This document shows, piece by piece, positions 1 through 47,136 of a stretch of DNA of 47,136 nucleotides. The translations under genes and the position numbers were made by a program. The first letter of the stretch is position 1. The number at the start of each line of letters is the position of its first letter. A model generated the notes under the pieces. The model searched no databases, had not been told where the DNA came from, and saw nothing but the letters and a program-made list of their open reading frames with translations. The stretch is taken from positions 741,665 to 788,800 of the forward strand of contig CP070684.1 of the NCBI GenBank assembly GCA_020352775.1, read 5' to 3'. Origin of the DNA: Candidatus Omnitrophota bacterium (GTDB taxonomy: Bacteria > Omnitrophota > Gorgyraeia > Duberdicusellales > 4484-171).

Positions 1-33
1 GAACAGTTAATAATCGAACTTTATTCTAAATAA
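1..33 (+). CDS. rpsD: 30S ribosomal protein S4, C-terminal end (partial)
   Basis: The first ten codons read EQLIIELYSK followed by TAA. This matches the usual C-terminus of ribosomal protein S4 (a form of NEQLIVELYSK), and rpsD is the normal gene upstream of rpoA in bacterial alpha operons. Only the last ten residues are inside the window, so the call rests on this short tail and on position. The stop lies 23 bases before the rpoA start, as expected for one operon. Confidence 0.75.
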   Translation, partial: EQLIIELYSK

Positions 34-56
34 TAAGGTCGAGAGGAGGTTAAAAA

Positions 57-1043
57 ATGGGAATAACCTGGCGCGATTTCCAGTTCCCAAAAAGAGTGGC
101 TGTAGATCAAGATAATTATTCTCCCAATTATGGAAGATTTGTTGCTGAGCCCCTAGAGCGAGGCTATGGCGTTACCCTAGGCAACGTTTTAAGACGCGTG
201 CTTCTTTCTTCTATTGAGGGTACTGCGGTAACTTCTGTAAGAATTGATGGGGTATCGCATGAATTTTCCACCATCGAAGGAGTGGAGGAGGATGTGCCTG
301 AGATATTTTTAAATATTAAGAACCTTATCTTGCGTTCTTACTCCAAGTCTCCTAAGAAAATCAATATCAAAGCTGAAGGTAAAAAAGAAGTAAGAGCAAA
401 AGACCTTATCACCGATGAAAGTGTCGAGGTTATTAACCCTGATTTACTCATTGCTACTCTCACTTCATCCAAAGCAAAGCTAAATATTGAAATGGAAGTG
501 GGAAGAGGTAGGGGATTTGTACCGGCAGAGGCTAATAAGCGCGAGGATATGCCGGTGGGGGTTATTGCCATAGATTCTATTTTCACCCCGGTAAAGAAAG
601 TAACATTTGATGTGGAAAACACCCGGGTAGGTAAAAGAACTGATTATGATAAGCTTATCTTAGATATTCATACCAATGCCAGTATTGAACCTAAAGAGGC
701 GTTGATTTATGCTGCCAAGGTAATGAGTAAGCATCTTGAGCTTTTCTTCACTTTAGGTGAGATCCCGGAAGAGGAAGCTGAAGAATTGACTCCAGAGGAA
801 GCCTCTCTTTATGAGAAGTTAAAAATTCCTGTTTCAGAATTAGAGCTTTCGGTAAGAAGCGCAAATTGTTTACGTGAGGCAAACATAAAGCTTTTGGCAG
901 ACCTGGTAGAGAAGACTGAGGCTGAAATGCTTGCTTACCGAAATTTTGGAAAGAAGTCTCTAAACGAAGTCTCAAGTCTTTTGAAGACTATGGGCCTAAC
1001 TTTGGGGATAAAAGTTGATCGGCAGAAATTGGAGATCGCATGA
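57..1043 (+). CDS. rpoA: DNA-directed RNA polymerase subunit alpha
   Basis: The 328-residue product has normal length for the alpha subunit, which dimerises to nucleate core RNA polymerase assembly. The N-terminal domain (about 1-235) contains the conserved LERGYGVTLGNVLRRVLLSS and the SIEGTAVTSVRIDGV stretch. The C-terminal domain (about 255-325) keeps the helix-hairpin-helix DNA-contact segment LELSVRSANCLREANI and FGKKSLNEV. An AGGAGGT ribosome site lies eight bases before ATG. It follows rpsD and overlaps rplQ by four bases (ATGA), so the three are translationally coupled in an alpha-operon arrangement. Confidence 0.98.
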   Translation: MGITWRDFQFPKRVAVDQDNYSPNYGRFVAEPLERGYGVTLGNVLRRVLLSSIEGTAVTSVRIDGVSHEFSTIEGVEEDVPEIFLNIKNLILRSYSKSPKKINIKAEGKKEVRAKDLITDESVEVINPDLLIATLTSSKAKLNIEMEVGRGRGFVPAEANKREDMPVGVIAIDSIFTPVKKVTFDVENTRVGKRTDYDKLILDIHTNASIEPKEALIYAAKVMSKHLELFFTLGEIPEEEAEELTPEEASLYEKLKIPVSELELSVRSANCLREANIKLLADLVEKTEAEMLAYRNFGKKSLNEVSSLLKTMGLTLGIKVDRQKLEIA

Positions 1044-1540
1044 GGCATCGAAAAAAAAGTGAAAAATTTTCTCGCCCGCGTGCGCAACGTAAAGCTTTAA
1101 TTAAGTCTTTGCTTCGATCCTTGGTTATCTATGAGCGGATCGCGACCACTGAATCTAAAGCAAAGGCATTAAGGTCCTGGGCGGATAAATTAATCACTTG
1201 GGCTAAGACCGACACTGTAAGCAATCGTCGCTTAAGCTACCGGTTATTAGAGAATCATGCCCTGGTGAAAAGGCTTTTTGATAATATTGGCCCACGCTTT
1301 AAAGACGTTGGCGGAGGCTACACCCGTGTGGTAGATTTTGGCTTTAGAAAAGGCGATGGCGCAAAACTTTCCTTTTTGGAACTGACTCGCATTGAAAGAA
1401 AACTTAAAGGCAAAAAGAGTGAGGAAGAAAAAGAAAAGAAGATAAAAAAAGAAAAGGAAGCTCCTAAAAAAGAAGAGAAAAGAGGTATTGTCTCGGGCGT
1501 AAAAAAGATGTTTAGGAGCAAAAAAGATATTCAGGAATAA
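1040..1540 (+). CDS. rplQ: 50S ribosomal protein L17 with lysine/glutamate-rich C-terminal extension
   Basis: Residues 1-120 are a normal L17: RHRKKSEKFSRPRAQRKALI, the RSLVIYERIATTESKAKALR segment, and the C-terminal GGGYTRVVDFGFRKGDGAKL. L17 sits near the peptide exit tunnel of the large subunit. The family is usually about 115-130 residues; this protein has 166. The extra 45 residues are almost all K and E (KKSEEEKEKKIKKEKEA) followed by GIVSGVKKMFRSKKDIQE, a low-complexity, probably disordered and RNA-binding tail. The start overlaps the rpoA stop by four bases. Similar charged tails on ribosomal proteins are known in some candidate phyla; its role here is unknown. Confidence 0.97.
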   Translation: MRHRKKSEKFSRPRAQRKALIKSLLRSLVIYERIATTESKAKALRSWADKLITWAKTDTVSNRRLSYRLLENHALVKRLFDNIGPRFKDVGGGYTRVVDFGFRKGDGAKLSFLELTRIERKLKGKKSEEEKEKKIKKEKEAPKKEEKRGIVSGVKKMFRSKKDIQE

Positions 1541-1619
1541 GCCTTTAAAGTTATTGTTTTATTGATTGAATGCACGCCCGCAGACTGACTGGGGAAAAAG
1601 AAAGGATTAAATCCAAAAT

Positions 1620-2777
1620 ATGATTAACCCCCGCGTCCGGTCCCTTCAGAAATCAAGTACACTCAAAATCACCGCATTAACCAAAAAACTAAAGAAAGAA
1701 GGCAAAGACGTGGTCAATTTTGCTGCCGGAGAGCCTGATTTTGATACTCCTTCCTTTGCTAAAGACGCAGCCAAAAAAGCAATCGATAACGGATTTACTA
1801 AGTATATTCCCTCAGCGGGGATGCCCGAGCTAAGAGAGGCGATTGCGCATAAACTTAATAGTGAAAATAAAATCCCCTGCGGCCCCAACAATATCATCGT
1901 GACCAGCGGAGCAAAATATGCTCTTTTTGCGGCAATTTTTGCGCTTCTTAAAGAGAAAGATGAGGTTCTCTTGCCGGCTCCTTATTGGGTAAGCTATCCG
2001 GAGATGGTAAAGTTAGCCGGGGCAACCCGTAAAGTTATCAATTGCAAAAAGGAAAACAACTTCAAATTGCAAAAAGAGGAGCTTAAGAAAGCCTTAACCA
2101 AAAAGACCAAACTTCTTATTCTTAATTATCCTTCCAATCCCAGTGGGATAACTTATTCAGCACAGGAATTAAAAGAGTTTTATGAAATTATCAAAGGAAA
2201 GAATGTCTTCGTATTAAGCGATGAGATTTATGAAAAGTTAGTTTATGATGAGTTGGAGCATACAAGTTTTGCTTCTTTAGCAGGCGCATATAAAACTACT
2301 GTCACGGTGAACGGCTTTTCTAAGTCATTTTCTATGACAGGCTGGAGGCTGGGATATTTGGTGGCAGATGAAGAAATCATAGCGCAGGCTTCAAAGATAA
2401 TTGACCATACTACTTCTTGTGCATCATCAATATCTCAAGCTGCGGGTCTGGCAGCTTTACAGCACGGCAAGGGGTGGGGAGAAAAGATAAGAAGAGAATT
2501 TCAATACCGCCGAGATATATTATGGGAAGGGCTAAATGCAAGTAAGGGGTTAGTGCCGATTAGATCCCAAGGAACATTTTATATGTTTTGCGATATAAGT
2601 AAAACAGGCCTAAGCTCATTTGATTTTGCTTCTGGGTTGCTTGAGAAGCAATTGGTTTCAGTTATTCCGGGAGATGCGTTTGGAGCAGAGGGTTTTGTAC
2701 GGTTTAGTTTCGCTACCTCCAAGGAACAAATTCATAAAGGCATCGAGCGGATTCGTAATTTCCTGAAAGATTTATAA
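1620..2777 (+). CDS. aspC: Aspartate aminotransferase, class I/II PLP-dependent
   Basis: The 385-residue protein is a fold-type I aminotransferase. The pyridoxal phosphate lysine is K235 in GFSKSFSMTGWRLGY; the Asn of YPSNPSG (N173), D201 and Y204 of LSDEIYE and a C-terminal VRFSFA arginine complete the site. FAAGEPDFDTP near residue 36 is typical of the subgroup Igamma aspartate/prephenate aminotransferases found in Thermus and many bacteria. It would interconvert oxaloacetate and glutamate with aspartate and 2-oxoglutarate. It sits three bases before a LeuC-like gene and leads a cluster that includes isocitrate and malate dehydrogenases, which fits that role. Prephenate or LL-diaminopimelate activity cannot be excluded. 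Confidence 0.9.
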   Translation: MINPRVRSLQKSSTLKITALTKKLKKEGKDVVNFAAGEPDFDTPSFAKDAAKKAIDNGFTKYIPSAGMPELREAIAHKLNSENKIPCGPNNIIVTSGAKYALFAAIFALLKEKDEVLLPAPYWVSYPEMVKLAGATRKVINCKKENNFKLQKEELKKALTKKTKLLILNYPSNPSGITYSAQELKEFYEIIKGKNVFVLSDEIYEKLVYDELEHTSFASLAGAYKTTVTVNGFSKSFSMTGWRLGYLVADEEIIAQASKIIDHTTSCASSISQAAGLAALQHGKGWGEKIRREFQYRRDILWEGLNASKGLVPIRSQGTFYMFCDISKTGLSSFDFASGLLEKQLVSVIPGDAFGAEGFVRFSFATSKEQIHKGIERIRNFLKDL

Positions 2778-2780
2778 ACC

Positions 2781-4040
2781 ATGGGTCAAACACTGATTGA
2801 AAAAATTCTTTCAGCGCATTCTAAAAAGTCTTTGAGGGCAGCTGAAGTAGGGATATGTTCGGTTGATTTCTGTTTTTCACAGGATGGAACCACGGCCCTT
2901 GTTTTAGATGGACTTTCACAGTTTAAAAATACAGTAAAAGATCCTAAGAAATATGCGATGTTTATAGATCACAGCAGTCCCTCTCCGAATTTGGGAGTAT
3001 CAAAGGTGCATTCTCGCATGAGAGGATTTGCGCAGGAAAGAGGCGCACTTTTTTTTGATGTTGGTTGCGGTATTTCGCATCAGCTTGTGATAGAGGAAGG
3101 AATTGTTTATCCCGGCGCACTTATTTTAGGGGCAGATTCACACACCTCTACTGCCGGGGCTTTAGGGGCAGCAGCTTTTGGAGTGGGTTCTACGGATTTA
3201 GCAGTTACGGTTGCCACTGGAAAGAATTGGTTTAAAGTTCCCCAAACATATAAAATCGTAATAAACGGTAAAATCCCTAAAGGTATATCCAGCAAAGATA
3301 TTGTTTTACATATTATCCATAAACTCAGTGCCAATGGTGCAACTTACAAGGCAGTGGAGTTTACGGGTGGGGTAATTGATAAACTCTCTTTGGATGCTCG
3401 TTTTACCATTACTAATATGACTATTGAATTCGGTGCTAAATGCGGGCTTATTGCGCCAGATAAAAAGACCTTGGCGCATTTAGCCGCGGTAGGGGTTAAA
3501 AAGCATAAGTCTTTTTATCCTGATAAAGATTGTAATTATGAAAAGATAATTGAGTTTGATGTTTCTAAGCTAAGTCCTTATATTGCTAAGCCCCATAGCG
3601 TGGATAATGGGGCGTCAGTAGAAGAGGTTGAGGGCACAAAGATTGATCAGACTTTCTTGGGTACTTGTACTAATGGCAGATTAGAGGATTTAGAAGTTGC
3701 AGCCAAGATTCTAAAGGGCAAAAAGGTTCATCCTCAAGTAAAGCTTTTGGTTGCTCCTGCTTCCCAGCGCATATTTTTAAAAGCTTTGCAAAAAGGAATT
3801 ATTCGCGTGTTTTTAGAGGCTGGGGGAGTGGTTTTGCCGGCCGGATGCGGACCCTGCGTGGGTACTCATCAAGGGGTGCCGGCTGATGGAGAGGTGGTTT
3901 TATCTACTGCTAACAGAAATTTCAAAGGAAGGATGGGTAATCCTTCTGCTTTTATTTATCTTGCCTCTCCAGCCACGGTGGCTGCTTCTGCGCTTAAAGG
4001 AAAAATTACTGATCCGCGCCGTTATTTAAAGAAGTCTTAA
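2781..4040 (+). CDS. leuC: Aconitase-superfamily hydratase large subunit (LeuC/homoaconitase type)
   Basis: The 419-residue protein matches the length of the stand-alone large subunits of 3-isopropylmalate dehydratase/homoaconitase. Three cluster-ligand cysteines are visible: C296 in GTCTNGR and C356/C359 in AGCGPCVG, enough for a [4Fe-4S] centre that binds substrate and water. IDHSSPSP, GADSHTSTAGALGA and FKGRMGNPSA are other conserved signatures. Its small subunit is at 5103, separated by pilT. The following isocitrate and malate dehydrogenases suggest that the physiological substrate could be citrate/isocitrate rather than isopropylmalate. No other leucine biosynthesis gene (leuA, leuB) is nearby. 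The symbol states homology; the substrate is not settled. Confidence 0.9.
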   Translation: MGQTLIEKILSAHSKKSLRAAEVGICSVDFCFSQDGTTALVLDGLSQFKNTVKDPKKYAMFIDHSSPSPNLGVSKVHSRMRGFAQERGALFFDVGCGISHQLVIEEGIVYPGALILGADSHTSTAGALGAAAFGVGSTDLAVTVATGKNWFKVPQTYKIVINGKIPKGISSKDIVLHIIHKLSANGATYKAVEFTGGVIDKLSLDARFTITNMTIEFGAKCGLIAPDKKTLAHLAAVGVKKHKSFYPDKDCNYEKIIEFDVSKLSPYIAKPHSVDNGASVEEVEGTKIDQTFLGTCTNGRLEDLEVAAKILKGKKVHPQVKLLVAPASQRIFLKALQKGIIRVFLEAGGVVLPAGCGPCVGTHQGVPADGEVVLSTANRNFKGRMGNPSAFIYLASPATVAASALKGKITDPRRYLKKS

Positions 4041-4054
4041 AAGGAGGTATTTAT

Positions 4055-5101
4055 ATGAAGATTAATGATTTATTCAAATTGACCATGGATAAAAAGGCAA
4101 GCGACCTTCATTTTACAATGGGTCGGCCTCCGGTATTAAGAATAGATGGTAAGCTGCAGCTCACTGATTATCCTGCTCTTGGTGAAAAAGAAATAAAAGA
4201 CCTTATTCATGGGATTTTAACTGAGGAACAAAAAGCTTATCTTGAAAAGAATAAGGAGTTGGATTTTTCTTATTCTTGTCCGGGGATGGACCGTTTCAGA
4301 ATCAATGCTCATTTTCAACGAGGCAATGTAGAGGCTGCTTTCAGGCGTATTCCAAGCATCATGCCTAGTTTTGAGGAGCTAGGGATTCCTGATATCGCCT
4401 ATGAATTTATCCGTAAGCCCAATGGTCTGGTTTTAGTGACCGGGCCTACTGGGATGGGTAAAAGTACGACGTTAGCGGCAATGCTTGATGTGATTAACAG
4501 CGAAAGAGAAGAGCTTATCATTTGCATTGAGGACCCTATTGAGTTTTATCACCATAATAAAAAGTGTATTATCAAACAAAGAGAGGTTCATGTTGATACC
4601 CGTTCTTTTCCAGAGGCATTGCGGCGCTGCTTAAGGCAAGACCCGGATATCATTGTGGTGGGGGAGATGCGAGATTTAGAGACAATCGCTACCACTATCA
4701 CTGCGGCTGAGACCGGACACTTAGTTTTAGCGACTTTACATACCCCGGATGCTCCCCAGACCATTCAGCGCATCATTGATGTTTTTCCTCCTCATCAACA
4801 GCCGCAGGTAAGAGCGCAGCTTGCCGATTCTTTGCAGGGGATAATATCGCAATTACTTCTTCCGCGTGCAAGCGGTGAAGGTAGAGTGCTTGCCACTGAA
4901 GTATTAGTGGCTACCAGCGGCATACGTAATCTCATTAGAGAAGGTGATGTTGCCCAGATTCCTTCGATGATACAGATGGGTGCAAAATACATGATGCATG
5001 ATATGGATAAGTGCCTTAAAGACCTTTGTACCAAGGGAGTGATTACAAAAGAGTTAGCGTTAAGCAAGGTCAGAAATATTATGCAATTTGAGGCATTGTA
5101 A
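4055..5101 (+). CDS. pilT: Type IV pilus retraction ATPase PilT
   Basis: The 348-residue GspE/PilT-family hexameric ATPase drives pilus retraction at the cytoplasmic base of the type IV pilus, giving twitching motility or DNA uptake. Seen: N-terminal PAS-like part beginning KASDLHF at about 14, Walker A GPTGMGKSTT from G130, Asp box CIEDPIEF, Walker B DPDIIVVGEMRDLETI, His box TGHLVLATLHTPDA, and the C-terminal GIRNLIREGD that corresponds to the AIRNLIRE motif required for PilT function. A strong AAGGAGG site precedes ATG. It lies 14 bases after the LeuC-like gene and two bases before the LeuD-like gene, an unusual position between subunits of an unrelated enzyme. No other pilus gene is in the window. 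Confidence 0.95.
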   Translation: MKINDLFKLTMDKKASDLHFTMGRPPVLRIDGKLQLTDYPALGEKEIKDLIHGILTEEQKAYLEKNKELDFSYSCPGMDRFRINAHFQRGNVEAAFRRIPSIMPSFEELGIPDIAYEFIRKPNGLVLVTGPTGMGKSTTLAAMLDVINSEREELIICIEDPIEFYHHNKKCIIKQREVHVDTRSFPEALRRCLRQDPDIIVVGEMRDLETIATTITAAETGHLVLATLHTPDAPQTIQRIIDVFPPHQQPQVRAQLADSLQGIISQLLLPRASGEGRVLATEVLVATSGIRNLIREGDVAQIPSMIQMGAKYMMHDMDKCLKDLCTKGVITKELALSKVRNIMQFEAL

Positions 5102-5102
5102 T

Positions 5103-5606
5103 ATGGTGTTAAAGGGTAAAGTTTTTAAATTTTCAGATAACATCAATACTGATTGGATTATTTCCGGCCGCTATAAGTTTTCTATTACTGACATGAAGAA
5201 GCTTTCGCAATATCTTTTTGAAGATATTCGGCCCAACTTTTATAAAGAGATTACACCTCATGATTCGATCATTGTTGCAGGTGAAAACTTTGGGATGGGT
5301 TCTAGTCGCGAGCAGGCTCCTTGGGTAATAAAAGAAGCAGGAGTCTCTTGTGTAATCGCAAAAAGTTTTGCCAGGATATTTTACCGCAATGCTTTCAATA
5401 TCGGTTTACCTTTGATTGAGGCTGATACTTCTGCAATGGGAGAAGGGGATTATTTGATAGTTGATGTTGATAGGGGCACTATTAAGAATGAAAAGAATGC
5501 TTATACCACTAAGTTTTTAGCTTGGGATAATTTCCGTAAAGAACTCATTCATTGCGGCGGTATTATTAATTATTTAAAAGAACATAAGGATTTTAAGTTA
5601 GAGTAG
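5103..5606 (+). CDS. leuD: Aconitase-superfamily hydratase small subunit (LeuD/homoaconitase type)
   Basis: The 167-residue swivel subunit is expected to pair with the LeuC-like protein at 2781. [20 protein letters not shown] opens the protein and [18 protein letters not shown] carries the substrate-phosphate/carboxylate loop. I chose ATG at 5103, two bases after the pilT stop, instead of an in-frame TTG at 5088 that adds five atypical residues. The loop after RY reads KFS, whereas archaeal isopropylmalate isomerases usually have YLV/YLI/YLM and homoaconitases YLRT at this point; the loop is a known specificity determinant. This leaves citrate/isocitrate as a reasonable substrate. It is followed two bases later by an isocitrate dehydrogenase. 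Confidence 0.88.
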
Positions 5607-5608
5607 TC

Positions 5609-6697
5609 ATGAAACAAAAAGTTACTTTAATTCCCGGTGATGGTATTGGTCCCGAAGTTACTGAGGCGGCCAAGATATGTGTTGAGGCCTTGGGGGTAGG
5701 GATTGAATGGGAAGTGGCTTTAGCTGGAGCGCCAGCTCTTAAGAGATACAATTGCCTTCTTCCCAAAGAGACCCTTGATTCTATCAGAAGAAATAAAGTT
5801 GCGCTTAAAGGTCCTATCACTACTCCGGTAGGCAAGGGGTTTCGTTCGATCAATGTTACTCTTCGTCAGGAATTAGACCTTTTTGCCTGCGTGCGTCCAG
5901 CCCGTTCTATTGAGGGCACCAAAGCTCGCTACAGCGATGTGGATATTATTGTGGTACGGGAAAACAGCGAAGATTTATATGCCGGAGTAGAGTTTAAAGA
6001 CAAGGAAGCTTCAACCGAAGAGTTGATTGCTAAAATCAATGCCATGAGCCAGAAGAAGGTACGAGAGGGTAGTGCTATTTCGATTAAGCCCATTTCAGAG
6101 TTTGCATCTAAGCGGGTAATCCGCTATGCTTTTGAGCTTGCCAAAAGTCAAGGCCGTAAAAAGGTGAGTTGTGTTCATAAAGCAAATATCATGAAGTATA
6201 CTGATGGGCTTTTTTTGCGCACCTTTAAAGAAATAGCTAGTTCTTATCCTGAAATTGAGGCCTGGGATATTATTGTAGATAACCTTTCGATGCAACTAGC
6301 TCTTAATCCTAAGCAGTTTGATATTCTGGTATTACCAAACCTTTACGGTGATATCATCTCTGATTTATGCGCCGGATTAGTAGGGGGATTGGGGGTGGCG
6401 GCAGGAGCAAATATTGGTGATAATCTAGCTTTATTTGAACCAGTGCATGGTTCAGCCCCTAAATATACAGGTAAAAATAAGGTTAATCCTACTGCAACCA
6501 TACTATCTGGGGCATTGATGCTTAAACACATGGGCCAGGTAAAAAAAGCAAAAATCTTAGAGGAAGCAGTAGCAAAAGTTATCCGCCAAGGAAAGGACGT
6601 TACTTACGACTTAAAGCCTACCAGAGATGATCCCACTGCAGTGGGCACAAAAGAGATGGCCCAGGCAATAGCTAAAAAAATAAAAGAACTACTTTAA
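5609..6697 (+). CDS. icd: Isocitrate dehydrogenase (isocitrate/isopropylmalate dehydrogenase family)
   Basis: The 362-residue beta-decarboxylating dehydrogenase oxidises isocitrate to 2-oxoglutarate. IPGDGIGPEV opens the fold. The phosphorylation-loop residues S80 and N82 with R86 in RSINVTLR, then R96 and R117, E118NSEDLYAGVE and the KANIMKYTDG lysine are the isocitrate-binding set; isopropylmalate dehydrogenases lack the SxN pair. The adenosine loop reads HGSAPKYTGKNKVNPTA with K-Y and a later VTYD, similar to the residues that hold the 2'-phosphate of NADP in E. coli Icd, so NADP use is plausible but not certain. It is the fourth gene of the central-carbon cluster, spaced one to two bases from its neighbours. 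Confidence 0.9.
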   Translation: MKQKVTLIPGDGIGPEVTEAAKICVEALGVGIEWEVALAGAPALKRYNCLLPKETLDSIRRNKVALKGPITTPVGKGFRSINVTLRQELDLFACVRPARSIEGTKARYSDVDIIVVRENSEDLYAGVEFKDKEASTEELIAKINAMSQKKVREGSAISIKPISEFASKRVIRYAFELAKSQGRKKVSCVHKANIMKYTDGLFLRTFKEIASSYPEIEAWDIIVDNLSMQLALNPKQFDILVLPNLYGDIISDLCAGLVGGLGVAAGANIGDNLALFEPVHGSAPKYTGKNKVNPTATILSGALMLKHMGQVKKAKILEEAVAKVIRQGKDVTYDLKPTRDDPTAVGTKEMAQAIAKKIKELL

Positions 6698-6698
6698 T

Positions 6699-7622
6699 AT
6701 GGCTAAGAAAATATCTGTTATTGGAAGTGGGGCGGTAGGTTCTACCCTGGCATTTAGTCTGCTTTGTCGCCTACAGTTAGAGGAGTTAGTTTTAGTTGAT
6801 ATTACAGAAGGTCTTGCCAAAGGGAATGCTTTAGATTTAGAAGATACCAGGGGGGTTTTAGGATTTAACACTAAGATCATCGGAACGCAAGATTATGATT
6901 ACATCAAAGATTCCACTATCGTGATAGTCACCGCAGGTATTGCACGCAAAGAGGGAATGAGTCGGCTGGATCTTTTAAAGACTAATGCTAAGGTAGCGCG
7001 CCAAGCCTCTTCTAAAATAAAAGAGCTTTGTCCTTCTGCAATAGTGATTGTGGTTACCAATCCCTTAGATTTAATCACTTATATAATAACCAAAGAAACA
7101 GGATTTAGCCGCAATAAGGTTTTGGGAATGGGGGCTTCTTTGGATACCTCCCGACTTCTTAATATTCTTTCTCAGGAAACTAATACTCAGATTCCTTATT
7201 TAAAAGGTTATATATGGGGTATGCACAGCAAAGATATGATTGTATCTGGTTGGCGTATAAAAGTTAAAGGAAATAGTTTAGAGGAGGCTTTGGGTAAAGA
7301 AGCTGCAGAGAGCTTTGCACAGCGGGTAAAATTGAGAGGAGCAGAGATTGTAGGATACCTTAAAAATAGAAGCGCTCATTTTGCGCCCGCGTTAGCGTGT
7401 TGTGCTTTGATTGAGGCAATTGCGCATGATAAAAATGAAATCATTCCGGTATCGATTTTGCTCCAAGGAGAATACGGCTTAAAAAATGTTTGCATGGCAG
7501 TTCCCTGTGTTATTAATAGAAGAGGGGCAGAAAAGATTATCGAAGAGAAGCTGAACCTTCAAGAGAAAAAACAATTACAAAAAGTAAAAGAAGTTTTTAA
7601 AGAATGTACGACGTTGCTATAA
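6699..7622 (+). CDS. mdh: Malate dehydrogenase (LDH-like type)
   Basis: The 307-residue NAD-dependent 2-hydroxyacid dehydrogenase interconverts malate and oxaloacetate. The Rossmann motif GSGAVGSTLA is followed by D34 at the end of the second strand, which selects NAD. Substrate residues R83 and R89 lie in ARKEGMSRLDLL; an arginine at the first position distinguishes malate from lactate dehydrogenases, which carry glutamine. D149 and R152 (SLDTSR) and H176 (GMHSKDM) complete the catalytic set. One base separates it from icd; its 3' end overlaps the next gene by 19 bases, indicating one transcript. Confidence 0.92.
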   Translation: MAKKISVIGSGAVGSTLAFSLLCRLQLEELVLVDITEGLAKGNALDLEDTRGVLGFNTKIIGTQDYDYIKDSTIVIVTAGIARKEGMSRLDLLKTNAKVARQASSKIKELCPSAIVIVVTNPLDLITYIITKETGFSRNKVLGMGASLDTSRLLNILSQETNTQIPYLKGYIWGMHSKDMIVSGWRIKVKGNSLEEALGKEAAESFAQRVKLRGAEIVGYLKNRSAHFAPALACCALIEAIAHDKNEIIPVSILLQGEYGLKNVCMAVPCVINRRGAEKIIEEKLNLQEKKQLQKVKEVFKECTTLL

Positions 7623-8848
7623 TTGGTGCTGGGGCAGCAGGAATTGCCTGTGCGCAGTCAGCTCTGCGGAAGAGCTTAAAAGCAGTTGTTTTTGATCAAT
7701 CACCCGATACTTTTGGGGGAACCTGTCTGAATCGAGGATGTATCCCTGCTAAATTTTTCATCCAGAAATCAAAAACTCACCGGAGCTGGAAAGAAGTCTT
7801 AACTCAAAGCAGAGAGATTGTAAAAAAAATAAAGAACCCTTTGCTTAGTTACTTTGAAACTCAAGGGGTGCAGTTTGTGTGGGCAAGGCCGCGCCTTATC
7901 AGTAAGCATGAGATTCAGGTCGATAACCACAGATTTGATGCCCGTAATATTATTATTTCTACCGGCTCAAAGCCTCAGCGCATTATCGATCATCCCAGGG
8001 CAATGGTTGCAGAGGAAATACTGCTTAAGCCGGATATCCCAGATAATATCCTTATTATCGGAGGGGGCTACATTGGAATTGAATTTGCCTCGATGCTTAA
8101 TAGCTATGGCAAAAATGTAACGGTCTTTGAGAAAGAAGAAAATATCCTTGGCGGCTATGAACCCAGCCTTGTGAATCGGCTAAAGCTTATTTTAGAGAAA
8201 AAAGGCATTGTCATTGAGACTGCTAAAGGCGTTTGGGATGAGGATTTAGATAATTTTGATTTAACGCTACTGGCTACCGGTAGATGTCCTTCTATTGAGA
8301 ATTTAGGGCTAGAGGAGCTGGGTATAGAGCTAAACGAGGCAGGATGGATAAAGACTGATTCTAATATGAGGACAAATATAAATAATATATATGCCTGCGG
8401 TGATATTAGCGGCAAGAAGTTCTTAGCTTATACTGCTGAGTATCAGGCTCATCTTTGTGTGCATAATATCGCGGGTAAAGAGGAAAGTGAAGATTATTCG
8501 GAAGTACCGGAATGTGTGTTTTCTACTCCTTCCATAGCAAAAGTCGGGGTGTCAAAGGAAGAAGCCGGACAAAAAAATATAGAACATAGAGTCTTGAGGT
8601 CTAATTTTTTAAAGTTTTCATCTTCTTATGTGTATGATGATGAGGAAGGCTTTATTGAAATTGTTTTGGGTGAGGACGATAAAATTTTGGGAGCAGCAAC
8701 CATATCAGGTGCAGCAGGGGAGTTAATTAATGCTTTTACACTTTGCATTAAAAACAATCTTACCCTCAATGATCTTAAAAAATGTCTTTTTATTCACCCT
8801 ACCCTTTCAGAAATCATACCCTTACTTTCGCGAAGTTCTTCTGAATAA
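7604..8848 (+). CDS. lpdA: Dihydrolipoamide dehydrogenase-like flavoprotein disulfide reductase
   Basis: The 414-residue class I flavoprotein disulfide reductase has an N-terminal FAD motif (GAGAAGIACA), the redox pair C41/C46 in GGTCLNRGCIPAK, an NAD motif IIGGGYIGIEFASML, a second FAD contact IYACGDISG, and a C-terminal interface domain ending with FIHPTLSE in which H398 and E403 form the active-site base pair. It is shorter than typical E3 (about 460-475), mainly because of a compact segment between residues 50 and 120. It would re-oxidise dihydrolipoamide for 2-oxoacid dehydrogenases or the glycine cleavage system; no E1 or E2 is in the window, so the partner is unknown. It overlaps mdh by 19 bases. 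Confidence 0.88.
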   Translation: MYDVAIIGAGAAGIACAQSALRKSLKAVVFDQSPDTFGGTCLNRGCIPAKFFIQKSKTHRSWKEVLTQSREIVKKIKNPLLSYFETQGVQFVWARPRLISKHEIQVDNHRFDARNIIISTGSKPQRIIDHPRAMVAEEILLKPDIPDNILIIGGGYIGIEFASMLNSYGKNVTVFEKEENILGGYEPSLVNRLKLILEKKGIVIETAKGVWDEDLDNFDLTLLATGRCPSIENLGLEELGIELNEAGWIKTDSNMRTNINNIYACGDISGKKFLAYTAEYQAHLCVHNIAGKEESEDYSEVPECVFSTPSIAKVGVSKEEAGQKNIEHRVLRSNFLKFSSSYVYDDEEGFIEIVLGEDDKILGAATISGAAGELINAFTLCIKNNLTLNDLKKCLFIHPTLSEIIPLLSRSSSE

Positions 8849-8871
8849 CTCAAATTAATTCGTTAAAGTCT

Positions 8872-8900
8872 TTGCAAAAAGAAAAAAACTCCGTTATAAT
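8872..8900 (+). promoter_or_regulatory. Sigma-70-type promoter before the 941-residue coiled-coil gene
   Basis: TTGCAA (8872-8877) and a perfect TATAAT (8895-8900) are separated by 17 bases. They lie 58 bases before the ATG at 8958 in the only gap between the central-carbon cluster and the next gene, so a new transcription unit starts here. Confidence 0.75.
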
Positions 8901-8957
8901 ATTTATGATAGTAAGATTCTAGGAATTTTTGTATCTAACCGTAATAAGGGAGGAAAA

Positions 8958-11783
8958 ATGATAAAAATAAGTAAATTATCCCGGATTATTAAAAAGAGCC
9001 GTTTTTTGCCGCTAGTTGTTGTGTTTTGTTTTTTCTCTATGACAGTTTACGGACAGCCTTTGCAGACCGTAAGTGGCTATGATCAAAAAATAGCTCAGAC
9101 CGAAGGCTATCCCCTTGTTAAAGGAGCGCTTCTAGAGCAGGAGTATAAGATTTTACACCGAGAAACCTCTGGCATAAAAGATAAAATTAACTTTTTTGAG
9201 GGCCGTCTTGAAAGAATGAAAAAATTGGCTTCCCAAACAGAAACTGATCAAGCGCTTGCCAGTGAGATTATTTCTCTTCAGAAAGAAAAAGAATATCTAG
9301 GGGACCTTCTTAAGGAAAATTTGAAAAAAATCCAGAAATTAGAGACTGAGCTAAAAAGAGTAAAATCAGCTGAAGCTGGGCCTAGGTGGGGTTTTTCAAT
9401 CACCGAAAAAGAAGTGGTAGATTATCCTTTTAAGGGTGAGGCTGAAGACATAGAAGGATTAAGAGAAAGGAGGCAGTTAAGGGAGGAGTCAATTCAGCTA
9501 AAAGGAGCGTTTGATGAGTATAAAATGTCAGTAAAAAATGCTCTTGAGAAACTAAAAAGAGCCGAAGCTAAAAATAAAGAATACGCAAGGAAAATAACCG
9601 ATTTAGAAAGAAAAGTTGAAGAGAGCATCGTCCCGCTTAGAATCGAGGTTGCCACTCTTAATAAAGAGATTAAAGATTTAGAAGCTAAGCTTTCCAGGAC
9701 AGAAAAAGACAGAGATGGCTGGGTAAGCCAAGTCAAAACTATTCAAAATACAGTGGACGCACTTAAAGGTGATAAGCGTTCTTTGGCTTTTGAGGCCAAT
9801 GAACTTGAGAAAAAAGTGCGTTCCTTACGCGGCTTTGAAAAAGAAAAAGCAAGGTATGATGAAAGAATCAAGCGAATGGAAATGGAGGTTGCAGAACAAA
9901 AAGCACTGCTACGGGAAAAGGAAGTCAGTCTTAAGAGCCGCAGGGATGATTTGGTGCGACTGGAGTCAGAGAAGAGAAAGTATCAAGCAAGACAGCGCCC
10001 CCTAGAGGAAGAAATAAAGAGAAAAAAAACTGAGATAGGTTCTCTCGGGCGTGACCTTAGCGCCTTAAAGAGTGAAAAGCAGAGTTTAGAGTCTTTGTTG
10101 AAGGAATCTAGGAGAGCAGAGGAAAGAAGAGGAAAAGAGATAACTGCATTACAGGAAAAAATCACAAGATTAATACTTGAGAAAGATGAATTTGTGCAGG
10201 AAGTAAAAAAATTGGGCATGGAGTTGAATCAATTACAAAAGGTTAAGAGCGAAAATGAATCACTGCAAAAAGAACTCAAGCGCTCACAGGAAAGAATCAC
10301 AAGGATTCAAGAAGATAAGAATGGATTAATGCAAGAAGTAAAAGATTTAAGTGGTAGGCTAAGCGAGATACCTAAGCTTACCACTGAGAAGGAAGCGCTT
10401 GCTAAAAGAGTTGAGCAGCTAGAGGCAAAAGCGAAAGGCTATGAAGAAGCTTTGGATAAGCGTTTGCGGGAATTAGAAGATTATCGTAAAAGCAGTGTTC
10501 GCCTAAAGCAGGAATTAGAGGCCCAGAAAGTTTCAGTTGCTGATGTGGATAGGTTACGTAGCGAAAAGCTTTCGGCGGAGAGTAAAATAGTTAATCTTGA
10601 GAATTCTCTGAGGTTATTGGAAGCTAAAGCAAAAGAGTATGAGAAGCTTCTTGGTGCACGAAGTGCGGATGTGGAAAGATTGCGAAAAGTAACAGATGAA
10701 CAGGCCCAAGAGCTAAAGGGACGTAAAGAGGAAATCGCTAAAGTCTATGATGAGATGGATAGTTTAAAGACTGTCAAGAAAGAATTAGAAACAGAAGCTG
10801 ATGGGCTTCGGAAAACATTAGATTTAGTGAAAGGTCGTCAGAAATCACAAAACTTGGTTTATGAAAGCAGAATTGGTGAATTAGAGGCTAAGGTTAAAGA
10901 ATATGAAGAGCTTCTTAAGAGACGCGGTAAGGAAGTGGAGGAGATAGGAGGAGAGAGCCAGCAGCTTGAGAATAAAATCAGAAATCTTGAGGCTGAATTG
11001 AGTGGTTACAAGGATCTTCTTGGAAAGCGTGATACCAAAGCCAGCCGCTTAGAGAAAGAAGTGTCCCTTCTTGACCAACAGCTGACTGAGAACCGAGCCT
11101 CACTCAACCGAGCCCTTAAAGATTTGGCTGAGGCAAGACGCAAAGAAGAAGATGCTCAGAGGAAAGTAGGTGCTTTACAGAAGAGAACAGAATCTTTAGA
11201 TAAACAATTAAAGGCAGAGAGAAAGAGAAAGACAATGAGTACTGAAGGATTGCAGAAAGAACTGCAGAAAGCAAGCACTACTGCTCAGGAATATAAGTCT
11301 GCCCTTGATAAAACCATAGATGAATTAGAGCGTATCAGAAGACAGAATCAGGAATATGAGAGTCAGGTAAACCAGCTTCAGGCAACAATTGAATCTTTGA
11401 GAGTTAAACTAAAGGATTTAGAAAAAGCCAATGAATCGTATGCGCGGGAGACGAGCTCTCTTACAAAGTTAATGGATAGTCTTGAAAAAATTGAGGCTGA
11501 GAATAAAAAATATCTGGTACAAATAAAAAGTCTGCAAAAAAGTAAAGAAGAGTACAGAGAAAATTTTACTATCCAGAAAGAAGAAGCAGATCAATTAAAT
11601 AGCAGAGTTAAAACACAAGATGAAACGATAAGATTCCTAGAGAAATCACTGCAGTATTTACAGGTAGAATATGATGAATTGTCAAAAGGCAGTAGGGAGA
11701 TAAAAGAGAAATGTGATCAGGAAATCGCTGTTCTTACTGCTGAAAACGAACATCTCAGGATTCTATTAGATCAAATAGAGTAA
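8958..11783 (+). CDS. Large exported coiled-coil protein (941 residues)
   Basis: A signal peptide or signal anchor (basic SKLSRIIKKSRFLP, then hydrophobic LVVVFCFFSMTVYG, cleavage plausible near YGQP) is followed by about 900 residues that are nearly continuous heptad-like coiled coil, very rich in K, E, L and R. Locally recurring phrases such as LEAKAKEYEKLL / LEAKVKEYEELL / LEAELSGYKDLL show internal duplication. It resembles SMC or intermediate-filament rods in composition but has no ATPase head, no PDZ and no peptidoglycan-binding motif that I can see. ATG follows GGGAGGAAAA. A structural or scaffolding role in the periplasm is inferred from topology only. Confidence 0.85.
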   Translation: MIKISKLSRIIKKSRFLPLVVVFCFFSMTVYGQPLQTVSGYDQKIAQTEGYPLVKGALLEQEYKILHRETSGIKDKINFFEGRLERMKKLASQTETDQALASEIISLQKEKEYLGDLLKENLKKIQKLETELKRVKSAEAGPRWGFSITEKEVVDYPFKGEAEDIEGLRERRQLREESIQLKGAFDEYKMSVKNALEKLKRAEAKNKEYARKITDLERKVEESIVPLRIEVATLNKEIKDLEAKLSRTEKDRDGWVSQVKTIQNTVDALKGDKRSLAFEANELEKKVRSLRGFEKEKARYDERIKRMEMEVAEQKALLREKEVSLKSRRDDLVRLESEKRKYQARQRPLEEEIKRKKTEIGSLGRDLSALKSEKQSLESLLKESRRAEERRGKEITALQEKITRLILEKDEFVQEVKKLGMELNQLQKVKSENESLQKELKRSQERITRIQEDKNGLMQEVKDLSGRLSEIPKLTTEKEALAKRVEQLEAKAKGYEEALDKRLRELEDYRKSSVRLKQELEAQKVSVADVDRLRSEKLSAESKIVNLENSLRLLEAKAKEYEKLLGARSADVERLRKVTDEQAQELKGRKEEIAKVYDEMDSLKTVKKELETEADGLRKTLDLVKGRQKSQNLVYESRIGELEAKVKEYEELLKRRGKEVEEIGGESQQLENKIRNLEAELSGYKDLLGKRDTKASRLEKEVSLLDQQLTENRASLNRALKDLAEARRKEEDAQRKVGALQKRTESLDKQLKAERKRKTMSTEGLQKELQKASTTAQEYKSALDKTIDELERIRRQNQEYESQVNQLQATIESLRVKLKDLEKANESYARETSSLTKLMDSLEKIEAENKKYLVQIKSLQKSKEEYRENFTIQKEEADQLNSRVKTQDETIRFLEKSLQYLQVEYDELSKGSREIKEKCDQEIAVLTAENEHLRILLDQIE

Positions 11784-11847
11784 TTAAGTTGCCTTTTCGA
11801 TTTAAGTTAAGCCTTAAATTCTTTTCTCTAGATTAATCATAACAAAA

Positions 11848-12138
11848 ATGGGTGCTAATAGCGACGATTTAAGCCGAGAAATGGAGCGCTATAAAAGTGA
11901 GCGCAAAGGAAGAATTTCTAAGCTGCATCCTTTTCGAGAGGGTTATAGCGTAGATAAATTGTTAGATGATTTGAATACTTATTTCGAAGGTGAGGTTGAT
12001 TTCGATTTGGAAAAAGTAACTGAGCTTGCCCAGAAAAAGGGTATGTTAGAGAATATCATTAAAGCTGCTATTCAAAAAGATACCCATCCGGTGTGTGAGT
12101 TTATCGAGGAGATTTTTAAGGATTCAGTGAGTGAGTGA
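11848..12138 (+). CDS. Hypothetical protein, 96 residues
   Basis: A short, charged, soluble protein with no signal sequence or cysteine other than one in THPVCEF. Predicted mainly helical: SREMERYKSERKGRISKLH, SVDKLLDDLNTYF, LEKVTELAQKKGMLENIIKAAI. I do not recognise the family. It begins 64 bases after the coiled-coil gene and ends three bases from the convergently transcribed yqeY stop. No clear ribosome site is visible before ATG, so the start is uncertain. Confidence 0.65.
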   Translation: MGANSDDLSREMERYKSERKGRISKLHPFREGYSVDKLLDDLNTYFEGEVDFDLEKVTELAQKKGMLENIIKAAIQKDTHPVCEFIEEIFKDSVSE

Positions 12139-12141
12139 TTT

Positions 12142-12591
12142 TTAGCCGGCGAGTTTATTTTTAACAAGTGCACTTACCTGTTTTGGTTCTGCACGCGCCC
12201 CGACTTTAGCCAGGACTTCTTTCATTACCTTACCCATATCTTTAATTGAACTTGCTCCAACTTCAGATATGGCTTCTTCGATTATCTTTGCTAATTCGCT
12301 CTCTTCCAAGGGCTTAGGAAGGTAGTCATCGACAATAGTGAGTTCTTTTTCTATTGCTTCTAAGAGGTCTGCGCGGTCTGATTTAATGATTGCTTCTTTT
12401 GAGTCTTGGAGACGTTTTTTCTGTTTCTGTAGGACTGCTAAAGCCTCATTGTCATCGAGCTTTTCTTTTTTTAGCTCGATCGCGCGGTTTTTAAGTTCGG
12501 CGCGGACAAAGCTTAAGAAATCAGCCTTATGTTTGTCTTTGGCTTTTAAGGCTTGGGCATAGTCTTTGAAAATTCTATCTTCTAATTGCAT
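12142..12591 (-). CDS. yqeY: GatB/YqeY domain-containing protein
   Basis: The 149-residue protein is the stand-alone YqeY family, related to the C-terminal tRNA-binding domain of GatB. Signatures: LEDRIFKDYAQALKAKDK at the N-terminus, LSFVRAELKNRAIEL, then the linker DDYLPKPLEESELAKIIEEAI and the C-terminal GASSIKDMGKVMKEVL. The family is thought to act in tRNA-dependent amidation or tRNA metabolism, but a precise reaction is not established. It is the first of only two genes on the minus strand in this window. A promoter lies so close to its ATG that the transcript may be leaderless. Confidence 0.92.
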   Translation of the reverse strand: MQLEDRIFKDYAQALKAKDKHKADFLSFVRAELKNRAIELKKEKLDDNEALAVLQKQKKRLQDSKEAIIKSDRADLLEAIEKELTIVDDYLPKPLEESELAKIIEEAISEVGASSIKDMGKVMKEVLAKVGARAEPKQVSALVKNKLAG

Positions 12592-12597
12592 GGAAGA

Positions 12598-12626
12598 ATT
12601 ATATCATAATTTATAGAGGCCCTCAA
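12598..12626 (-). promoter_or_regulatory. Promoter of yqeY, probably giving a leaderless transcript
   Basis: On the minus strand TTGAGG (12626-12621) and TATAAT (12603-12598) are 17 bases apart. The -10 box ends six bases before the yqeY ATG at 12591, so initiation would fall at or within a base or two of the start codon and there is no room for a ribosome site. Confidence 0.65.
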
Positions 12627-12639
12627 CTGCATTAAATAC

Positions 12640-12667
12640 TTTCAATTTGAGGGAGCTTTGATATAAT
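12640..12667 (+). promoter_or_regulatory. Extended -10 promoter of the NYN-domain gene
   Basis: TTTCAA (12640-12645), 16 bases, then TGATATAAT with TATAAT at 12662-12667. The block from 12643 matches 20 of 25 positions of the promoter block at 23683-23707's region and its partner near 20166 (see findings). It diverges from the yqeY promoter and overlaps its upstream part. Confidence 0.6.
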
Positions 12668-12706
12668 GCCAGTGAATATGTTGTAATAATTAAGAAAGGA
12701 GTAAAA

Positions 12707-13255
12707 ATGGAAAAGTTAATGGTGTTCATTGATGCGGAGTATGTTGTGCAAAAGATTAAAGACTTTAAGAGTGGCAGAAAGACTATCAGACGTACTGATA
12801 TCAACTGGGATAACATCCTAAAGTGGATTGTCGCAAGAAGGAATCTCATTCGCTGTTATTACTATTCTGCTGAATTCAGTAAAGCTGAAAACCCTCAGAC
12901 TTATCAGGAACAGTATGAGTATTTAAAACATATAAAACGCAGTATTCCTTATTTTGACGTAAAGCTGGGCAGACTTGTGCATGTGGGTAAGGAATGGGTA
13001 CAGAAAGGTCTAGATATAAAAATCGCTCTTGATATATATTCCAAGGCTGCAACAAATCAGTATGATACTGCGGCGATTATTTCCGGTGACTCAGATTTTG
13101 CCGAGGTGATTATTGAGGTTAAAGAGCGCTATGGTAAACATGTTGAGCTTTATACTTTTGATTATGCAATTCATGAGGCCCTAAAATTAGCCCCGGATAA
13201 GCATATTGTGATAAGGCGTGATCTAGGCCGCAAAAATCAATTCTGGCGAATTTAA
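12707..13255 (+). CDS. NYN domain (LabA-like PIN-fold) protein
   Basis: The 182-residue protein is a stand-alone NYN/PIN-like domain, the fold of Mg-dependent ribonucleases such as LabA/DUF88 members. The acidic metal-site pattern is visible: MVFIDAEY (D9 region), GLDIKIALDIYSKA, and IISGDSDFAEVI. Members act on RNA, but the target of this one is unknown. ATG follows AAAGGAG. It is the first gene of a rightward group with three small proteins, 8 bases before the next start. Confidence 0.85.
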   Translation: MEKLMVFIDAEYVVQKIKDFKSGRKTIRRTDINWDNILKWIVARRNLIRCYYYSAEFSKAENPQTYQEQYEYLKHIKRSIPYFDVKLGRLVHVGKEWVQKGLDIKIALDIYSKAATNQYDTAAIISGDSDFAEVIIEVKERYGKHVELYTFDYAIHEALKLAPDKHIVIRRDLGRKNQFWRI

Positions 13256-13263
13256 ATTAAAAA

Positions 13264-13470
13264 ATGAGATTTATTTCATTTTTGTTCACAGTTTGGGTGA
13301 GCTATATTTTTCTGCGCTTAATTATTATGCCGTTCTTTTTGTATCTTTGGGCACGCTATATCAGGACTAAGCGCACCACAGGAGCTAGCGCTGAATTTGT
13401 GCATAAGCAAGCTCCACAACGGTCTTATACTGAAAATATTGTGGATGCTGAATTTGAAGAGCTAAATTAG
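13264..13470 (+). CDS. Small single-span membrane protein, 68 residues
   Basis: One hydrophobic segment (about residues 4-30, FLFTVWVSYIFLRLIIMPFFLYLWARYI) is followed by a basic RTKRT stop-transfer and a polar tail ending TENIVDAEFEELN. That tail resembles small membrane proteins of the DUF4834 type, but the match is only by eye. It begins 8 bases after the NYN gene and ends 3 bases before the TerB-like gene, so it is probably co-transcribed with both. Confidence 0.65.
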   Translation: MRFISFLFTVWVSYIFLRLIIMPFFLYLWARYIRTKRTTGASAEFVHKQAPQRSYTENIVDAEFEELN

Positions 13471-13473
13471 AAC

Positions 13474-13959
13474 ATGGCAGGGTTCCTAAATCAGTTTCGA
13501 CGTAAAGTAGTTTCATCAGTTTGGAAAGACCAGACGATCCCCCCTCCTGCAAAAGATATTGACGATAAAATTGCATTAGGAGTATTGTTGTGGGTTGTGG
13601 CCGAGGCTGATGAGAAGTTTTTGCCCCAAGAAGAGGAAAAGATTAAAGAAGTCCTTTTATCCTATGCTAAGATTTCTGCCGAGGACCTTTCGCTTATTTT
13701 AGCTTCTATAAAAGCAGCTGCTGATGAAAGCATTGACCTTCATCAGTTTACTAGTGAGGTGAGTCACGATTTAGTCTATGCTCAGAGAGTGACGATTGTT
13801 GAGCATCTTTTTCGTATTGCCTGTGTTGATAAGGAACTGGATGATAAGGAGTTAGATCTGATACGTCAAATCAGCGGATTATTCCATCTTAGCCATCGGG
13901 ATTTTATTGATGCTAAGATAAAGGCAAAAAAAGAATTTGGCTTAAAAACTGTAGAATAA
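13474..13959 (+). CDS. TerB-like (tellurite resistance TerB family) protein
   Basis: The 161-residue all-helical protein has the TerB pattern of two acidic helix pairs: IALGVLLWVVAEADEKFLPQEEEKI and IVEHLFRIACVDKELDDKELDLIRQISGLFHLSHRDF. Each half has the D/E-rich turn that in TerB binds divalent metal. There is no terD/terC locus here, so tellurite resistance should not be assumed; stand-alone TerB domains are common in stress and envelope proteins. It is the third gene of the NYN operon. Confidence 0.8.
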   Translation: MAGFLNQFRRKVVSSVWKDQTIPPPAKDIDDKIALGVLLWVVAEADEKFLPQEEEKIKEVLLSYAKISAEDLSLILASIKAAADESIDLHQFTSEVSHDLVYAQRVTIVEHLFRIACVDKELDDKELDLIRQISGLFHLSHRDFIDAKIKAKKEFGLKTVE

Positions 13960-13983
13960 TAATAGTTTAAGCCGGAGGATAAA

Positions 13984-14622
13984 GTGTTTACTAAAAGAGC
14001 TGCAAAAATTATTGTAATTGTTCTAGTTTTAAATGCCATTACGCTTTTTTTTAATATTAAGGAGGGCATCGAAGAAGGTGATATGATGCTAAGGTTTCAT
14101 GAGCGGGAGGCTGTTACCTTCCTTTCGGCGCTAATGCTAGGCCTTAGCAGCATGACGAGTCTAGCGATGTATTTATTAAGCAAAAAGGCTAATATTCTTG
14201 ATAAGGGGTATAGATTTTGGGGCCTTGTTTCAATTGGGTTTTTCTATCTGTGTATGGATGAATATTTTATGGCTCATGAGGGAATGGATGAGGCGATTGG
14301 ATCTTTATTTGGCCAAAACATTAAGCATCTTAATCTAGATAATCTGGTATTGGCATTTTTTGGATTAGTGGCATTAAGTGTTTGTTTTTATTTCAGAAAA
14401 GAATTGATAAAGCATAAAAATATTCTTCTCTTTTTGTTTTTGGGTGCATTTGGTCTTTTAGGCACAGTTATTTTTCATGCCCTTGAGAGAATAGACATTG
14501 TTTATGAGGTTATTGAAGAGTCTTTTAAGCTGGTGGGAGTGTCTTTTTTCTTTGCCGGGTTTTTGTCAGTTTTAACTACCTTTATTAAGAAACTTTCCGT
14601 CTCTAGCCCAGATAATCTTTAG
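13984..14622 (+). CDS. Multi-span membrane protein of unknown function, 212 residues
   Basis: About six hydrophobic segments are visible (residues near 7-24, 44-66, 78-95, 119-137, 146-165, 178-202). A conserved-looking acidic loop CMDEYFMAHEGMDEAIG lies between segments three and four. Start is GTG with a GGAGG site six bases upstream. No domain recognised. It closes the NYN/TerB group and is followed by a new promoter. Confidence 0.75.
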   Translation: MFTKRAAKIIVIVLVLNAITLFFNIKEGIEEGDMMLRFHEREAVTFLSALMLGLSSMTSLAMYLLSKKANILDKGYRFWGLVSIGFFYLCMDEYFMAHEGMDEAIGSLFGQNIKHLNLDNLVLAFFGLVALSVCFYFRKELIKHKNILLFLFLGAFGLLGTVIFHALERIDIVYEVIEESFKLVGVSFFFAGFLSVLTTFIKKLSVSSPDNL

Positions 14623-14664
14623 AAGAAAAAATCAATAAATAAAAGAAAAAAATGCATTTTGAAA

Positions 14665-14693
14665 TTGACTTACCCCTGCGGCAGTAGTAATAT
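14665..14693 (+). promoter_or_regulatory. Sigma-70-type promoter before outer-membrane barrel gene
   Basis: TTGACT (14665-14670), 17 bases, TAATAT (14688-14693). The start codon of the barrel gene is 51 bases downstream, preceded by AGGAGGTGA. Confidence 0.7.
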
Positions 14694-14743
14694 GTATTTA
14701 TAGATAAAATTAGTGCATAAGTTTATAGATTAGGAGGTGATAT

Positions 14744-15541
14744 ATGTCCAGAGTAATGACCTGTTTAGCTCTGTTAATATTATGTTTTTCTCCTTTTATT
14801 TTGTTTGCAGGAAGTATTGGTAATAGCATTGAGCCCATTGGTGCCAGCAGATTTGCCATAGCTGCTGACGGTAATTATGCTACCGAACGTGATTTTGAAG
14901 CAGGAGGAGTAAGTACTTCTGGCGCCTCCATTACCGATCTTGATATAGATAAGCTTTATGAGACAGGTTTAAAGTTTATTTTCGGAGTGGGCGATTATGT
15001 AAATATCTATGCTAAGGGCGGGGTGGCAAAGTTAAAAGAAGCAGAATTAGAATTGTCTAGTGGCCAGAGTGTTGAAGTAGAGGCAGAAGAAGATATTGTT
15101 TATGGCGGTGGATTTAATGCCGTTCATAAATTTGGTTATGAGGAAGAACATTTTATCGGCATTGGCGGCGATTATTCGCATTTTGAGGTCGCTGCTTCTG
15201 ATCTTGAGATTGACGGAGTAGACGCAGCTGATATTGCCGGACAAATCAAGAAAACAGAATATCAGGGCAATTTCTATGCTGGCTCGCGCGTGGAAATGAG
15301 CTACAACTTATCAATCATTCCTTATGTCTGCGGTTTCTGGAATAAGCTTAATCTTGAGTCTAAGGACCTACAGTATACCTCAGGCGGTACTTTTATTATC
15401 AGCTTTGATAATGATGCTGATGAAGAGTTTGGGGCTGGAGTGGGTTTAGGCATAAACATGGGTGATAATTTCATTTTTAATGTTGAGGGTAGGTTTGTGG
15501 CCGGTACTTCGATAAGCGCTGGTGGTACTTTTAAGTTCTAA
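14744..15541 (+). CDS. Outer-membrane beta-barrel protein, 265 residues
   Basis: A signal peptide (LALLILCFSPFILFAGS, cleavage plausible after FAG) is followed by alternating hydrophobic strands such as GLKFIFGVGDYVNIYAKGGVAKL, EHFIGIGGDYSHFEV, EYQGNFYAGSRVEMSY and LSIIPYVCGFWNKL, ending in the terminal-phenylalanine sorting signal AGGTFKF recognised by BamA. The shape fits small eight-to-ten-stranded barrels of the OmpA/OprF or OmpW size class. No periplasmic domain. AGGAGGTGA precedes ATG and a Rho-independent terminator follows, so it is a single-gene unit. Confidence 0.82.
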   Translation: MSRVMTCLALLILCFSPFILFAGSIGNSIEPIGASRFAIAADGNYATERDFEAGGVSTSGASITDLDIDKLYETGLKFIFGVGDYVNIYAKGGVAKLKEAELELSSGQSVEVEAEEDIVYGGGFNAVHKFGYEEEHFIGIGGDYSHFEVAASDLEIDGVDAADIAGQIKKTEYQGNFYAGSRVEMSYNLSIIPYVCGFWNKLNLESKDLQYTSGGTFIISFDNDADEEFGAGVGLGINMGDNFIFNVEGRFVAGTSISAGGTFKF

Positions 15542-15563
15542 TATAAATCAATTTTAGATTTCT

Positions 15564-15603
15564 AAAGGCTGTTCCTTTAAAGAAGAGGGCAGCCTTTTTT
15601 ATA
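15564..15603 (+). terminator. Rho-independent terminator after barrel gene
   Basis: AAAGGCTG (15564-15571) pairs perfectly with CAGCCTTT (15590-15597) and the right arm runs into a T tract to 15600. Confidence 0.85.
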
Positions 15604-15634
15604 TAAATAGTGGTTTAACGAAAGGAGGCAAAAA

Positions 15635-16594
15635 ATGAAGAATCAAAAAGTGCTTCTTATTGCTCTTGTTGTAATTGTGGGTTTGTTTGCAGTAGGTATA
15701 GTAAAGGATCAGGTAATGAAGGTAGCAGTTACTGTTGGAATATCTAAAGCAAGTGGCGCGCCAGTTCGTATTGGTGGTTTATCTGTGGGGGTAATTAGAC
15801 CTTCTTTACGTATAAAAGATTTTAAGATGTATCAGCCCAAAGGCTATCCCAAAGGGATAATGCTAGATATTCCCACGATAAGTGTGGATTGCAATTTATG
15901 GGCATTTTTTAAGAAAAAAATTCATGTTCCTTTAATTGAGTTAGATCTCAAAGAGGCAGTTTTTATTAGAGATGAGAGAGGGTTAAGTGTTGATTCTTTA
16001 AAGGTTGCTAAAAAAGAGGCGCCCGAGGCTAAAAAGGCAAAGTCAGCTAAGCCCATGGCAATGCAGATTGATGTGTTAAAGCTTAATTTGGGACGGGTAA
16101 TTCTAAAGGAAATTACTGCTGAGGGAGAACCTTCTCTTCAAATACATGATATTAATATCAAAGAGAAAACCTACAAAAATATTACCAGTATGCAGCAGTT
16201 GGTGGGATTGCTTATGATCGAATCTATGAAGCCAGCAGCAATAAAAGGTGCTGGTATTTATAGTGCGGTAAGCTTTGCGGGAGTGGCATTTTTACCTGCC
16301 GCAGCAGTTGGGATATTTACTGGTAAGGATACGGTTGCTGATACTTTCCCGGTAAGTTTTAATAGGGCTTACAGGAAAAGTTTAGATGTTTTAGGCCAGA
16401 TGGGTGAAATAAAGAGCGAGGATAAAGAAGCTGCTACAATTACGGCGGTTGTTAATGGTGCAACTGTTATTTTAAAAATAGAGCAGAAAACAAGGAGTGA
16501 AGCTAGAATTACTATCTCTGCAAGGAAGTTTCTCTTGTCCAAGATTCAGATTGCTGGTACCGTGCTTCATAAGTTGACTGAGGCATTGCGTTAA
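15635..16594 (+). CDS. AsmA-like protein with DUF3568-like C-terminal domain
   Basis: The N-terminus has one membrane anchor (residues 5-24), then the AsmA/DUF748-type start VGISKASGAPVRIGGLSVGVIRPSLRIKDFKM and FFKKKIHVPLIELDL. A K/A/E-rich linker (residues 125-140) leads to a second part. From about 207 onward GAGIYSAVSFAGVAFLPAAAVGIFTGKDT and FNRAYRKSLDVLGQMGEIKSEDKEAATITAVVNGATVILKI resemble the small DUF3568 lipoproteins common in Omnitrophota. AsmA-type proteins help lipid transport to the outer membrane; DUF3568 has no known role. AAAGGAGG precedes ATG. Confidence 0.72.
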   Translation: MKNQKVLLIALVVIVGLFAVGIVKDQVMKVAVTVGISKASGAPVRIGGLSVGVIRPSLRIKDFKMYQPKGYPKGIMLDIPTISVDCNLWAFFKKKIHVPLIELDLKEAVFIRDERGLSVDSLKVAKKEAPEAKKAKSAKPMAMQIDVLKLNLGRVILKEITAEGEPSLQIHDINIKEKTYKNITSMQQLVGLLMIESMKPAAIKGAGIYSAVSFAGVAFLPAAAVGIFTGKDTVADTFPVSFNRAYRKSLDVLGQMGEIKSEDKEAATITAVVNGATVILKIEQKTRSEARITISARKFLLSKIQIAGTVLHKLTEALR

Positions 16595-16629
16595 TTTTTG
16601 TGATTAAAGGTGATTCAGAAGGAGGAAGG

Positions 16630-17436
16630 ATGCGGCTAAGAGGCGTTGTTGCTGTTTTGCTGATTCTTTTGTCAATAAGCGGGGTCTATGCTTTTGATTT
16701 GGATAGATATGATAGGTATTCAGAACCTAAAATTAGCGAGACTGAAACTCCTAATATGGCAGGAGTAGCAGTATTGGTGCATGAAAGCCCATATAGAGGA
16801 GAAAGTATTAGGGTAACGGCTGTCCCTATAATTTTCTGGGAGAAAGACAGACTTTTCGTGCGCGCCACATATGCAGGAGTCATTGTTGCTCAGACCGATG
16901 AGCTTGAGCTTAATCTTCATCTTGCCCCGCGTCTTATGGGTTATGATGCCAGTGAAACCGGTTATTTAAATGGAATGCAAGATAGGGGTTGGTCTAAGGG
17001 GTGGTCTCTTGATGCCGGCACAGAACTTATATGGGAAATACCTAAACTTGATGGTGCTTCTTTAAGTGTTTCTTTTGCAAGTGATATTCTTGATGAAAGT
17101 GACGGCCAGGAAGCTAGAATATCATTTTCAAAATTATTTGATTTTGAGCCTTTTTACTTTAAGCCTGCTGTAAGCGTTGAATGGCAAAGTGAGGAGATGG
17201 TTGATTATTATTACGGGGTGCGTAGTTCCGAGGCAACCGCCGCACGACCAGCGTATTTTCCGGATGATGCTATAAACTGCTCAGTGAAGTTTGATTTTTA
17301 TATGGGGCTTTCCAAGGATTGGTTGTTGGTTTCACGGTTGAACTTTAATTTCCTTAACGATGAGATTAGTGATAGCCCTATCGTGGATGAGGAATATACC
17401 GTTACGGGCCTTCTGGGTATCACCCGGATGTTTTAA
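16630..17436 (+). CDS. MipA/OmpV family outer-membrane protein
   Basis: I start at ATG 16630, directly after AAGGAGGAAGG; a GTG at 16600 would put ten polar residues before the signal peptide. The 268-residue protein has a signal peptide (VVAVLLILLSISGVYA|FDL), then GVAVLVHESPYRGESIRVTAVPIIFWEKDRLFVRATYAGV, a close fit to the first strands of MipA/OmpV barrels, the YYYGVRSSEA loop, and a terminal TRMF. MipA scaffolds murein enzymes in E. coli, while other members take up small molecules; which applies here is unknown. It follows the AsmA-like gene by 35 bases. Confidence 0.82.
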   Translation: MRLRGVVAVLLILLSISGVYAFDLDRYDRYSEPKISETETPNMAGVAVLVHESPYRGESIRVTAVPIIFWEKDRLFVRATYAGVIVAQTDELELNLHLAPRLMGYDASETGYLNGMQDRGWSKGWSLDAGTELIWEIPKLDGASLSVSFASDILDESDGQEARISFSKLFDFEPFYFKPAVSVEWQSEEMVDYYYGVRSSEATAARPAYFPDDAINCSVKFDFYMGLSKDWLLVSRLNFNFLNDEISDSPIVDEEYTVTGLLGITRMF

Positions 17437-17547
17437 AAAGTGGGTCGATTTTTAAGATATTGAAAGATGCCAGTATTTCCAGGGTCTTAGTCGCCCGGTC
17501 ACTTTTAACTCTTATTTTATCCCAATAGATATAAGACAAAAAAACCC

Positions 17548-17575
17548 TTAACAAATCAATTTTTTTTGGTAAGAT
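17548..17575 (+). promoter_or_regulatory. Extended -10 promoter-like block, copy 1
   Basis: TTAACA (17548-17553), 16 bases, then TGGTAAGAT with TAAGAT at 17570-17575. The surrounding 35 bases match a second block at 42713-42747 in about 31 positions. Downstream there is only a 26-codon open frame (ATG 17584) before the next promoter, so its transcript is unidentified. Confidence 0.55.
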
Positions 17576-17677
17576 ATAGCTTTATGAGGGGTTATGTAAA
17601 AATTACGGTTATCAAAAGGGTTCGGGCTGTTATTTGCCTTATTTTTAAAGACATTTTTATATAGAATAAAGTTTGAT

Positions 17678-17705
17678 TTGCAATACTTTTTAATGTTGTT
17701 ATAAT
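17678..17705 (+). promoter_or_regulatory. Promoter of the RhlA-like hydrolase gene
   Basis: TTGCAA (17678-17683), 16 bases, perfect TATAAT (17700-17705). The ATG at 17718 is 12 bases past the -10 box, so the 5' leader would be about six bases and no ribosome site is visible. Confidence 0.7.
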
Positions 17706-17717
17706 TAGAGCTTACTA

Positions 17718-18551
17718 ATGGAAACTCCGGTTACCCCTTTTATCAAAGCTGAACTCAGAATAGACAGATTCGTAATCCCTTACCGAATTTACGGTAAAGG
17801 TGAGGAGGTGATGGTCTGTATAAATGGTGTTCAACAGTCCATGGCGATGTGGTACAACGTTGTGCGTCGCTTCAGCCGAAGTTATAGGGTAATCCTTTTT
17901 GACTTTCCTAATCAAGGCAAAGGCCAAATTGTTTCAGGTTCTTCCTATGTCAATCCTGAGGAGCAAATAAGTATTTTAGAGGCTGTGGTAAAGGAAGCTG
18001 CTGCGGGCGGTCGTCTGACTATTTGTTCTGCCTCCTGGGGCGGAGTGATTGCTGCTGCCTTTGCTGTTAAGCATCCCCAGAGAGTAAGAAGATTAATTTT
18101 GGCAAGCCTAGGAACTAAGCCTAACAAGAGAATGATTGAAACTATTAAGAAAGGTGCAGCGCTTCCCCCTGAAAACCGCAAAGAAATGGCGGAGGTATTA
18201 ATTAGTAGTTTCGGTCAGGATCTTCCCGAAGCCGTAAAGGGAAAGATTGTCACTCAATTTCAGCGTATGAGTCAGGAGACATTGCAGGCTTTTTATCAAC
18301 ACGGCTTATTTGTTATTTCTGCCAAAGAGATAGATAAGGTAGTGAATTTAAAAGATATCAAATGTAAGACGATAATTCTGGCCGGAGAAAAAGACACAAT
18401 TATTGATTTAAAAGACGTTGAATATCTTGCTTCTCAGATTCCTAATTCAGAAATCAGAATCATAAAAGGTGTGGGCCATTTTTTACATCTTGAAAAAGAA
18501 GAGCTTCTGGATGTTTACGCCGATATCCTCAAATCCGATTCTAAACTTTAA
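17718..18551 (+). CDS. Alpha/beta hydrolase similar to RhlA (hydroxyalkanoyloxy-alkanoate synthase family)
   Basis: The 277-residue alpha/beta hydrolase has a nucleophile elbow CSASWGG instead of the common GxSxG, an acid in GEKDTIID and a catalytic histidine in GVGHFLHLE. From memory, Pseudomonas RhlA has VSASWGG, VNGAMATTASF and GTGHFLDLE in the same order; here these are CSASWGG, INGVQQSMAMW and GVGHFLHLE, and VILFDFPNQGKG matches VVLFDLPFAGQS. RhlA condenses two 3-hydroxyacyl chains from ACP into the lipid part of rhamnolipids. The similarity suggests a 3-hydroxyacyl-lipid acyltransferase or hydrolase, but no rhlB-like glycosyltransferase is nearby. It starts almost leaderless and is 12 bases before an MscS gene. 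Confidence 0.78.
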   Translation: METPVTPFIKAELRIDRFVIPYRIYGKGEEVMVCINGVQQSMAMWYNVVRRFSRSYRVILFDFPNQGKGQIVSGSSYVNPEEQISILEAVVKEAAAGGRLTICSASWGGVIAAAFAVKHPQRVRRLILASLGTKPNKRMIETIKKGAALPPENRKEMAEVLISSFGQDLPEAVKGKIVTQFQRMSQETLQAFYQHGLFVISAKEIDKVVNLKDIKCKTIILAGEKDTIIDLKDVEYLASQIPNSEIRIIKGVGHFLHLEKEELLDVYADILKSDSKL

Positions 18552-18563
18552 AGATTGGTGATT

Positions 18564-20027
18564 ATGAAGAATATGCGTAATTACTTTTATTTTGTTTTTA
18601 AGGTTTGTGTTTCTGTCCTTTCGCTAACTTTATTCTTTGGTTTTCTTGGTTATGTCGGCAAAAGCCATTTTGTATTTGCACAGACGATAAACATTGAACC
18701 TAAGAGAAAAGCAGTAACTAGTGAAGAGCCGACTGTTGAGGAAAGTATTGAGGCAGCTCAAAAGAAAAAAATGGAGGCAGAAGCTGCGAAGGTTCAAGTA
18801 GTGATTGAAGGGCAAAGTGCGGTAGTTGATGAGGCGCAGAACGAAATCAATAAGTTTATCGAGAAAGCGCGAGTGTTAGAGAAGGAAGCTGTAGCGGCAG
18901 AAAAGGCAATAGAAGTAACCGGTCAGAAACTCCAGGCACTTAATGAAACGGCAGGCCCAGCCCCATCTGCGGAATTGGCAGCGCAGATTAAACAGCTAGA
19001 GGTTGAGCTAGTAAAGCTTGAAGCAGAGGCAAAGCTAAAAAGAAAAGAGTTCGAAGCTGCCCAGAAAAAGGCTAATACAGCTCAGAAAAAGCTTGCGCGG
19101 CGAGTAGCACGGGTAGAAGAACTTAAGAAAAAACTTGATATTTTCAGGGAGCAAGGGTTTATCGGTCGTACCTGGCTTGAAAGGCTCGTGCGTACCGCAG
19201 CTATTCTTGGCGTAGGGTTATTTTTCTTTCTGTTTATAAAAATCGGCTTACATTTATTACGGAAGAGGCTAAAAAGAGAGTATGAGCTGCGTGAAAGCGA
19301 GATGATCTTGCGCCTGGAGACGCTTATCAGGATTTCTCAATGGGCGGGAGGCATTACTATTATTTTGATTGTCGGTTATGTGATATTGGAGGATCATGGT
19401 TTCAATGTCGCCCCACTACTTGCTGGCTTGGGAGTCGCTGGTTTGGCGTTTGGTTTCGGCGGTCAATATCTTATCCGTGATTTGATCAATGGTTTGTTTA
19501 TCTTGCTCGAGGGCCAATACCGGATCAACGATATAATAAAAATTGGAGAGTTCGGTGGAATAGTAGAGGATGTTAACTTAAGGATTACTGTTTTGCGAGA
19601 TCTTGAGGGAAGAGTTATTACCATTCCTAATGGTGAGATTAAGACCGTTGTTAATTATACCAAAGGTTATTCCCAGGCTTTGTTTGATATCGGTGTTGCC
19701 TATAAAGAGAGCGTTGATAAGGTTATGGGGGTAATTAAAGAAGTTGGCCGTCAAATGCGAGAAGATTCTTATTTTGGCCGTCTTATTCTTAGCGATTTAG
19801 AGATGTTTGGGGTTGACGATTTTGCTGATTCTGCCGTGATAATAAAGTTTCGTATTAAGACCCGCCCTAAAAAGCAGTGGGAAGTGCGCAGGGAATTCAA
19901 GCGGCGGCTCAAGAATACATTTGATGAAATGGGCATTGAGATACCATTTCCACACCGCACCTTGTATTGGGGAGAGGGTGATACCAACGATTGGATGCGT
20001 AATACTGCAGAGAAGATGGCAAAATAG
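18564..20027 (+). CDS. mscS: MscS-type mechanosensitive channel with exported coiled-coil N-terminus
   Basis: Start at ATG 18564 (487 residues) gives a normal signal peptide MKNMRNYFYFVFKVCVSVLSLTLFFGFLGYV; an upstream TTG adds only three residues. Residues 45-200 are an A/E/K-rich coiled coil. Then come TM helices near 215-235 and 262-285, the pore helix and beta domain APLLAGLGVAGLAFGFGGQYLIRDLINGLFILLEGQYRINDIIKIG, FGGIVEDVNLRITVLRDLEG and VITIPNGEIKTVVNYTKGYS, and the C-terminal alpha/beta vestibule with FPHRTLYWG. It is expected to release solutes on hypo-osmotic shock. It is the second gene of a two-gene unit with the RhlA-like hydrolase. Confidence 0.92.
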   Translation: MKNMRNYFYFVFKVCVSVLSLTLFFGFLGYVGKSHFVFAQTINIEPKRKAVTSEEPTVEESIEAAQKKKMEAEAAKVQVVIEGQSAVVDEAQNEINKFIEKARVLEKEAVAAEKAIEVTGQKLQALNETAGPAPSAELAAQIKQLEVELVKLEAEAKLKRKEFEAAQKKANTAQKKLARRVARVEELKKKLDIFREQGFIGRTWLERLVRTAAILGVGLFFFLFIKIGLHLLRKRLKREYELRESEMILRLETLIRISQWAGGITIILIVGYVILEDHGFNVAPLLAGLGVAGLAFGFGGQYLIRDLINGLFILLEGQYRINDIIKIGEFGGIVEDVNLRITVLRDLEGRVITIPNGEIKTVVNYTKGYSQALFDIGVAYKESVDKVMGVIKEVGRQMREDSYFGRLILSDLEMFGVDDFADSAVIIKFRIKTRPKKQWEVRREFKRRLKNTFDEMGIEIPFPHRTLYWGEGDTNDWMRNTAEKMAK

Positions 20028-20136
20028 ATTTTGGGTATACATTTTTTCTTGAAATACAAAGAATTAATCATCTGATTTCCTTCCTTTCAAGTCATTATTC
20101 CCACAAAGCACTTCGCAGATAAAATATAGTTAATCA

Positions 20137-20170
20137 TTGCACAATTTAAGATGGATTTGGTATAATAATT
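20137..20170 (+). promoter_or_regulatory. Promoter of the second MscS gene, conserved block copy A
   Basis: TTGCAC (20137-20142), 18 bases, TGGTATAAT with TATAAT at 20161-20166. Positions 20140-20170 match 29 of 31 bases at 23677-23707, another gene's promoter. Confidence 0.7.
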
Positions 20171-20258
20171 TATAGCTTAAGGAAAGACTGTATCTATAGG
20201 TCAGCCGAAACCAAGACTTGATTTTTAGTGATACTTTCAGATAAATAAGGAGAAATTT

Positions 20259-21635
20259 ATGAAAAAATTTTATTCACTCGCCAGCCATACTTTTATTTTC
20301 CTTTGTTTAGTTAGTGTATTTTTTACTTTTGGGTGTGCATCAACCCAAAAAGTAAAAATAAAACCTGCCGAATCAATCTTGGTTGGTAAAGAAGTAGCTA
20401 CTGAAGACAAAGTGACCCTGCCAGAGGCTGGTGCGATAACTGCCGCTGATGTTAAAGATAAACAAATAGAAGCCGAGGCTGTCAAGAAGGAAGTTGAGGT
20501 TTATAAAAAGGAAATAGAGCTTGAGAAGAAAAAAGCTGAGATAAAGGCAAAAGAAGCTGAGGTGGCAAAAAAGGAAGCCGCTATTATTGAAGAAAGTGTA
20601 AGTGATAAAGAAGAGATTAAGAAAGCCCTTGAGAAAGCCAAAAAAGAAGAGGAGGCGGCTAAGGCTGCTTTAGAAAGAATAGGTGCTGTCGAAGAAAAAA
20701 TGTTGATTGCAGAGGAAAAGGCAAGGCTTACTGAAGAAGAATTGTCTATTGCTAAAGAGAAAGCAGCTATAGCCGAGGGCAAGCTAAGAGAGAAAAGAAA
20801 GGAGCTATACACAAAGTTAATCCAAACAGGATTAGTTATAATTATCGGGTATTTGTTGATTTTTGCTGTGGTGGGAATCATTAACCGCCGGATTAAAGAA
20901 CTTAAAGCAAAGCATGTTGTAAGAAAGAACGCTGTTTATCTGGTTAATTTCTTCATAATATTAGCTATTATTTTTGTTTGGCTGCAAAATATTAACTCCA
21001 TGACTATTATCTTCAGTGTAATGGGTGCTGGTTTAGCTTTGGCCTTGCAGGAAATGATTCTTTGTATAGCTGGTTGGTTTACAATACTTTTACGCAGACC
21101 TTTTGAGGTAGGGGATAGAATAGAATTTGGTGGAGTAAAAGGAGACGTAATAGATGTTCGCCTGGTTCATACAACACTTCTTGAAATAGGTAATTGGGTT
21201 GAAGCTGATCAGAGTACGGGAAGAATTGTTAATGTGCCAAATAGCGCGGTTTTTAAAAAAGAAACTTATAATTACAGCCGTGGGTTTGAATTTATATGGA
21301 ATGAGATAAAGATTTTAGTAACCTTTGAAAGCGATTGGAAACGCGCCGAAGAGATCATGATGAAGCACGCTGCTAAACATTCCGAGGGCATGGAAAATAT
21401 CGTCAAAAGAAAAATAGATAAAATGTCAAAAAGGTACATGATTTATTTTGAGAAATTTACACCTATTGTATACGCTGATATTAAAGATAGCGGCGTGGAA
21501 TTATCGCTTCGCTATTTAACAGAAGACAAAAGACGCCGCACAACTCAAGACATGTTGTGTCGGGCAATTCTTCGCGACTTTGAAAAAGAAGGAAATGTAA
21601 ATTTTGCTTATACTACTTATAGGATTGTTAAGTAA
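20259..21635 (+). CDS. MscS-type channel with lipoprotein-like signal and coiled-coil N-terminus
   Basis: The 458-residue protein begins with a signal sequence ending FFTFGC-AST; C26 with G at -1 suggests a lipobox, though the -2 and -3 residues (F, T) are non-canonical. Residues 65-185 are a K/E/A coiled coil (KKEVEVYKKEIELEKKKAEI). TM helices lie near 188-210 and 223-245; the MscS core follows: NINSMTIIFSVMGAGLALALQEMI, GWFTILLRRPFEVGDRIEFGGVKGDV, STGRIVNVPNSAVFKKETYNYSRGFEFIWNEI. It differs clearly from the MscS at 18564. The next gene starts at the base after its stop, indicating co-transcription. Confidence 0.9.
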   Translation: MKKFYSLASHTFIFLCLVSVFFTFGCASTQKVKIKPAESILVGKEVATEDKVTLPEAGAITAADVKDKQIEAEAVKKEVEVYKKEIELEKKKAEIKAKEAEVAKKEAAIIEESVSDKEEIKKALEKAKKEEEAAKAALERIGAVEEKMLIAEEKARLTEEELSIAKEKAAIAEGKLREKRKELYTKLIQTGLVIIIGYLLIFAVVGIINRRIKELKAKHVVRKNAVYLVNFFIILAIIFVWLQNINSMTIIFSVMGAGLALALQEMILCIAGWFTILLRRPFEVGDRIEFGGVKGDVIDVRLVHTTLLEIGNWVEADQSTGRIVNVPNSAVFKKETYNYSRGFEFIWNEIKILVTFESDWKRAEEIMMKHAAKHSEGMENIVKRKIDKMSKRYMIYFEKFTPIVYADIKDSGVELSLRYLTEDKRRRTTQDMLCRAILRDFEKEGNVNFAYTTYRIVK

Positions 21636-22235
21636 ATGGTAGAAAATCCTTCCTTTTTTAACTCACAAATTTTTACCTATGCTGTAATTCCACTACTAAT
21701 ATTTATTGCACGTATTCTGGATGTTAGTATCGGGACCATTAGAATTATTTCTATTTCTCGCGGAGTACGGGTGCTTGCTGCCCTTTTGGGTTTTTTTGAG
21801 GTATTAATATGGCTTGTCGCTATCACTCAAATAATGAGGAATTTAACTAATGTTGTCAATTATATTGCATATGCGGCTGGCTTTGGTATGGGCAATTTCG
21901 TTGGTATCTCAATTGAGAACAAATTGGCAATTGGTAGCTTAATTATTCGTGTTGTCACCAAAAAGGACGCCACAGACTTAGTAGGCTTTTTAGGTTCACA
22001 AAGATACGGTGTTACCACAGTAGATGCTCATAGCGCTACCGGCCCGGTAAAGGTCATCTATATAGTCACCAGGCGTACAGAAGCTCCAAAGGTAATAAGT
22101 ACAATTAAGAAGTTTAATCCGCAGGCTTTTTATATCGTTGAGGATGTACGCTTTGTAGCAGAGCGTAGAAAGCCTCATTTACCGCGCTATTATAAGGCTT
22201 TACACTTCAATAGGCTTTTTCAAAAAAGGAAATAG
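21636..22235 (+). CDS. UPF0316 (DUF2179/DUF5698) membrane protein
   Basis: The 199-residue protein has three N-terminal membrane helices (residues 13-30, 42-65, 74-95) containing IARILDVSIGTIRIISISRG and FGMGNFVGISIENKLAIG, which are typical UPF0316 signatures, then a soluble DUF2179 domain (RYGVTTVDAHSATGPVKVIYIVTRR and FYIVEDVRF). Function unknown; the DUF2179 fold occurs in YitT-type proteins and may sense a small ligand. It directly abuts the MscS stop codon, so it is translationally linked to a mechanosensitive channel. Confidence 0.88.
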   Translation: MVENPSFFNSQIFTYAVIPLLIFIARILDVSIGTIRIISISRGVRVLAALLGFFEVLIWLVAITQIMRNLTNVVNYIAYAAGFGMGNFVGISIENKLAIGSLIIRVVTKKDATDLVGFLGSQRYGVTTVDAHSATGPVKVIYIVTRRTEAPKVISTIKKFNPQAFYIVEDVRFVAERRKPHLPRYYKALHFNRLFQKRK

Positions 22236-22249
22236 AGCCGTTTGTTCTT

Positions 22250-22264
22250 AGGAGGTGTAATCTG
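22250..22264 (+). promoter_or_regulatory. Ribosome site and CTG start deciding the beta-CASP N-terminus
   Basis: AGGAGGTG at 22250-22257 is followed by six bases after AGGAGG and then CTG at 22262. No ATG, GTG or TTG in this frame lies between the site and the conserved zinc motif that must be inside the protein. Confidence 0.7.
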
Positions 22265-23656
22265 GCAATAGAAATTAAATTTTGTGGCGCAGCCCAAACC
22301 GTTACCGGCTCAACCCATCATATTAGCACAGACCATTCCAATATTATCTTTGATTGCGGATTATTTCAGGGACATCGAGACGAGTATTACCAAGTAAACT
22401 CTAATTTTGCTTTTAATCCCCAGAATTTAGATGCCTGTATTTTATCCCATGCCCATATTGACCATTGTGGCAATATCCCCACCCTTATAAAAAAAGGCTT
22501 TAGGGGTGCGGTTTATTGCACACCTACCACCAGAGATTTATGTCATTATATGCTTCCTGATAGCGGCTATGTTCAGGAAGAAGATATAAAATATGTAAAT
22601 AAAATCCATAAGCGCAAAGGCCTATTGCCCCGAAAGCCTCTCTATACAAGAAAAGAGGGAGAGAAGGCGCTTAAGTATTTCAGGGCAGTTGATTATCATA
22701 AACCATTTTCACTCTCCAAAAATATTACTCTTACCTTTTATGAGGCAGGCCATATCCTCGGTTCCGCAATACCAGTATTGGACATTAAAGATTCTATAAA
22801 AAATACAAGGATTGCCTATGCGGTTGATCTTGGCCGGGTAGGCATGCCGCTTTTGCGAGACCCTGAGATTCCAGAGGATTTAGATTATTTGATAATTGAG
22901 GGAACATACGGCGGCAGAAAACATGAAAGCATAAAGGAGGCTGAGAATAAGCTCGCTGAAACTATCAATAGAACTGTTGAGCGGGGAGGAAAGATCATTA
23001 TTCCATCATTTGCTCTTGAGCGCACACAGCTAATTGTATTTTTTATAACTGAGCTCATCAAAAGAAAGATGATAAAGGAAATCCCCATTTACGTTGACGG
23101 ACCACTGGCTGTGAACTTAACAAGAGTTTTTCGGGATAATGCAAAGTACCTCGATGAAATCACTTATCAAGCGTTTCGCAAACAAGATGATCCCCTGGGT
23201 TATGATTATATAACCTATGTAAGGCATGTACAGCAGTCTAAAAAGCTAAATGATATCGAACACCCTGTTATTATAATATCGGCTTCAGGCATGTGTGAAC
23301 ATGGTAGAATTCTACATCATTTAAAGAACAATATTGAAAATCCCAAAAATACCGTGGTCATTATTGGGTACATGGCTGCAAATACATTAGGAAGAAACAT
23401 CGTAGAGCGAAAAGAAATCGTGCGTGTGTTTGGAAGACCTTATGATTTGCGCGCTGAAGTAGTGGTGCTTAATTCTTTCAGTTCCCATGCCGACAGGAAT
23501 GCTTTAGTGGAATATGTGAAAGGCTGTGGCAAGAGCCTTAAGAGAGTATTTCTCGTTCATGGTGAGCCTCATCAGCTAGAGGAGCTTGAGGCTAACCTGA
23601 AAAATCTTTATCTAAAGCCCCATATACCCGCAAAAAACGAAACTGTGAGCCTTTAG
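22262..23656 (+). CDS. Beta-CASP metallo-beta-lactamase ribonuclease/exonuclease with CTG start
   Basis: The reading frame extends upstream of the first internal ATG (22550) to CTG at 22262, six bases after a strong AGGAGG (22250-22255); the predicted N-terminus AIEIKFCGAAQTVTGSTHHI is exactly how this family begins, so CTG is probably the true start (464 residues). Zn ligands: HAHIDHCG (motif 2) and a later GAGHILGSA-like EAGHILGSA; the beta-CASP insertion runs from about 190 to 390 with IPSFALERTQ, SASGMCEHGRILHHL and the C-terminal SFSSHADRNALVEYV. Members are RNA endo/exonucleases related to CPSF73 and bacterial RNase J-like YsxD proteins; the RNA target is unknown. It lies 26 bases after the UPF0316 gene. 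Confidence 0.9.
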   Translation: MAIEIKFCGAAQTVTGSTHHISTDHSNIIFDCGLFQGHRDEYYQVNSNFAFNPQNLDACILSHAHIDHCGNIPTLIKKGFRGAVYCTPTTRDLCHYMLPDSGYVQEEDIKYVNKIHKRKGLLPRKPLYTRKEGEKALKYFRAVDYHKPFSLSKNITLTFYEAGHILGSAIPVLDIKDSIKNTRIAYAVDLGRVGMPLLRDPEIPEDLDYLIIEGTYGGRKHESIKEAENKLAETINRTVERGGKIIIPSFALERTQLIVFFITELIKRKMIKEIPIYVDGPLAVNLTRVFRDNAKYLDEITYQAFRKQDDPLGYDYITYVRHVQQSKKLNDIEHPVIIISASGMCEHGRILHHLKNNIENPKNTVVIIGYMAANTLGRNIVERKEIVRVFGRPYDLRAEVVVLNSFSSHADRNALVEYVKGCGKSLKRVFLVHGEPHQLEELEANLKNLYLKPHIPAKNETVSL

Positions 23657-23676
23657 AAGGAGCAGCAGTTAATCTA

Positions 23677-23707
23677 CACAATTTAAGAAGGATTTGATAT
23701 AATAATT
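23677..23707 (+). promoter_or_regulatory. Promoter, conserved block copy B
   Basis: TGATATAAT with TATAAT at 23698-23703; the -35 region is weak. The 31-base block matches 29 bases of 20140-20170. It lies 20 bases after the beta-CASP stop and 17 bases before ATG 23724. Confidence 0.65.
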
Positions 23708-23723
23708 GAAATGAGGGCCTAAT

Positions 23724-24398
23724 ATGAAGAGAATAAAGAGCTTTTTAATTTTTGCGTTAATTGTTGCAGGGGTATTTTTTGCTTATGAATTTGCGCTTAA
23801 ATATATCTATGAAAATATGATGCTAAAGAAGGTGATTTCACGCCTGGAGGCAGATTCAAGAATAGCTGAAGTCCTGGTTACTGATGTGCGCTATAACGAG
23901 AAAGAAAAAAAGACCTACACAACAATCAAGTTTTTGGAATATGATTTTAAGGACGAGCCATTGCCACCTAAACATTTTACCTTTTCAGGTAATATCATAC
24001 AGTTTCAGTCTTTGGTTATACGCTTTGATGATATCCACGTTGAAGATGCTGATCAATTAAAGGGGCGGAGTGCCTATCTTTTTTGGAAGGTCTTTATGCT
24101 TAATGGCAGTAAAACTCAATCATATGATATAACACAGATAGATGAGATTCCAGCCGGCTATAAGGTTGGCAGCATAATAAGTAAGTTTGAAAAAGAACTT
24201 TGGGAGCAATTTTGGGAATACGCCTTAAATCCTGAACAGAGAGAAAAAACGGGCATAAAAAATGCCCAGATAGAGGCTCCTGGCACGATGTTTGTTCCAG
24301 GCATTCTTTATACTATTAAGATTGAACACGATGGTGGCATTAGAATCGATACCCGCCGTATTCCCCATATATTAAAAGGTGAAAAAATACCACATTAG
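23724..24398 (+). CDS. Membrane-anchored protein of unknown function, 224 residues
   Basis: One N-terminal anchor (residues 5-25, SFLIFALIVAGVFFAYEFAL) is followed by a soluble, probably periplasmic alpha/beta domain. A run of aromatic-basic strands (KTYTTIKFLEYDFKDEP, FTFSGNIIQFQSLVIRFDD) precedes a helical part FEKELWEQFWEYALNPEQREKTGI and a final strand pair ending RRIPHILKGEKIPH. No motif identifies it. It has its own promoter (copy B) and is 52 bases before the LD-carboxypeptidase gene. Confidence 0.75.
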   Translation: MKRIKSFLIFALIVAGVFFAYEFALKYIYENMMLKKVISRLEADSRIAEVLVTDVRYNEKEKKTYTTIKFLEYDFKDEPLPPKHFTFSGNIIQFQSLVIRFDDIHVEDADQLKGRSAYLFWKVFMLNGSKTQSYDITQIDEIPAGYKVGSIISKFEKELWEQFWEYALNPEQREKTGIKNAQIEAPGTMFVPGILYTIKIEHDGGIRIDTRRIPHILKGEKIPH

Positions 24399-24450
24399 CA
24401 GCAAGCCTTACAATAAATTTTGAATCAAGTAATACAGGTATCAAATAATT

Positions 24451-25392
24451 ATGGGAAAAAATAAAAAGCCGGTTATAAAGCCCCAGAGACTTAATCGTGG
24501 GGATACTATTGGAATTGTTGCTCCTTCTAGCTCATTTGATATTGATAACTTCAAAGGCGGAATTAAGAAGCTAAAGCTAATGGGTTATAAGGTAAAATTT
24601 GAGCGTGCCATCTTCAATAAATGCTGGTCTAAGCCCGGTCACAATAAACAACGCGCTGCCCAGATTAACCGTATGTTTGCGGATAAACAGATAAAAGCAA
24701 TATTTTGTGCAAAAGCCGGATATGGCTCAATTGGAATTTTACCCTTTTTAGACCGAAGGTTAATACGCCGTAATCCTAAGATTTTTGTAGGATATAGCGA
24801 TATAACAGTATTACTTTTATATCTTCAGAAGTTTACCAATATGGTCGTATTCCATGGACCATTAGTTTCAGATGAAATTTATGAAGGGATGAATCCGGTA
24901 ACACTGGACTATCTTTTGCGCACTTTAAGCCAGACTTTGCCTCTGGGTTCAATCATGTTTCCACAGTTAGTTTCATTTAAATCAGGCAAGGCAACCGGTA
25001 CTTTGGTGGGGGGAAATCTATCGTTGATTGCCGAGTCAATAGCTACGCCATATAGCATTTCGACTGCTAATACAATTCTATTTTTAGAGGATATCGGGGA
25101 GGATTTAGAAAGTATTCACAATTATCTTTTGAGGCTAGTGCGTGCCAGAAAGCTTAGGAGCGTTAAGGGCTTACTTTTCGGTAAGATGGTTGACTGCTTT
25201 GAAACACAGGAGAATTTACGCACACTTGTAAATGATGTTTTAAAAGAGTATGATATTCCTATACTTTTTGGGTTTCCTTCGGGGCATAAATATAGAAGAG
25301 AAGCACCCCATGTAACGCTACCAATGGGTGTGACCGCAACTATTGATGCTGATAATTTGCTGCTTCAGATTAATGAGGCAGCAGCAAGATAG
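24451..25392 (+). CDS. ldcA: LD-carboxypeptidase, peptidase family S66
   Basis: The 313-residue S66 peptidase has RLNRGDTIGIVAPSS at its N-terminus, the nucleophile serine in FVGYSDITVLL, the glutamate in LFLEDIGEDLESI and the histidine in GFPSGHKYRREAP, the Ser-Glu-His triad of LdcA and MccF. LdcA removes the terminal D-alanine from murein tetrapeptides during recycling in the cytoplasm; MccF-type members cleave other acyl/peptidyl adenylates. There is no signal peptide. The next gene, an ATP-grasp ligase, begins 17 bases downstream, suggesting a two-enzyme unit. Confidence 0.9.
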   Translation: MGKNKKPVIKPQRLNRGDTIGIVAPSSSFDIDNFKGGIKKLKLMGYKVKFERAIFNKCWSKPGHNKQRAAQINRMFADKQIKAIFCAKAGYGSIGILPFLDRRLIRRNPKIFVGYSDITVLLLYLQKFTNMVVFHGPLVSDEIYEGMNPVTLDYLLRTLSQTLPLGSIMFPQLVSFKSGKATGTLVGGNLSLIAESIATPYSISTANTILFLEDIGEDLESIHNYLLRLVRARKLRSVKGLLFGKMVDCFETQENLRTLVNDVLKEYDIPILFGFPSGHKYRREAPHVTLPMGVTATIDADNLLLQINEAAAR

Positions 25393-25409
25393 AGGTTGAT
25401 GTAAAGCTT

Positions 25410-26495
25410 ATGAAGAAGTATGATTTCGGTCTTAACTGGAGCGGGACAGCAAAAGAAAAGTTTGTAGGGTTTCTTCAGGAAGTATGTAAAGAGAAGAAAC
25501 TTTCATTTCTTTGGATCTCTGAGGATAACGTCAAAAAGGTAGTACAAGATCTTGAGCGAAAGCACCTTATGGTCAAGGTTCTTCTGGATACTGAAGCTAC
25601 CTATAATAAGAAGGGAGATTTTTACGCCCGTATTTGCTATGCCGTTAAAGATTCGGGTGGAGTGGTTATTAACGATCCGGATCGTACAAAAATAGCTATT
25701 GATAAGTCAGTCTTACATTATGAGCTAGCAAATGAAGGTATTTTTACTCCTTATACAGTTATTGTGCGTAACTGGCAACCCAGTACTTATCGATTATCAG
25801 AGACGGAAAGGGAGAAATTAGGCATTCCTTTTGTGATAAAGCCGGCGCTGGGATATGGACAGCAGGGGGTTATAAAAGATGCTCGCGGCTCAATACGTGA
25901 AATTGCTAGTGCGCGAAACTTTGATCGGGGAGATAACTTTTTATTACAAGAGAGGATTACACCAATCGAGTTGGGAGGTAAACGCGGCTGGTTTCGTGTT
26001 TTTAATCTCTTTAATGCAATTATTCCATGCTGGTGGGATGATATCACCAGTCACTATGAGCACTTGCTGTATGAAGAGTTTAATAGCTACGGGCTTTATC
26101 CTTTAGTAAAAATCGTTTCTAAAATTGCCAGTGTTACACGAATGGCGTGGTTTTCTACAGAAATAGCAATTAATAATAAAGATAACCAGCGACGTTTCAT
26201 CGCCATTGATTATCTGAACGATCAGTGCGCTATGGATACCCAATCAGAAACACCAACCGGTGTACCTGATAATATTGTTAAATATACCGCCAACTGCATG
26301 GCAGATATTGCCTATCGCCATATACATCAGGAGAAATTGGATAGAAAATATACAGTTTGGCTTAAAGATGCAAGCATTGAAATAAGAGGGCTTGGAGTTG
26401 CTCCAGAATTATTGACTGCAAATAGCAATAAAAAATTCATTAGTCATAGTAAGTTTGTGCATAAAATATTACAAATATTTCACCATGATCAGTAG
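25410..26495 (+). CDS. ATP-grasp superfamily enzyme (RimK/YheCD-like)
   Basis: The 361-residue protein has the ATP-grasp layout: an N-terminal Rossmann-like part with GGVVINDPDRTKIAIDK, the ATP lid PFVIKPALGYGQQGV, LLQERI (adenine-side glutamate), and the Mg-binding C-terminal strand RRFIAIDYLNDQCAM. Acceptor and donor are unknown. Because it follows an LD-carboxypeptidase by 17 bases, ligation of an amino acid or modified peptide in murein recycling is one idea, and peptide-tagging like RimK is another. The YheC/YheD spore-coat family is the closest by motif order, but the assignment is by eye. Confidence 0.72.
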   Translation: MKKYDFGLNWSGTAKEKFVGFLQEVCKEKKLSFLWISEDNVKKVVQDLERKHLMVKVLLDTEATYNKKGDFYARICYAVKDSGGVVINDPDRTKIAIDKSVLHYELANEGIFTPYTVIVRNWQPSTYRLSETEREKLGIPFVIKPALGYGQQGVIKDARGSIREIASARNFDRGDNFLLQERITPIELGGKRGWFRVFNLFNAIIPCWWDDITSHYEHLLYEEFNSYGLYPLVKIVSKIASVTRMAWFSTEIAINNKDNQRRFIAIDYLNDQCAMDTQSETPTGVPDNIVKYTANCMADIAYRHIHQEKLDRKYTVWLKDASIEIRGLGVAPELLTANSNKKFISHSKFVHKILQIFHHDQ

Positions 26496-26637
26496 CGCCC
26501 GCCCAATCAGTTTTTCAAATTTTAGCTGAAGAGAGAGTTTTTCCTTTTGTAAACATTATTTTTCATGTAAATTAATTATTGAGAGGAATAGGGATGATTG
26601 TTGCCTTTTTAAAAACGGATAATATAAGGAGTGGAAT

Positions 26638-27306
26638 ATGAAGATGAGATGGTTTTTTATTTTTGTGGTTGTAATTTCAGCCGGGGCATTAATGCCGGCA
26701 TCAGATGTATATGCTGATTTTGCTTTTTCAACAAAGGCAGGTACCTTGGGCGCGGGTGTAGAGGGGATTAAGCGTATAAACTCTATGTTTAATTTTAGGA
26801 TTGGTGCTAATGCTTTTCAATTTGAGTATGATGGCACAGAAAGTGAAATTGAATATGACATTGATATTGATCTTTTATCTTTTTCAGCTTTGGTTGACTT
26901 TTTCCCTTTTGGGAGAGGATTTCGTATAACCGCTGGGGTGATGAGGGGTGAAAATGAACTTGAGTTTAACGCAAAGCCGTCGGCAACCTATCAGATAGGG
27001 GACACTACTTATACGCTGTCGGAGGTAGGATCATTAACTGGTAAGCTTGATTTTGATGGGTTCGGGCCTTATGCTGGAATCGGTTGGGGAAACCCTTTTG
27101 GAGAAGGTAAGAGGTGGACGCTTACAATGGATATTGGCGTTATGGTTCAGGGTTCACCCAATGTGGATTTAAGCGCCGATGGTACTTTGTCAGGTGCCGC
27201 AGCTTTTTTGGCTGATCTTGCAAACGAAGAGAATAATTTACAGAACGCCTTGGAGGATTATGAGTTTTATCCAGTAGTTATGGTGGGATTATCTTATAGA
27301 TTTTAG
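26638..27306 (+). CDS. Outer-membrane beta-barrel protein, 222 residues
   Basis: A signal peptide (FFIFVVVISAGALMPASDVYA|DFAF) is followed by amphipathic strands (FNFRIGANAFQFEYDG, IDIDLLSFSALVDFFPFGRGFRITAGVMRG, FDGFGPYAGIGWGNPF, WTLTMDIGVMVQGS) and the terminal sorting residue in VVMVGLSYRF. The size and the central polar loop (LADLANEENNLQNALEDYEF) fit a small eight-stranded barrel. It belongs to the same general class as 14744-15541 but is not closely similar. AAGGAG precedes ATG. Confidence 0.82.
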   Translation: MKMRWFFIFVVVISAGALMPASDVYADFAFSTKAGTLGAGVEGIKRINSMFNFRIGANAFQFEYDGTESEIEYDIDIDLLSFSALVDFFPFGRGFRITAGVMRGENELEFNAKPSATYQIGDTTYTLSEVGSLTGKLDFDGFGPYAGIGWGNPFGEGKRWTLTMDIGVMVQGSPNVDLSADGTLSGAAAFLADLANEENNLQNALEDYEFYPVVMVGLSYRF

Positions 27307-27453
27307 GAATACATTGCTAGTTTATCCCCATAAATCTGTTGTAAAAATAGCAAGTAAGCACTACACTAATTAACCTACCTATTCTTTTTAATCCGTGTTA
27401 TATTTAAAGGGAGAAAGCATTTTACGTGTTAGGCTTTGCTTTTGGAGGGGAGG

Positions 27454-28509
27454 ATGAGAAAGCTATCCAGACGAGAATTTATTAAGGTGTGTTTTTTCTC
27501 AGCTCTTACAGCTGTAATGGGGATGTTTTCTTTATCCTTCTTTAGGAGGGTTAAAAGCCCGGCAATAGCCAAAAAAGGGGTAGGTTTTGAGCCTGCTTAT
27601 CTAAAGTTGCACAAAAGCGGTGAGTTGCGCAGGAGAGGAGAGAAGCTCTGGAATATTATGAAAAGCTGTCAAATGTGTCCCCGAAAATGCGGGGCTAAGC
27701 GCCTGGCTGGAGAAAAGGGCTTTTGTCAAGCTTCATCCCAACTAGAGATATCCTCTCACCATCCGCATTTTGGGGAGGAGGATCCATTAGTTGGGAGAAA
27801 TGGCTCAGGTACTATATTTTTCACAAATTGTGGCTTAAGGTGTGTTTTTTGCATTAACTGGGAAATCAGCCAGGGGGGTCAGGGCCAGGTGCGAAGTATT
27901 GATGATTTGGCTGATATGATGCTTGAACTTCAAACAAAGGGCTGCCACAACATAAATTTTGGTACTCCGACCCACTATGTGCCCCATATTATTTTGGCAG
28001 TAGATAAGGCCGCAGCCAAAGGTTTACGGCTTCCTTTGGTCTATAATACCTGTGGATGGGAGCGCATGGAGGTCTTAAAGCTTCTGGATGGTATTATTGA
28101 TATTTATCTGCCGGATTTTAAGTATTCTTCTTCAGATATGGCGGCAAAGTATTCATCTGATGCTTATGAATACCCTGAGATCACAAAGAAGTCCTTTCTT
28201 GAGATGAATCGCCAAGTTGGGGCGGCAATCCCGGCTGAGGACGGGCTTATATATCGCGGCCTTATGGTGCGCCATTTGGTCATGCCCAATGGGGTCAGTG
28301 GCACAAAGGTGGTTGTTGAGTGGATCGCAGCCAATTTGCCAAAAAACACCTATCTTAACCTTATGTCACAATACAGACCATACTATAAGGCCCGTAATTA
28401 TCCCCAGATTGCCCGTAGTATAACCGCTAAAGAATACAGAGAAGCTATTCGATGGGCAAAACAAGCCGGACTTACCAATGTCCATCTTCAAGCGACCCCT
28501 CTTATTTAG
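27454..28509 (+). CDS. Radical SAM enzyme of PflX type (COG1313) with Tat signal peptide
   Basis: Start ATG 27454 follows GGAGGGGAGG; an in-frame TTG at 27436 would read through that site. The 351-residue protein begins with a twin-arginine signal: SRREFIK at 5-11 then a hydrophobic stretch to about 30. Then come a four-cysteine motif C72-C75-C79-C91 (CQMCPRKCGAKRL) and the radical SAM motif C126-C130-C133 in CGLRCVFC. GEEDPLVGRNGSGTIFF, NINFGTPTHYVPHI and DIYLPDFKYSSSDMA are typical of PflX/COG1313. The family activates or modifies unknown partners and is normally cytoplasmic; a Tat leader suggests export of a folded Fe-S enzyme or a membrane anchor. No neighbour explains it. Confidence 0.85.
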   Translation: MRKLSRREFIKVCFFSALTAVMGMFSLSFFRRVKSPAIAKKGVGFEPAYLKLHKSGELRRRGEKLWNIMKSCQMCPRKCGAKRLAGEKGFCQASSQLEISSHHPHFGEEDPLVGRNGSGTIFFTNCGLRCVFCINWEISQGGQGQVRSIDDLADMMLELQTKGCHNINFGTPTHYVPHIILAVDKAAAKGLRLPLVYNTCGWERMEVLKLLDGIIDIYLPDFKYSSSDMAAKYSSDAYEYPEITKKSFLEMNRQVGAAIPAEDGLIYRGLMVRHLVMPNGVSGTKVVVEWIAANLPKNTYLNLMSQYRPYYKARNYPQIARSITAKEYREAIRWAKQAGLTNVHLQATPLI

Positions 28510-28583
28510 CCCAGTTTATATTTAACAGAAGAGAGGATTTTCACTTCGCCTATCTATTTTGATTGGCTTTTTGAAAACAGGAC

Positions 28584-28612
28584 TTGATGGTAAGAGGCAG
28601 GTATGTTATTCT
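28584..28612 (+). promoter_or_regulatory. Promoter of Rrf2/TauE unit
   Basis: TTGATG (28584-28589), 17 bases, TATTCT (28607-28612). The palindrome at 28618 covers the expected start site. Confidence 0.6.
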
Positions 28613-28617
28613 ATATA

Positions 28618-28631
28618 TTGTCTATAGACAA
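28618..28631 (+). promoter_or_regulatory. Operator-like perfect palindrome before Rrf2 gene
   Basis: TTGTCTATAGACAA is a perfect 14-base palindrome placed five bases after the -10 box and 21 bases before the Rrf2 start. Its location over the transcription start is that of an autorepressor site. Confidence 0.7.
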
Positions 28632-28652
28632 AGTAGGCAAATAGAGGGTGAA

Positions 28653-29054
28653 ATGAAGTTAACCACCAAGACAGAATATTTATTGTTGGCACTCATTTAT
28701 ATTGCTCGCCAAGAAAAAGAGCATTTTATAAAAATCAAAGATATTTGTACGGTATATGATATTCCCAAAAAATATCTAGAGCAACTATTTTTAACGCTTA
28801 AGCACAATAGATATATAAAAACAAAAAGAGGTGCTAATGGTGGCTACAAGCTTGCAAGGCCCGCAAACAAAATTAGTGTATCTGAGATTGCCAGGTTAAT
28901 GGATGGCGCCTTAGCGCCGATAGAGGCTGTAAGTAAACATTTCTATTCGCAGACCCCCTTAGAAAAAGAAAAAAAAATCATAAAAGTTTTACAAGAGATA
29001 AGAGATTACATTGCTAACAGATTGGAAAAATTAAAACTTTCTGATTTAGTATGA
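28653..29054 (+). CDS. Rrf2 family transcriptional regulator
   Basis: Start ATG 28653 (133 residues) gives the standard Rrf2 opening MKLTTKTEYLLLALIYIAR; upstream in-frame starts would lie inside the promoter and operator. The winged helix is IKIKDICTVYDIPKKYLEQLFLTLKHNRYIKTKRGANGGYKLARP, and the C-terminal dimerisation helix follows. The protein has one cysteine only, in KDICTV, so it cannot bind Fe-S by the IscR three-cysteine mode and resembles CymR-type members. It is followed by a TauE/SafE exporter, so it probably responds to a sulfur metabolite. Confidence 0.9.
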   Translation: MKLTTKTEYLLLALIYIARQEKEHFIKIKDICTVYDIPKKYLEQLFLTLKHNRYIKTKRGANGGYKLARPANKISVSEIARLMDGALAPIEAVSKHFYSQTPLEKEKKIIKVLQEIRDYIANRLEKLKLSDLV

Positions 29055-29120
29055 TTGATTTCTAATTTCGTTAATATATATAATTCGATTCATGTTTATA
29101 TTACAGAAAGGAGGCGCAAA

Positions 29121-29969
29121 ATGATATTAGAATTATCTTTGACATTTATTATCGGTATAACAATGTTTGCTTTTCTTTGTGAATATATGGATTCTACTTT
29201 GGGCATGGGGTATGGGACTACATTGACGCCGGTTCTTTTAATCATGGGTTTTGAGCCATTACAAGTAGTGCCGGTAGTATTATTATCAGAATTAATTAGC
29301 GGCTTATTGGCTGGCATTTTCCATCAGCGGGAAGGTAATGTAAATTTTAGACCAAAAAGCTTAAGGCCTTCTGTGATCTGGGGGAAATTAAATACTTTAG
29401 GCTGGGTTGCGAGCTTCAAAAGAGGTTTTCCTTTGCATTTAAAAATTGCTGGACTTCTGGCATTATGTAGTATTATAGGCACTGTTACTGCAGTTTTTAT
29501 CGCCCTTAATATTTCTAAATTTTGGGTAAAACTTTATATAGGTTTTTTAGTGCTCTCAATGGGAATAATGATGCTTATTTTTTTTAATAAGAAATTCAGC
29601 TTTTCTAAGAGGAAGATATTTGGTTTAGGGATGTTAGCTTCTTTTAACAAGGGTATTAGTGGCGGTGGTTATGGGCCGCTGGTAACAAGCGGCCAAATAC
29701 TTTCAGGAGTTGAAGGAAAGAGTGCGGTCGGTATAACATCTTTAGCTGAAGGGTTAACCTGCGCCGTGGGTATCTTAACTTATATTTTTGTTTCAAAAAA
29801 TCCTTTAGATTTAAAGCTGGCCCCTTTTATTATTATCGGAGCTGTTCTTTCTGTTCCTTTCTCAGCAAAGAGCGTAAGAAAACTTACTGAAAAAAGATTA
29901 AAATTTGCTATCGCGACCCTTACTATAATTTTAGGAATATTTACTATTGTAAAAACGTTAAAGAGTTAA
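29121..29969 (+). CDS. TauE/SafE family sulfite/sulfonate exporter-like permease
   Basis: Start ATG 29121 follows AAAGGAGG; the open frame extends 22 residues upstream without a ribosome site. The 282-residue protein has about eight membrane helices in two halves. The first half carries MDSTLGMGYGTTLTPVLLIMG (the TauE glycine-rich loop) and VVPVVLLSELISGLLAGI; the second half carries FNKGISGGGYGPLVTSGQIL. Family members export sulfite, sulfoacetate or other organosulfur anions. The Rrf2 gene ends 66 bases upstream and they probably share a promoter. Confidence 0.9.
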   Translation: MILELSLTFIIGITMFAFLCEYMDSTLGMGYGTTLTPVLLIMGFEPLQVVPVVLLSELISGLLAGIFHQREGNVNFRPKSLRPSVIWGKLNTLGWVASFKRGFPLHLKIAGLLALCSIIGTVTAVFIALNISKFWVKLYIGFLVLSMGIMMLIFFNKKFSFSKRKIFGLGMLASFNKGISGGGYGPLVTSGQILSGVEGKSAVGITSLAEGLTCAVGILTYIFVSKNPLDLKLAPFIIIGAVLSVPFSAKSVRKLTEKRLKFAIATLTIILGIFTIVKTLKS

Positions 29970-30093
29970 AAATAAATTTTTCTTAGCTTAAGATCCTTTC
30001 CCCAACATAACTAAAAGTAGAAAGTTCAGTTTTATCTTGCTAGACCACAAATAATAACCTGCCCTTTATTTTTCTTAACAAAATGATTTGTGC

Positions 30094-30121
30094 TTGACAA
30101 TTGTTTTATGAGTGCTACTAT
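30094..30121 (+). promoter_or_regulatory. Promoter of small membrane protein gene
   Basis: TTGACA (30094-30099), 16 bases, TACTAT (30116-30121). The -10 box lies in the left arm of an 11-base inverted repeat. Confidence 0.7.
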
Positions 30122-30138
30122 TTTTAGAATAGTAGCAC
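30112..30138 (+). promoter_or_regulatory. Operator-like inverted repeat, 11-bp arms, overlapping the -10 box
   Basis: GTGCTACTATT (30112-30122), five-base spacer, AATAGTAGCAC (30128-30138), perfect arms. It overlaps the -10 box and the start site and ends one base before AAAGGAGG, so it could be a repressor operator or, as RNA, a hairpin touching the ribosome site. Confidence 0.75.
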
Positions 30139-30152
30139 AAAGGAGGTATTAG

Positions 30153-30440
30153 ATGTGTTATTCAATACCATTGGCTGGCGCAGCGATCACTCATATTGTG
30201 TGGGCCAGAAAGCGTAGTGTAAAGCTTTGGTGGCTCAATTTGATGTTTTACGGTGCAGCTTTGTTTGGCGTTATAGACCACTGGTGGAATGGAGAATTAT
30301 TTCTTGTTTCTGAAAATGTAGTTAAAGATCTTCTTTTGGGAGTAACTATTACTATTACTACACTTTTAGTGTGGGGGATAATGGTTGTGGTAAGTAAGAC
30401 TAATCCCACCTTAGCAAGCTATACCAATATCAGTAAGTAA
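30153..30440 (+). CDS. Small membrane protein of unknown function, 95 residues
   Basis: Three hydrophobic segments are visible (near 6-18, 24-44 and 58-80): VKLWWLNLMFYGAALFGVIDHWWNGELF and DLLLGVTITITTLLVWGIMVVV. The N-terminal MCYSIPLAGAAITHIVW has one cysteine at position 2. I do not recognise the family. It has its own regulated promoter, strong AAAGGAGG site and terminator, so it is a single-gene unit under specific control. Confidence 0.75.
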   Translation: MCYSIPLAGAAITHIVWARKRSVKLWWLNLMFYGAALFGVIDHWWNGELFLVSENVVKDLLLGVTITITTLLVWGIMVVVSKTNPTLASYTNISK

Positions 30441-30447
30441 CTTAAAT

Positions 30448-30497
30448 AAAGGGGACGCTTCTGTTTTTTTAATTAAATAGAAACGTCCCCTTTTTTC
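30448..30497 (+). terminator. Long GGGGACG hairpin, terminator and possible REP-like element
   Basis: AAAGGGGACG (30448-30457) pairs with CGTCCCCTTT (30484-30493); pairing continues inward with one C-A mismatch and one G-T pair (CTTCTGTTT against AAATAGAAA), and a T tract follows. It works as a Rho-independent terminator. Similar GGGGACG...CGTCCCC palindromes are, from memory, common dispersed elements in uncultured bacteria. Confidence 0.8.
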
Positions 30498-30573
30498 AAA
30501 GCCAGGATTTTTGGTAAGATAGGGGGAATGCAGTTTTGTTTGCTAAATAAAAAAATTAAGCCGGAGGTGAGAT

Positions 30574-31560
30574 ATGGAAACAGGAAAAATGGGTATAAAT
30601 ATAAAGGAGATAAAAACGCAGGATTTAAACCCCCAAGATTTTATAAAACAGCAGATACGTGAGATTTCCTCAGTTGTTGGAGACGGATTAGCGATTAATG
30701 CTCTTTCCGGTGGGGTGGATTCTTCAGTTGTCACTATGCTGGGCCATAAGGCTTTAAATAACCGGCTAAAGACATATTTCATAGAAAATGGCTTAATGAG
30801 ACAGGGTGAGCCGCAAAGAGTCGCTGCATCATTTAAGAAATTAGGCGTATCTGTTGAGATAGTTGATGCTCGTCAGCAATTCTTTTCTGCGCTTAAGGGC
30901 ATAACGGATCCTGAAGAAAAGAGAGAGGCTATTACCCAAACATTTTACAAAGACGTTTTCGGTAAGCTTGTAAAGACGAGTGGCGCAAAATATCTTTTGC
31001 AAGGCACGATTTACACAGATGTGGAAGAAACCGTTGCCGGCGTAAAGAGACAGCATAATATACTCACGCAGTTAGGGATTGATACGCAGGAACTGTATGG
31101 TTATAAGGTCATAGAACCGCTTATACAGCTTAGAAAGCCAGGGGTAAGGGATGTTGCGAAAGCCTTAGGCTTGCCGGCGGATATATACGAAAGGCCGCCC
31201 TTTCCCGGACCAGCTTTATCTGCCAGAGTAATAGGTGAAGTCACCCCTGAAAGAATTGAGATTGTGCGTCCGGCTACTGCAATTGTAGAAGAAGAATTAT
31301 GTAATACAGGAGCATTCCAGTATTTAGCGATTTTACATGAAGATAAAGTCACCGGAGTAAGAGAAGGCAGGCGTGATTATGGATTTCAGATAGAAATAAG
31401 ATGCTGGGAAAGTAAAGATGCAACAGTGGCATCGCCGACCAGGCTTCCTTATGAGGTCTTAGAAAAATTAGCCGAAAGGATAACAAAAGAAATTCCCGGC
31501 GTCGTGAGCGTTACATATAATATAGCCAAAAAACCACCGTCAACTATAGAGGCCATTTAG
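30574..31560 (+). CDS. guaA: Stand-alone GuaA-type ATP-pyrophosphatase (GMP synthase subunit B-like)
   Basis: The 328-residue protein has the PP-loop ALSGGVDSSVVTML near residue 45, GTIYTDVEETVAG (family GT(L/I)YPD), and the C-terminal dimer domain PPFPGPALSARVIGEVTPERIEIVRPATAIVEEEL ending TYNIAKKPPSTIEAI. This is the ATPPase plus dimerisation part of GMP synthase without the glutamine amidotransferase domain. Such split enzymes are normal in archaea; bacterial GuaA is usually fused. The substrate segment is divergent (VKRQHN where GuaA has IKSHHN), so either a separate GATase exists elsewhere or the enzyme acts on another nucleotide. GGAGGTGAGAT precedes ATG. Confidence 0.82.
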   Translation: METGKMGINIKEIKTQDLNPQDFIKQQIREISSVVGDGLAINALSGGVDSSVVTMLGHKALNNRLKTYFIENGLMRQGEPQRVAASFKKLGVSVEIVDARQQFFSALKGITDPEEKREAITQTFYKDVFGKLVKTSGAKYLLQGTIYTDVEETVAGVKRQHNILTQLGIDTQELYGYKVIEPLIQLRKPGVRDVAKALGLPADIYERPPFPGPALSARVIGEVTPERIEIVRPATAIVEEELCNTGAFQYLAILHEDKVTGVREGRRDYGFQIEIRCWESKDATVASPTRLPYEVLEKLAERITKEIPGVVSVTYNIAKKPPSTIEAI

Positions 31561-31641
31561 ACAGAAAAGATAAAGACCTTCCCGAGTAAGTAAATCTACC
31601 TTTTTCTTCGGCAAAAAATCTAAACATTTTTCATTCACCGC

Positions 31642-31670
31642 TTGATAATATTAAAATAATGTGGTATGCT
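31642..31670 (+). promoter_or_regulatory. Promoter of AbrB-type regulator gene
   Basis: TTGATA (31642-31647), 17 bases, TATGCT (31665-31670). The -10 lies inside the left arm of the inverted repeat at 31664. Confidence 0.6.
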
Positions 31671-31688
31671 TTGTATGGTAAAGCATAC
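31664..31688 (+). promoter_or_regulatory. Operator-like inverted repeat, 9-bp arms
   Basis: GTATGCTTT (31664-31672), seven-base spacer GTATGGT, AAAGCATAC (31680-31688); further CATAC follows at 31693. The arms overlap the -10 box, 44 bases before the AbrB-type gene, a likely autoregulatory site. Confidence 0.7.
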
Positions 31689-31732
31689 TTTTCATACTTT
31701 TAGGCTAATCGATTAAAAAGGAGGAGGCAAAA

Positions 31733-31978
31733 ATGAAAGATTCCCCTGACGTATATGGCACAGTCACGGTAGGTGCAAGAGGACAGGTTATTATCCCTGC
31801 GAAAGCAAGAAGGACGCTTAAAATACGCCCTGGTGATCAGTTGATTGTGATGTCAGGACCCCCAGGCCGCAGGGAGATACTTAGCTTTATTCCTGTAGAG
31901 CGTGTTTCTCAAGTTTTACATCATTTTGAGGAGCGCCTCGAATCATTAAAAAAAGAACTTTCTAAAAGGGTTAAATAA
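31733..31978 (+). CDS. AbrB/SpoVT/MazE-type swapped-hairpin transcription regulator
   Basis: The 81-residue protein has the SpoVT-AbrB DNA-binding domain GTVTVGARGQVIIPAKARRTLKIRPGDQLIVM (residues 9-45) and a C-terminal helical oligomerisation tail VSQVLHHFEERLESLKKELSK. GGAGGAGGC precedes ATG. An inverted repeat covers its own -10 box, and it lies 71 bases before an efflux operon, so autoregulation and control of the efflux genes are both plausible. No toxin gene follows, so an antitoxin role is unlikely. Confidence 0.85.
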   Translation: MKDSPDVYGTVTVGARGQVIIPAKARRTLKIRPGDQLIVMSGPPGRREILSFIPVERVSQVLHHFEERLESLKKELSKRVK

Positions 31979-32049
31979 TCAGGTAATTGGGAATTTTTTA
32001 ATGCGTTATGATGTCTAAGTTAATAGGGAAGTTATATACAAGGTATAAA

Positions 32050-33321
32050 ATGAAGCGATTTAAATTCATATTTTTAACATGTTTTTTATGTGCCAGTTGG
32101 GCAATTCGGGTAGGAGCACAGGAGGCTTTTCAATGGGAGGATTGTGTAAAAGAGGCATACGTAAACAATCCGGATCTTATTTCGGCAGCGCAAGGGCTTA
32201 AGCAAACAGAGGCAGATAAACGCATTACGCAAAGCGCGGCCCTACCTCAGATAAGTACGGAGCTAACCGGAAAAAAATCTAAAGCAGCCGCGAGCAATAA
32301 ACAATCAGATAGTTATTCTTACGGGGTAAGCGGCAGGCAATTATTGTTTGATGGTTTTAAAACCTCTAATGATATTGCTGCGGCAAAAGAGGATGTAAAG
32401 GCATCTCAATACAATTATGCGGTAGTCTCATCCAACGTACGCCTAAATTTAAGGACTGTTTTTGCCGAGCTCTTGCGAGCACAAGCACTTATTTCCCTTA
32501 CGGAAGATATTGCTCAACGAAGGAAACAGAATTTAGAATTAGTCCAGTTGCGTTATGAGGGGGGACGAGAGCATAAGGGGGCATTATTAACTGCCCAGGC
32601 AGATTTTGCTCAAGCTGAGTTTGAGGTAGAGCAGGCAAAGCGGAATCTTTCATTAGCCCAGGCCAAATTAATAAAAGAACTTGGTTGGCAAAATAAAGTT
32701 TCCATAAGAGCCGAAGGAGACTTTGCGGTTGCGGATTCACAAAGTTTAAAGCCTGATTTTGTATATCTTGCGGATAATACACCTTTTTTAAAAGAGCTAG
32801 CTGCCCGAAAGGAAGCTGCACGCTTTGGGCTTAAGTCAGCCAAGGCAGACTTTTTCCCGCAAATTTACTTAACTTCATCTATTGGTAAAACTAATTCTTA
32901 TTGGGCACCTGATGATAAAGAGTGGTCAGCGGGTTTAAGTGTATCATTCCCTTTATTTGAAGGGGGTAGTCGTATAGCCAAGATTTCGAAAGAAGAGGCA
33001 AGGGCGAAGCAGGCCCAGGCAGATGAGCGAAGCGGGCGTGATAGCGTTATCGTTACATTAGAAGCAACTTGGAAGGATTTACAAGATGCAATAGATGAAG
33101 TTTCGGTCCAGGAAAAGTTTCTTAAGGCTTCTCAGGAACGTGCTAAAATCGCCAATGCCGAGTATTCTACCGGTTTGATTGATTTTGATGATTGGATAAT
33201 TATTGAAGATGAATTGGTGCGCGCTAAAAAGGCTTATCTTAACGCGCAGACAAATATGTTAATTGCTGAAGCCAAATGGGTTCAGGCAAAAGGAGGGGTG
33301 TTAGAATATGCTAAAGAATAA
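32050..33321 (+). CDS. TolC family outer-membrane efflux protein
   Basis: I start at ATG 32050 because it gives a clean signal peptide MKRFKFIFLTCFLCASWAIRVGAQ; an ATG at 32008 adds 14 residues with a weaker leader. The 423-residue protein has the tandem outer-membrane efflux repeats: WEDCVKEAYVNNPDLISAAQGLKQTEADKRITQSAALPQI and later LRTVFAELLRAQALISLTEDI, LAARKEAARFGLKSAKADFFPQIYLTSSIG, YSTGLIDFDDWIIIEDELVRAKKAYLNAQTNM. It forms the trans-envelope duct for the MacAB-like genes that follow; its 3' end overlaps the next gene by 14 bases. Confidence 0.93.
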   Translation: MKRFKFIFLTCFLCASWAIRVGAQEAFQWEDCVKEAYVNNPDLISAAQGLKQTEADKRITQSAALPQISTELTGKKSKAAASNKQSDSYSYGVSGRQLLFDGFKTSNDIAAAKEDVKASQYNYAVVSSNVRLNLRTVFAELLRAQALISLTEDIAQRRKQNLELVQLRYEGGREHKGALLTAQADFAQAEFEVEQAKRNLSLAQAKLIKELGWQNKVSIRAEGDFAVADSQSLKPDFVYLADNTPFLKELAARKEAARFGLKSAKADFFPQIYLTSSIGKTNSYWAPDDKEWSAGLSVSFPLFEGGSRIAKISKEEARAKQAQADERSGRDSVIVTLEATWKDLQDAIDEVSVQEKFLKASQERAKIANAEYSTGLIDFDDWIIIEDELVRAKKAYLNAQTNMLIAEAKWVQAKGGVLEYAKE

Positions 33322-34267
33322 ATACATAATTATTACATTAATTATTATTTCAATGTTGGCGCTGGTATTTTTTATCAGGGGCAGACAGAAAGCAAGCGAT
33401 GGTTTTATGACCAAAGAGATGCATCCTGTTGTGGGGGATATAAGACTTACGGTTATTACAACTGGTGTTGTTGAGCCTCAAAATCGTCTTGAAATTAAAC
33501 CATCTATAAGTGGCCGCATCGAAGAGATTCTTGTCCGGGAGGGAGATAACATAAAGAAAGGAGATGTTTTAGCCCTGATGAGTTCCACTGAAAGAGCTGC
33601 CCTTGTTGATGCTGCGCGTTCTCAGGGAGAAGAAACATTGCGGTACTGGAAGGAGGTTTATAAACAGACCCCGATCATATCACCTATTGATGGAGAAGTT
33701 ATTGTTCGTGCTGTTGAGCCGGGCCAAACCGTGACTACAAGTGATGCGGTATTAGTTTTGTCGGATCGGCTCATCGTGAGCGCTCAGTTTGATGAAACCG
33801 ATATAGGACGGGTAGCGGTGGGTCAAGAGGCCGTGATAACACTTGATGCATATCCAGATGTGAGAATTCAAGGAGTTGTAGATCATATTGCTTATGAATC
33901 GGAATTAATCAGTAACGTTAATATTTATGACGTCGATATTTTGCCGCAGGAGATACCGGCATTTTTCCGCTCCGGCATGAGCGCTAATGTCGAGGTCATA
34001 GAAAAAAAGCGAGAAGGCGTTATACTTATACCGGCACATGCAGTAAATGAAGAAGAGGGTAGGACATTTGTTAAGGTGGTAAAGAAGCCGCAAAATACTA
34101 TAAAGGAGCGCGAAATTGAAATCGGCTTAAGTGATGAGAGAAATGTAGAGGTTATTTCAGGTTTAACTACTGCAGATGTTATTCTTTTAAGGGGGCAGGT
34201 TTATTCTCTTAAAAAGAAAAGTTCAGGAATAAATCCCTTTATGCCGTTTCGCGGAAGGAAAAAATGA
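33308..34267 (+). CDS. Periplasmic adaptor (HlyD/MacA-type membrane fusion protein)
   Basis: A single anchor (residues 5-24) is followed by TVITTGVVEPQNRLEIKPSISGRIEEILVREGDNIKKGDVLALM (first lipoyl half), a very short hairpin (ERAALVDAARSQGEETLRYWKEVY), the second lipoyl half IISPIDGEVIVRAVEPGQTV and beta-barrel SAQFDETDIGRVAVGQEAVITLDAYPD. The coiled-coil hairpin is much shorter than in E. coli MacA, so contact with TolC must differ. It overlaps the TolC gene by 14 bases and the MacB gene by 4. Confidence 0.9.
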   Translation: MLKNKYIIITLIIISMLALVFFIRGRQKASDGFMTKEMHPVVGDIRLTVITTGVVEPQNRLEIKPSISGRIEEILVREGDNIKKGDVLALMSSTERAALVDAARSQGEETLRYWKEVYKQTPIISPIDGEVIVRAVEPGQTVTTSDAVLVLSDRLIVSAQFDETDIGRVAVGQEAVITLDAYPDVRIQGVVDHIAYESELISNVNIYDVDILPQEIPAFFRSGMSANVEVIEKKREGVILIPAHAVNEEEGRTFVKVVKKPQNTIKEREIEIGLSDERNVEVISGLTTADVILLRGQVYSLKKKSSGINPFMPFRGRKK

Positions 34268-36222
34268 TCGAGCTTAGGAATGCTTCCAAAACTTATCATA
34301 CCGGCAAGGTGCCGCTGCGCGCCTTGCGCAATGTTACTCTGAGCATTTCTGCCGGTGAGTTCGTAGCTATTACGGGACCATCGGGTTCCGGAAAGTCAAC
34401 TCTTTTGCATATTCTGGGACTCCTAGATCGTTCAGATAGTGGTTCTTATAGCATGCTTGGGACTGAAGTGTCCAAGCTAGCTGACGTAGAGCTGGCAACA
34501 CTAAGGAATCGTTTGGTCGGTTTTGTTTTTCAACAGTTCCATCTGCTTCGCAGGACCAAAGCATTGGAGAATGTTGAGTTGCCTCTTATTTATTCTGGAA
34601 AAAAAAGCATTATTGAAAAGGCAGCCGAGAAGTTAGATTCTGTAGGGTTGTCTCAGCGTTCCGAGCATTTGCCAAGCCAGCTATCAGGAGGAGAACAGCA
34701 AAGAGTTGTTATCGCCCGGGCCCTAGTAAATGATCCGATGATAATTCTTGCCGATGAGCCTACCGGCAATTTGGATACAAAGAGCGAAGAGGAAATAATG
34801 CGTATCTTTAAGGGGTTAAATGAAGAGGGAAAAACCGTCATAATGGTTACCCATGAAAAAGAGATCGCACAATTTGCAAAAAGAATCATCGCGATGCGGG
34901 ATGGAGAGATTATTTCAGATCAGAGAAAGGATGCTAAAGGAGGGGTTACTGAGAGTAATCTATCCGTTAAAGAAATACTTAGCGAGAGCCATTCTCGTTT
35001 TGCCAAAGTAGAATTAAAAGAGCATATCCGCCAGTCATTTCGAGCGGTTTTGTCAAATAAAGTGAGATCTTTACTTTCAATGCTTGGCATCTTATTTGGC
35101 GTGGCTGCTGTTATAGCTATGCTTGCTTTGGGTCAAGGAGCAAAGTTGTCTATGGAGGATAGGATTAAGAGTCTTGGCTCCAATCTTTTATCAATACAAG
35201 GTGGTTCAGGAAAAGCCAGGGGAGTGGCTCGTGGCGCAGGAACTGTAACACGTTTTACAATTAGTGATGTCAATGCCATTAGAGGCTTAAAGCCTTTAGT
35301 AAAGAGGTCTACTGGTTACGTAAACAGCAGCGGTCAAGTCGTATACAAGAATGAAAATTGGAATACAAGGATTGAAGGGGTGGGTTATGATTACGGTTAT
35401 ATGCGTGCTGCTATACCTGAAATCGGCAGGTGGTTTACAAATGAAGAAATTGCAAAGCGTGATAAAGTAACTATATTAGGGCTAACCGTGGTAGAGAAGC
35501 TTTTTGGAGATAAAAACCCTATTGGCGAGATAATCAAAGTAAACCGTATAAATTTCAAGGTTATAGGTATTGCACCTGAAAAGGGAGCCAGAGGCTGGCG
35601 GGATCAAGACGATGTTATCTATATGCCTCTTACGACAGGTATGTATCGGGTTATGGGTAAGGATTATTTGGATGGGATTTATGCCGAAGTAGATGATGCC
35701 GAATCAATAGAAGATGCGCAGGAACAAATTAAACAGCTTATCATAAAAAGACATCGTATATATAAAAGCCCTGAGGACTATTTCCATATGCATGATATGA
35801 GTGAAATTCAAGAGATGCTAACTGCTACCACCAAGACCATGAGTATTCTTTTGGGTTGCATTGCGGCGATATCTCTTTTAGTGGGAGGTATCGGTATTAT
35901 GAATATTATGTTGGTTTCTGTTACGGAGCGTACGCGTGAAATAGGATTGCGTAAGGCTATTGGAGCCTGTAGGCGAGATATAATGTCGCAATTTTTGATA
36001 GAGGCGGTGGTAATGACTTTTAGTGGCGGTTTAATGGGCATTATTTTGGGGGCAGGAGCAGCATTTATAATGTCAACGGTTGTGGGATGGGCTACTAAAG
36101 TTTCACTTTTTAGTGTTATTTTAGCCACTACTTTTTCTGTTGCAGTTGGTATTGGTTTCGGCCTTTGGCCGGCAAAGAAAGCTGCACAACTTGATCCTAT
36201 CGAGGCCCTAATATACGAATAA
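34264..36222 (+). CDS. macB: MacB-type ABC transporter, ATPase and permease fused
   Basis: The 652-residue protein has an N-terminal ATPase (Walker [11 protein letters not shown]-loop VFQQFHLL, signature LSGGEQQR, Walker [13 protein letters not shown]-loop MVTHEKE), then a first TM helix near 270, a MacB periplasmic domain (about 295-500) and three TM helices in the FtsX fold ([23 protein letters not shown] near 555). MacB powers export of macrolides, peptides or lipoproteins through TolC by a mechanotransmission cycle. The complete three-gene machine is present in order TolC-adaptor-MacB with overlapping genes. The substrate is unknown. Confidence 0.93.
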
Positions 36223-36244
36223 ATAACAAGCCTTTAAATTCAAT

Positions 36245-37588
36245 ATGAAACCAAGAAATAATCTGGCTGAAGGGCCAATTGCCAAAAAGCTCACTTCTTT
36301 GACTATCCCCATGGTTTTTGGGATGCTTTCAATGGTAGTTTTTAACCTTGTGGATACCTTTTTTGTCTCTAGGTTAGGTACTAAAGAATTAGCTGCAATG
36401 GGGTTTACTTTCCCGGTGGTCATGTTTGTTGTAAGTGTTTCTTTAGGGTTAGGGGTTGCCACGGCATCAATTGTTTCACGTGCCATAGGCAGAGGAGACC
36501 ACCATCAGGTCCAGCGCCTTACCACGGATAGTATTGTTATTTCCCTCATTGTTGTAGTTATTTTCGCAGTTATAGGTATACTTACCATGGATTGGGTGTT
36601 TCGGCTTTTAGGGGCAGAAAAAGATATACTTTCTTTAGTTAAACAGTATATGAGGATTTGGTATTTGGGGGTTGCATTTGTCGTGATTCCCATGGTTGGT
36701 AATAATGCCATAAGAGCCTGCGGAGATACTCTTTTTCCCAGTCTTATTATGATATCTTCAACCCTTATTAATGTTATATTGGATCCGCTTTTAATTTTTG
36801 GATTAGGAGGTTTTCCACGCCTAGAATTAGCAGGCGCAGCCCTTGCCACCGTTATTGCCAGGGCCGGGGCATTGGTGTTTTCATTTTTAGTGCTTCACTT
36901 TAGAGAGAAGTTACTTGATTTTTCCCTACCTCCTTTAGCTGAGCTTAAGGATTCTTTAGGACAAATATTTTATATCGGTATTCCTTCTGCCGCTACAAGG
37001 CTTTTATTGCCGGTAACTATGGCAGTTATTATGAGGATGGTAGCTGGCTTTGGTGCCGCGGCAGTTGCAGCTTTTGGTGTTGCGATTAAGGTTGAGATGT
37101 TTGTTTTTATGGTGATTATGGCGCTTGCCACTGCTCTTGTACCTTTTATCGGGCAGAACTGGGGCGCAAAGCGTTTTGAGCGGGTCAAAGAGGCAATACG
37201 CTGTGCAAATAAATTTTCCATATGGTGGGGGGTAGGGCATTTTGTTTTGTTTGTATTTTTAGCATTACCCTTAGGTTATTTATTTAGTAAAGACCCAGAA
37301 GTCTCAAGGATTATCACTTATTATTTATGGATCATACCAGTTAGTTATGGTCTTCGCGGGGCATCTTTTTTATCGATCTCAGCATTTAATGCAATTAATA
37401 AACCACTAATTGCTACTGGCCTGAACTTAGTACGGATGTTTTTACTATATATTCCTTTTGCTTATATTGGGTCATTAATCGCAGGGGTAATTGGGCTGTT
37501 TTTTGGGTTATGTTTGGCCAATATTATGGCCGGGTTAGTTGCGATCCGCTGGAGTAGGCGGATTTATAGAAGGTTTTACATTTCTTAG
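36245..37588 (+). CDS. MATE family efflux transporter
   Basis: The 447-residue protein has about twelve membrane helices and the MATE hallmarks: EGPIAKKLTSLTIPMVFGMLSMVVFNLVDTFFVSRLGTKELAAMGFTF, the second-half counterpart GIPSAATRLLLPVTMAVIMRMV and FIGQNWGAKRFERVKEAI. These are Na+ or H+ antiporters for cationic drugs. It starts 22 bases after macB with no clear ribosome site and is probably the last gene of the efflux unit. Confidence 0.93.
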   Translation: MKPRNNLAEGPIAKKLTSLTIPMVFGMLSMVVFNLVDTFFVSRLGTKELAAMGFTFPVVMFVVSVSLGLGVATASIVSRAIGRGDHHQVQRLTTDSIVISLIVVVIFAVIGILTMDWVFRLLGAEKDILSLVKQYMRIWYLGVAFVVIPMVGNNAIRACGDTLFPSLIMISSTLINVILDPLLIFGLGGFPRLELAGAALATVIARAGALVFSFLVLHFREKLLDFSLPPLAELKDSLGQIFYIGIPSAATRLLLPVTMAVIMRMVAGFGAAAVAAFGVAIKVEMFVFMVIMALATALVPFIGQNWGAKRFERVKEAIRCANKFSIWWGVGHFVLFVFLALPLGYLFSKDPEVSRIITYYLWIIPVSYGLRGASFLSISAFNAINKPLIATGLNLVRMFLLYIPFAYIGSLIAGVIGLFFGLCLANIMAGLVAIRWSRRIYRRFYIS

Positions 37589-37602
37589 AAGAGGTTTATA
37601 AT
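37575..37602 (+). promoter_or_regulatory. Possible promoter before YbjQ copy 1
   Basis: TTTACA (37575-37580), 16 bases, TATAAT (37597-37602). It overlaps the end of the MATE gene. A 14-codon open frame with AAGGAG (ATG 37641) lies between it and the YbjQ gene. Confidence 0.5.
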
Positions 37603-37696
37603 AGTAGTTAAATGATTTTGATTTTTATTGACAAGGAGTTATGAAAACAGGCACAGGGGGAACCGAACGTAAGTGGACAAATTAAAGGAGGGAGTG

Positions 37697-38254
37697 ATGA
37701 AAATATTTCGACTGATTGGCTCTTTAGCTTTCGTGCTAGGGCTATTCACTGCAGTATTTGCCGGGATACCCTGGCTTGTGGTAGTTGAGGATGATCCGGT
37801 CATACCCTGGTGGTTTCGGATAGCGATTTTTTCTCTTCTGGGTGGTATCCTGGTTGTCTTGATGGCAGTGGCTATTGAACAGAGAAAAGCCAAGGCACTG
37901 GCGGGGGAGCTTCCACCTGCGGGGTCCGAATCCGGGATGTTGCTGCTTAATTCTACAGATGTCCCTGGACGTGAGCTCACCAAGATTCTGGGTTTGGTCA
38001 AAGGGCACACTATTTATGCCATCTGGCTTGGAAAGGATCTCTCTGCTTTGCTGAGACTGATCCTTGGCGGTGAATTGACCGAGTATACGGAAATGATTGG
38101 ACGGGCTCGCCAGCTAGCCACCGATCGGATGATCGCCCAGGCTGAGAAGTTGGGGGCTGATGCGATCATCAACGTGCGCTATATGACCAATAGTGTTGTC
38201 GGTAGCGCCGCTGAACTTTTGGCCTACGGCACAGCCGTTAAGCTGAGCAAATAG
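37697..38254 (+). CDS. YbjQ (UPF0145)-domain membrane protein, copy 1
   Basis: I start at ATG 37697 after AAAGGAGGG; a GTG at 37673 adds eight residues through that site. The 185-residue protein has two N-terminal membrane helices (about 7-30 and 40-62), a linker, and a C-terminal YbjQ/UPF0145 domain (100-185) with GHTIYAIWLGKDL, TEMIGRARQLATDRMIAQA and GADAIINVRYMTNSV. YbjQ domains form pentamers, and a heavy-metal role has been proposed without proof. A second copy at 44735 is identical in 167 of 185 residues and is close to identical from residue 97 on. GC is visibly higher than in neighbouring genes. Confidence 0.85.
   Translation: MKIFRLIGSLAFVLGLFTAVFAGIPWLVVVEDDPVIPWWFRIAIFSLLGGILVVLMAVAIEQRKAKALAGELPPAGSESGMLLLNSTDVPGRELTKILGLVKGHTIYAIWLGKDLSALLRLILGGELTEYTEMIGRARQLATDRMIAQAEKLGADAIINVRYMTNSVVGSAAELLAYGTAVKLSK
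37697..38254 (+). repeat. Direct repeat, left copy (YbjQ gene)
   Basis: This 558-base segment is highly similar along its whole length to 44735-45292 in the same orientation. Similarity stops at the gene ends, apart from an AAAGGA-type ribosome site before both. Confidence 0.9.
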
Positions 38255-38422
38255 AATAATAAATTACGCCTTCCGTTTTTTCCGCAACCCTAATATTAGA
38301 TTCAGGCGGACATGACTGACTGAAGGCAGGCAATGCCTAGCCTATATGATTCGGCGGCCTAAACAGTCACAGTCGGGCGGCTCCAATCCTTTGGATTTAT
38401 GTAGCGTCCTTTGTGTGCCTGC

Positions 38423-38451
38423 TTGGTTCTTGCAAGAGAATTTGTTATAAT
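38423..38451 (+). promoter_or_regulatory. Promoter of Cys-rich protein gene
   Basis: TTGGTT (38423-38428), 17 bases, TATAAT (38446-38451). Bases 38439-38454 match 14 of 16 in the conserved promoter blocks at 20161 and 23698. Confidence 0.6.
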
Positions 38452-38510
38452 AATGCTCGTTATGAAACCTAAAGCCTATACTTGTAAGCACAGGTGTCCC
38501 GTTTAATAAG

Positions 38511-39182
38511 ATGTTAATAACGTCATTCCCAGAAATCGAACAAATCCTTAAAGAACGAATTAAGGCGATTGATTACCAGTCTTTTGAGGGTATTTGCCCT
38601 GGTGATTGTCGAAAGCTATTTTCTGAGTGTTATGGGATGTGTTGCAGCTTATATGTGGGTTTAACTCAGGAGGAAGCCGACGTATTAAAGAAGCTTGCTA
38701 TTGAAAAGGCTGAAGAATTTAGAAAAATAGGCGTTAAGCTGCCAGAAAAGGTAGTTGTTTACGATCCGCAAAGTAACCGTAATTACCTGAATAAGCGACG
38801 GCGATCTTTTGGCCAGCTTGCAGGGATTGTACACACGCTGCTAAGACGTGCCCATAAAAACTACCCACTTACCTTTAAGTTGTTTAAAGACTTTACCTAT
38901 ACTTGTGTATTTTCTCTTGATAGCGGGGATTGTGCATTGCAGAGGCTAGCTTTAGCTGAATCCCATCACCCCTGGTATTACAAACCCCTTAATTGTTGGA
39001 AGTATCCCTTAAGTATTAATAACGGAATTTTGTCGGTGTTTGATAGAGAAGTAAATCCTTGTTTTCCCTGCAATCAAGACAATAAGAGTAACGGAAGGGC
39101 AGTAGAAGTATTAAAAGAGGAATTAGCTTTCTTGGGTAAGATAATTGAGCGTGATCTTATCTCGGAGCTTAATCGGGATTAG
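38511..39182 (+). CDS. Cys-rich protein of unknown function, 223 residues
   Basis: Ten or more cysteines stand out: C29, C33, C40, C44 and C45 (CPGDCRKLFSECYGMCC), then TYTCVFSLDSGDC, NCWKYPL and NPCFPC. The pattern recalls the putative zinc- or iron-chelating YkgJ/DUF3109 proteins but I cannot assign it firmly. There is no signal peptide. No convincing ribosome site precedes ATG 38511. Its stop overlaps by four bases with the stop of the minus-strand repeat protein. It is the first gene inside the interval bounded by the two YbjQ copies. Confidence 0.7.
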   Translation: MLITSFPEIEQILKERIKAIDYQSFEGICPGDCRKLFSECYGMCCSLYVGLTQEEADVLKKLAIEKAEEFRKIGVKLPEKVVVYDPQSNRNYLNKRRRSFGQLAGIVHTLLRRAHKNYPLTFKLFKDFTYTCVFSLDSGDCALQRLALAESHHPWYYKPLNCWKYPLSINNGILSVFDREVNPCFPCNQDNKSNGRAVEVLKEELAFLGKIIERDLISELNRD

Positions 39183-39658
39183 CGGTTAAGGTCCTCGCCT
39201 TTATGTTGGTTTGATATACTTTCTAATTTCGGCATTATATGTTCTAACTTAGGCATTGTTACATTTTCCAGTTTAGGCATTGCGCTGCTACCGTGTATTT
39301 TTCCATAGGTGCGATCAAATCTTTCTAATTTCCACATCCGTGAGTCTGGCTGGATCCTATCTCCGTGCTCACCATCATCCATTGCCTGATTTTCCAGCTT
39401 AGGCATTGTAGTGCCTCGGTGTACTTTGCCATAAGTATGATCAAGATTTTGCGTCTGGATTTTACCGTAGTCAAGTGCTTGGTTAGCCGGTACTGGTTTA
39501 GCTACATTACGCTTTATGCCGCGGTGCCTATATCGTCTATTTATTTGTCTGCCCCTCGCAGGATGGGTTGAAATGTTTCTAGGGCCAGGCAGAGCATTTT
39601 GGACAAAATTTACAGCAAAAATACATGTTGTAATGATTACACTAGCTATTTTGCGCAT
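39179..39658 (-). CDS. Secreted MPKLE-repeat protein of unknown function
   Basis: The 159-residue product starts with a signal peptide (KIASVIITTCIFAVNFVQNALPG), preceded on the minus strand by GGAGG, and continues as a basic, low-complexity secreted protein. A unit close to DRTYGKIHGSSAMPKLEN occurs twice and shorter MPKLE units occur four times in total. Such short-motif repetition suggests slippage-driven growth of a surface or binding protein. No family recognised. It is convergent with the Cys-rich gene. Confidence 0.65.
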   Translation of the reverse strand: MRKIASVIITTCIFAVNFVQNALPGPRNISTHPARGRQINRRYRHRGIKRNVAKPVPANQALDYGKIQTQNLDHTYGKVHRGTTMPKLENQAMDDGEHGDRIQPDSRMWKLERFDRTYGKIHGSSAMPKLENVTMPKLEHIMPKLESISNQHKGEDLNR

Positions 39659-39851
39659 AATTACCTCCAGTTTTTATTGTGTTATATAAATATATATTAT
39701 CTGGTTTTTACAATAAGTCAATGTGAAAGAGGAGAGAGGGCGATTTCAAACCGTGGAACTAAATATAATAACGGAATTAAAACTTTATAGGGGAAGCTTG
39801 CATTTTTAACCCCTTATAGTGAATTAAGTTGCAAGGGATTTTTATTTTAAC

Positions 39852-39880
39852 TTGACCTCTAGTTAGGGGTGTGATAAGGT
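39852..39880 (+). promoter_or_regulatory. Promoter of the arsenic operon
   Basis: TTGACC (39852-39857), 17 bases, TAAGGT (39875-39880), followed immediately by the 22-base palindrome. Confidence 0.7.
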
Positions 39881-39881
39881 A

Positions 39882-39903
39882 ATTATGAACATATGTTCAT
39901 AAT
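39882..39903 (+). promoter_or_regulatory. Perfect 22-bp palindromic operator of the arsenic operon
   Basis: The half-site ATTATGAACAT (39882-39892) is followed by its exact reverse complement. It starts one base after the -10 box and covers the expected transcription start. The core TGAACAnnTGTTCA is the pattern of ArsR/SmtB-family operators (from memory, 12-2-12 type). Confidence 0.8.
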
Positions 39904-39915
39904 AATGTGAGTGAT

Positions 39916-40227
39916 ATGAGACCAAAAAAGACAAGATGGGTTAAGTGTGAACCGGGAGAAAGATGTTTTATACCACAGCATAAATCTTTTGGTTCATTGA
40001 AAGGAATATTTTTAAGCCTCGATGAATTTGAAGCTATTAGGCTTTCTAACTTTGAAGGATTAAAACAGGTAGATGCCGCAAGAAAAATGAAAATATCCCG
40101 CCCTACTTTTTCAAGAATTATTACCTCGGCTCATAAAAAGATAGCAGATGCTTTGGTAAATATAAAAGCTATAAAAATTGAAGGTGGATGTTGTGAAATT
40201 ATTAAGAGGAGGAAGAAAGGTGGATAA
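39916..40227 (+). CDS. UPF0251/DUF134 helix-turn-helix regulator
   Basis: I start at ATG 39916, giving the normal opening MRPKKTRWVKCEPGERCFIP; a GTG at 39907 would add three residues. The 103-residue protein has LSLDEFEAIRLSNFEGLKQVDAARKMKISRPTFSRIITSAHKKIADALV, the sigma-like helix-turn-helix of UPF0251, and ends with GGCCEI. Family members are predicted DNA-binding proteins often found beside metal-cofactor genes. Here it is the first gene of the arsenic operon and lies 13 bases after the palindrome, so it may be the operon's own regulator. Cysteines at CEPGERC and GGCC are possible As(III) ligands (inference). Confidence 0.85.
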   Translation: MRPKKTRWVKCEPGERCFIPQHKSFGSLKGIFLSLDEFEAIRLSNFEGLKQVDAARKMKISRPTFSRIITSAHKKIADALVNIKAIKIEGGCCEIIKRRKKGG

Positions 40228-40418
40228 AAAAAACTTTTTTTGCCATCGGAATAGCAGTATTAATTTTTGCAATAATTCTTGTATACGAATGGGGTGGGGC
40301 CTGGAAAGGCCACAAAACCGCTCTAGAGAAAAGTGGTGTTATTACTACTGAGTTTTTAAAACAAGAAAAAATTCCTAAAGTAGAAGAAATTAAAAAATGG
40401 ATTGAAATGGTAAAGTAA
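40220..40418 (+). pseudogene. Small membrane protein gene interrupted by a +1-type frameshift at an A8 run
   Basis: GTG at 40220, inside the last codons of the UPF0251 gene and after AGGAGGAAGAAA, opens with GTG GAT AAA; the coding frame from about 40233 to the TAA at 40416-40418 reads TFFAIGIAVLIFAIILVYEW, then a polar tail GHKTALEKSGVITTEFLKQEK and KKWIEMVK. The two frames differ by one base at AAAAAAAA-C-TTTTTTT (40226-40240). With one A fewer the gene would read continuously from GTG as MDKKTFFAIGIAVLIFAII. The TAA overlaps the ATG of the next gene (TAATG), as expected for a translated operon member. Sequence error, a real mutation, or transcriptional slippage are all possible. Confidence 0.65.
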
Positions 40419-40855
40419 TGAAAATCAAAATTCTGTTTTGTGTAGTATTAATTTCAATTTTTTCTGCGACTAGTATTGTTACCGGGCATGCTGCACAAAA
40501 TTCAGAAAATATTTCATCAGACCATGTGACAGTATATTATTTTCACCAAAATTTCCGATGTATCAATTGTCGCAATATTGAACAATATGCAAAAGAAGTT
40601 GTTGAGCAGAGCTTTGTAAATGAACTTCTCTCGGGCAGGTTATTTTTTAAAGCAATAAATGTTGAAGAGAAGAGTAACGAACATTTTGTTAATGATTACC
40701 AACTTTATACAAGGTCCTTAGTGTTATCTTTAGTAAAAAACGGCAAGGAAATAGAATCAAAAAATCTTACAAAGGTTTGGGAATATTTAAGAAATAAATC
40801 ACGGTTTCAGCGATACGTTAAAGACGAAATAACCGATTATCTTAATAAATTATGA
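40418..40855 (+). CDS. arsF: ArsF-like exported thioredoxin-fold protein
   Basis: The 145-residue protein has a signal peptide (KILFCVVLISIFSATSIVTGHA) and a thioredoxin-like domain beginning HVTVYYFHQNFRCINCRNIEQYAKEVVE with a CINC redox pair at 52-55. This matches the family named after ArsF of the Shewanella arsEFG arsenic locus, where it is annotated as a nitroreductase-linked subunit, but the CxxC and fold only support a thiol-disulfide or metalloid-binding role. It overlaps the previous gene by one base (TAATG) and the next by four (ATGA). Confidence 0.8.
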   Translation: MKIKILFCVVLISIFSATSIVTGHAAQNSENISSDHVTVYYFHQNFRCINCRNIEQYAKEVVEQSFVNELLSGRLFFKAINVEEKSNEHFVNDYQLYTRSLVLSLVKNGKEIESKNLTKVWEYLRNKSRFQRYVKDEITDYLNKL

Positions 40856-41553
40856 CTAGCTATACGATGATGCCGATATTATATGCATTATGGTTGGGGA
40901 TACTTACTTCAATAAATCCATGTCCCCTTGCCACAAATATTGCTGCAATATCTTTTTTGTCTAAGAGGATAGAGCATATAAAATTTGTATTTTGGGCAGG
41001 GCTATTTTATACAATTGGCAGAATGGTGGCATATGCAATTTTGGGGTTTATTATTACATATTCTTTTCTAGGTGTACCCATAATTGCAAATTTCTTGCAA
41101 AAATATATGAATAGAGCTTTGGGCCCTATATTGATTATTGTAGGATTATTTCTTCTTGGAGTTTTAAAGTTTAATGTGACAGGATTTAGCATTTCTAAAG
41201 ATCGACAAAATACTATGGTCCAATCTGGAATAAAGGGTTCCTTTGTTTTGGGCTTTATTTTTGCACTTTCTTTTTGCCCGAGTTCGGCTGCTTTGTTTTT
41301 TGGTAGTTTAATACCATTGTCGCTTAGTTCCAAATCTGGGCTATTACTTCCTTTCGTTTATGGAATAGGTACGGGTTTACCGGTTATTATTTTTTCGGTA
41401 TGTATTGCCCAAGGAGTAGAGTCGATAGCTCATTGGTTTCATAAGATAACAAAGATTGAAATATACGCAAGAAAAATTACAGGAGTAATTTTCTTTTTAG
41501 TTGGATTATATTATGTTTGGACATATTGGTTAGTAATTTTCATAAATAAATAA
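40852..41553 (+). CDS. arsG: ArsG-like permease (CcdA/DsbD-type membrane protein)
   Basis: The 233-residue protein has about six membrane helices with internal duplication: LWLGILTSINPCPLATNIAAISFLSKR and GFIFALSFCPSSAALFFGSLIPLSL, each with the cysteine-proline pair of CcdA/DsbD cores. It matches, by memory, the ArsG family linked to aromatic arsenical efflux, though CcdA-type electron transfer to the exported ArsF-like CINC protein is an equally good reading. It overlaps arsF by four bases and precedes the ACR3 gene by 12. Confidence 0.82.
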   Translation: MTSYTMMPILYALWLGILTSINPCPLATNIAAISFLSKRIEHIKFVFWAGLFYTIGRMVAYAILGFIITYSFLGVPIIANFLQKYMNRALGPILIIVGLFLLGVLKFNVTGFSISKDRQNTMVQSGIKGSFVLGFIFALSFCPSSAALFFGSLIPLSLSSKSGLLLPFVYGIGTGLPVIIFSVCIAQGVESIAHWFHKITKIEIYARKITGVIFFLVGLYYVWTYWLVIFINK

Positions 41554-41565
41554 AAGGAGTATAAG

Positions 41566-42654
41566 GTGGAGAGAGTTATACACGAGGAGCGCAGGCTAAG
41601 CTTTTTTGAAAAATATCTTACTCTTTGGGTTTTAGGGTGTATCGGACTAGGTATTTTACTTGGTAAACTATTTCCACAGGTAGCAGTGAATCTAGATAAG
41701 ATATCGATTTATCAAGTATCAATTCCCATAGCAATATGCCTTTTCTTTATGATGTACCCTATTATGGTAAAAATTGACTTTGCCGAAGTTATCAAGGCAG
41801 GCAAAACGCCAAAGCCCGTTGTTCTAACGTTGTTTATTAACTGGTGCATTAAACCATTTACAATGCTTGCTATTGCTAGTATTTTTTTGGGAGTATTCTT
41901 TAAGGGGTGGCTTCCGGGCCTTGAAATCGTCAAAGGAGGGCAGCAAGTAGAATTATATCGATCCTATATTTCTGGCTGTATATTGTTAGGTATTGCGCCC
42001 TGCACAGCAATGGTGCTTATTTGGGGGCATCTATCTAAGGGTAATGATGGCCACACCTTGGTCATGGTGGCAATAAACTCCCTCACTATGTTATTTTTAT
42101 ATGCCCCATTAGGGGGGTGGCTTCTGGGTATTAATAAAATGCCTATTCCCTGGCAGACAATAGTTTTATCGGTTGTAATCTATGTTGGCTTGCCACTAAT
42201 TTTAGGGTTTTATTCGCGCAGATGGATAATTGCTAAAAAAGGCTTTAAGTGGTTTGAAGAGAAATTCATTCATTATTTAACAGAAGTGTCCATAGGTGCG
42301 TTGCTTGTTACGCTGATTTTTTTGTTCTCCTTTAAGGGTGATTTGATCATCAGCCAGCCGCAGATAATATTTTTAATAGCAATACCGCTTCTTATTCAAA
42401 CTTGTTTTATATTTGCTTTAACATATATAATGGCAAAATGGCTTAAATTACCATATAGGGATGCGGCTCCTTCTGCATTGATAGGGGCTAGTAACCACTT
42501 TGAGGTGGCTATTGCAACATCTACTATATTGTTTGGTTTGTCTTCAGGTGCATCTTTGGCAACTGTGGTAGGGGTGCTGATTGAGGTGCCTGTAATGTTA
42601 ATGCTAGTAAGAGTTTGTTTGAGGACAAAACATATATTTGAAAGAAAAGGATGA
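41566..42654 (+). CDS. acr3: ACR3-type arsenite efflux permease
   Basis: The 362-residue protein has ten membrane helices and the ACR3 hallmarks: [23 protein letters not shown] at the N-terminus, the conserved cysteine in [18 protein letters not shown] and the glutamate in [19 protein letters not shown]. It expels As(OH)3/arsenite using the proton motive force. GTG start with AAAAGGAG upstream. It is the terminal structural gene of the operon that begins at 39916. Confidence 0.95.
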
Positions 42655-42665
42655 CATAAGTCAGA

Positions 42666-42718
42666 TAACAGAGGAGAGGACCCCCCCCATATTTGCCCCT
42701 AGTATTTTATCCCCCTTA
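42666..42718 (+). repeat. Dispersed intergenic repeat, copy R1
   Basis: Begins TAACAGAGGAGAGGA, contains a C8 run and TTTGCCCCTAGTATTTTA, and ends CCCTTA. Closely similar to 44614-44665 and 45335-45380. It lies between acr3 and the flavin reductase gene. Confidence 0.8.
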
Positions 42719-42743
42719 ACAAATCAAGTATTTTTGGTAAGAT
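42716..42743 (+). promoter_or_regulatory. Extended -10 promoter, copy 2, before flavin reductase
   Basis: TTAACA (42716-42721), 16 bases, TGGTAAGAT with TAAGAT at 42738-42743. About 31 of 35 bases match the block at 17546-17580. Confidence 0.65.
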
Positions 42744-42772
42744 ATTGGAGTGGAGGGGGGGAGTGTAGGTAA

Positions 42773-43315
42773 ATGAAAAAGAAAGCATATCCTTTATCAC
42801 GAATATATCGATTGCTTGAGCCAGGACCGGTTGTAATGGTTGTGACATCACATAAGGGCAAGGCCAATGTTATGACCATGTCATGGCATACTATGATGGA
42901 GTTTACCCCAGCATTGATAGGATGCGTGGTCAGCAATAGAAACTACACCTTTAAAACCTTGAAAAAAACAAAAGAATGCGTTATAGCCATACCTGCGGCA
43001 AAAATGGCAAAAAAGGTAGTGGGAATCGGAAGCGTTTCAGGTAAAAATATAGATAAATTTAAAAAGTTCGGATTAACAGCAAAACCCGCATCAGTTGTTA
43101 AAGCGCCTCTTATTGCTGAGTGTTTCGCCAATATCGAATGTAAGGTTGTGGATACGGCCCTGGTCAATAAGTATAATTTTTTTATACTCAAAGTAGTCAA
43201 AGCATGGATCGATTCCACACAAAGAAAACCAGTGTCTCTTCATCATCACGGCAAAGGTTTTTTTACTGTTAACAATAAAAAAATAAAGGTCCCTTTTAAA
43301 AGCGGGGAGCCGTAA
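42773..43315 (+). CDS. Flavin reductase-like FMN-binding protein (flavoredoxin type)
   Basis: The 180-residue protein has the split-barrel flavin reductase pattern: PVVMVVTSHKGKANVMTMSWHTMMEFTPALIGCVVS, then YTFKTLKKTKECVIAIPAA and FGLTAKPASVVKAPLIAECFANIECKVVD. Flavoredoxins bind FMN and carry electrons to other flavoenzymes or reductases. Nothing shows the partner. The start is preceded by GGAGG at 42754-42758, 14 bases upstream. It sits between an arsenic operon and a persulfide-handling enzyme. Confidence 0.88.
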   Translation: MKKKAYPLSRIYRLLEPGPVVMVVTSHKGKANVMTMSWHTMMEFTPALIGCVVSNRNYTFKTLKKTKECVIAIPAAKMAKKVVGIGSVSGKNIDKFKKFGLTAKPASVVKAPLIAECFANIECKVVDTALVNKYNFFILKVVKAWIDSTQRKPVSLHHHGKGFFTVNNKKIKVPFKSGEP

Positions 43316-43337
43316 AGGGTAAAAAGGGGGGTAATAA

Positions 43338-44573
43338 ATGGAAAAAGGCCTAAAACAATTCATGGCGGGTAGTTGCTATTCATATATTCTAAGTTCAAAT
43401 TCGCAAGCCCTAATCATCGATCCTCACATAAGTTTGTTAGAGGAATATACCAAATATTTAGCAAAAAACAGATTAAACCTTAAATATATAATTGATACCC
43501 ATACCCACGCAGATCATTTTTCTCTAGCAGCAATATTGAAAGATAAATTTAAAGCGCCGGTATTGATGCATGAAAAGGCCATATCGGAAGTAGCAGATAA
43601 GAGGTTAAAAGAAAGCGATGAGATCAGTATAGGGAATAAGCAGTTTAGGGTTTTATACAGCCCTGGACATACGGATGACACGATCAATATTTATGGAGAA
43701 GGGAATGTATTTACCGGGGATGTTCTTTTAATAGGAAGTGTGGGCAGGACAGATTTTCAAAACGGCTCCCCTGAATCTATGTTTGATACCTTGCAAAAGC
43801 TAAAGAATCTTCCGGATAGCACAAAAGTATTCCCTGCTCATGACTATAATGAGAAAAGATCTTCTACGATCGGCAGAGAGAAAGCAACAAATCCTTTCAT
43901 GAAAGAAAATAATAAAGATTTGTTCGTTCAAAACGCGCGTTCAAAGACGCTTCCTAAGCCGTTTAATATTGATAATATCATCAGAGTAAACCAAAAAGGT
44001 GAAGCCAAGACTATAGAAATGATTTCTCCCAAAGAAGCCTCTGCGCTTATTTCCAAGGATTCGCAGTTCAAATTACTGGATGTAAGATCTGCTTTGGAAT
44101 TTAACGAAACGCACTTGAAGGATTCCACTAATATTCCGATCGATATGTTGAGCTTAAAAATAAATAGCTTAAGTCAAAGTGGCCAAAAATATATAGTCTT
44201 TTGCAGGACCGGTAACCGCTCTCCCATGGCCGCAGATATGCTATTGCAATCGGGTATTTCTGCGGTGAAAGTAATGGAGGGAGGCATAACGCGTTGGCAA
44301 AAAGAAAAGCTGCCTATTATAAAAGGGCAGGGAGAGTTGTCTTTAGAGCGCCAAGTCAGGATTATTGCCGGCAGCATGGTGCTTTTAGGCATAGTATTGG
44401 CATGGCTAGCGCATTGGGCGTTTATTTTTATTTCTGTTGTGGTGGCTAGTGGTTTAGTCTTTGCAGGATTAACCGATAATTGTCTTATGGGCATCCTATT
44501 GATGAAACTCCCTTATAATAAAAAGATATATAAGGCTAAGCTAGGCGGCGGCACATGCTCCATCAGCCAATAA
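43338..44573 (+). CDS. Metallo-beta-lactamase / rhodanese / DUF2892 fusion (persulfide dioxygenase-like)
   Basis: The 411-residue protein has three parts. Residues 1-200 are an ETHE1/glyoxalase II-type MBL domain: THTHADH (55-60), H111 in SPGHTDD, D128 in FTGDVL and H168 in FPAHDYN. Residues 225-335 are a rhodanese with the active-site cysteine C289 in FCRTGNRS. Residues 338-405 are DUF2892 (LSLERQVRIIAGSMVLLGIVLAWLAHW, LTDNCLMGILL) with two membrane helices, the YgaP tail. ETHE1 oxidises glutathione persulfide to sulfite and rhodanese moves sulfane sulfur, so a membrane-tethered sulfur-transfer/oxidation enzyme is likely. It is 22 bases after the flavin reductase. Confidence 0.88.
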   Translation: MEKGLKQFMAGSCYSYILSSNSQALIIDPHISLLEEYTKYLAKNRLNLKYIIDTHTHADHFSLAAILKDKFKAPVLMHEKAISEVADKRLKESDEISIGNKQFRVLYSPGHTDDTINIYGEGNVFTGDVLLIGSVGRTDFQNGSPESMFDTLQKLKNLPDSTKVFPAHDYNEKRSSTIGREKATNPFMKENNKDLFVQNARSKTLPKPFNIDNIIRVNQKGEAKTIEMISPKEASALISKDSQFKLLDVRSALEFNETHLKDSTNIPIDMLSLKINSLSQSGQKYIVFCRTGNRSPMAADMLLQSGISAVKVMEGGITRWQKEKLPIIKGQGELSLERQVRIIAGSMVLLGIVLAWLAHWAFIFISVVVASGLVFAGLTDNCLMGILLMKLPYNKKIYKAKLGGGTCSISQ

Positions 44574-44613
44574 AGATTAGATGATAAACGATCAAACCCA
44601 GTGTTTTAAGTTC

Positions 44614-44665
44614 TAATAGAGGAGAGGACTCCCCCCATATTTGCCCCTAGTATTTTAACCCTTAT
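44614..44665 (+). repeat. Dispersed intergenic repeat, copy R2
   Basis: TAATAGAGGAGAGGA followed by a C run and TTTGCCCCTAGTATTTTAACCCTTATA. Its right flank (TTATAGAGAATTATGTTG) also resembles 39811-39834, suggesting a mosaic of smaller modules. Confidence 0.8.
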
Positions 44666-44676
44666 AGAGAATTATG

Positions 44677-44704
44677 TTGTAAGTGTCTTTCTTTGCTGTA
44701 AAAT
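44677..44704 (+). promoter_or_regulatory. Promoter of YbjQ copy 2
   Basis: TTGTAA (44677-44682), 16 bases, TAAAAT (44699-44704), 30 bases before ATG 44735. Confidence 0.6.
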
Positions 44705-44734
44705 GAAAAATAACCATTTAAAAAGGAAGGGATC

Positions 44735-45292
44735 ATGAAGATATTTCGAACGATCGGCTCTTTAGCTTTCGTGCTCGGGCTTTTCACTACGATATTTGCC
44801 GGGATGCCCTGGCTTGTGGTAGTTGAGGATGATCCGGTTATACCTTGGTGGTTCAGGATAGCTATTTTTTCTATTCTGGGTGGTATCCTGATTGTCTTGG
44901 CGGCAGTGGCTATCGAACAGAGAAAAGCCAAGGCAACAGTGGGGGAGATTCCGCCTGCTCGGTCCGGATCCCGAATGCTGCTGATTAATTCTACAGATAT
45001 TCCCGGGCGTGAGCCCACTGATATTCTGGGCTTGGTCAAAGGTCATACTATTTATGCTATCTGGCTTGGTAAGGATCTTTCTGCTTTGTTGAGGCTGGTC
45101 CTTGGCGGTGAATTGACCGAGTATACGGAAATGATAGGACGGGCTCGTCAGCTAGCTACTGATCGGATGATTGCCCAGGCTGAGAAGTTAGGGGCTGATG
45201 CGATTATCAACGTACGCTATATGACCAATAGCGTCGTCGGTAGTGCCGCTGAGCTTTTGGCCTATGGCACAGCCGTTAAGCTGAGTAAATAG
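44735..45292 (+). CDS. YbjQ (UPF0145)-domain membrane protein, copy 2
   Basis: The 185-residue protein is 90 percent identical to copy 1 at 37697 (18 differences, all before residue 97 except I122V). The same two membrane helices and YbjQ domain are present. Most nucleotide changes in the YbjQ half are synonymous, which suggests both copies are under selection and not decaying. AAAGGAAGG precedes ATG. It has its own promoter just after repeat R2. Confidence 0.87.
   Translation: MKIFRTIGSLAFVLGLFTTIFAGMPWLVVVEDDPVIPWWFRIAIFSILGGILIVLAAVAIEQRKAKATVGEIPPARSGSRMLLINSTDIPGREPTDILGLVKGHTIYAIWLGKDLSALLRLVLGGELTEYTEMIGRARQLATDRMIAQAEKLGADAIINVRYMTNSVVGSAAELLAYGTAVKLSK
44735..45292 (+). repeat. Direct repeat, right copy (YbjQ gene)
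   Basis: Partner of 37697-38254; the 7038-base offset encloses the arsenic, sulfur and repeat-protein genes. Confidence 0.9.
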
Positions 45293-45334
45293 ATCACCTT
45301 TTTATAGCCATCCGTTAGTTTAACATTCTAAGTT

Positions 45335-45380
45335 TAACAGAAGAGAGGCCCCATTTGTCCCTAGTATTTTAGCCCCCTTT
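45335..45380 (+). repeat. Dispersed intergenic repeat, copy R3
   Basis: TAACAGAAGAGAGG, a shorter C run, TTTGTCCCTAGTATTTTA and a C run followed by T. It is the shortest of the three copies and lies before the large terminal gene. Confidence 0.75.
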
Positions 45381-45515
45381 TTTAATCTATTGAATTATTA
45401 GCAGAAGAAGGATCTTACCCATTTTGTAATCGCTTCCAAAAAGCAGGCACATTCTATGGTTTCTGACCCATATGTATGTTATATTTAATGGTTTACTTTA
45501 TACGGTGATATCTTA

Positions 45516-47136
45516 TGGCTAAATATAACCTTTTTCGAAAAGGAACTATCTTTTTTAAGGCTGTCAACCTACTGGTGGTTGTGGCAATAATTACCGGAGG
45601 TCTATCTTTAGGCTTCTGGCGCAGTAGTAGCAGTGGGGCCGCGCTATACAACCTACCCTCACCAACAAGAATTATTTCCTTATCAAAAGACTATTCACTC
45701 CCGCTATTAAAAGGCATACGCTTTGACCCTCAAAACCCCTTAAATCTTGAGTTTATAATTGATACTGGCAGCAAAAAGGCTGCGAGTAAAGAGGAGGCTG
45801 GTCTTCTTATTCGGTATTTTTTAGCCGGATTGACCCTTTCCGAAGAGGAGTTGTGGGTCAATCTATCACCGTATGAAGAAGAAAGAGTTGCTTCTGACGA
45901 CCTGGCTTTAACTGACCTTGGTAAGGATATGTTAGGTCAGGATTATGTTTTGAAGCAACTCTTTTCTTCTTTGACCTATCCGGAAAGTAAAACCGGCCGA
46001 AATTACTGGAAAGAGGTCTATGAAGGAGTTGCCCAAATCGCTGGCACCACCAATATTCCCATAAATACCTTTAACAAAGTTTGGATTATGCCCGATAAAA
46101 TTACTGTGTATGAGAATGGTAATATTGCCTTTATTTCTCATGCTAACTTAAAGACTATGTTGGAGGAAGACTATTTTGCTTTGAAAAATAGTCCTCAATC
46201 TTCAGCTAATAATTCACAGGATAAAAATAACCAAGAAATTCATAAAGTAGCCTCAAGGGTAATGAAGGAACTAATTATTCCTAAAATAAACAATGATGTT
46301 AATTATGGCCAAAACTTTTCCACTCTTCGTCAAATCTACCATTCTCTTATCTTAGGCATCTGGTTTAAGCAAAAGTTTAAAGATACGCTATATAAACACT
46401 ACATTGACCAGGGTAAAATCAGCGGCATTGATTTAGAAGATCGAGGCGCCAAAGAAAAAATCTATCAATTATACGTAGAAGCCTATAAGAAAGGAGTCTA
46501 CAACTACATAAAAAACGAGCGTGAACCAGTTACTAAAAAAGCCATAAGCAGGCAGTATTATTCCGGTGGATTAGACTTTGGTAAGGCAATCCGTGAAGGT
46601 ATGCAAACAATTTCCACTGCTTCGGTGGGGGTTTCTGAGGGGGAGATAGATTATGCATCAGAGGGCAATTTACAGGTAGTGAGAGCTTCAGGAACTACAG
46701 TTAGTGGCAAGAAACCTCAGACTGTTTCTTCGCCGGCGGAAAAAACAACGGACAGCTCTTCTTCTCCCATCATGGGTCTTATGCGGGCAGCAATATCGAA
46801 AGTTAAGAAACTGTTTAGACGCAAGCCGATCAAAAAGAATTACGAAGTTTTAATATATCCTTTAACAGGTATTCCTTTTGAAGATCTGCGGGATGAAACA
46901 AAAAAGATATTATTTAAGGTGGGGGTAGATAATAGGTTAGTAGAAATGACCAAAGCCGCAGGAAATTATACAGGGGTTTTATTTGGGTTCGGCCTCCCTA
47001 ACTTAAGAGAATCTTTTGGCGTTAAATTCATAAAAAAACATTGGTCAGGCTTGGTAGAACTTGTCAAATCTGAAGGAAGGAGTGCAGGGGCTTTATTTGA
47101 GTCCGGCCTCCCTAACTTAAGAGAATCTTTTGGCGT
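45516..47136 (+). CDS. Start of a very large Omnitrophota-type repetitive protein (partial, no stop in window)
   Basis: An open frame of 540 codons begins at ATG 45516 and is open at the window edge. The N-terminus MAKYNLFRKGTIFFKAVNLL is a membrane/signal segment (to about 38). Residues 70-165 contain IRFDPQNPLNLEFIIDTG, IRYFLAGLTLSEEELWVNLS and LGKDMLGQDYVLKQLFSSLT, phrases I know from very long predicted proteins of Omnitrophota. A Ser-rich linker (about 410-430) and basic SKVKKLFRRKPIKK lead to a repeated part: GLPNLRESFGVKFIKKHWSG returns after 38 codons, with a 33-base exact DNA repeat (46990-47022 and 47104-47136). Total length is unknown. A possible -10 box (TATATT near 45480) precedes it. 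Confidence 0.82.
46990..47136 (+). repeat. Tandem 114-base coding repeat at the window edge
   Basis: The 33 bases at 46990-47022 recur exactly at 47104-47136, an offset of 114 bases (38 codons), in frame in the large gene. The window ends at the last base of the second copy. Confidence 0.85.

Follow-up and report, generated by a model that had tools for sequence, protein, structure and literature searches.

A conserved export signal on a clade of PflX-like radical SAM proteins from Omnitrophota and other bacterial phyla

Introduction

Radical SAM enzymes are generally held to be cytoplasmic because they depend on S-adenosylmethionine (SAM), on a strong reductant and on a [4Fe-4S] cluster that is intact. 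One gene in the stretch of Candidatus Omnitrophota DNA analysed here (47 136 nucleotides of contig CP070684.1, referred to as the window) would be an exception: an initial annotation described its product as a PflX-type radical SAM enzyme with a twin-arginine (Tat) signal and treated the exported form as a single odd protein. This raises the question of whether the protein does leave the cytoplasm and, if so, whether it stands alone. Known Tat-exported Fe-S and cofactor proteins resemble it in having an RR signal and in being exported as folded cofactor proteins; we know of none that is a radical SAM enzyme. No description of an exported radical SAM enzyme was recognised in the literature searched, Burroughs et al. 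2019 lying outside its scope. The parts described below belong to known families; the exported clade, within that literature, appears undescribed. The domain table of a Rhizobium etli supernatant proteome (PMC2964644) has a 'Radical SAM' entry, and a passage of PMC7159879 cites Burroughs et al. 2019 on Memo-Ammecr1 systems.

Results

The gene (27454–28509, forward strand, as are all of its features given here) is an intact open reading frame of 351 codons plus stop, starting at the ATG at 27454, with a Shine-Dalgarno-like GGAGG (27444–27448, read from the sequence) ending 5 nt before it. The order reported by the initial annotation, SRREFIK and a hydrophobic stretch ahead of two cysteine motifs, is indeed found: the twin-arginine motif occupies residues 5–11 (27466–27486) and is followed by a hydrophobic h-region of 19 residues (12–30; 27487–27543), by RRVK and by an AxA (37–39) at which cleavage is uncertain, then by a four-cysteine segment at 72–91 (C72/C75/C79/C91, CxxCxxxCx11C; 27667–27726), a probable auxiliary Fe-S site, and by the radical SAM CxxxCxxC at 126–133 (C126, C130 and C133; 27829–27852). 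Further on lies NINFGTPTH (27949–27975), which we take, by analogy with the pyruvate formate-lyase activating enzyme (PFL-AE), to be the SAM-binding β2 region. The N-terminus fits the Tat pattern, for which the consensus is S/T-RR-x-F-[LI]-K-like, followed by a moderately hydrophobic h-region (best 15-residue hydropathy 1.85, against a range of 1.12–2.75 for the RR-type relatives described below). As RRVK follows the h-region, charge does not settle the topology. With the Tat signal model TIGR01409 (cut-off 16.7 bits) the protein scored 14.1 bits in a protein scan and 17.9 bits in a whole-genome search, in which it was the better of two matches; the other is not an N-terminal signal, as it lies inside a 307-aa open reading frame that is methyltransferase-like (RsmH-like by eye).

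The protein matches the Pfam family Radical_SAM (PF04055) with 45.4 bits (cut-off 29.5). As no NCBIfam family model reached its cut-off, the PflX/COG1313 name is that of the initial annotation; 'PflX-type' is fair as a description. An AlphaFold model (built with 44 sequences) has a mean pLDDT of 88.7, falling below 50 over most of residues 1–41. Searched with phmmer, the PDB sequences gave no match at E 0.1 or better. The nearest solved fold to the model is that of PFL-AE (3cb8; Z 19.1, rmsd 2.9 over 222 residues, 14% identity; Foldseek E 1.4e-8) and CxxxCxxC sits in the radical SAM barrel of the model. In contrast to the location proposed for the window protein, PFL-AE is a cytosolic enzyme, and the match to it starts only at residue 95, beyond both the signal and the segment with the four cysteines.

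When GTDB genomes were scanned, 124 relatives were found. The best 80 of these, for which alignments were available, come from Omnitrophota, Desulfobacterota-type groups, Bacteroidota, Nitrospirota, Latescibacterota, Acidobacteria, Calditrichaeota, Chloroflexi and others, and all are marked as metagenome assemblies. The initial annotation had held that homologues beginning after residue 30 would speak against a signal; 66 of these 80 closest loci align from residue 1–5. The exported clade was taken as 87 loci including that of the window, after exclusion of L032, L035 and L116 (apparently the same genes as L115, L003 and L060), and 85 of them have a readable N-terminus (L109, at a contig end, and L132, masked, were left out of signal counts). 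From their N-termini these 85 could be divided into three groups. The largest, with 72 members, has RR (69) or KR/RK (3), classed partly by eye, and in 27 of the 69 RR types a lipobox-like cysteine follows the signal. The second has 11 members, classed by eye, with Sec-type or membrane-anchor N-termini: six Sec-lipoprotein-like, two Sec type-I-like (L094 and L118) and three membrane-anchor-like (L096, L117 and L119). The two remaining members (L010 and L097) have no visible signal, nor was one seen in about 250 bases upstream in three frames; both genomes have TatC. The h-regions of the Sec/anchor group are more hydrophobic than those of RR types (2.07–3.49 against a mean of 1.62, p 2.5e-7), although a few of these values (e.g. 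L077) may precede the true start as hydropathy was computed over the whole upstream open frame. A scripted test for an RR motif followed by a hydrophobic run was passed by 67 of the 85 clade members, 28 of 565 neighbouring open reading frames and none of 45 lower-identity homologues.

These 45 are what was left of 49 after removal of L015, L130, L131 and L144; they were chosen by identity below 54.5%, not by their N-termini, and were drawn entirely from the family, order and class to which the window genome belongs. They include a copy in that genome itself (G000:C1:344834-345646), correspond to the COG1313/PflX proteins of the initial annotation, and share with the window protein the domain, the cysteine motifs and 39–54% identity in the best segment. 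They differ in that the scripted test detects no signal (L030 has SRRDFLK with no hydrophobic run) and in having C-Q-N-Y after the cluster motif in place of the C-I-N-W-E of the exported clade. Homologues starting at about residue 40–60 form a separate clade, and a quick tree split the exported clade from 13 of the lower-identity homologues with an SH-aLRT of 98.

All seven cysteines (72, 75, 79, 91, 126, 130 and 133) are invariant in the 85 clade and 45 lower-identity rows, CxxxCxxC thus being 100% conserved in both sets; as rows were picked by CxxCxxxC, the invariance of C72, C75 and C79 is partly selection, that of C91 is not. G117-S118-G119, N166, N168, T171, P172, N198, D221, R273, H274 and CxxxCxxC are conserved at least as well in the clade as in the lower-identity homologues, and all 11 Sec/anchor types keep the seven cluster cysteines together with N166, N168, T171, P172 and H174. 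The clade also has signature residues of its own (I134, W136, E137, H178, D184, W202 and W290, 92–100%) that differ from the lower-identity consensus. Residue 170 (27961–27963) is G in the window protein and V in 99–100% of relatives, which may be a sequence error or a real change.

The initial annotation had also named the lack of tatABC as evidence against export. The window genome (one contig, 1.28 Mb, 84.6% complete) has a TatC-family gene (G000:C1:9413-10024, 215.8 bits) adjoining a TatA/B-family gene (G000:C1:9168-9320, 66.7 bits), whereas a separate tatB was not found in it; as this is the only TatA/B-family match, the translocase looks like a minimal TatAC. In the 86 other host genomes TatC was found in 39 of 50 and in 31 of 36; SecY, as a control for completeness, was found in 14 of 15 and 69 of 71 (83 of 86). 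With the window genome included, TatC was present in 66 of 72 hosts of RR/KR/RK forms and 2 of 11 hosts of Sec/anchor forms (L093 and L118; Fisher p 7e-7), and in 61 of 67 against 2 of 10 by a stricter count (p 5e-6). Six RR-type hosts had no TatC match (L003, L041, L049, L076, L078 and L102), and the genome of L076 also had no SecY match. It should be noted that signal type needs only about four switches on the tree. Once descent is allowed for, the link is not significant and the test lacks the power to show one: the independent pairs number two on starred branches (four on all), of which on average 1.6 point the same way and 0 the opposite way.

The Tat signal proposed by the initial annotation is thus supported by its conservation in the clade and by the presence of tatA and tatC, and on this sequence evidence export of the window protein is well supported. 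The notion of a single odd protein fares differently, since the signal is common to relatives in many bacterial phyla, so that a whole branch of the radical SAM family probably works outside the cell membrane.

No conserved operon partner of the PflX-like gene was found: when 642 open reading frames from 82 loci were clustered no neighbour family occurred in more than eight loci, and Pfam searches of 145 of the 146 adjacent open reading frames (one overlapping frame of L010 was excluded) gave no family in more than four. The neighbours of L036 and L075 include a second radical SAM protein that lies above the cut-off of TIGR04337 (AmmeMemoRadiSam) and has a signal of its own, as judged by eye. 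Like the window protein, this enzyme has an N-terminal CxxCxxxC and a radical SAM domain, and many of the genomes with a PflX-like protein also hold a copy that bears a Tat- or Sec-type signal; the window protein itself is not a member of the family, scoring 20.1 bits against a cut-off of 220. TIGR04337 matches were present in 74 of the 77 host genomes searched (of 87), including that of the window, in which a Tat-type copy at about 396.5–397.6 kb (L176:2472-3629, forward strand) has MSRREFFLRG near its start and adjoins a membrane protein fused to a spermidine synthase. The idea that the window protein is the only Tat substrate of its genome was dropped in view of this copy, which TIGR01409 misses. 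The 30 highest-scoring copies loaded from a search of the class comprised 14 RR-like, 13 hydrophobic and three with no signal, according to a rough script.

Signal-bearing and signal-less TIGR04337 copies, chosen mainly by open-frame length from the matches in the host genomes, were then compared for their neighbours; the 45 exported rows correspond to 44 genes in 41 loci (L214 and L293 are one gene). The scripted signal classes in this comparison are rough: the L075/L230 copy, for example, was called RR and looks Sec-type by eye. Of the 44 signal-bearing genes, 27 have the spermidine-synthase-fused membrane protein at a distance of no more than 3.5 kb, against one of the 30 signal-less genes; a MEMO/AMMECR1 protein is nearby in 23 of 44 and one of 30, respectively. 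For copies with more than 2.5 kb on both sides the counts are 18 of 29 against one of 20 (p 6e-5) and 17 of 29 against none of 20 (p 9e-6), although it should be noted that the neighbours of L036, L176, L178 and L195 were known beforehand and that the neighbour references were taken from L036, L176 and L178. Distances to 'PflX' in this comparison were left unused, as there were cross-matches between radical SAM genes. Pfam identified Memo plus AMMECR1 in both fusions tested and Spermine_synth in both membrane proteins tested, and the 20 MEMO-matching open reading frames listed mostly begin with Sec- or lipoprotein-like sequences, by eye. In L036 the AmmeMemo enzyme, the spermidine synthase fusion and the PflX-like gene lie in a row; in L178 the order is AmmeMemo enzyme, MEMO-AMMECR1, two apparent M16 peptidases and PflX-like gene. 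Membrane polyferredoxins of the NapH kind lie beside some members (L075, L093, L096, L178 and L206) and DsbD-type proteins beside others (L056, L060, L070 and L215).

Co-occurrence of exported PflX-like and AmmeMemo proteins was considered as evidence for a shared pathway and rejected because the latter are common anyway: of 292 genomes of the class 207 have AmmeMemo matches (E 1e-75) and nine have PflX-like matches of at least 57% identity, and the figure of 74 in 77 for the hosts makes the same point. On the link with TatC the signals of the second enzyme point both ways. Four TatC-less genomes (G310, G313, G351 and G380) hold an RR-type TIGR04337 protein, which suggests that TatC was probably missed in some assemblies. 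The two proteins differ in G310, G313 and the TatC-positive G309, where an RR-type TIGR04337 protein occurs together with a non-RR PflX-like one. In five further TatC-less genomes (G062, G064, G306, G307 and G312) the signal-bearing TIGR04337 copies inspected and the PflX-like protein are all Sec- or anchor-type. We read the window gene as probably belonging to a larger group of radical SAM enzymes that work outside the cytoplasm.

Discussion

The signal and its conservation, tatA and tatC, the intact cluster motifs and the second signal-bearing enzyme with its conserved neighbours can all be read directly from sequence; the topology, activity on the outside, the nature of the substrate and the way in which SAM and electrons get across the membrane are inferred. 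The explanation that we favour, and think rather better than even, is that a radical SAM protein of the PFL-activase fold is exported by TatAC, tethered to the outer face and active there on an envelope component, as part of a wider extracytoplasmic set. The protein would fold and acquire its Fe-S clusters in the cytoplasm and TatAC would carry it across the membrane in this state, after which the uncleaved signal would tether it to the outer face, a role that a lipid would play in the lipobox-bearing relatives. The target of its radical SAM chemistry there would be some component of the envelope, which might be a lipid, an isoprenoid or a quinone, and the exported AmmeMemoRadiSam enzyme and exported MEMO-AMMECR1 fusion would belong to the same wider set. 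Of the steps in this scheme, passage to the outer face has the best support, the Fe-S protein being folded when exported in hosts that have Tat; chemistry outside is suggested by the conserved active site. An envelope lipid or isoprenoid as substrate is a guess, in line with proposals for MEMO systems.

One difficulty for catalysis outside is that SAM is not known outside the cytoplasm. It would fall away if the protein were exported and had ceased to be a radical SAM enzyme, its Fe-S clusters serving beyond the membrane in electron transfer or sensing with no SAM cleavage, and the G that replaces V170 in the presumed SAM-binding strand of the window protein points the same way. A pure carrier would not need the residues of the catalytic barrel, however, and these are kept at least as well as among the lower-identity homologues, V170 itself being kept at 99% in the exported clade, so that we consider this unlikely. 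The problem of supply would also vanish if the N-terminus were merely a membrane anchor with the catalytic domain facing the cytoplasm and thus within reach of SAM and reductant. Charged residues do flank the h-region of the window protein on both sides and three relatives have plain anchor-like N-termini, but such an arrangement would make the twin arginines, the lipobox-like cysteines of 27 of 69 RR types and the two type-I-like signals needless, and RR goes with TatC, exceptions aside; we regard it as improbable. That the twin arginine is a chance match, the true start lying downstream in a cytosolic protein, might be argued from the internal Met residues at 22 and 24 and from the sub-threshold TIGR01409 score in one of the two scans. 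Against this stand the 72 clade members, out of 85, that combine RR (or KR/RK) and an h-region, the outcome of the scripted test (67 of 85 against 0 of 45) and the GGAGG before the first ATG, and we give it hardly any credence.

A wider form of the exported-enzyme explanation is tentative and in our view doubtful. Many phyla would have a complete extracytoplasmic radical SAM system made up of the exported PflX-like protein, AmmeMemoRadiSam and MEMO-AMMECR1, in which SAM or a derivative comes by way of the spermidine-synthase-like membrane protein (domains of this kind bind SAM derivatives), electrons come from NapH-like polyferredoxins or DsbD-like proteins, and the enzymes of Tat-less lineages have switched to Sec. 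Both routes of supply are hypotheses with gene order as their sole basis, and an Fe-S protein that crosses by Sec, unfolded, would need to have its clusters assembled on the outside. The work of Burroughs et al. of 2019 on Memo-Ammecr1 systems may already contain a description of parts of the exported AmmeMemo system. If the conserved exported clade and the second signal-bearing enzyme are as proposed, radical SAM chemistry would also take place at the cell surface, which raises the question of how SAM, electrons and clusters reach enzymes there. The poorly understood MEMO/AMMECR1 proteins, which have human relatives, would moreover gain a bacterial location where a substrate may be sought.

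Some further observations concern individual loci. Upstream of the window gene lie genes for a 361-aa protein (25410–26492) and for a signal-bearing 222-aa protein that is outer-membrane-like by eye (26638–27303), neither with a Pfam match at E 0.001; downstream (28584–29966) are an Rrf2 regulator and a TauE/SafE-type permease, a pair not prominent beside the relatives. In L178 (4643–12657, reverse strand), from a TatC-less genome, the AmmeMemo enzyme and the MEMO-AMMECR1 fusion have Sec-type signals and the PflX-like protein is anchored. Finally, L206 (3046–10349) has three signal-bearing radical SAM genes of the AmmeMemo type; a NapH-like polyferredoxin separates the first from the second, and the spermidine synthase fusion follows all three.

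Follow-up and report, generated by a model that had tools for sequence, protein, structure and literature searches.

Giant open reading frames have been described in the Omnitrophota (Seymour et al. 2023, PMC10066038); they are much longer than the proteins treated here, are poorly conserved and carry many transmembrane (TM) helices, and Velamenicoccus archaeovorus encodes a protein of 39,678 aa (Seymour et al. 2023, PMC10066038). What Omnitrophota send out of the cytoplasm is a question that the published giant-protein work leaves open. The gene described here lies at the right end of a stretch of 47,136 nucleotides (the window; G000:C1:741665-788800), which is one whole contig of a scaffold and is flanked by two runs of exactly 100 N (G000:C1, 741565-741664 and 788801-788900), a gap length that is nominal. 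The family to which the gene belongs, its plan, the signal-like start, the homology of its repeats and the presence of duplicated enzymes with kept catalytic residues were established by computation. On balance the gene probably belongs to an Omnitrophota export family with two tags, in which a signal peptide, an N-terminal domain (N-domain), a cargo and a tail follow one another; the tags would direct the cargo to its site past the inner membrane or release it there, and the cargo of the window copy would start with helical repeats. The N-domain, its junction motif and the tail give a handle on what uncultured, probably partner-dependent Omnitrophota send out of the cytoplasm.

A frame of 540 codons runs on the forward strand from an ATG at position 45515 to position 47134 and reaches the last base of the window; it is free of stops, as stated in the preliminary description, which had set its start one base too late (45516). 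Relatives of the frame could be aligned over about 350 residues with an identity of roughly 32-57%, so that the frame is not a product of chance; it is a real gene. The gene is truncated, with a 5' part of 540 codons at 45515..47136 (+) and a 3' remainder inside the 100-N scaffold gap. The window ends on the last base of an exact 33-base run (second copy 47104..47136, +; first copy 46990-47022), and since the 100 N begin right after this base, the assembly breaks at the end of an exact repeat; both points had been anticipated from a first inspection. A 736-aa frame that can be read through the 100 Ns was rejected, because it crosses Ns of nominal length and is therefore meaningless as a protein. 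The 160 codons beyond the gap appear to encode a separate protein, of membrane type and of a different kind, and no GGID tail of the family was found in the sequence past the gap, the 3' part of the window copy lying in the gap itself. Two adjacent multi-helix membrane proteins are encoded beyond the gap (L002:2902-3384 and 3472-4419), upstream of a polysaccharide/export cluster (glycosyltransferases, a flippase, an O-antigen ligase-like protein, Wza/Wzc-like proteins).

Residues 1-45 of the window protein (MAKYNLFRKGTIFFKAVNLLVVVAIITGGLSLGFW...SGA; 45515..45649, +) are signal-peptide-like by hydropathy and a positive n-region: four basic residues are followed by a hydrophobic core with a 12-residue Kyte-Doolittle maximum of 2.8, which bears out the N-terminal export segment proposed earlier, and the AlphaFold model of the N-domain has a helix at residues 12-34. 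With signal peptides called from hydropathy (not SignalP), a signal-peptide-like start within the first ~45 residues was found in 118 of 120 family members and in 115 of 398 simple control frames. By the same measure, no second membrane-like segment was seen in the N-domain of family members, and a membrane-like segment was seen in 6 of 115 family cargos; the visible part of the window protein has no TM-like segment past residue 35. The constant N-terminal domain extends over residues 1-352 (45515..46570, +), as defined from HMM and BLAST relatives and from the AlphaFold model (pLDDT 88.1, pTM 0.83), and in the window copy contains the motifs LWVNLSPYE, TFNKVWIMPDK, LKTMLEEDY and LRQIYHSLILGIWFK. 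The window copy matched the N-domain profile with E=2.7e-151, though this copy was itself among the rows from which the profile was built; compared with independent copies its N-domain was ~48-57% identical. Regarding known folds and families, Foldseek with the N-domain model gave no match at E<=0.001 in PDB or BFVD, the N-domain profile gave no match among PDB sequences (beyond one prohibitin hit at E=0.54), no member of the N-domain alignment had a Pfam match at E<=0.01, and NCBIfam yielded only two weak single hits to the alignment. A weak DptF match, with E=0.02 and a score of 13.7 bits where the cut-off is 50, was put down to chance.

The N-domain closes with a junction motif identified from the family hits, RQYYSGG in the window copy (residues 346-352; 46550..46570, +), RRYFSGG or RKYFSGG in other members and [RK]xY[FY]SGG in its family form; it was present in 45 of 49 initial hits and, in an independent set, in 88 of 100. 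The layout of the family comprises the signal peptide and a globular domain of ~310 residues, the junction motif, a variable region and a tail of ~65 residues at the stop codon, the region after the junction motif being unrelated between family proteins. The tail consists of GGID(L/F/M) and a stretch of ~60 residues with F.GF.F.I, and was found with an iterated profile in 95 of 114 complete members, at a median of 3 and a maximum of 28 residues from the stop. Among the other 19 complete members, several (L044, L072, L129) show the tail by eye, and in examples such as L153 and L194 an orphan frame with the tail directly follows the frame of the member; the true share of tails is therefore above 95/114. 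The opening ~350 residues are thus a fixed and widespread end piece that is joined to cargos of unrelated kinds, and another fixed piece closes the proteins. In the window copy, residues 353-474 between the junction motif and the repeats (46571..46936, +) form a variable linker with SSP motifs (TVSSPAEKTTDSSSSPIM), for which no relatives were found in the databases searched. SS(P/A) linker motifs are ~9-fold enriched in family cargos ([AVTS]SS[PA][VILAF], 82 occurrences vs 8.8 in shuffled sequence).

The linker is followed by repeat unit 1 (38 aa, LVEMTKAAGNYTGVLFGFGLPNLRESFGVKFIKKHWSG; 46937..47050, +) and by repeat unit 2 (LVELVKSEGRSAGALFESGLPNLRESFG; 47051..47136, +), which is cut by the gap. 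The period is 114 nt (38 codons), positions 46937-47022 match 47051-47136 at 81% identity and without a mismatch over the final 33 bases, and the consensus of the unit reads LVELxKxxGxxAxxLFxxGLPxLRESFG... Homologous units were found in only two of the retrieved family proteins, L163 (E=8.5e-23) and L160 (E=2e-11), both of the two-tag plan; L160 is 1,493 aa long with the tail present, and L163 (JAGOSC010000031.1, Gw_Eff_bin_307, frame from 9926) exceeds 3,678 aa and has an SNF2 helicase domain. L163 also has about ten HTH-like units and many GLPAVKELI repeats, and thus presents a helicase behind an export signal. Elsewhere in the window genome and in 10 relatives the repeat did not occur beyond chance, so it is not a general trait of large proteins of the phylum; its helical appearance, suggested earlier, was upheld, a model of the L163 units being all helix with low confidence (pLDDT 63). 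This model gave weak fold matches to designed helical repeats and to ARM/HEAT proteins, the best natural ones being importin-alpha3 and catenins (including beta-catenin), which were not significant at E<=0.001. No Pfam HEAT or ARM family, and no Pfam family at all at E<=10, matched the window protein. The window cargo is probably an alpha-helical binding scaffold of HEAT/ARM-like type.

The N-domain occurs in 137 of the 384 Omnitrophota genomes sampled, in many of which candidates outnumbered those scored, and in 92 of 249 good-quality ones. The window genome has four N-domain copies, the other three being 48-49% identical to the window copy over residues 4-388 of the 540-residue query. Among 58 relatives, the domain was present in 11 and missing from most, with more than 20 match rows each in G011 and G041; since it is absent from many members of the bacterial family to which the window genome belongs, it is not essential. 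An alignment-based scan of 84,980 genomes, one per species, yielded at least 486 relatives of the N-domain, and the best 79 loci, which were kept, come from records named Omnitrophota/Omnitrophica, Aceula or Elulimicrobium, save two named just 'bacterium', in agreement with the assignment of the protein as Omnitrophota-type in the preliminary description. An unnamed domain is thus found in about a third of the sampled Omnitrophota, sometimes in more than 20 copies in a genome of 1.5-2.5 Mb.

Regarding the cargos, Pfam searches past the junction motif identified HEAT, TPR, WD40 and ankyrin repeats, kinases (ABC1, protein-kinase-like), M48 peptidase, Fic, methyltransferases, radical SAM, epimerases, an intein and an SNF2 helicase, and, on the metabolic side, PGI, hexokinase, TIM, PGK, enolase, iPGM, PPDK, phosphoglucomutase, UDPGP, GH77, GDE and a GatZ/KbaZ-like protein. 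The family member L065 (G019:C173) combines the intein/Hint splicing domain with degenerate repeats with SLQNNLTEYAFPALFRSSANRSDE. Genome G041 encodes PGK+PPDK, TIM+enolase and the GatZ/KbaZ-like protein as cargos of three consecutive genes, with phosphoglucomutase and iPGM as those of two genes on a different contig. Seven distinct PGKs and three enolases were confirmed to have the N-domain in their own frame, and an additional PGK within a frame of ~1,100-3,000 aa is present in about 15 of 65 genomes. The tagged enzymes were discarded as sole copies of the cell, an ordinary PGK of ~400 aa being present in each genome checked and an enolase in 14 of 16; in G041 the tagged PGK and enolase stand beside cytosolic copies. 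A PGK-like piece in two fragments lies inside an open frame of 18,421 aa (G268:C33:24536-25594). A long-form PGI was found in five genomes, and the three complete examples have the N-domain or junction motif in the same frame; among solved structures its closest relatives are a glycosomal PGI and enzymes of the E. coli type, and it is unlike the short native copy. Such tagged frames were seen with a distant short native PGI alongside in G351:C2, G249:C95, G331:C54, G162:C83 and G388:C82, which suggests that the long tagged PGI was acquired from another lineage. In a small PGK tree the tagged PGKs grouped together inside the Omnitrophota copies; their branches were long and the support was moderate, so no conclusion was drawn about their origin. 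One candidate starch-synthase member in the window genome (L008:848-3601; a frame with starch synthase, kinase and family tail) was rejected, as this frame crosses a 100-N gap; only the kinase is joined to the tail, and the starch synthase probably belongs to a gene of its own.

With the signal peptide, the protein would leave the cytoplasm by Sec, and the two constant ends may act as address tags (or processing sites) that place the cargo, or release it, beyond the inner membrane; the place of action could be the surface, or the cargo could be directed towards a partner cell. The cargo of the window copy begins with 38-residue alpha-helical repeats, a probable HEAT/ARM-like binding scaffold. 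Since the gap truncates this copy upstream of any tail, the rest of its plan is deduced from its relatives: the missing 3' part presumably holds more repeats and the GGID tail, with an overall length of about 0.7-3.3 thousand residues for the protein. As a tentative extension, which we are inclined to doubt, some Omnitrophota might export a second, catalytically competent glycolysis (PGI, TIM, PGK, enolase, iPGM and PPDK, plus glucan and glucose-phosphate enzymes) between the two address domains, so that ATP-yielding sugar breakdown would take place outside the cytoplasm, in a lumen or in a partner cell, and the window gene would be a scaffold member of this set. Glycolytic enzymes as exported cargo, if true, would be unexpected. 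A literature search (bioRxiv not included) returned no account of the two-tag family or of exported glycolysis in Omnitrophota.

It was considered whether the window gene instead encodes a true giant of more than 20 kb for adhesion or predation, as in Velamenicoccia, with a repeat that runs for thousands of residues past the gap. The assembly does break inside the repeat, giant ORFs occur commonly in Omnitrophota (PMC10066038), and frames bearing the N-domain reach 6,160 aa, L163 being longer than 3,678 aa; against this, the median length of the 114 complete members is 1,414 aa, the longest has 3,349 aa and none reaches 20 kb, although for some of them length is bounded by the ~20 kb stretches of sequence available. 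The only complete copy in the window genome measures 1,878 aa and has the tail, the visible part of the window protein lacks TM helices past residue 35, and the published giants are poorly conserved with many TM helices, whereas the window's domain is conserved in a third of genomes. The designation 'giant' in the preliminary description is not supported, and the corresponding reading is improbable. Far less probable still is that the gene is an assembly artefact, broken or chimeric, without biological significance. The gene does stand at a scaffold gap, and in the window genome three of the four N-domain frames and two of the three tails abut 100-N gaps; the genes of the family are where the assembly of this genome fails. 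The plan, however, is intact in more than 100 proteins of independent assemblies, which refutes this explanation for the family, and the window genome itself holds the complete 1,878-aa copy with its tail. An orphan tail, GGIDLNINKIEIEGEG..., at G000:C1:520004-520156 (-) directly after a 100-N gap (L220; G000:C1:518500-523500) marks a further family gene of the window genome, with its body missing.

Two other explanations concern the destination and the use of the cargos. The tags could lead into an internal membrane-bound, organelle-like lumen, with the tagged glycolytic enzymes as a bacterial counterpart of the glycosome; a Sec-type signal may equally lead into a lumen, and the tagged set of G041 spans much of lower glycolysis (PGK, PPDK, TIM, enolase, iPGM, PGM, an aldolase-like protein). 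The catalytic residues are also largely in place: all 12 catalytic or metal positions inspected in enolase are kept in three tagged copies, bar one gap in one copy, K, H and E are kept in the tagged TIM, and most positions are kept in the tagged PGKs, with single losses such as R65 to S or N and K219 to H. The other cargos (Fic, kinases, ankyrin, WD40, the M48 protease) better fit interaction with other cells, and a lumen is rather unlikely. In other bacteria, enolase, PGK and TIM are known to moonlight at the cell surface. The family proteins might thus reside in the envelope with enzyme-like domains that serve as binding modules and not as catalysts, in line with the loss of single substrate residues in some tagged PGKs; residue loss would, however, be expected without selection for catalysis, so that the kept enolase and TIM residues count against moonlighting, which is judged unlikely as well.

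The preferred reading, an export family with two tags, can be set against known systems. With the Omnitrophota giant ORFs the family shares the phylum, size, repeats, few recognized domains and a probable location outside the cytoplasm, and it differs from them in its conserved end domains, a length of mostly 0.7-3.3 thousand residues, the lack of internal TM helices and the many paralogues per genome. The 38-residue helical repeat of the window and the all-helix, low-confidence model resemble HEAT/ARM alpha-solenoids, the difference being that the window protein has no Pfam HEAT/ARM match. A signal peptide together with a conserved C-terminal piece behind unrelated cargos recalls the cargo of Type 9 secretion, from which the present family differs by its second constant domain at the N-terminus; family models of the Type 9 C-terminal domain gave no match in 22 family proteins scanned singly, the tail of the window copy being missing, and neither the fold of that domain nor its machinery came up in the analysis. 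Polymorphic toxin and effector families likewise have a constant N-terminal domain that ends in a short motif and is followed by variable effector-like domains; most cargos of the present family are not toxins by Pfam, and in contrast to the polymorphic toxins this family has constant pieces on both sides of the cargo and includes housekeeping-type metabolic enzymes.
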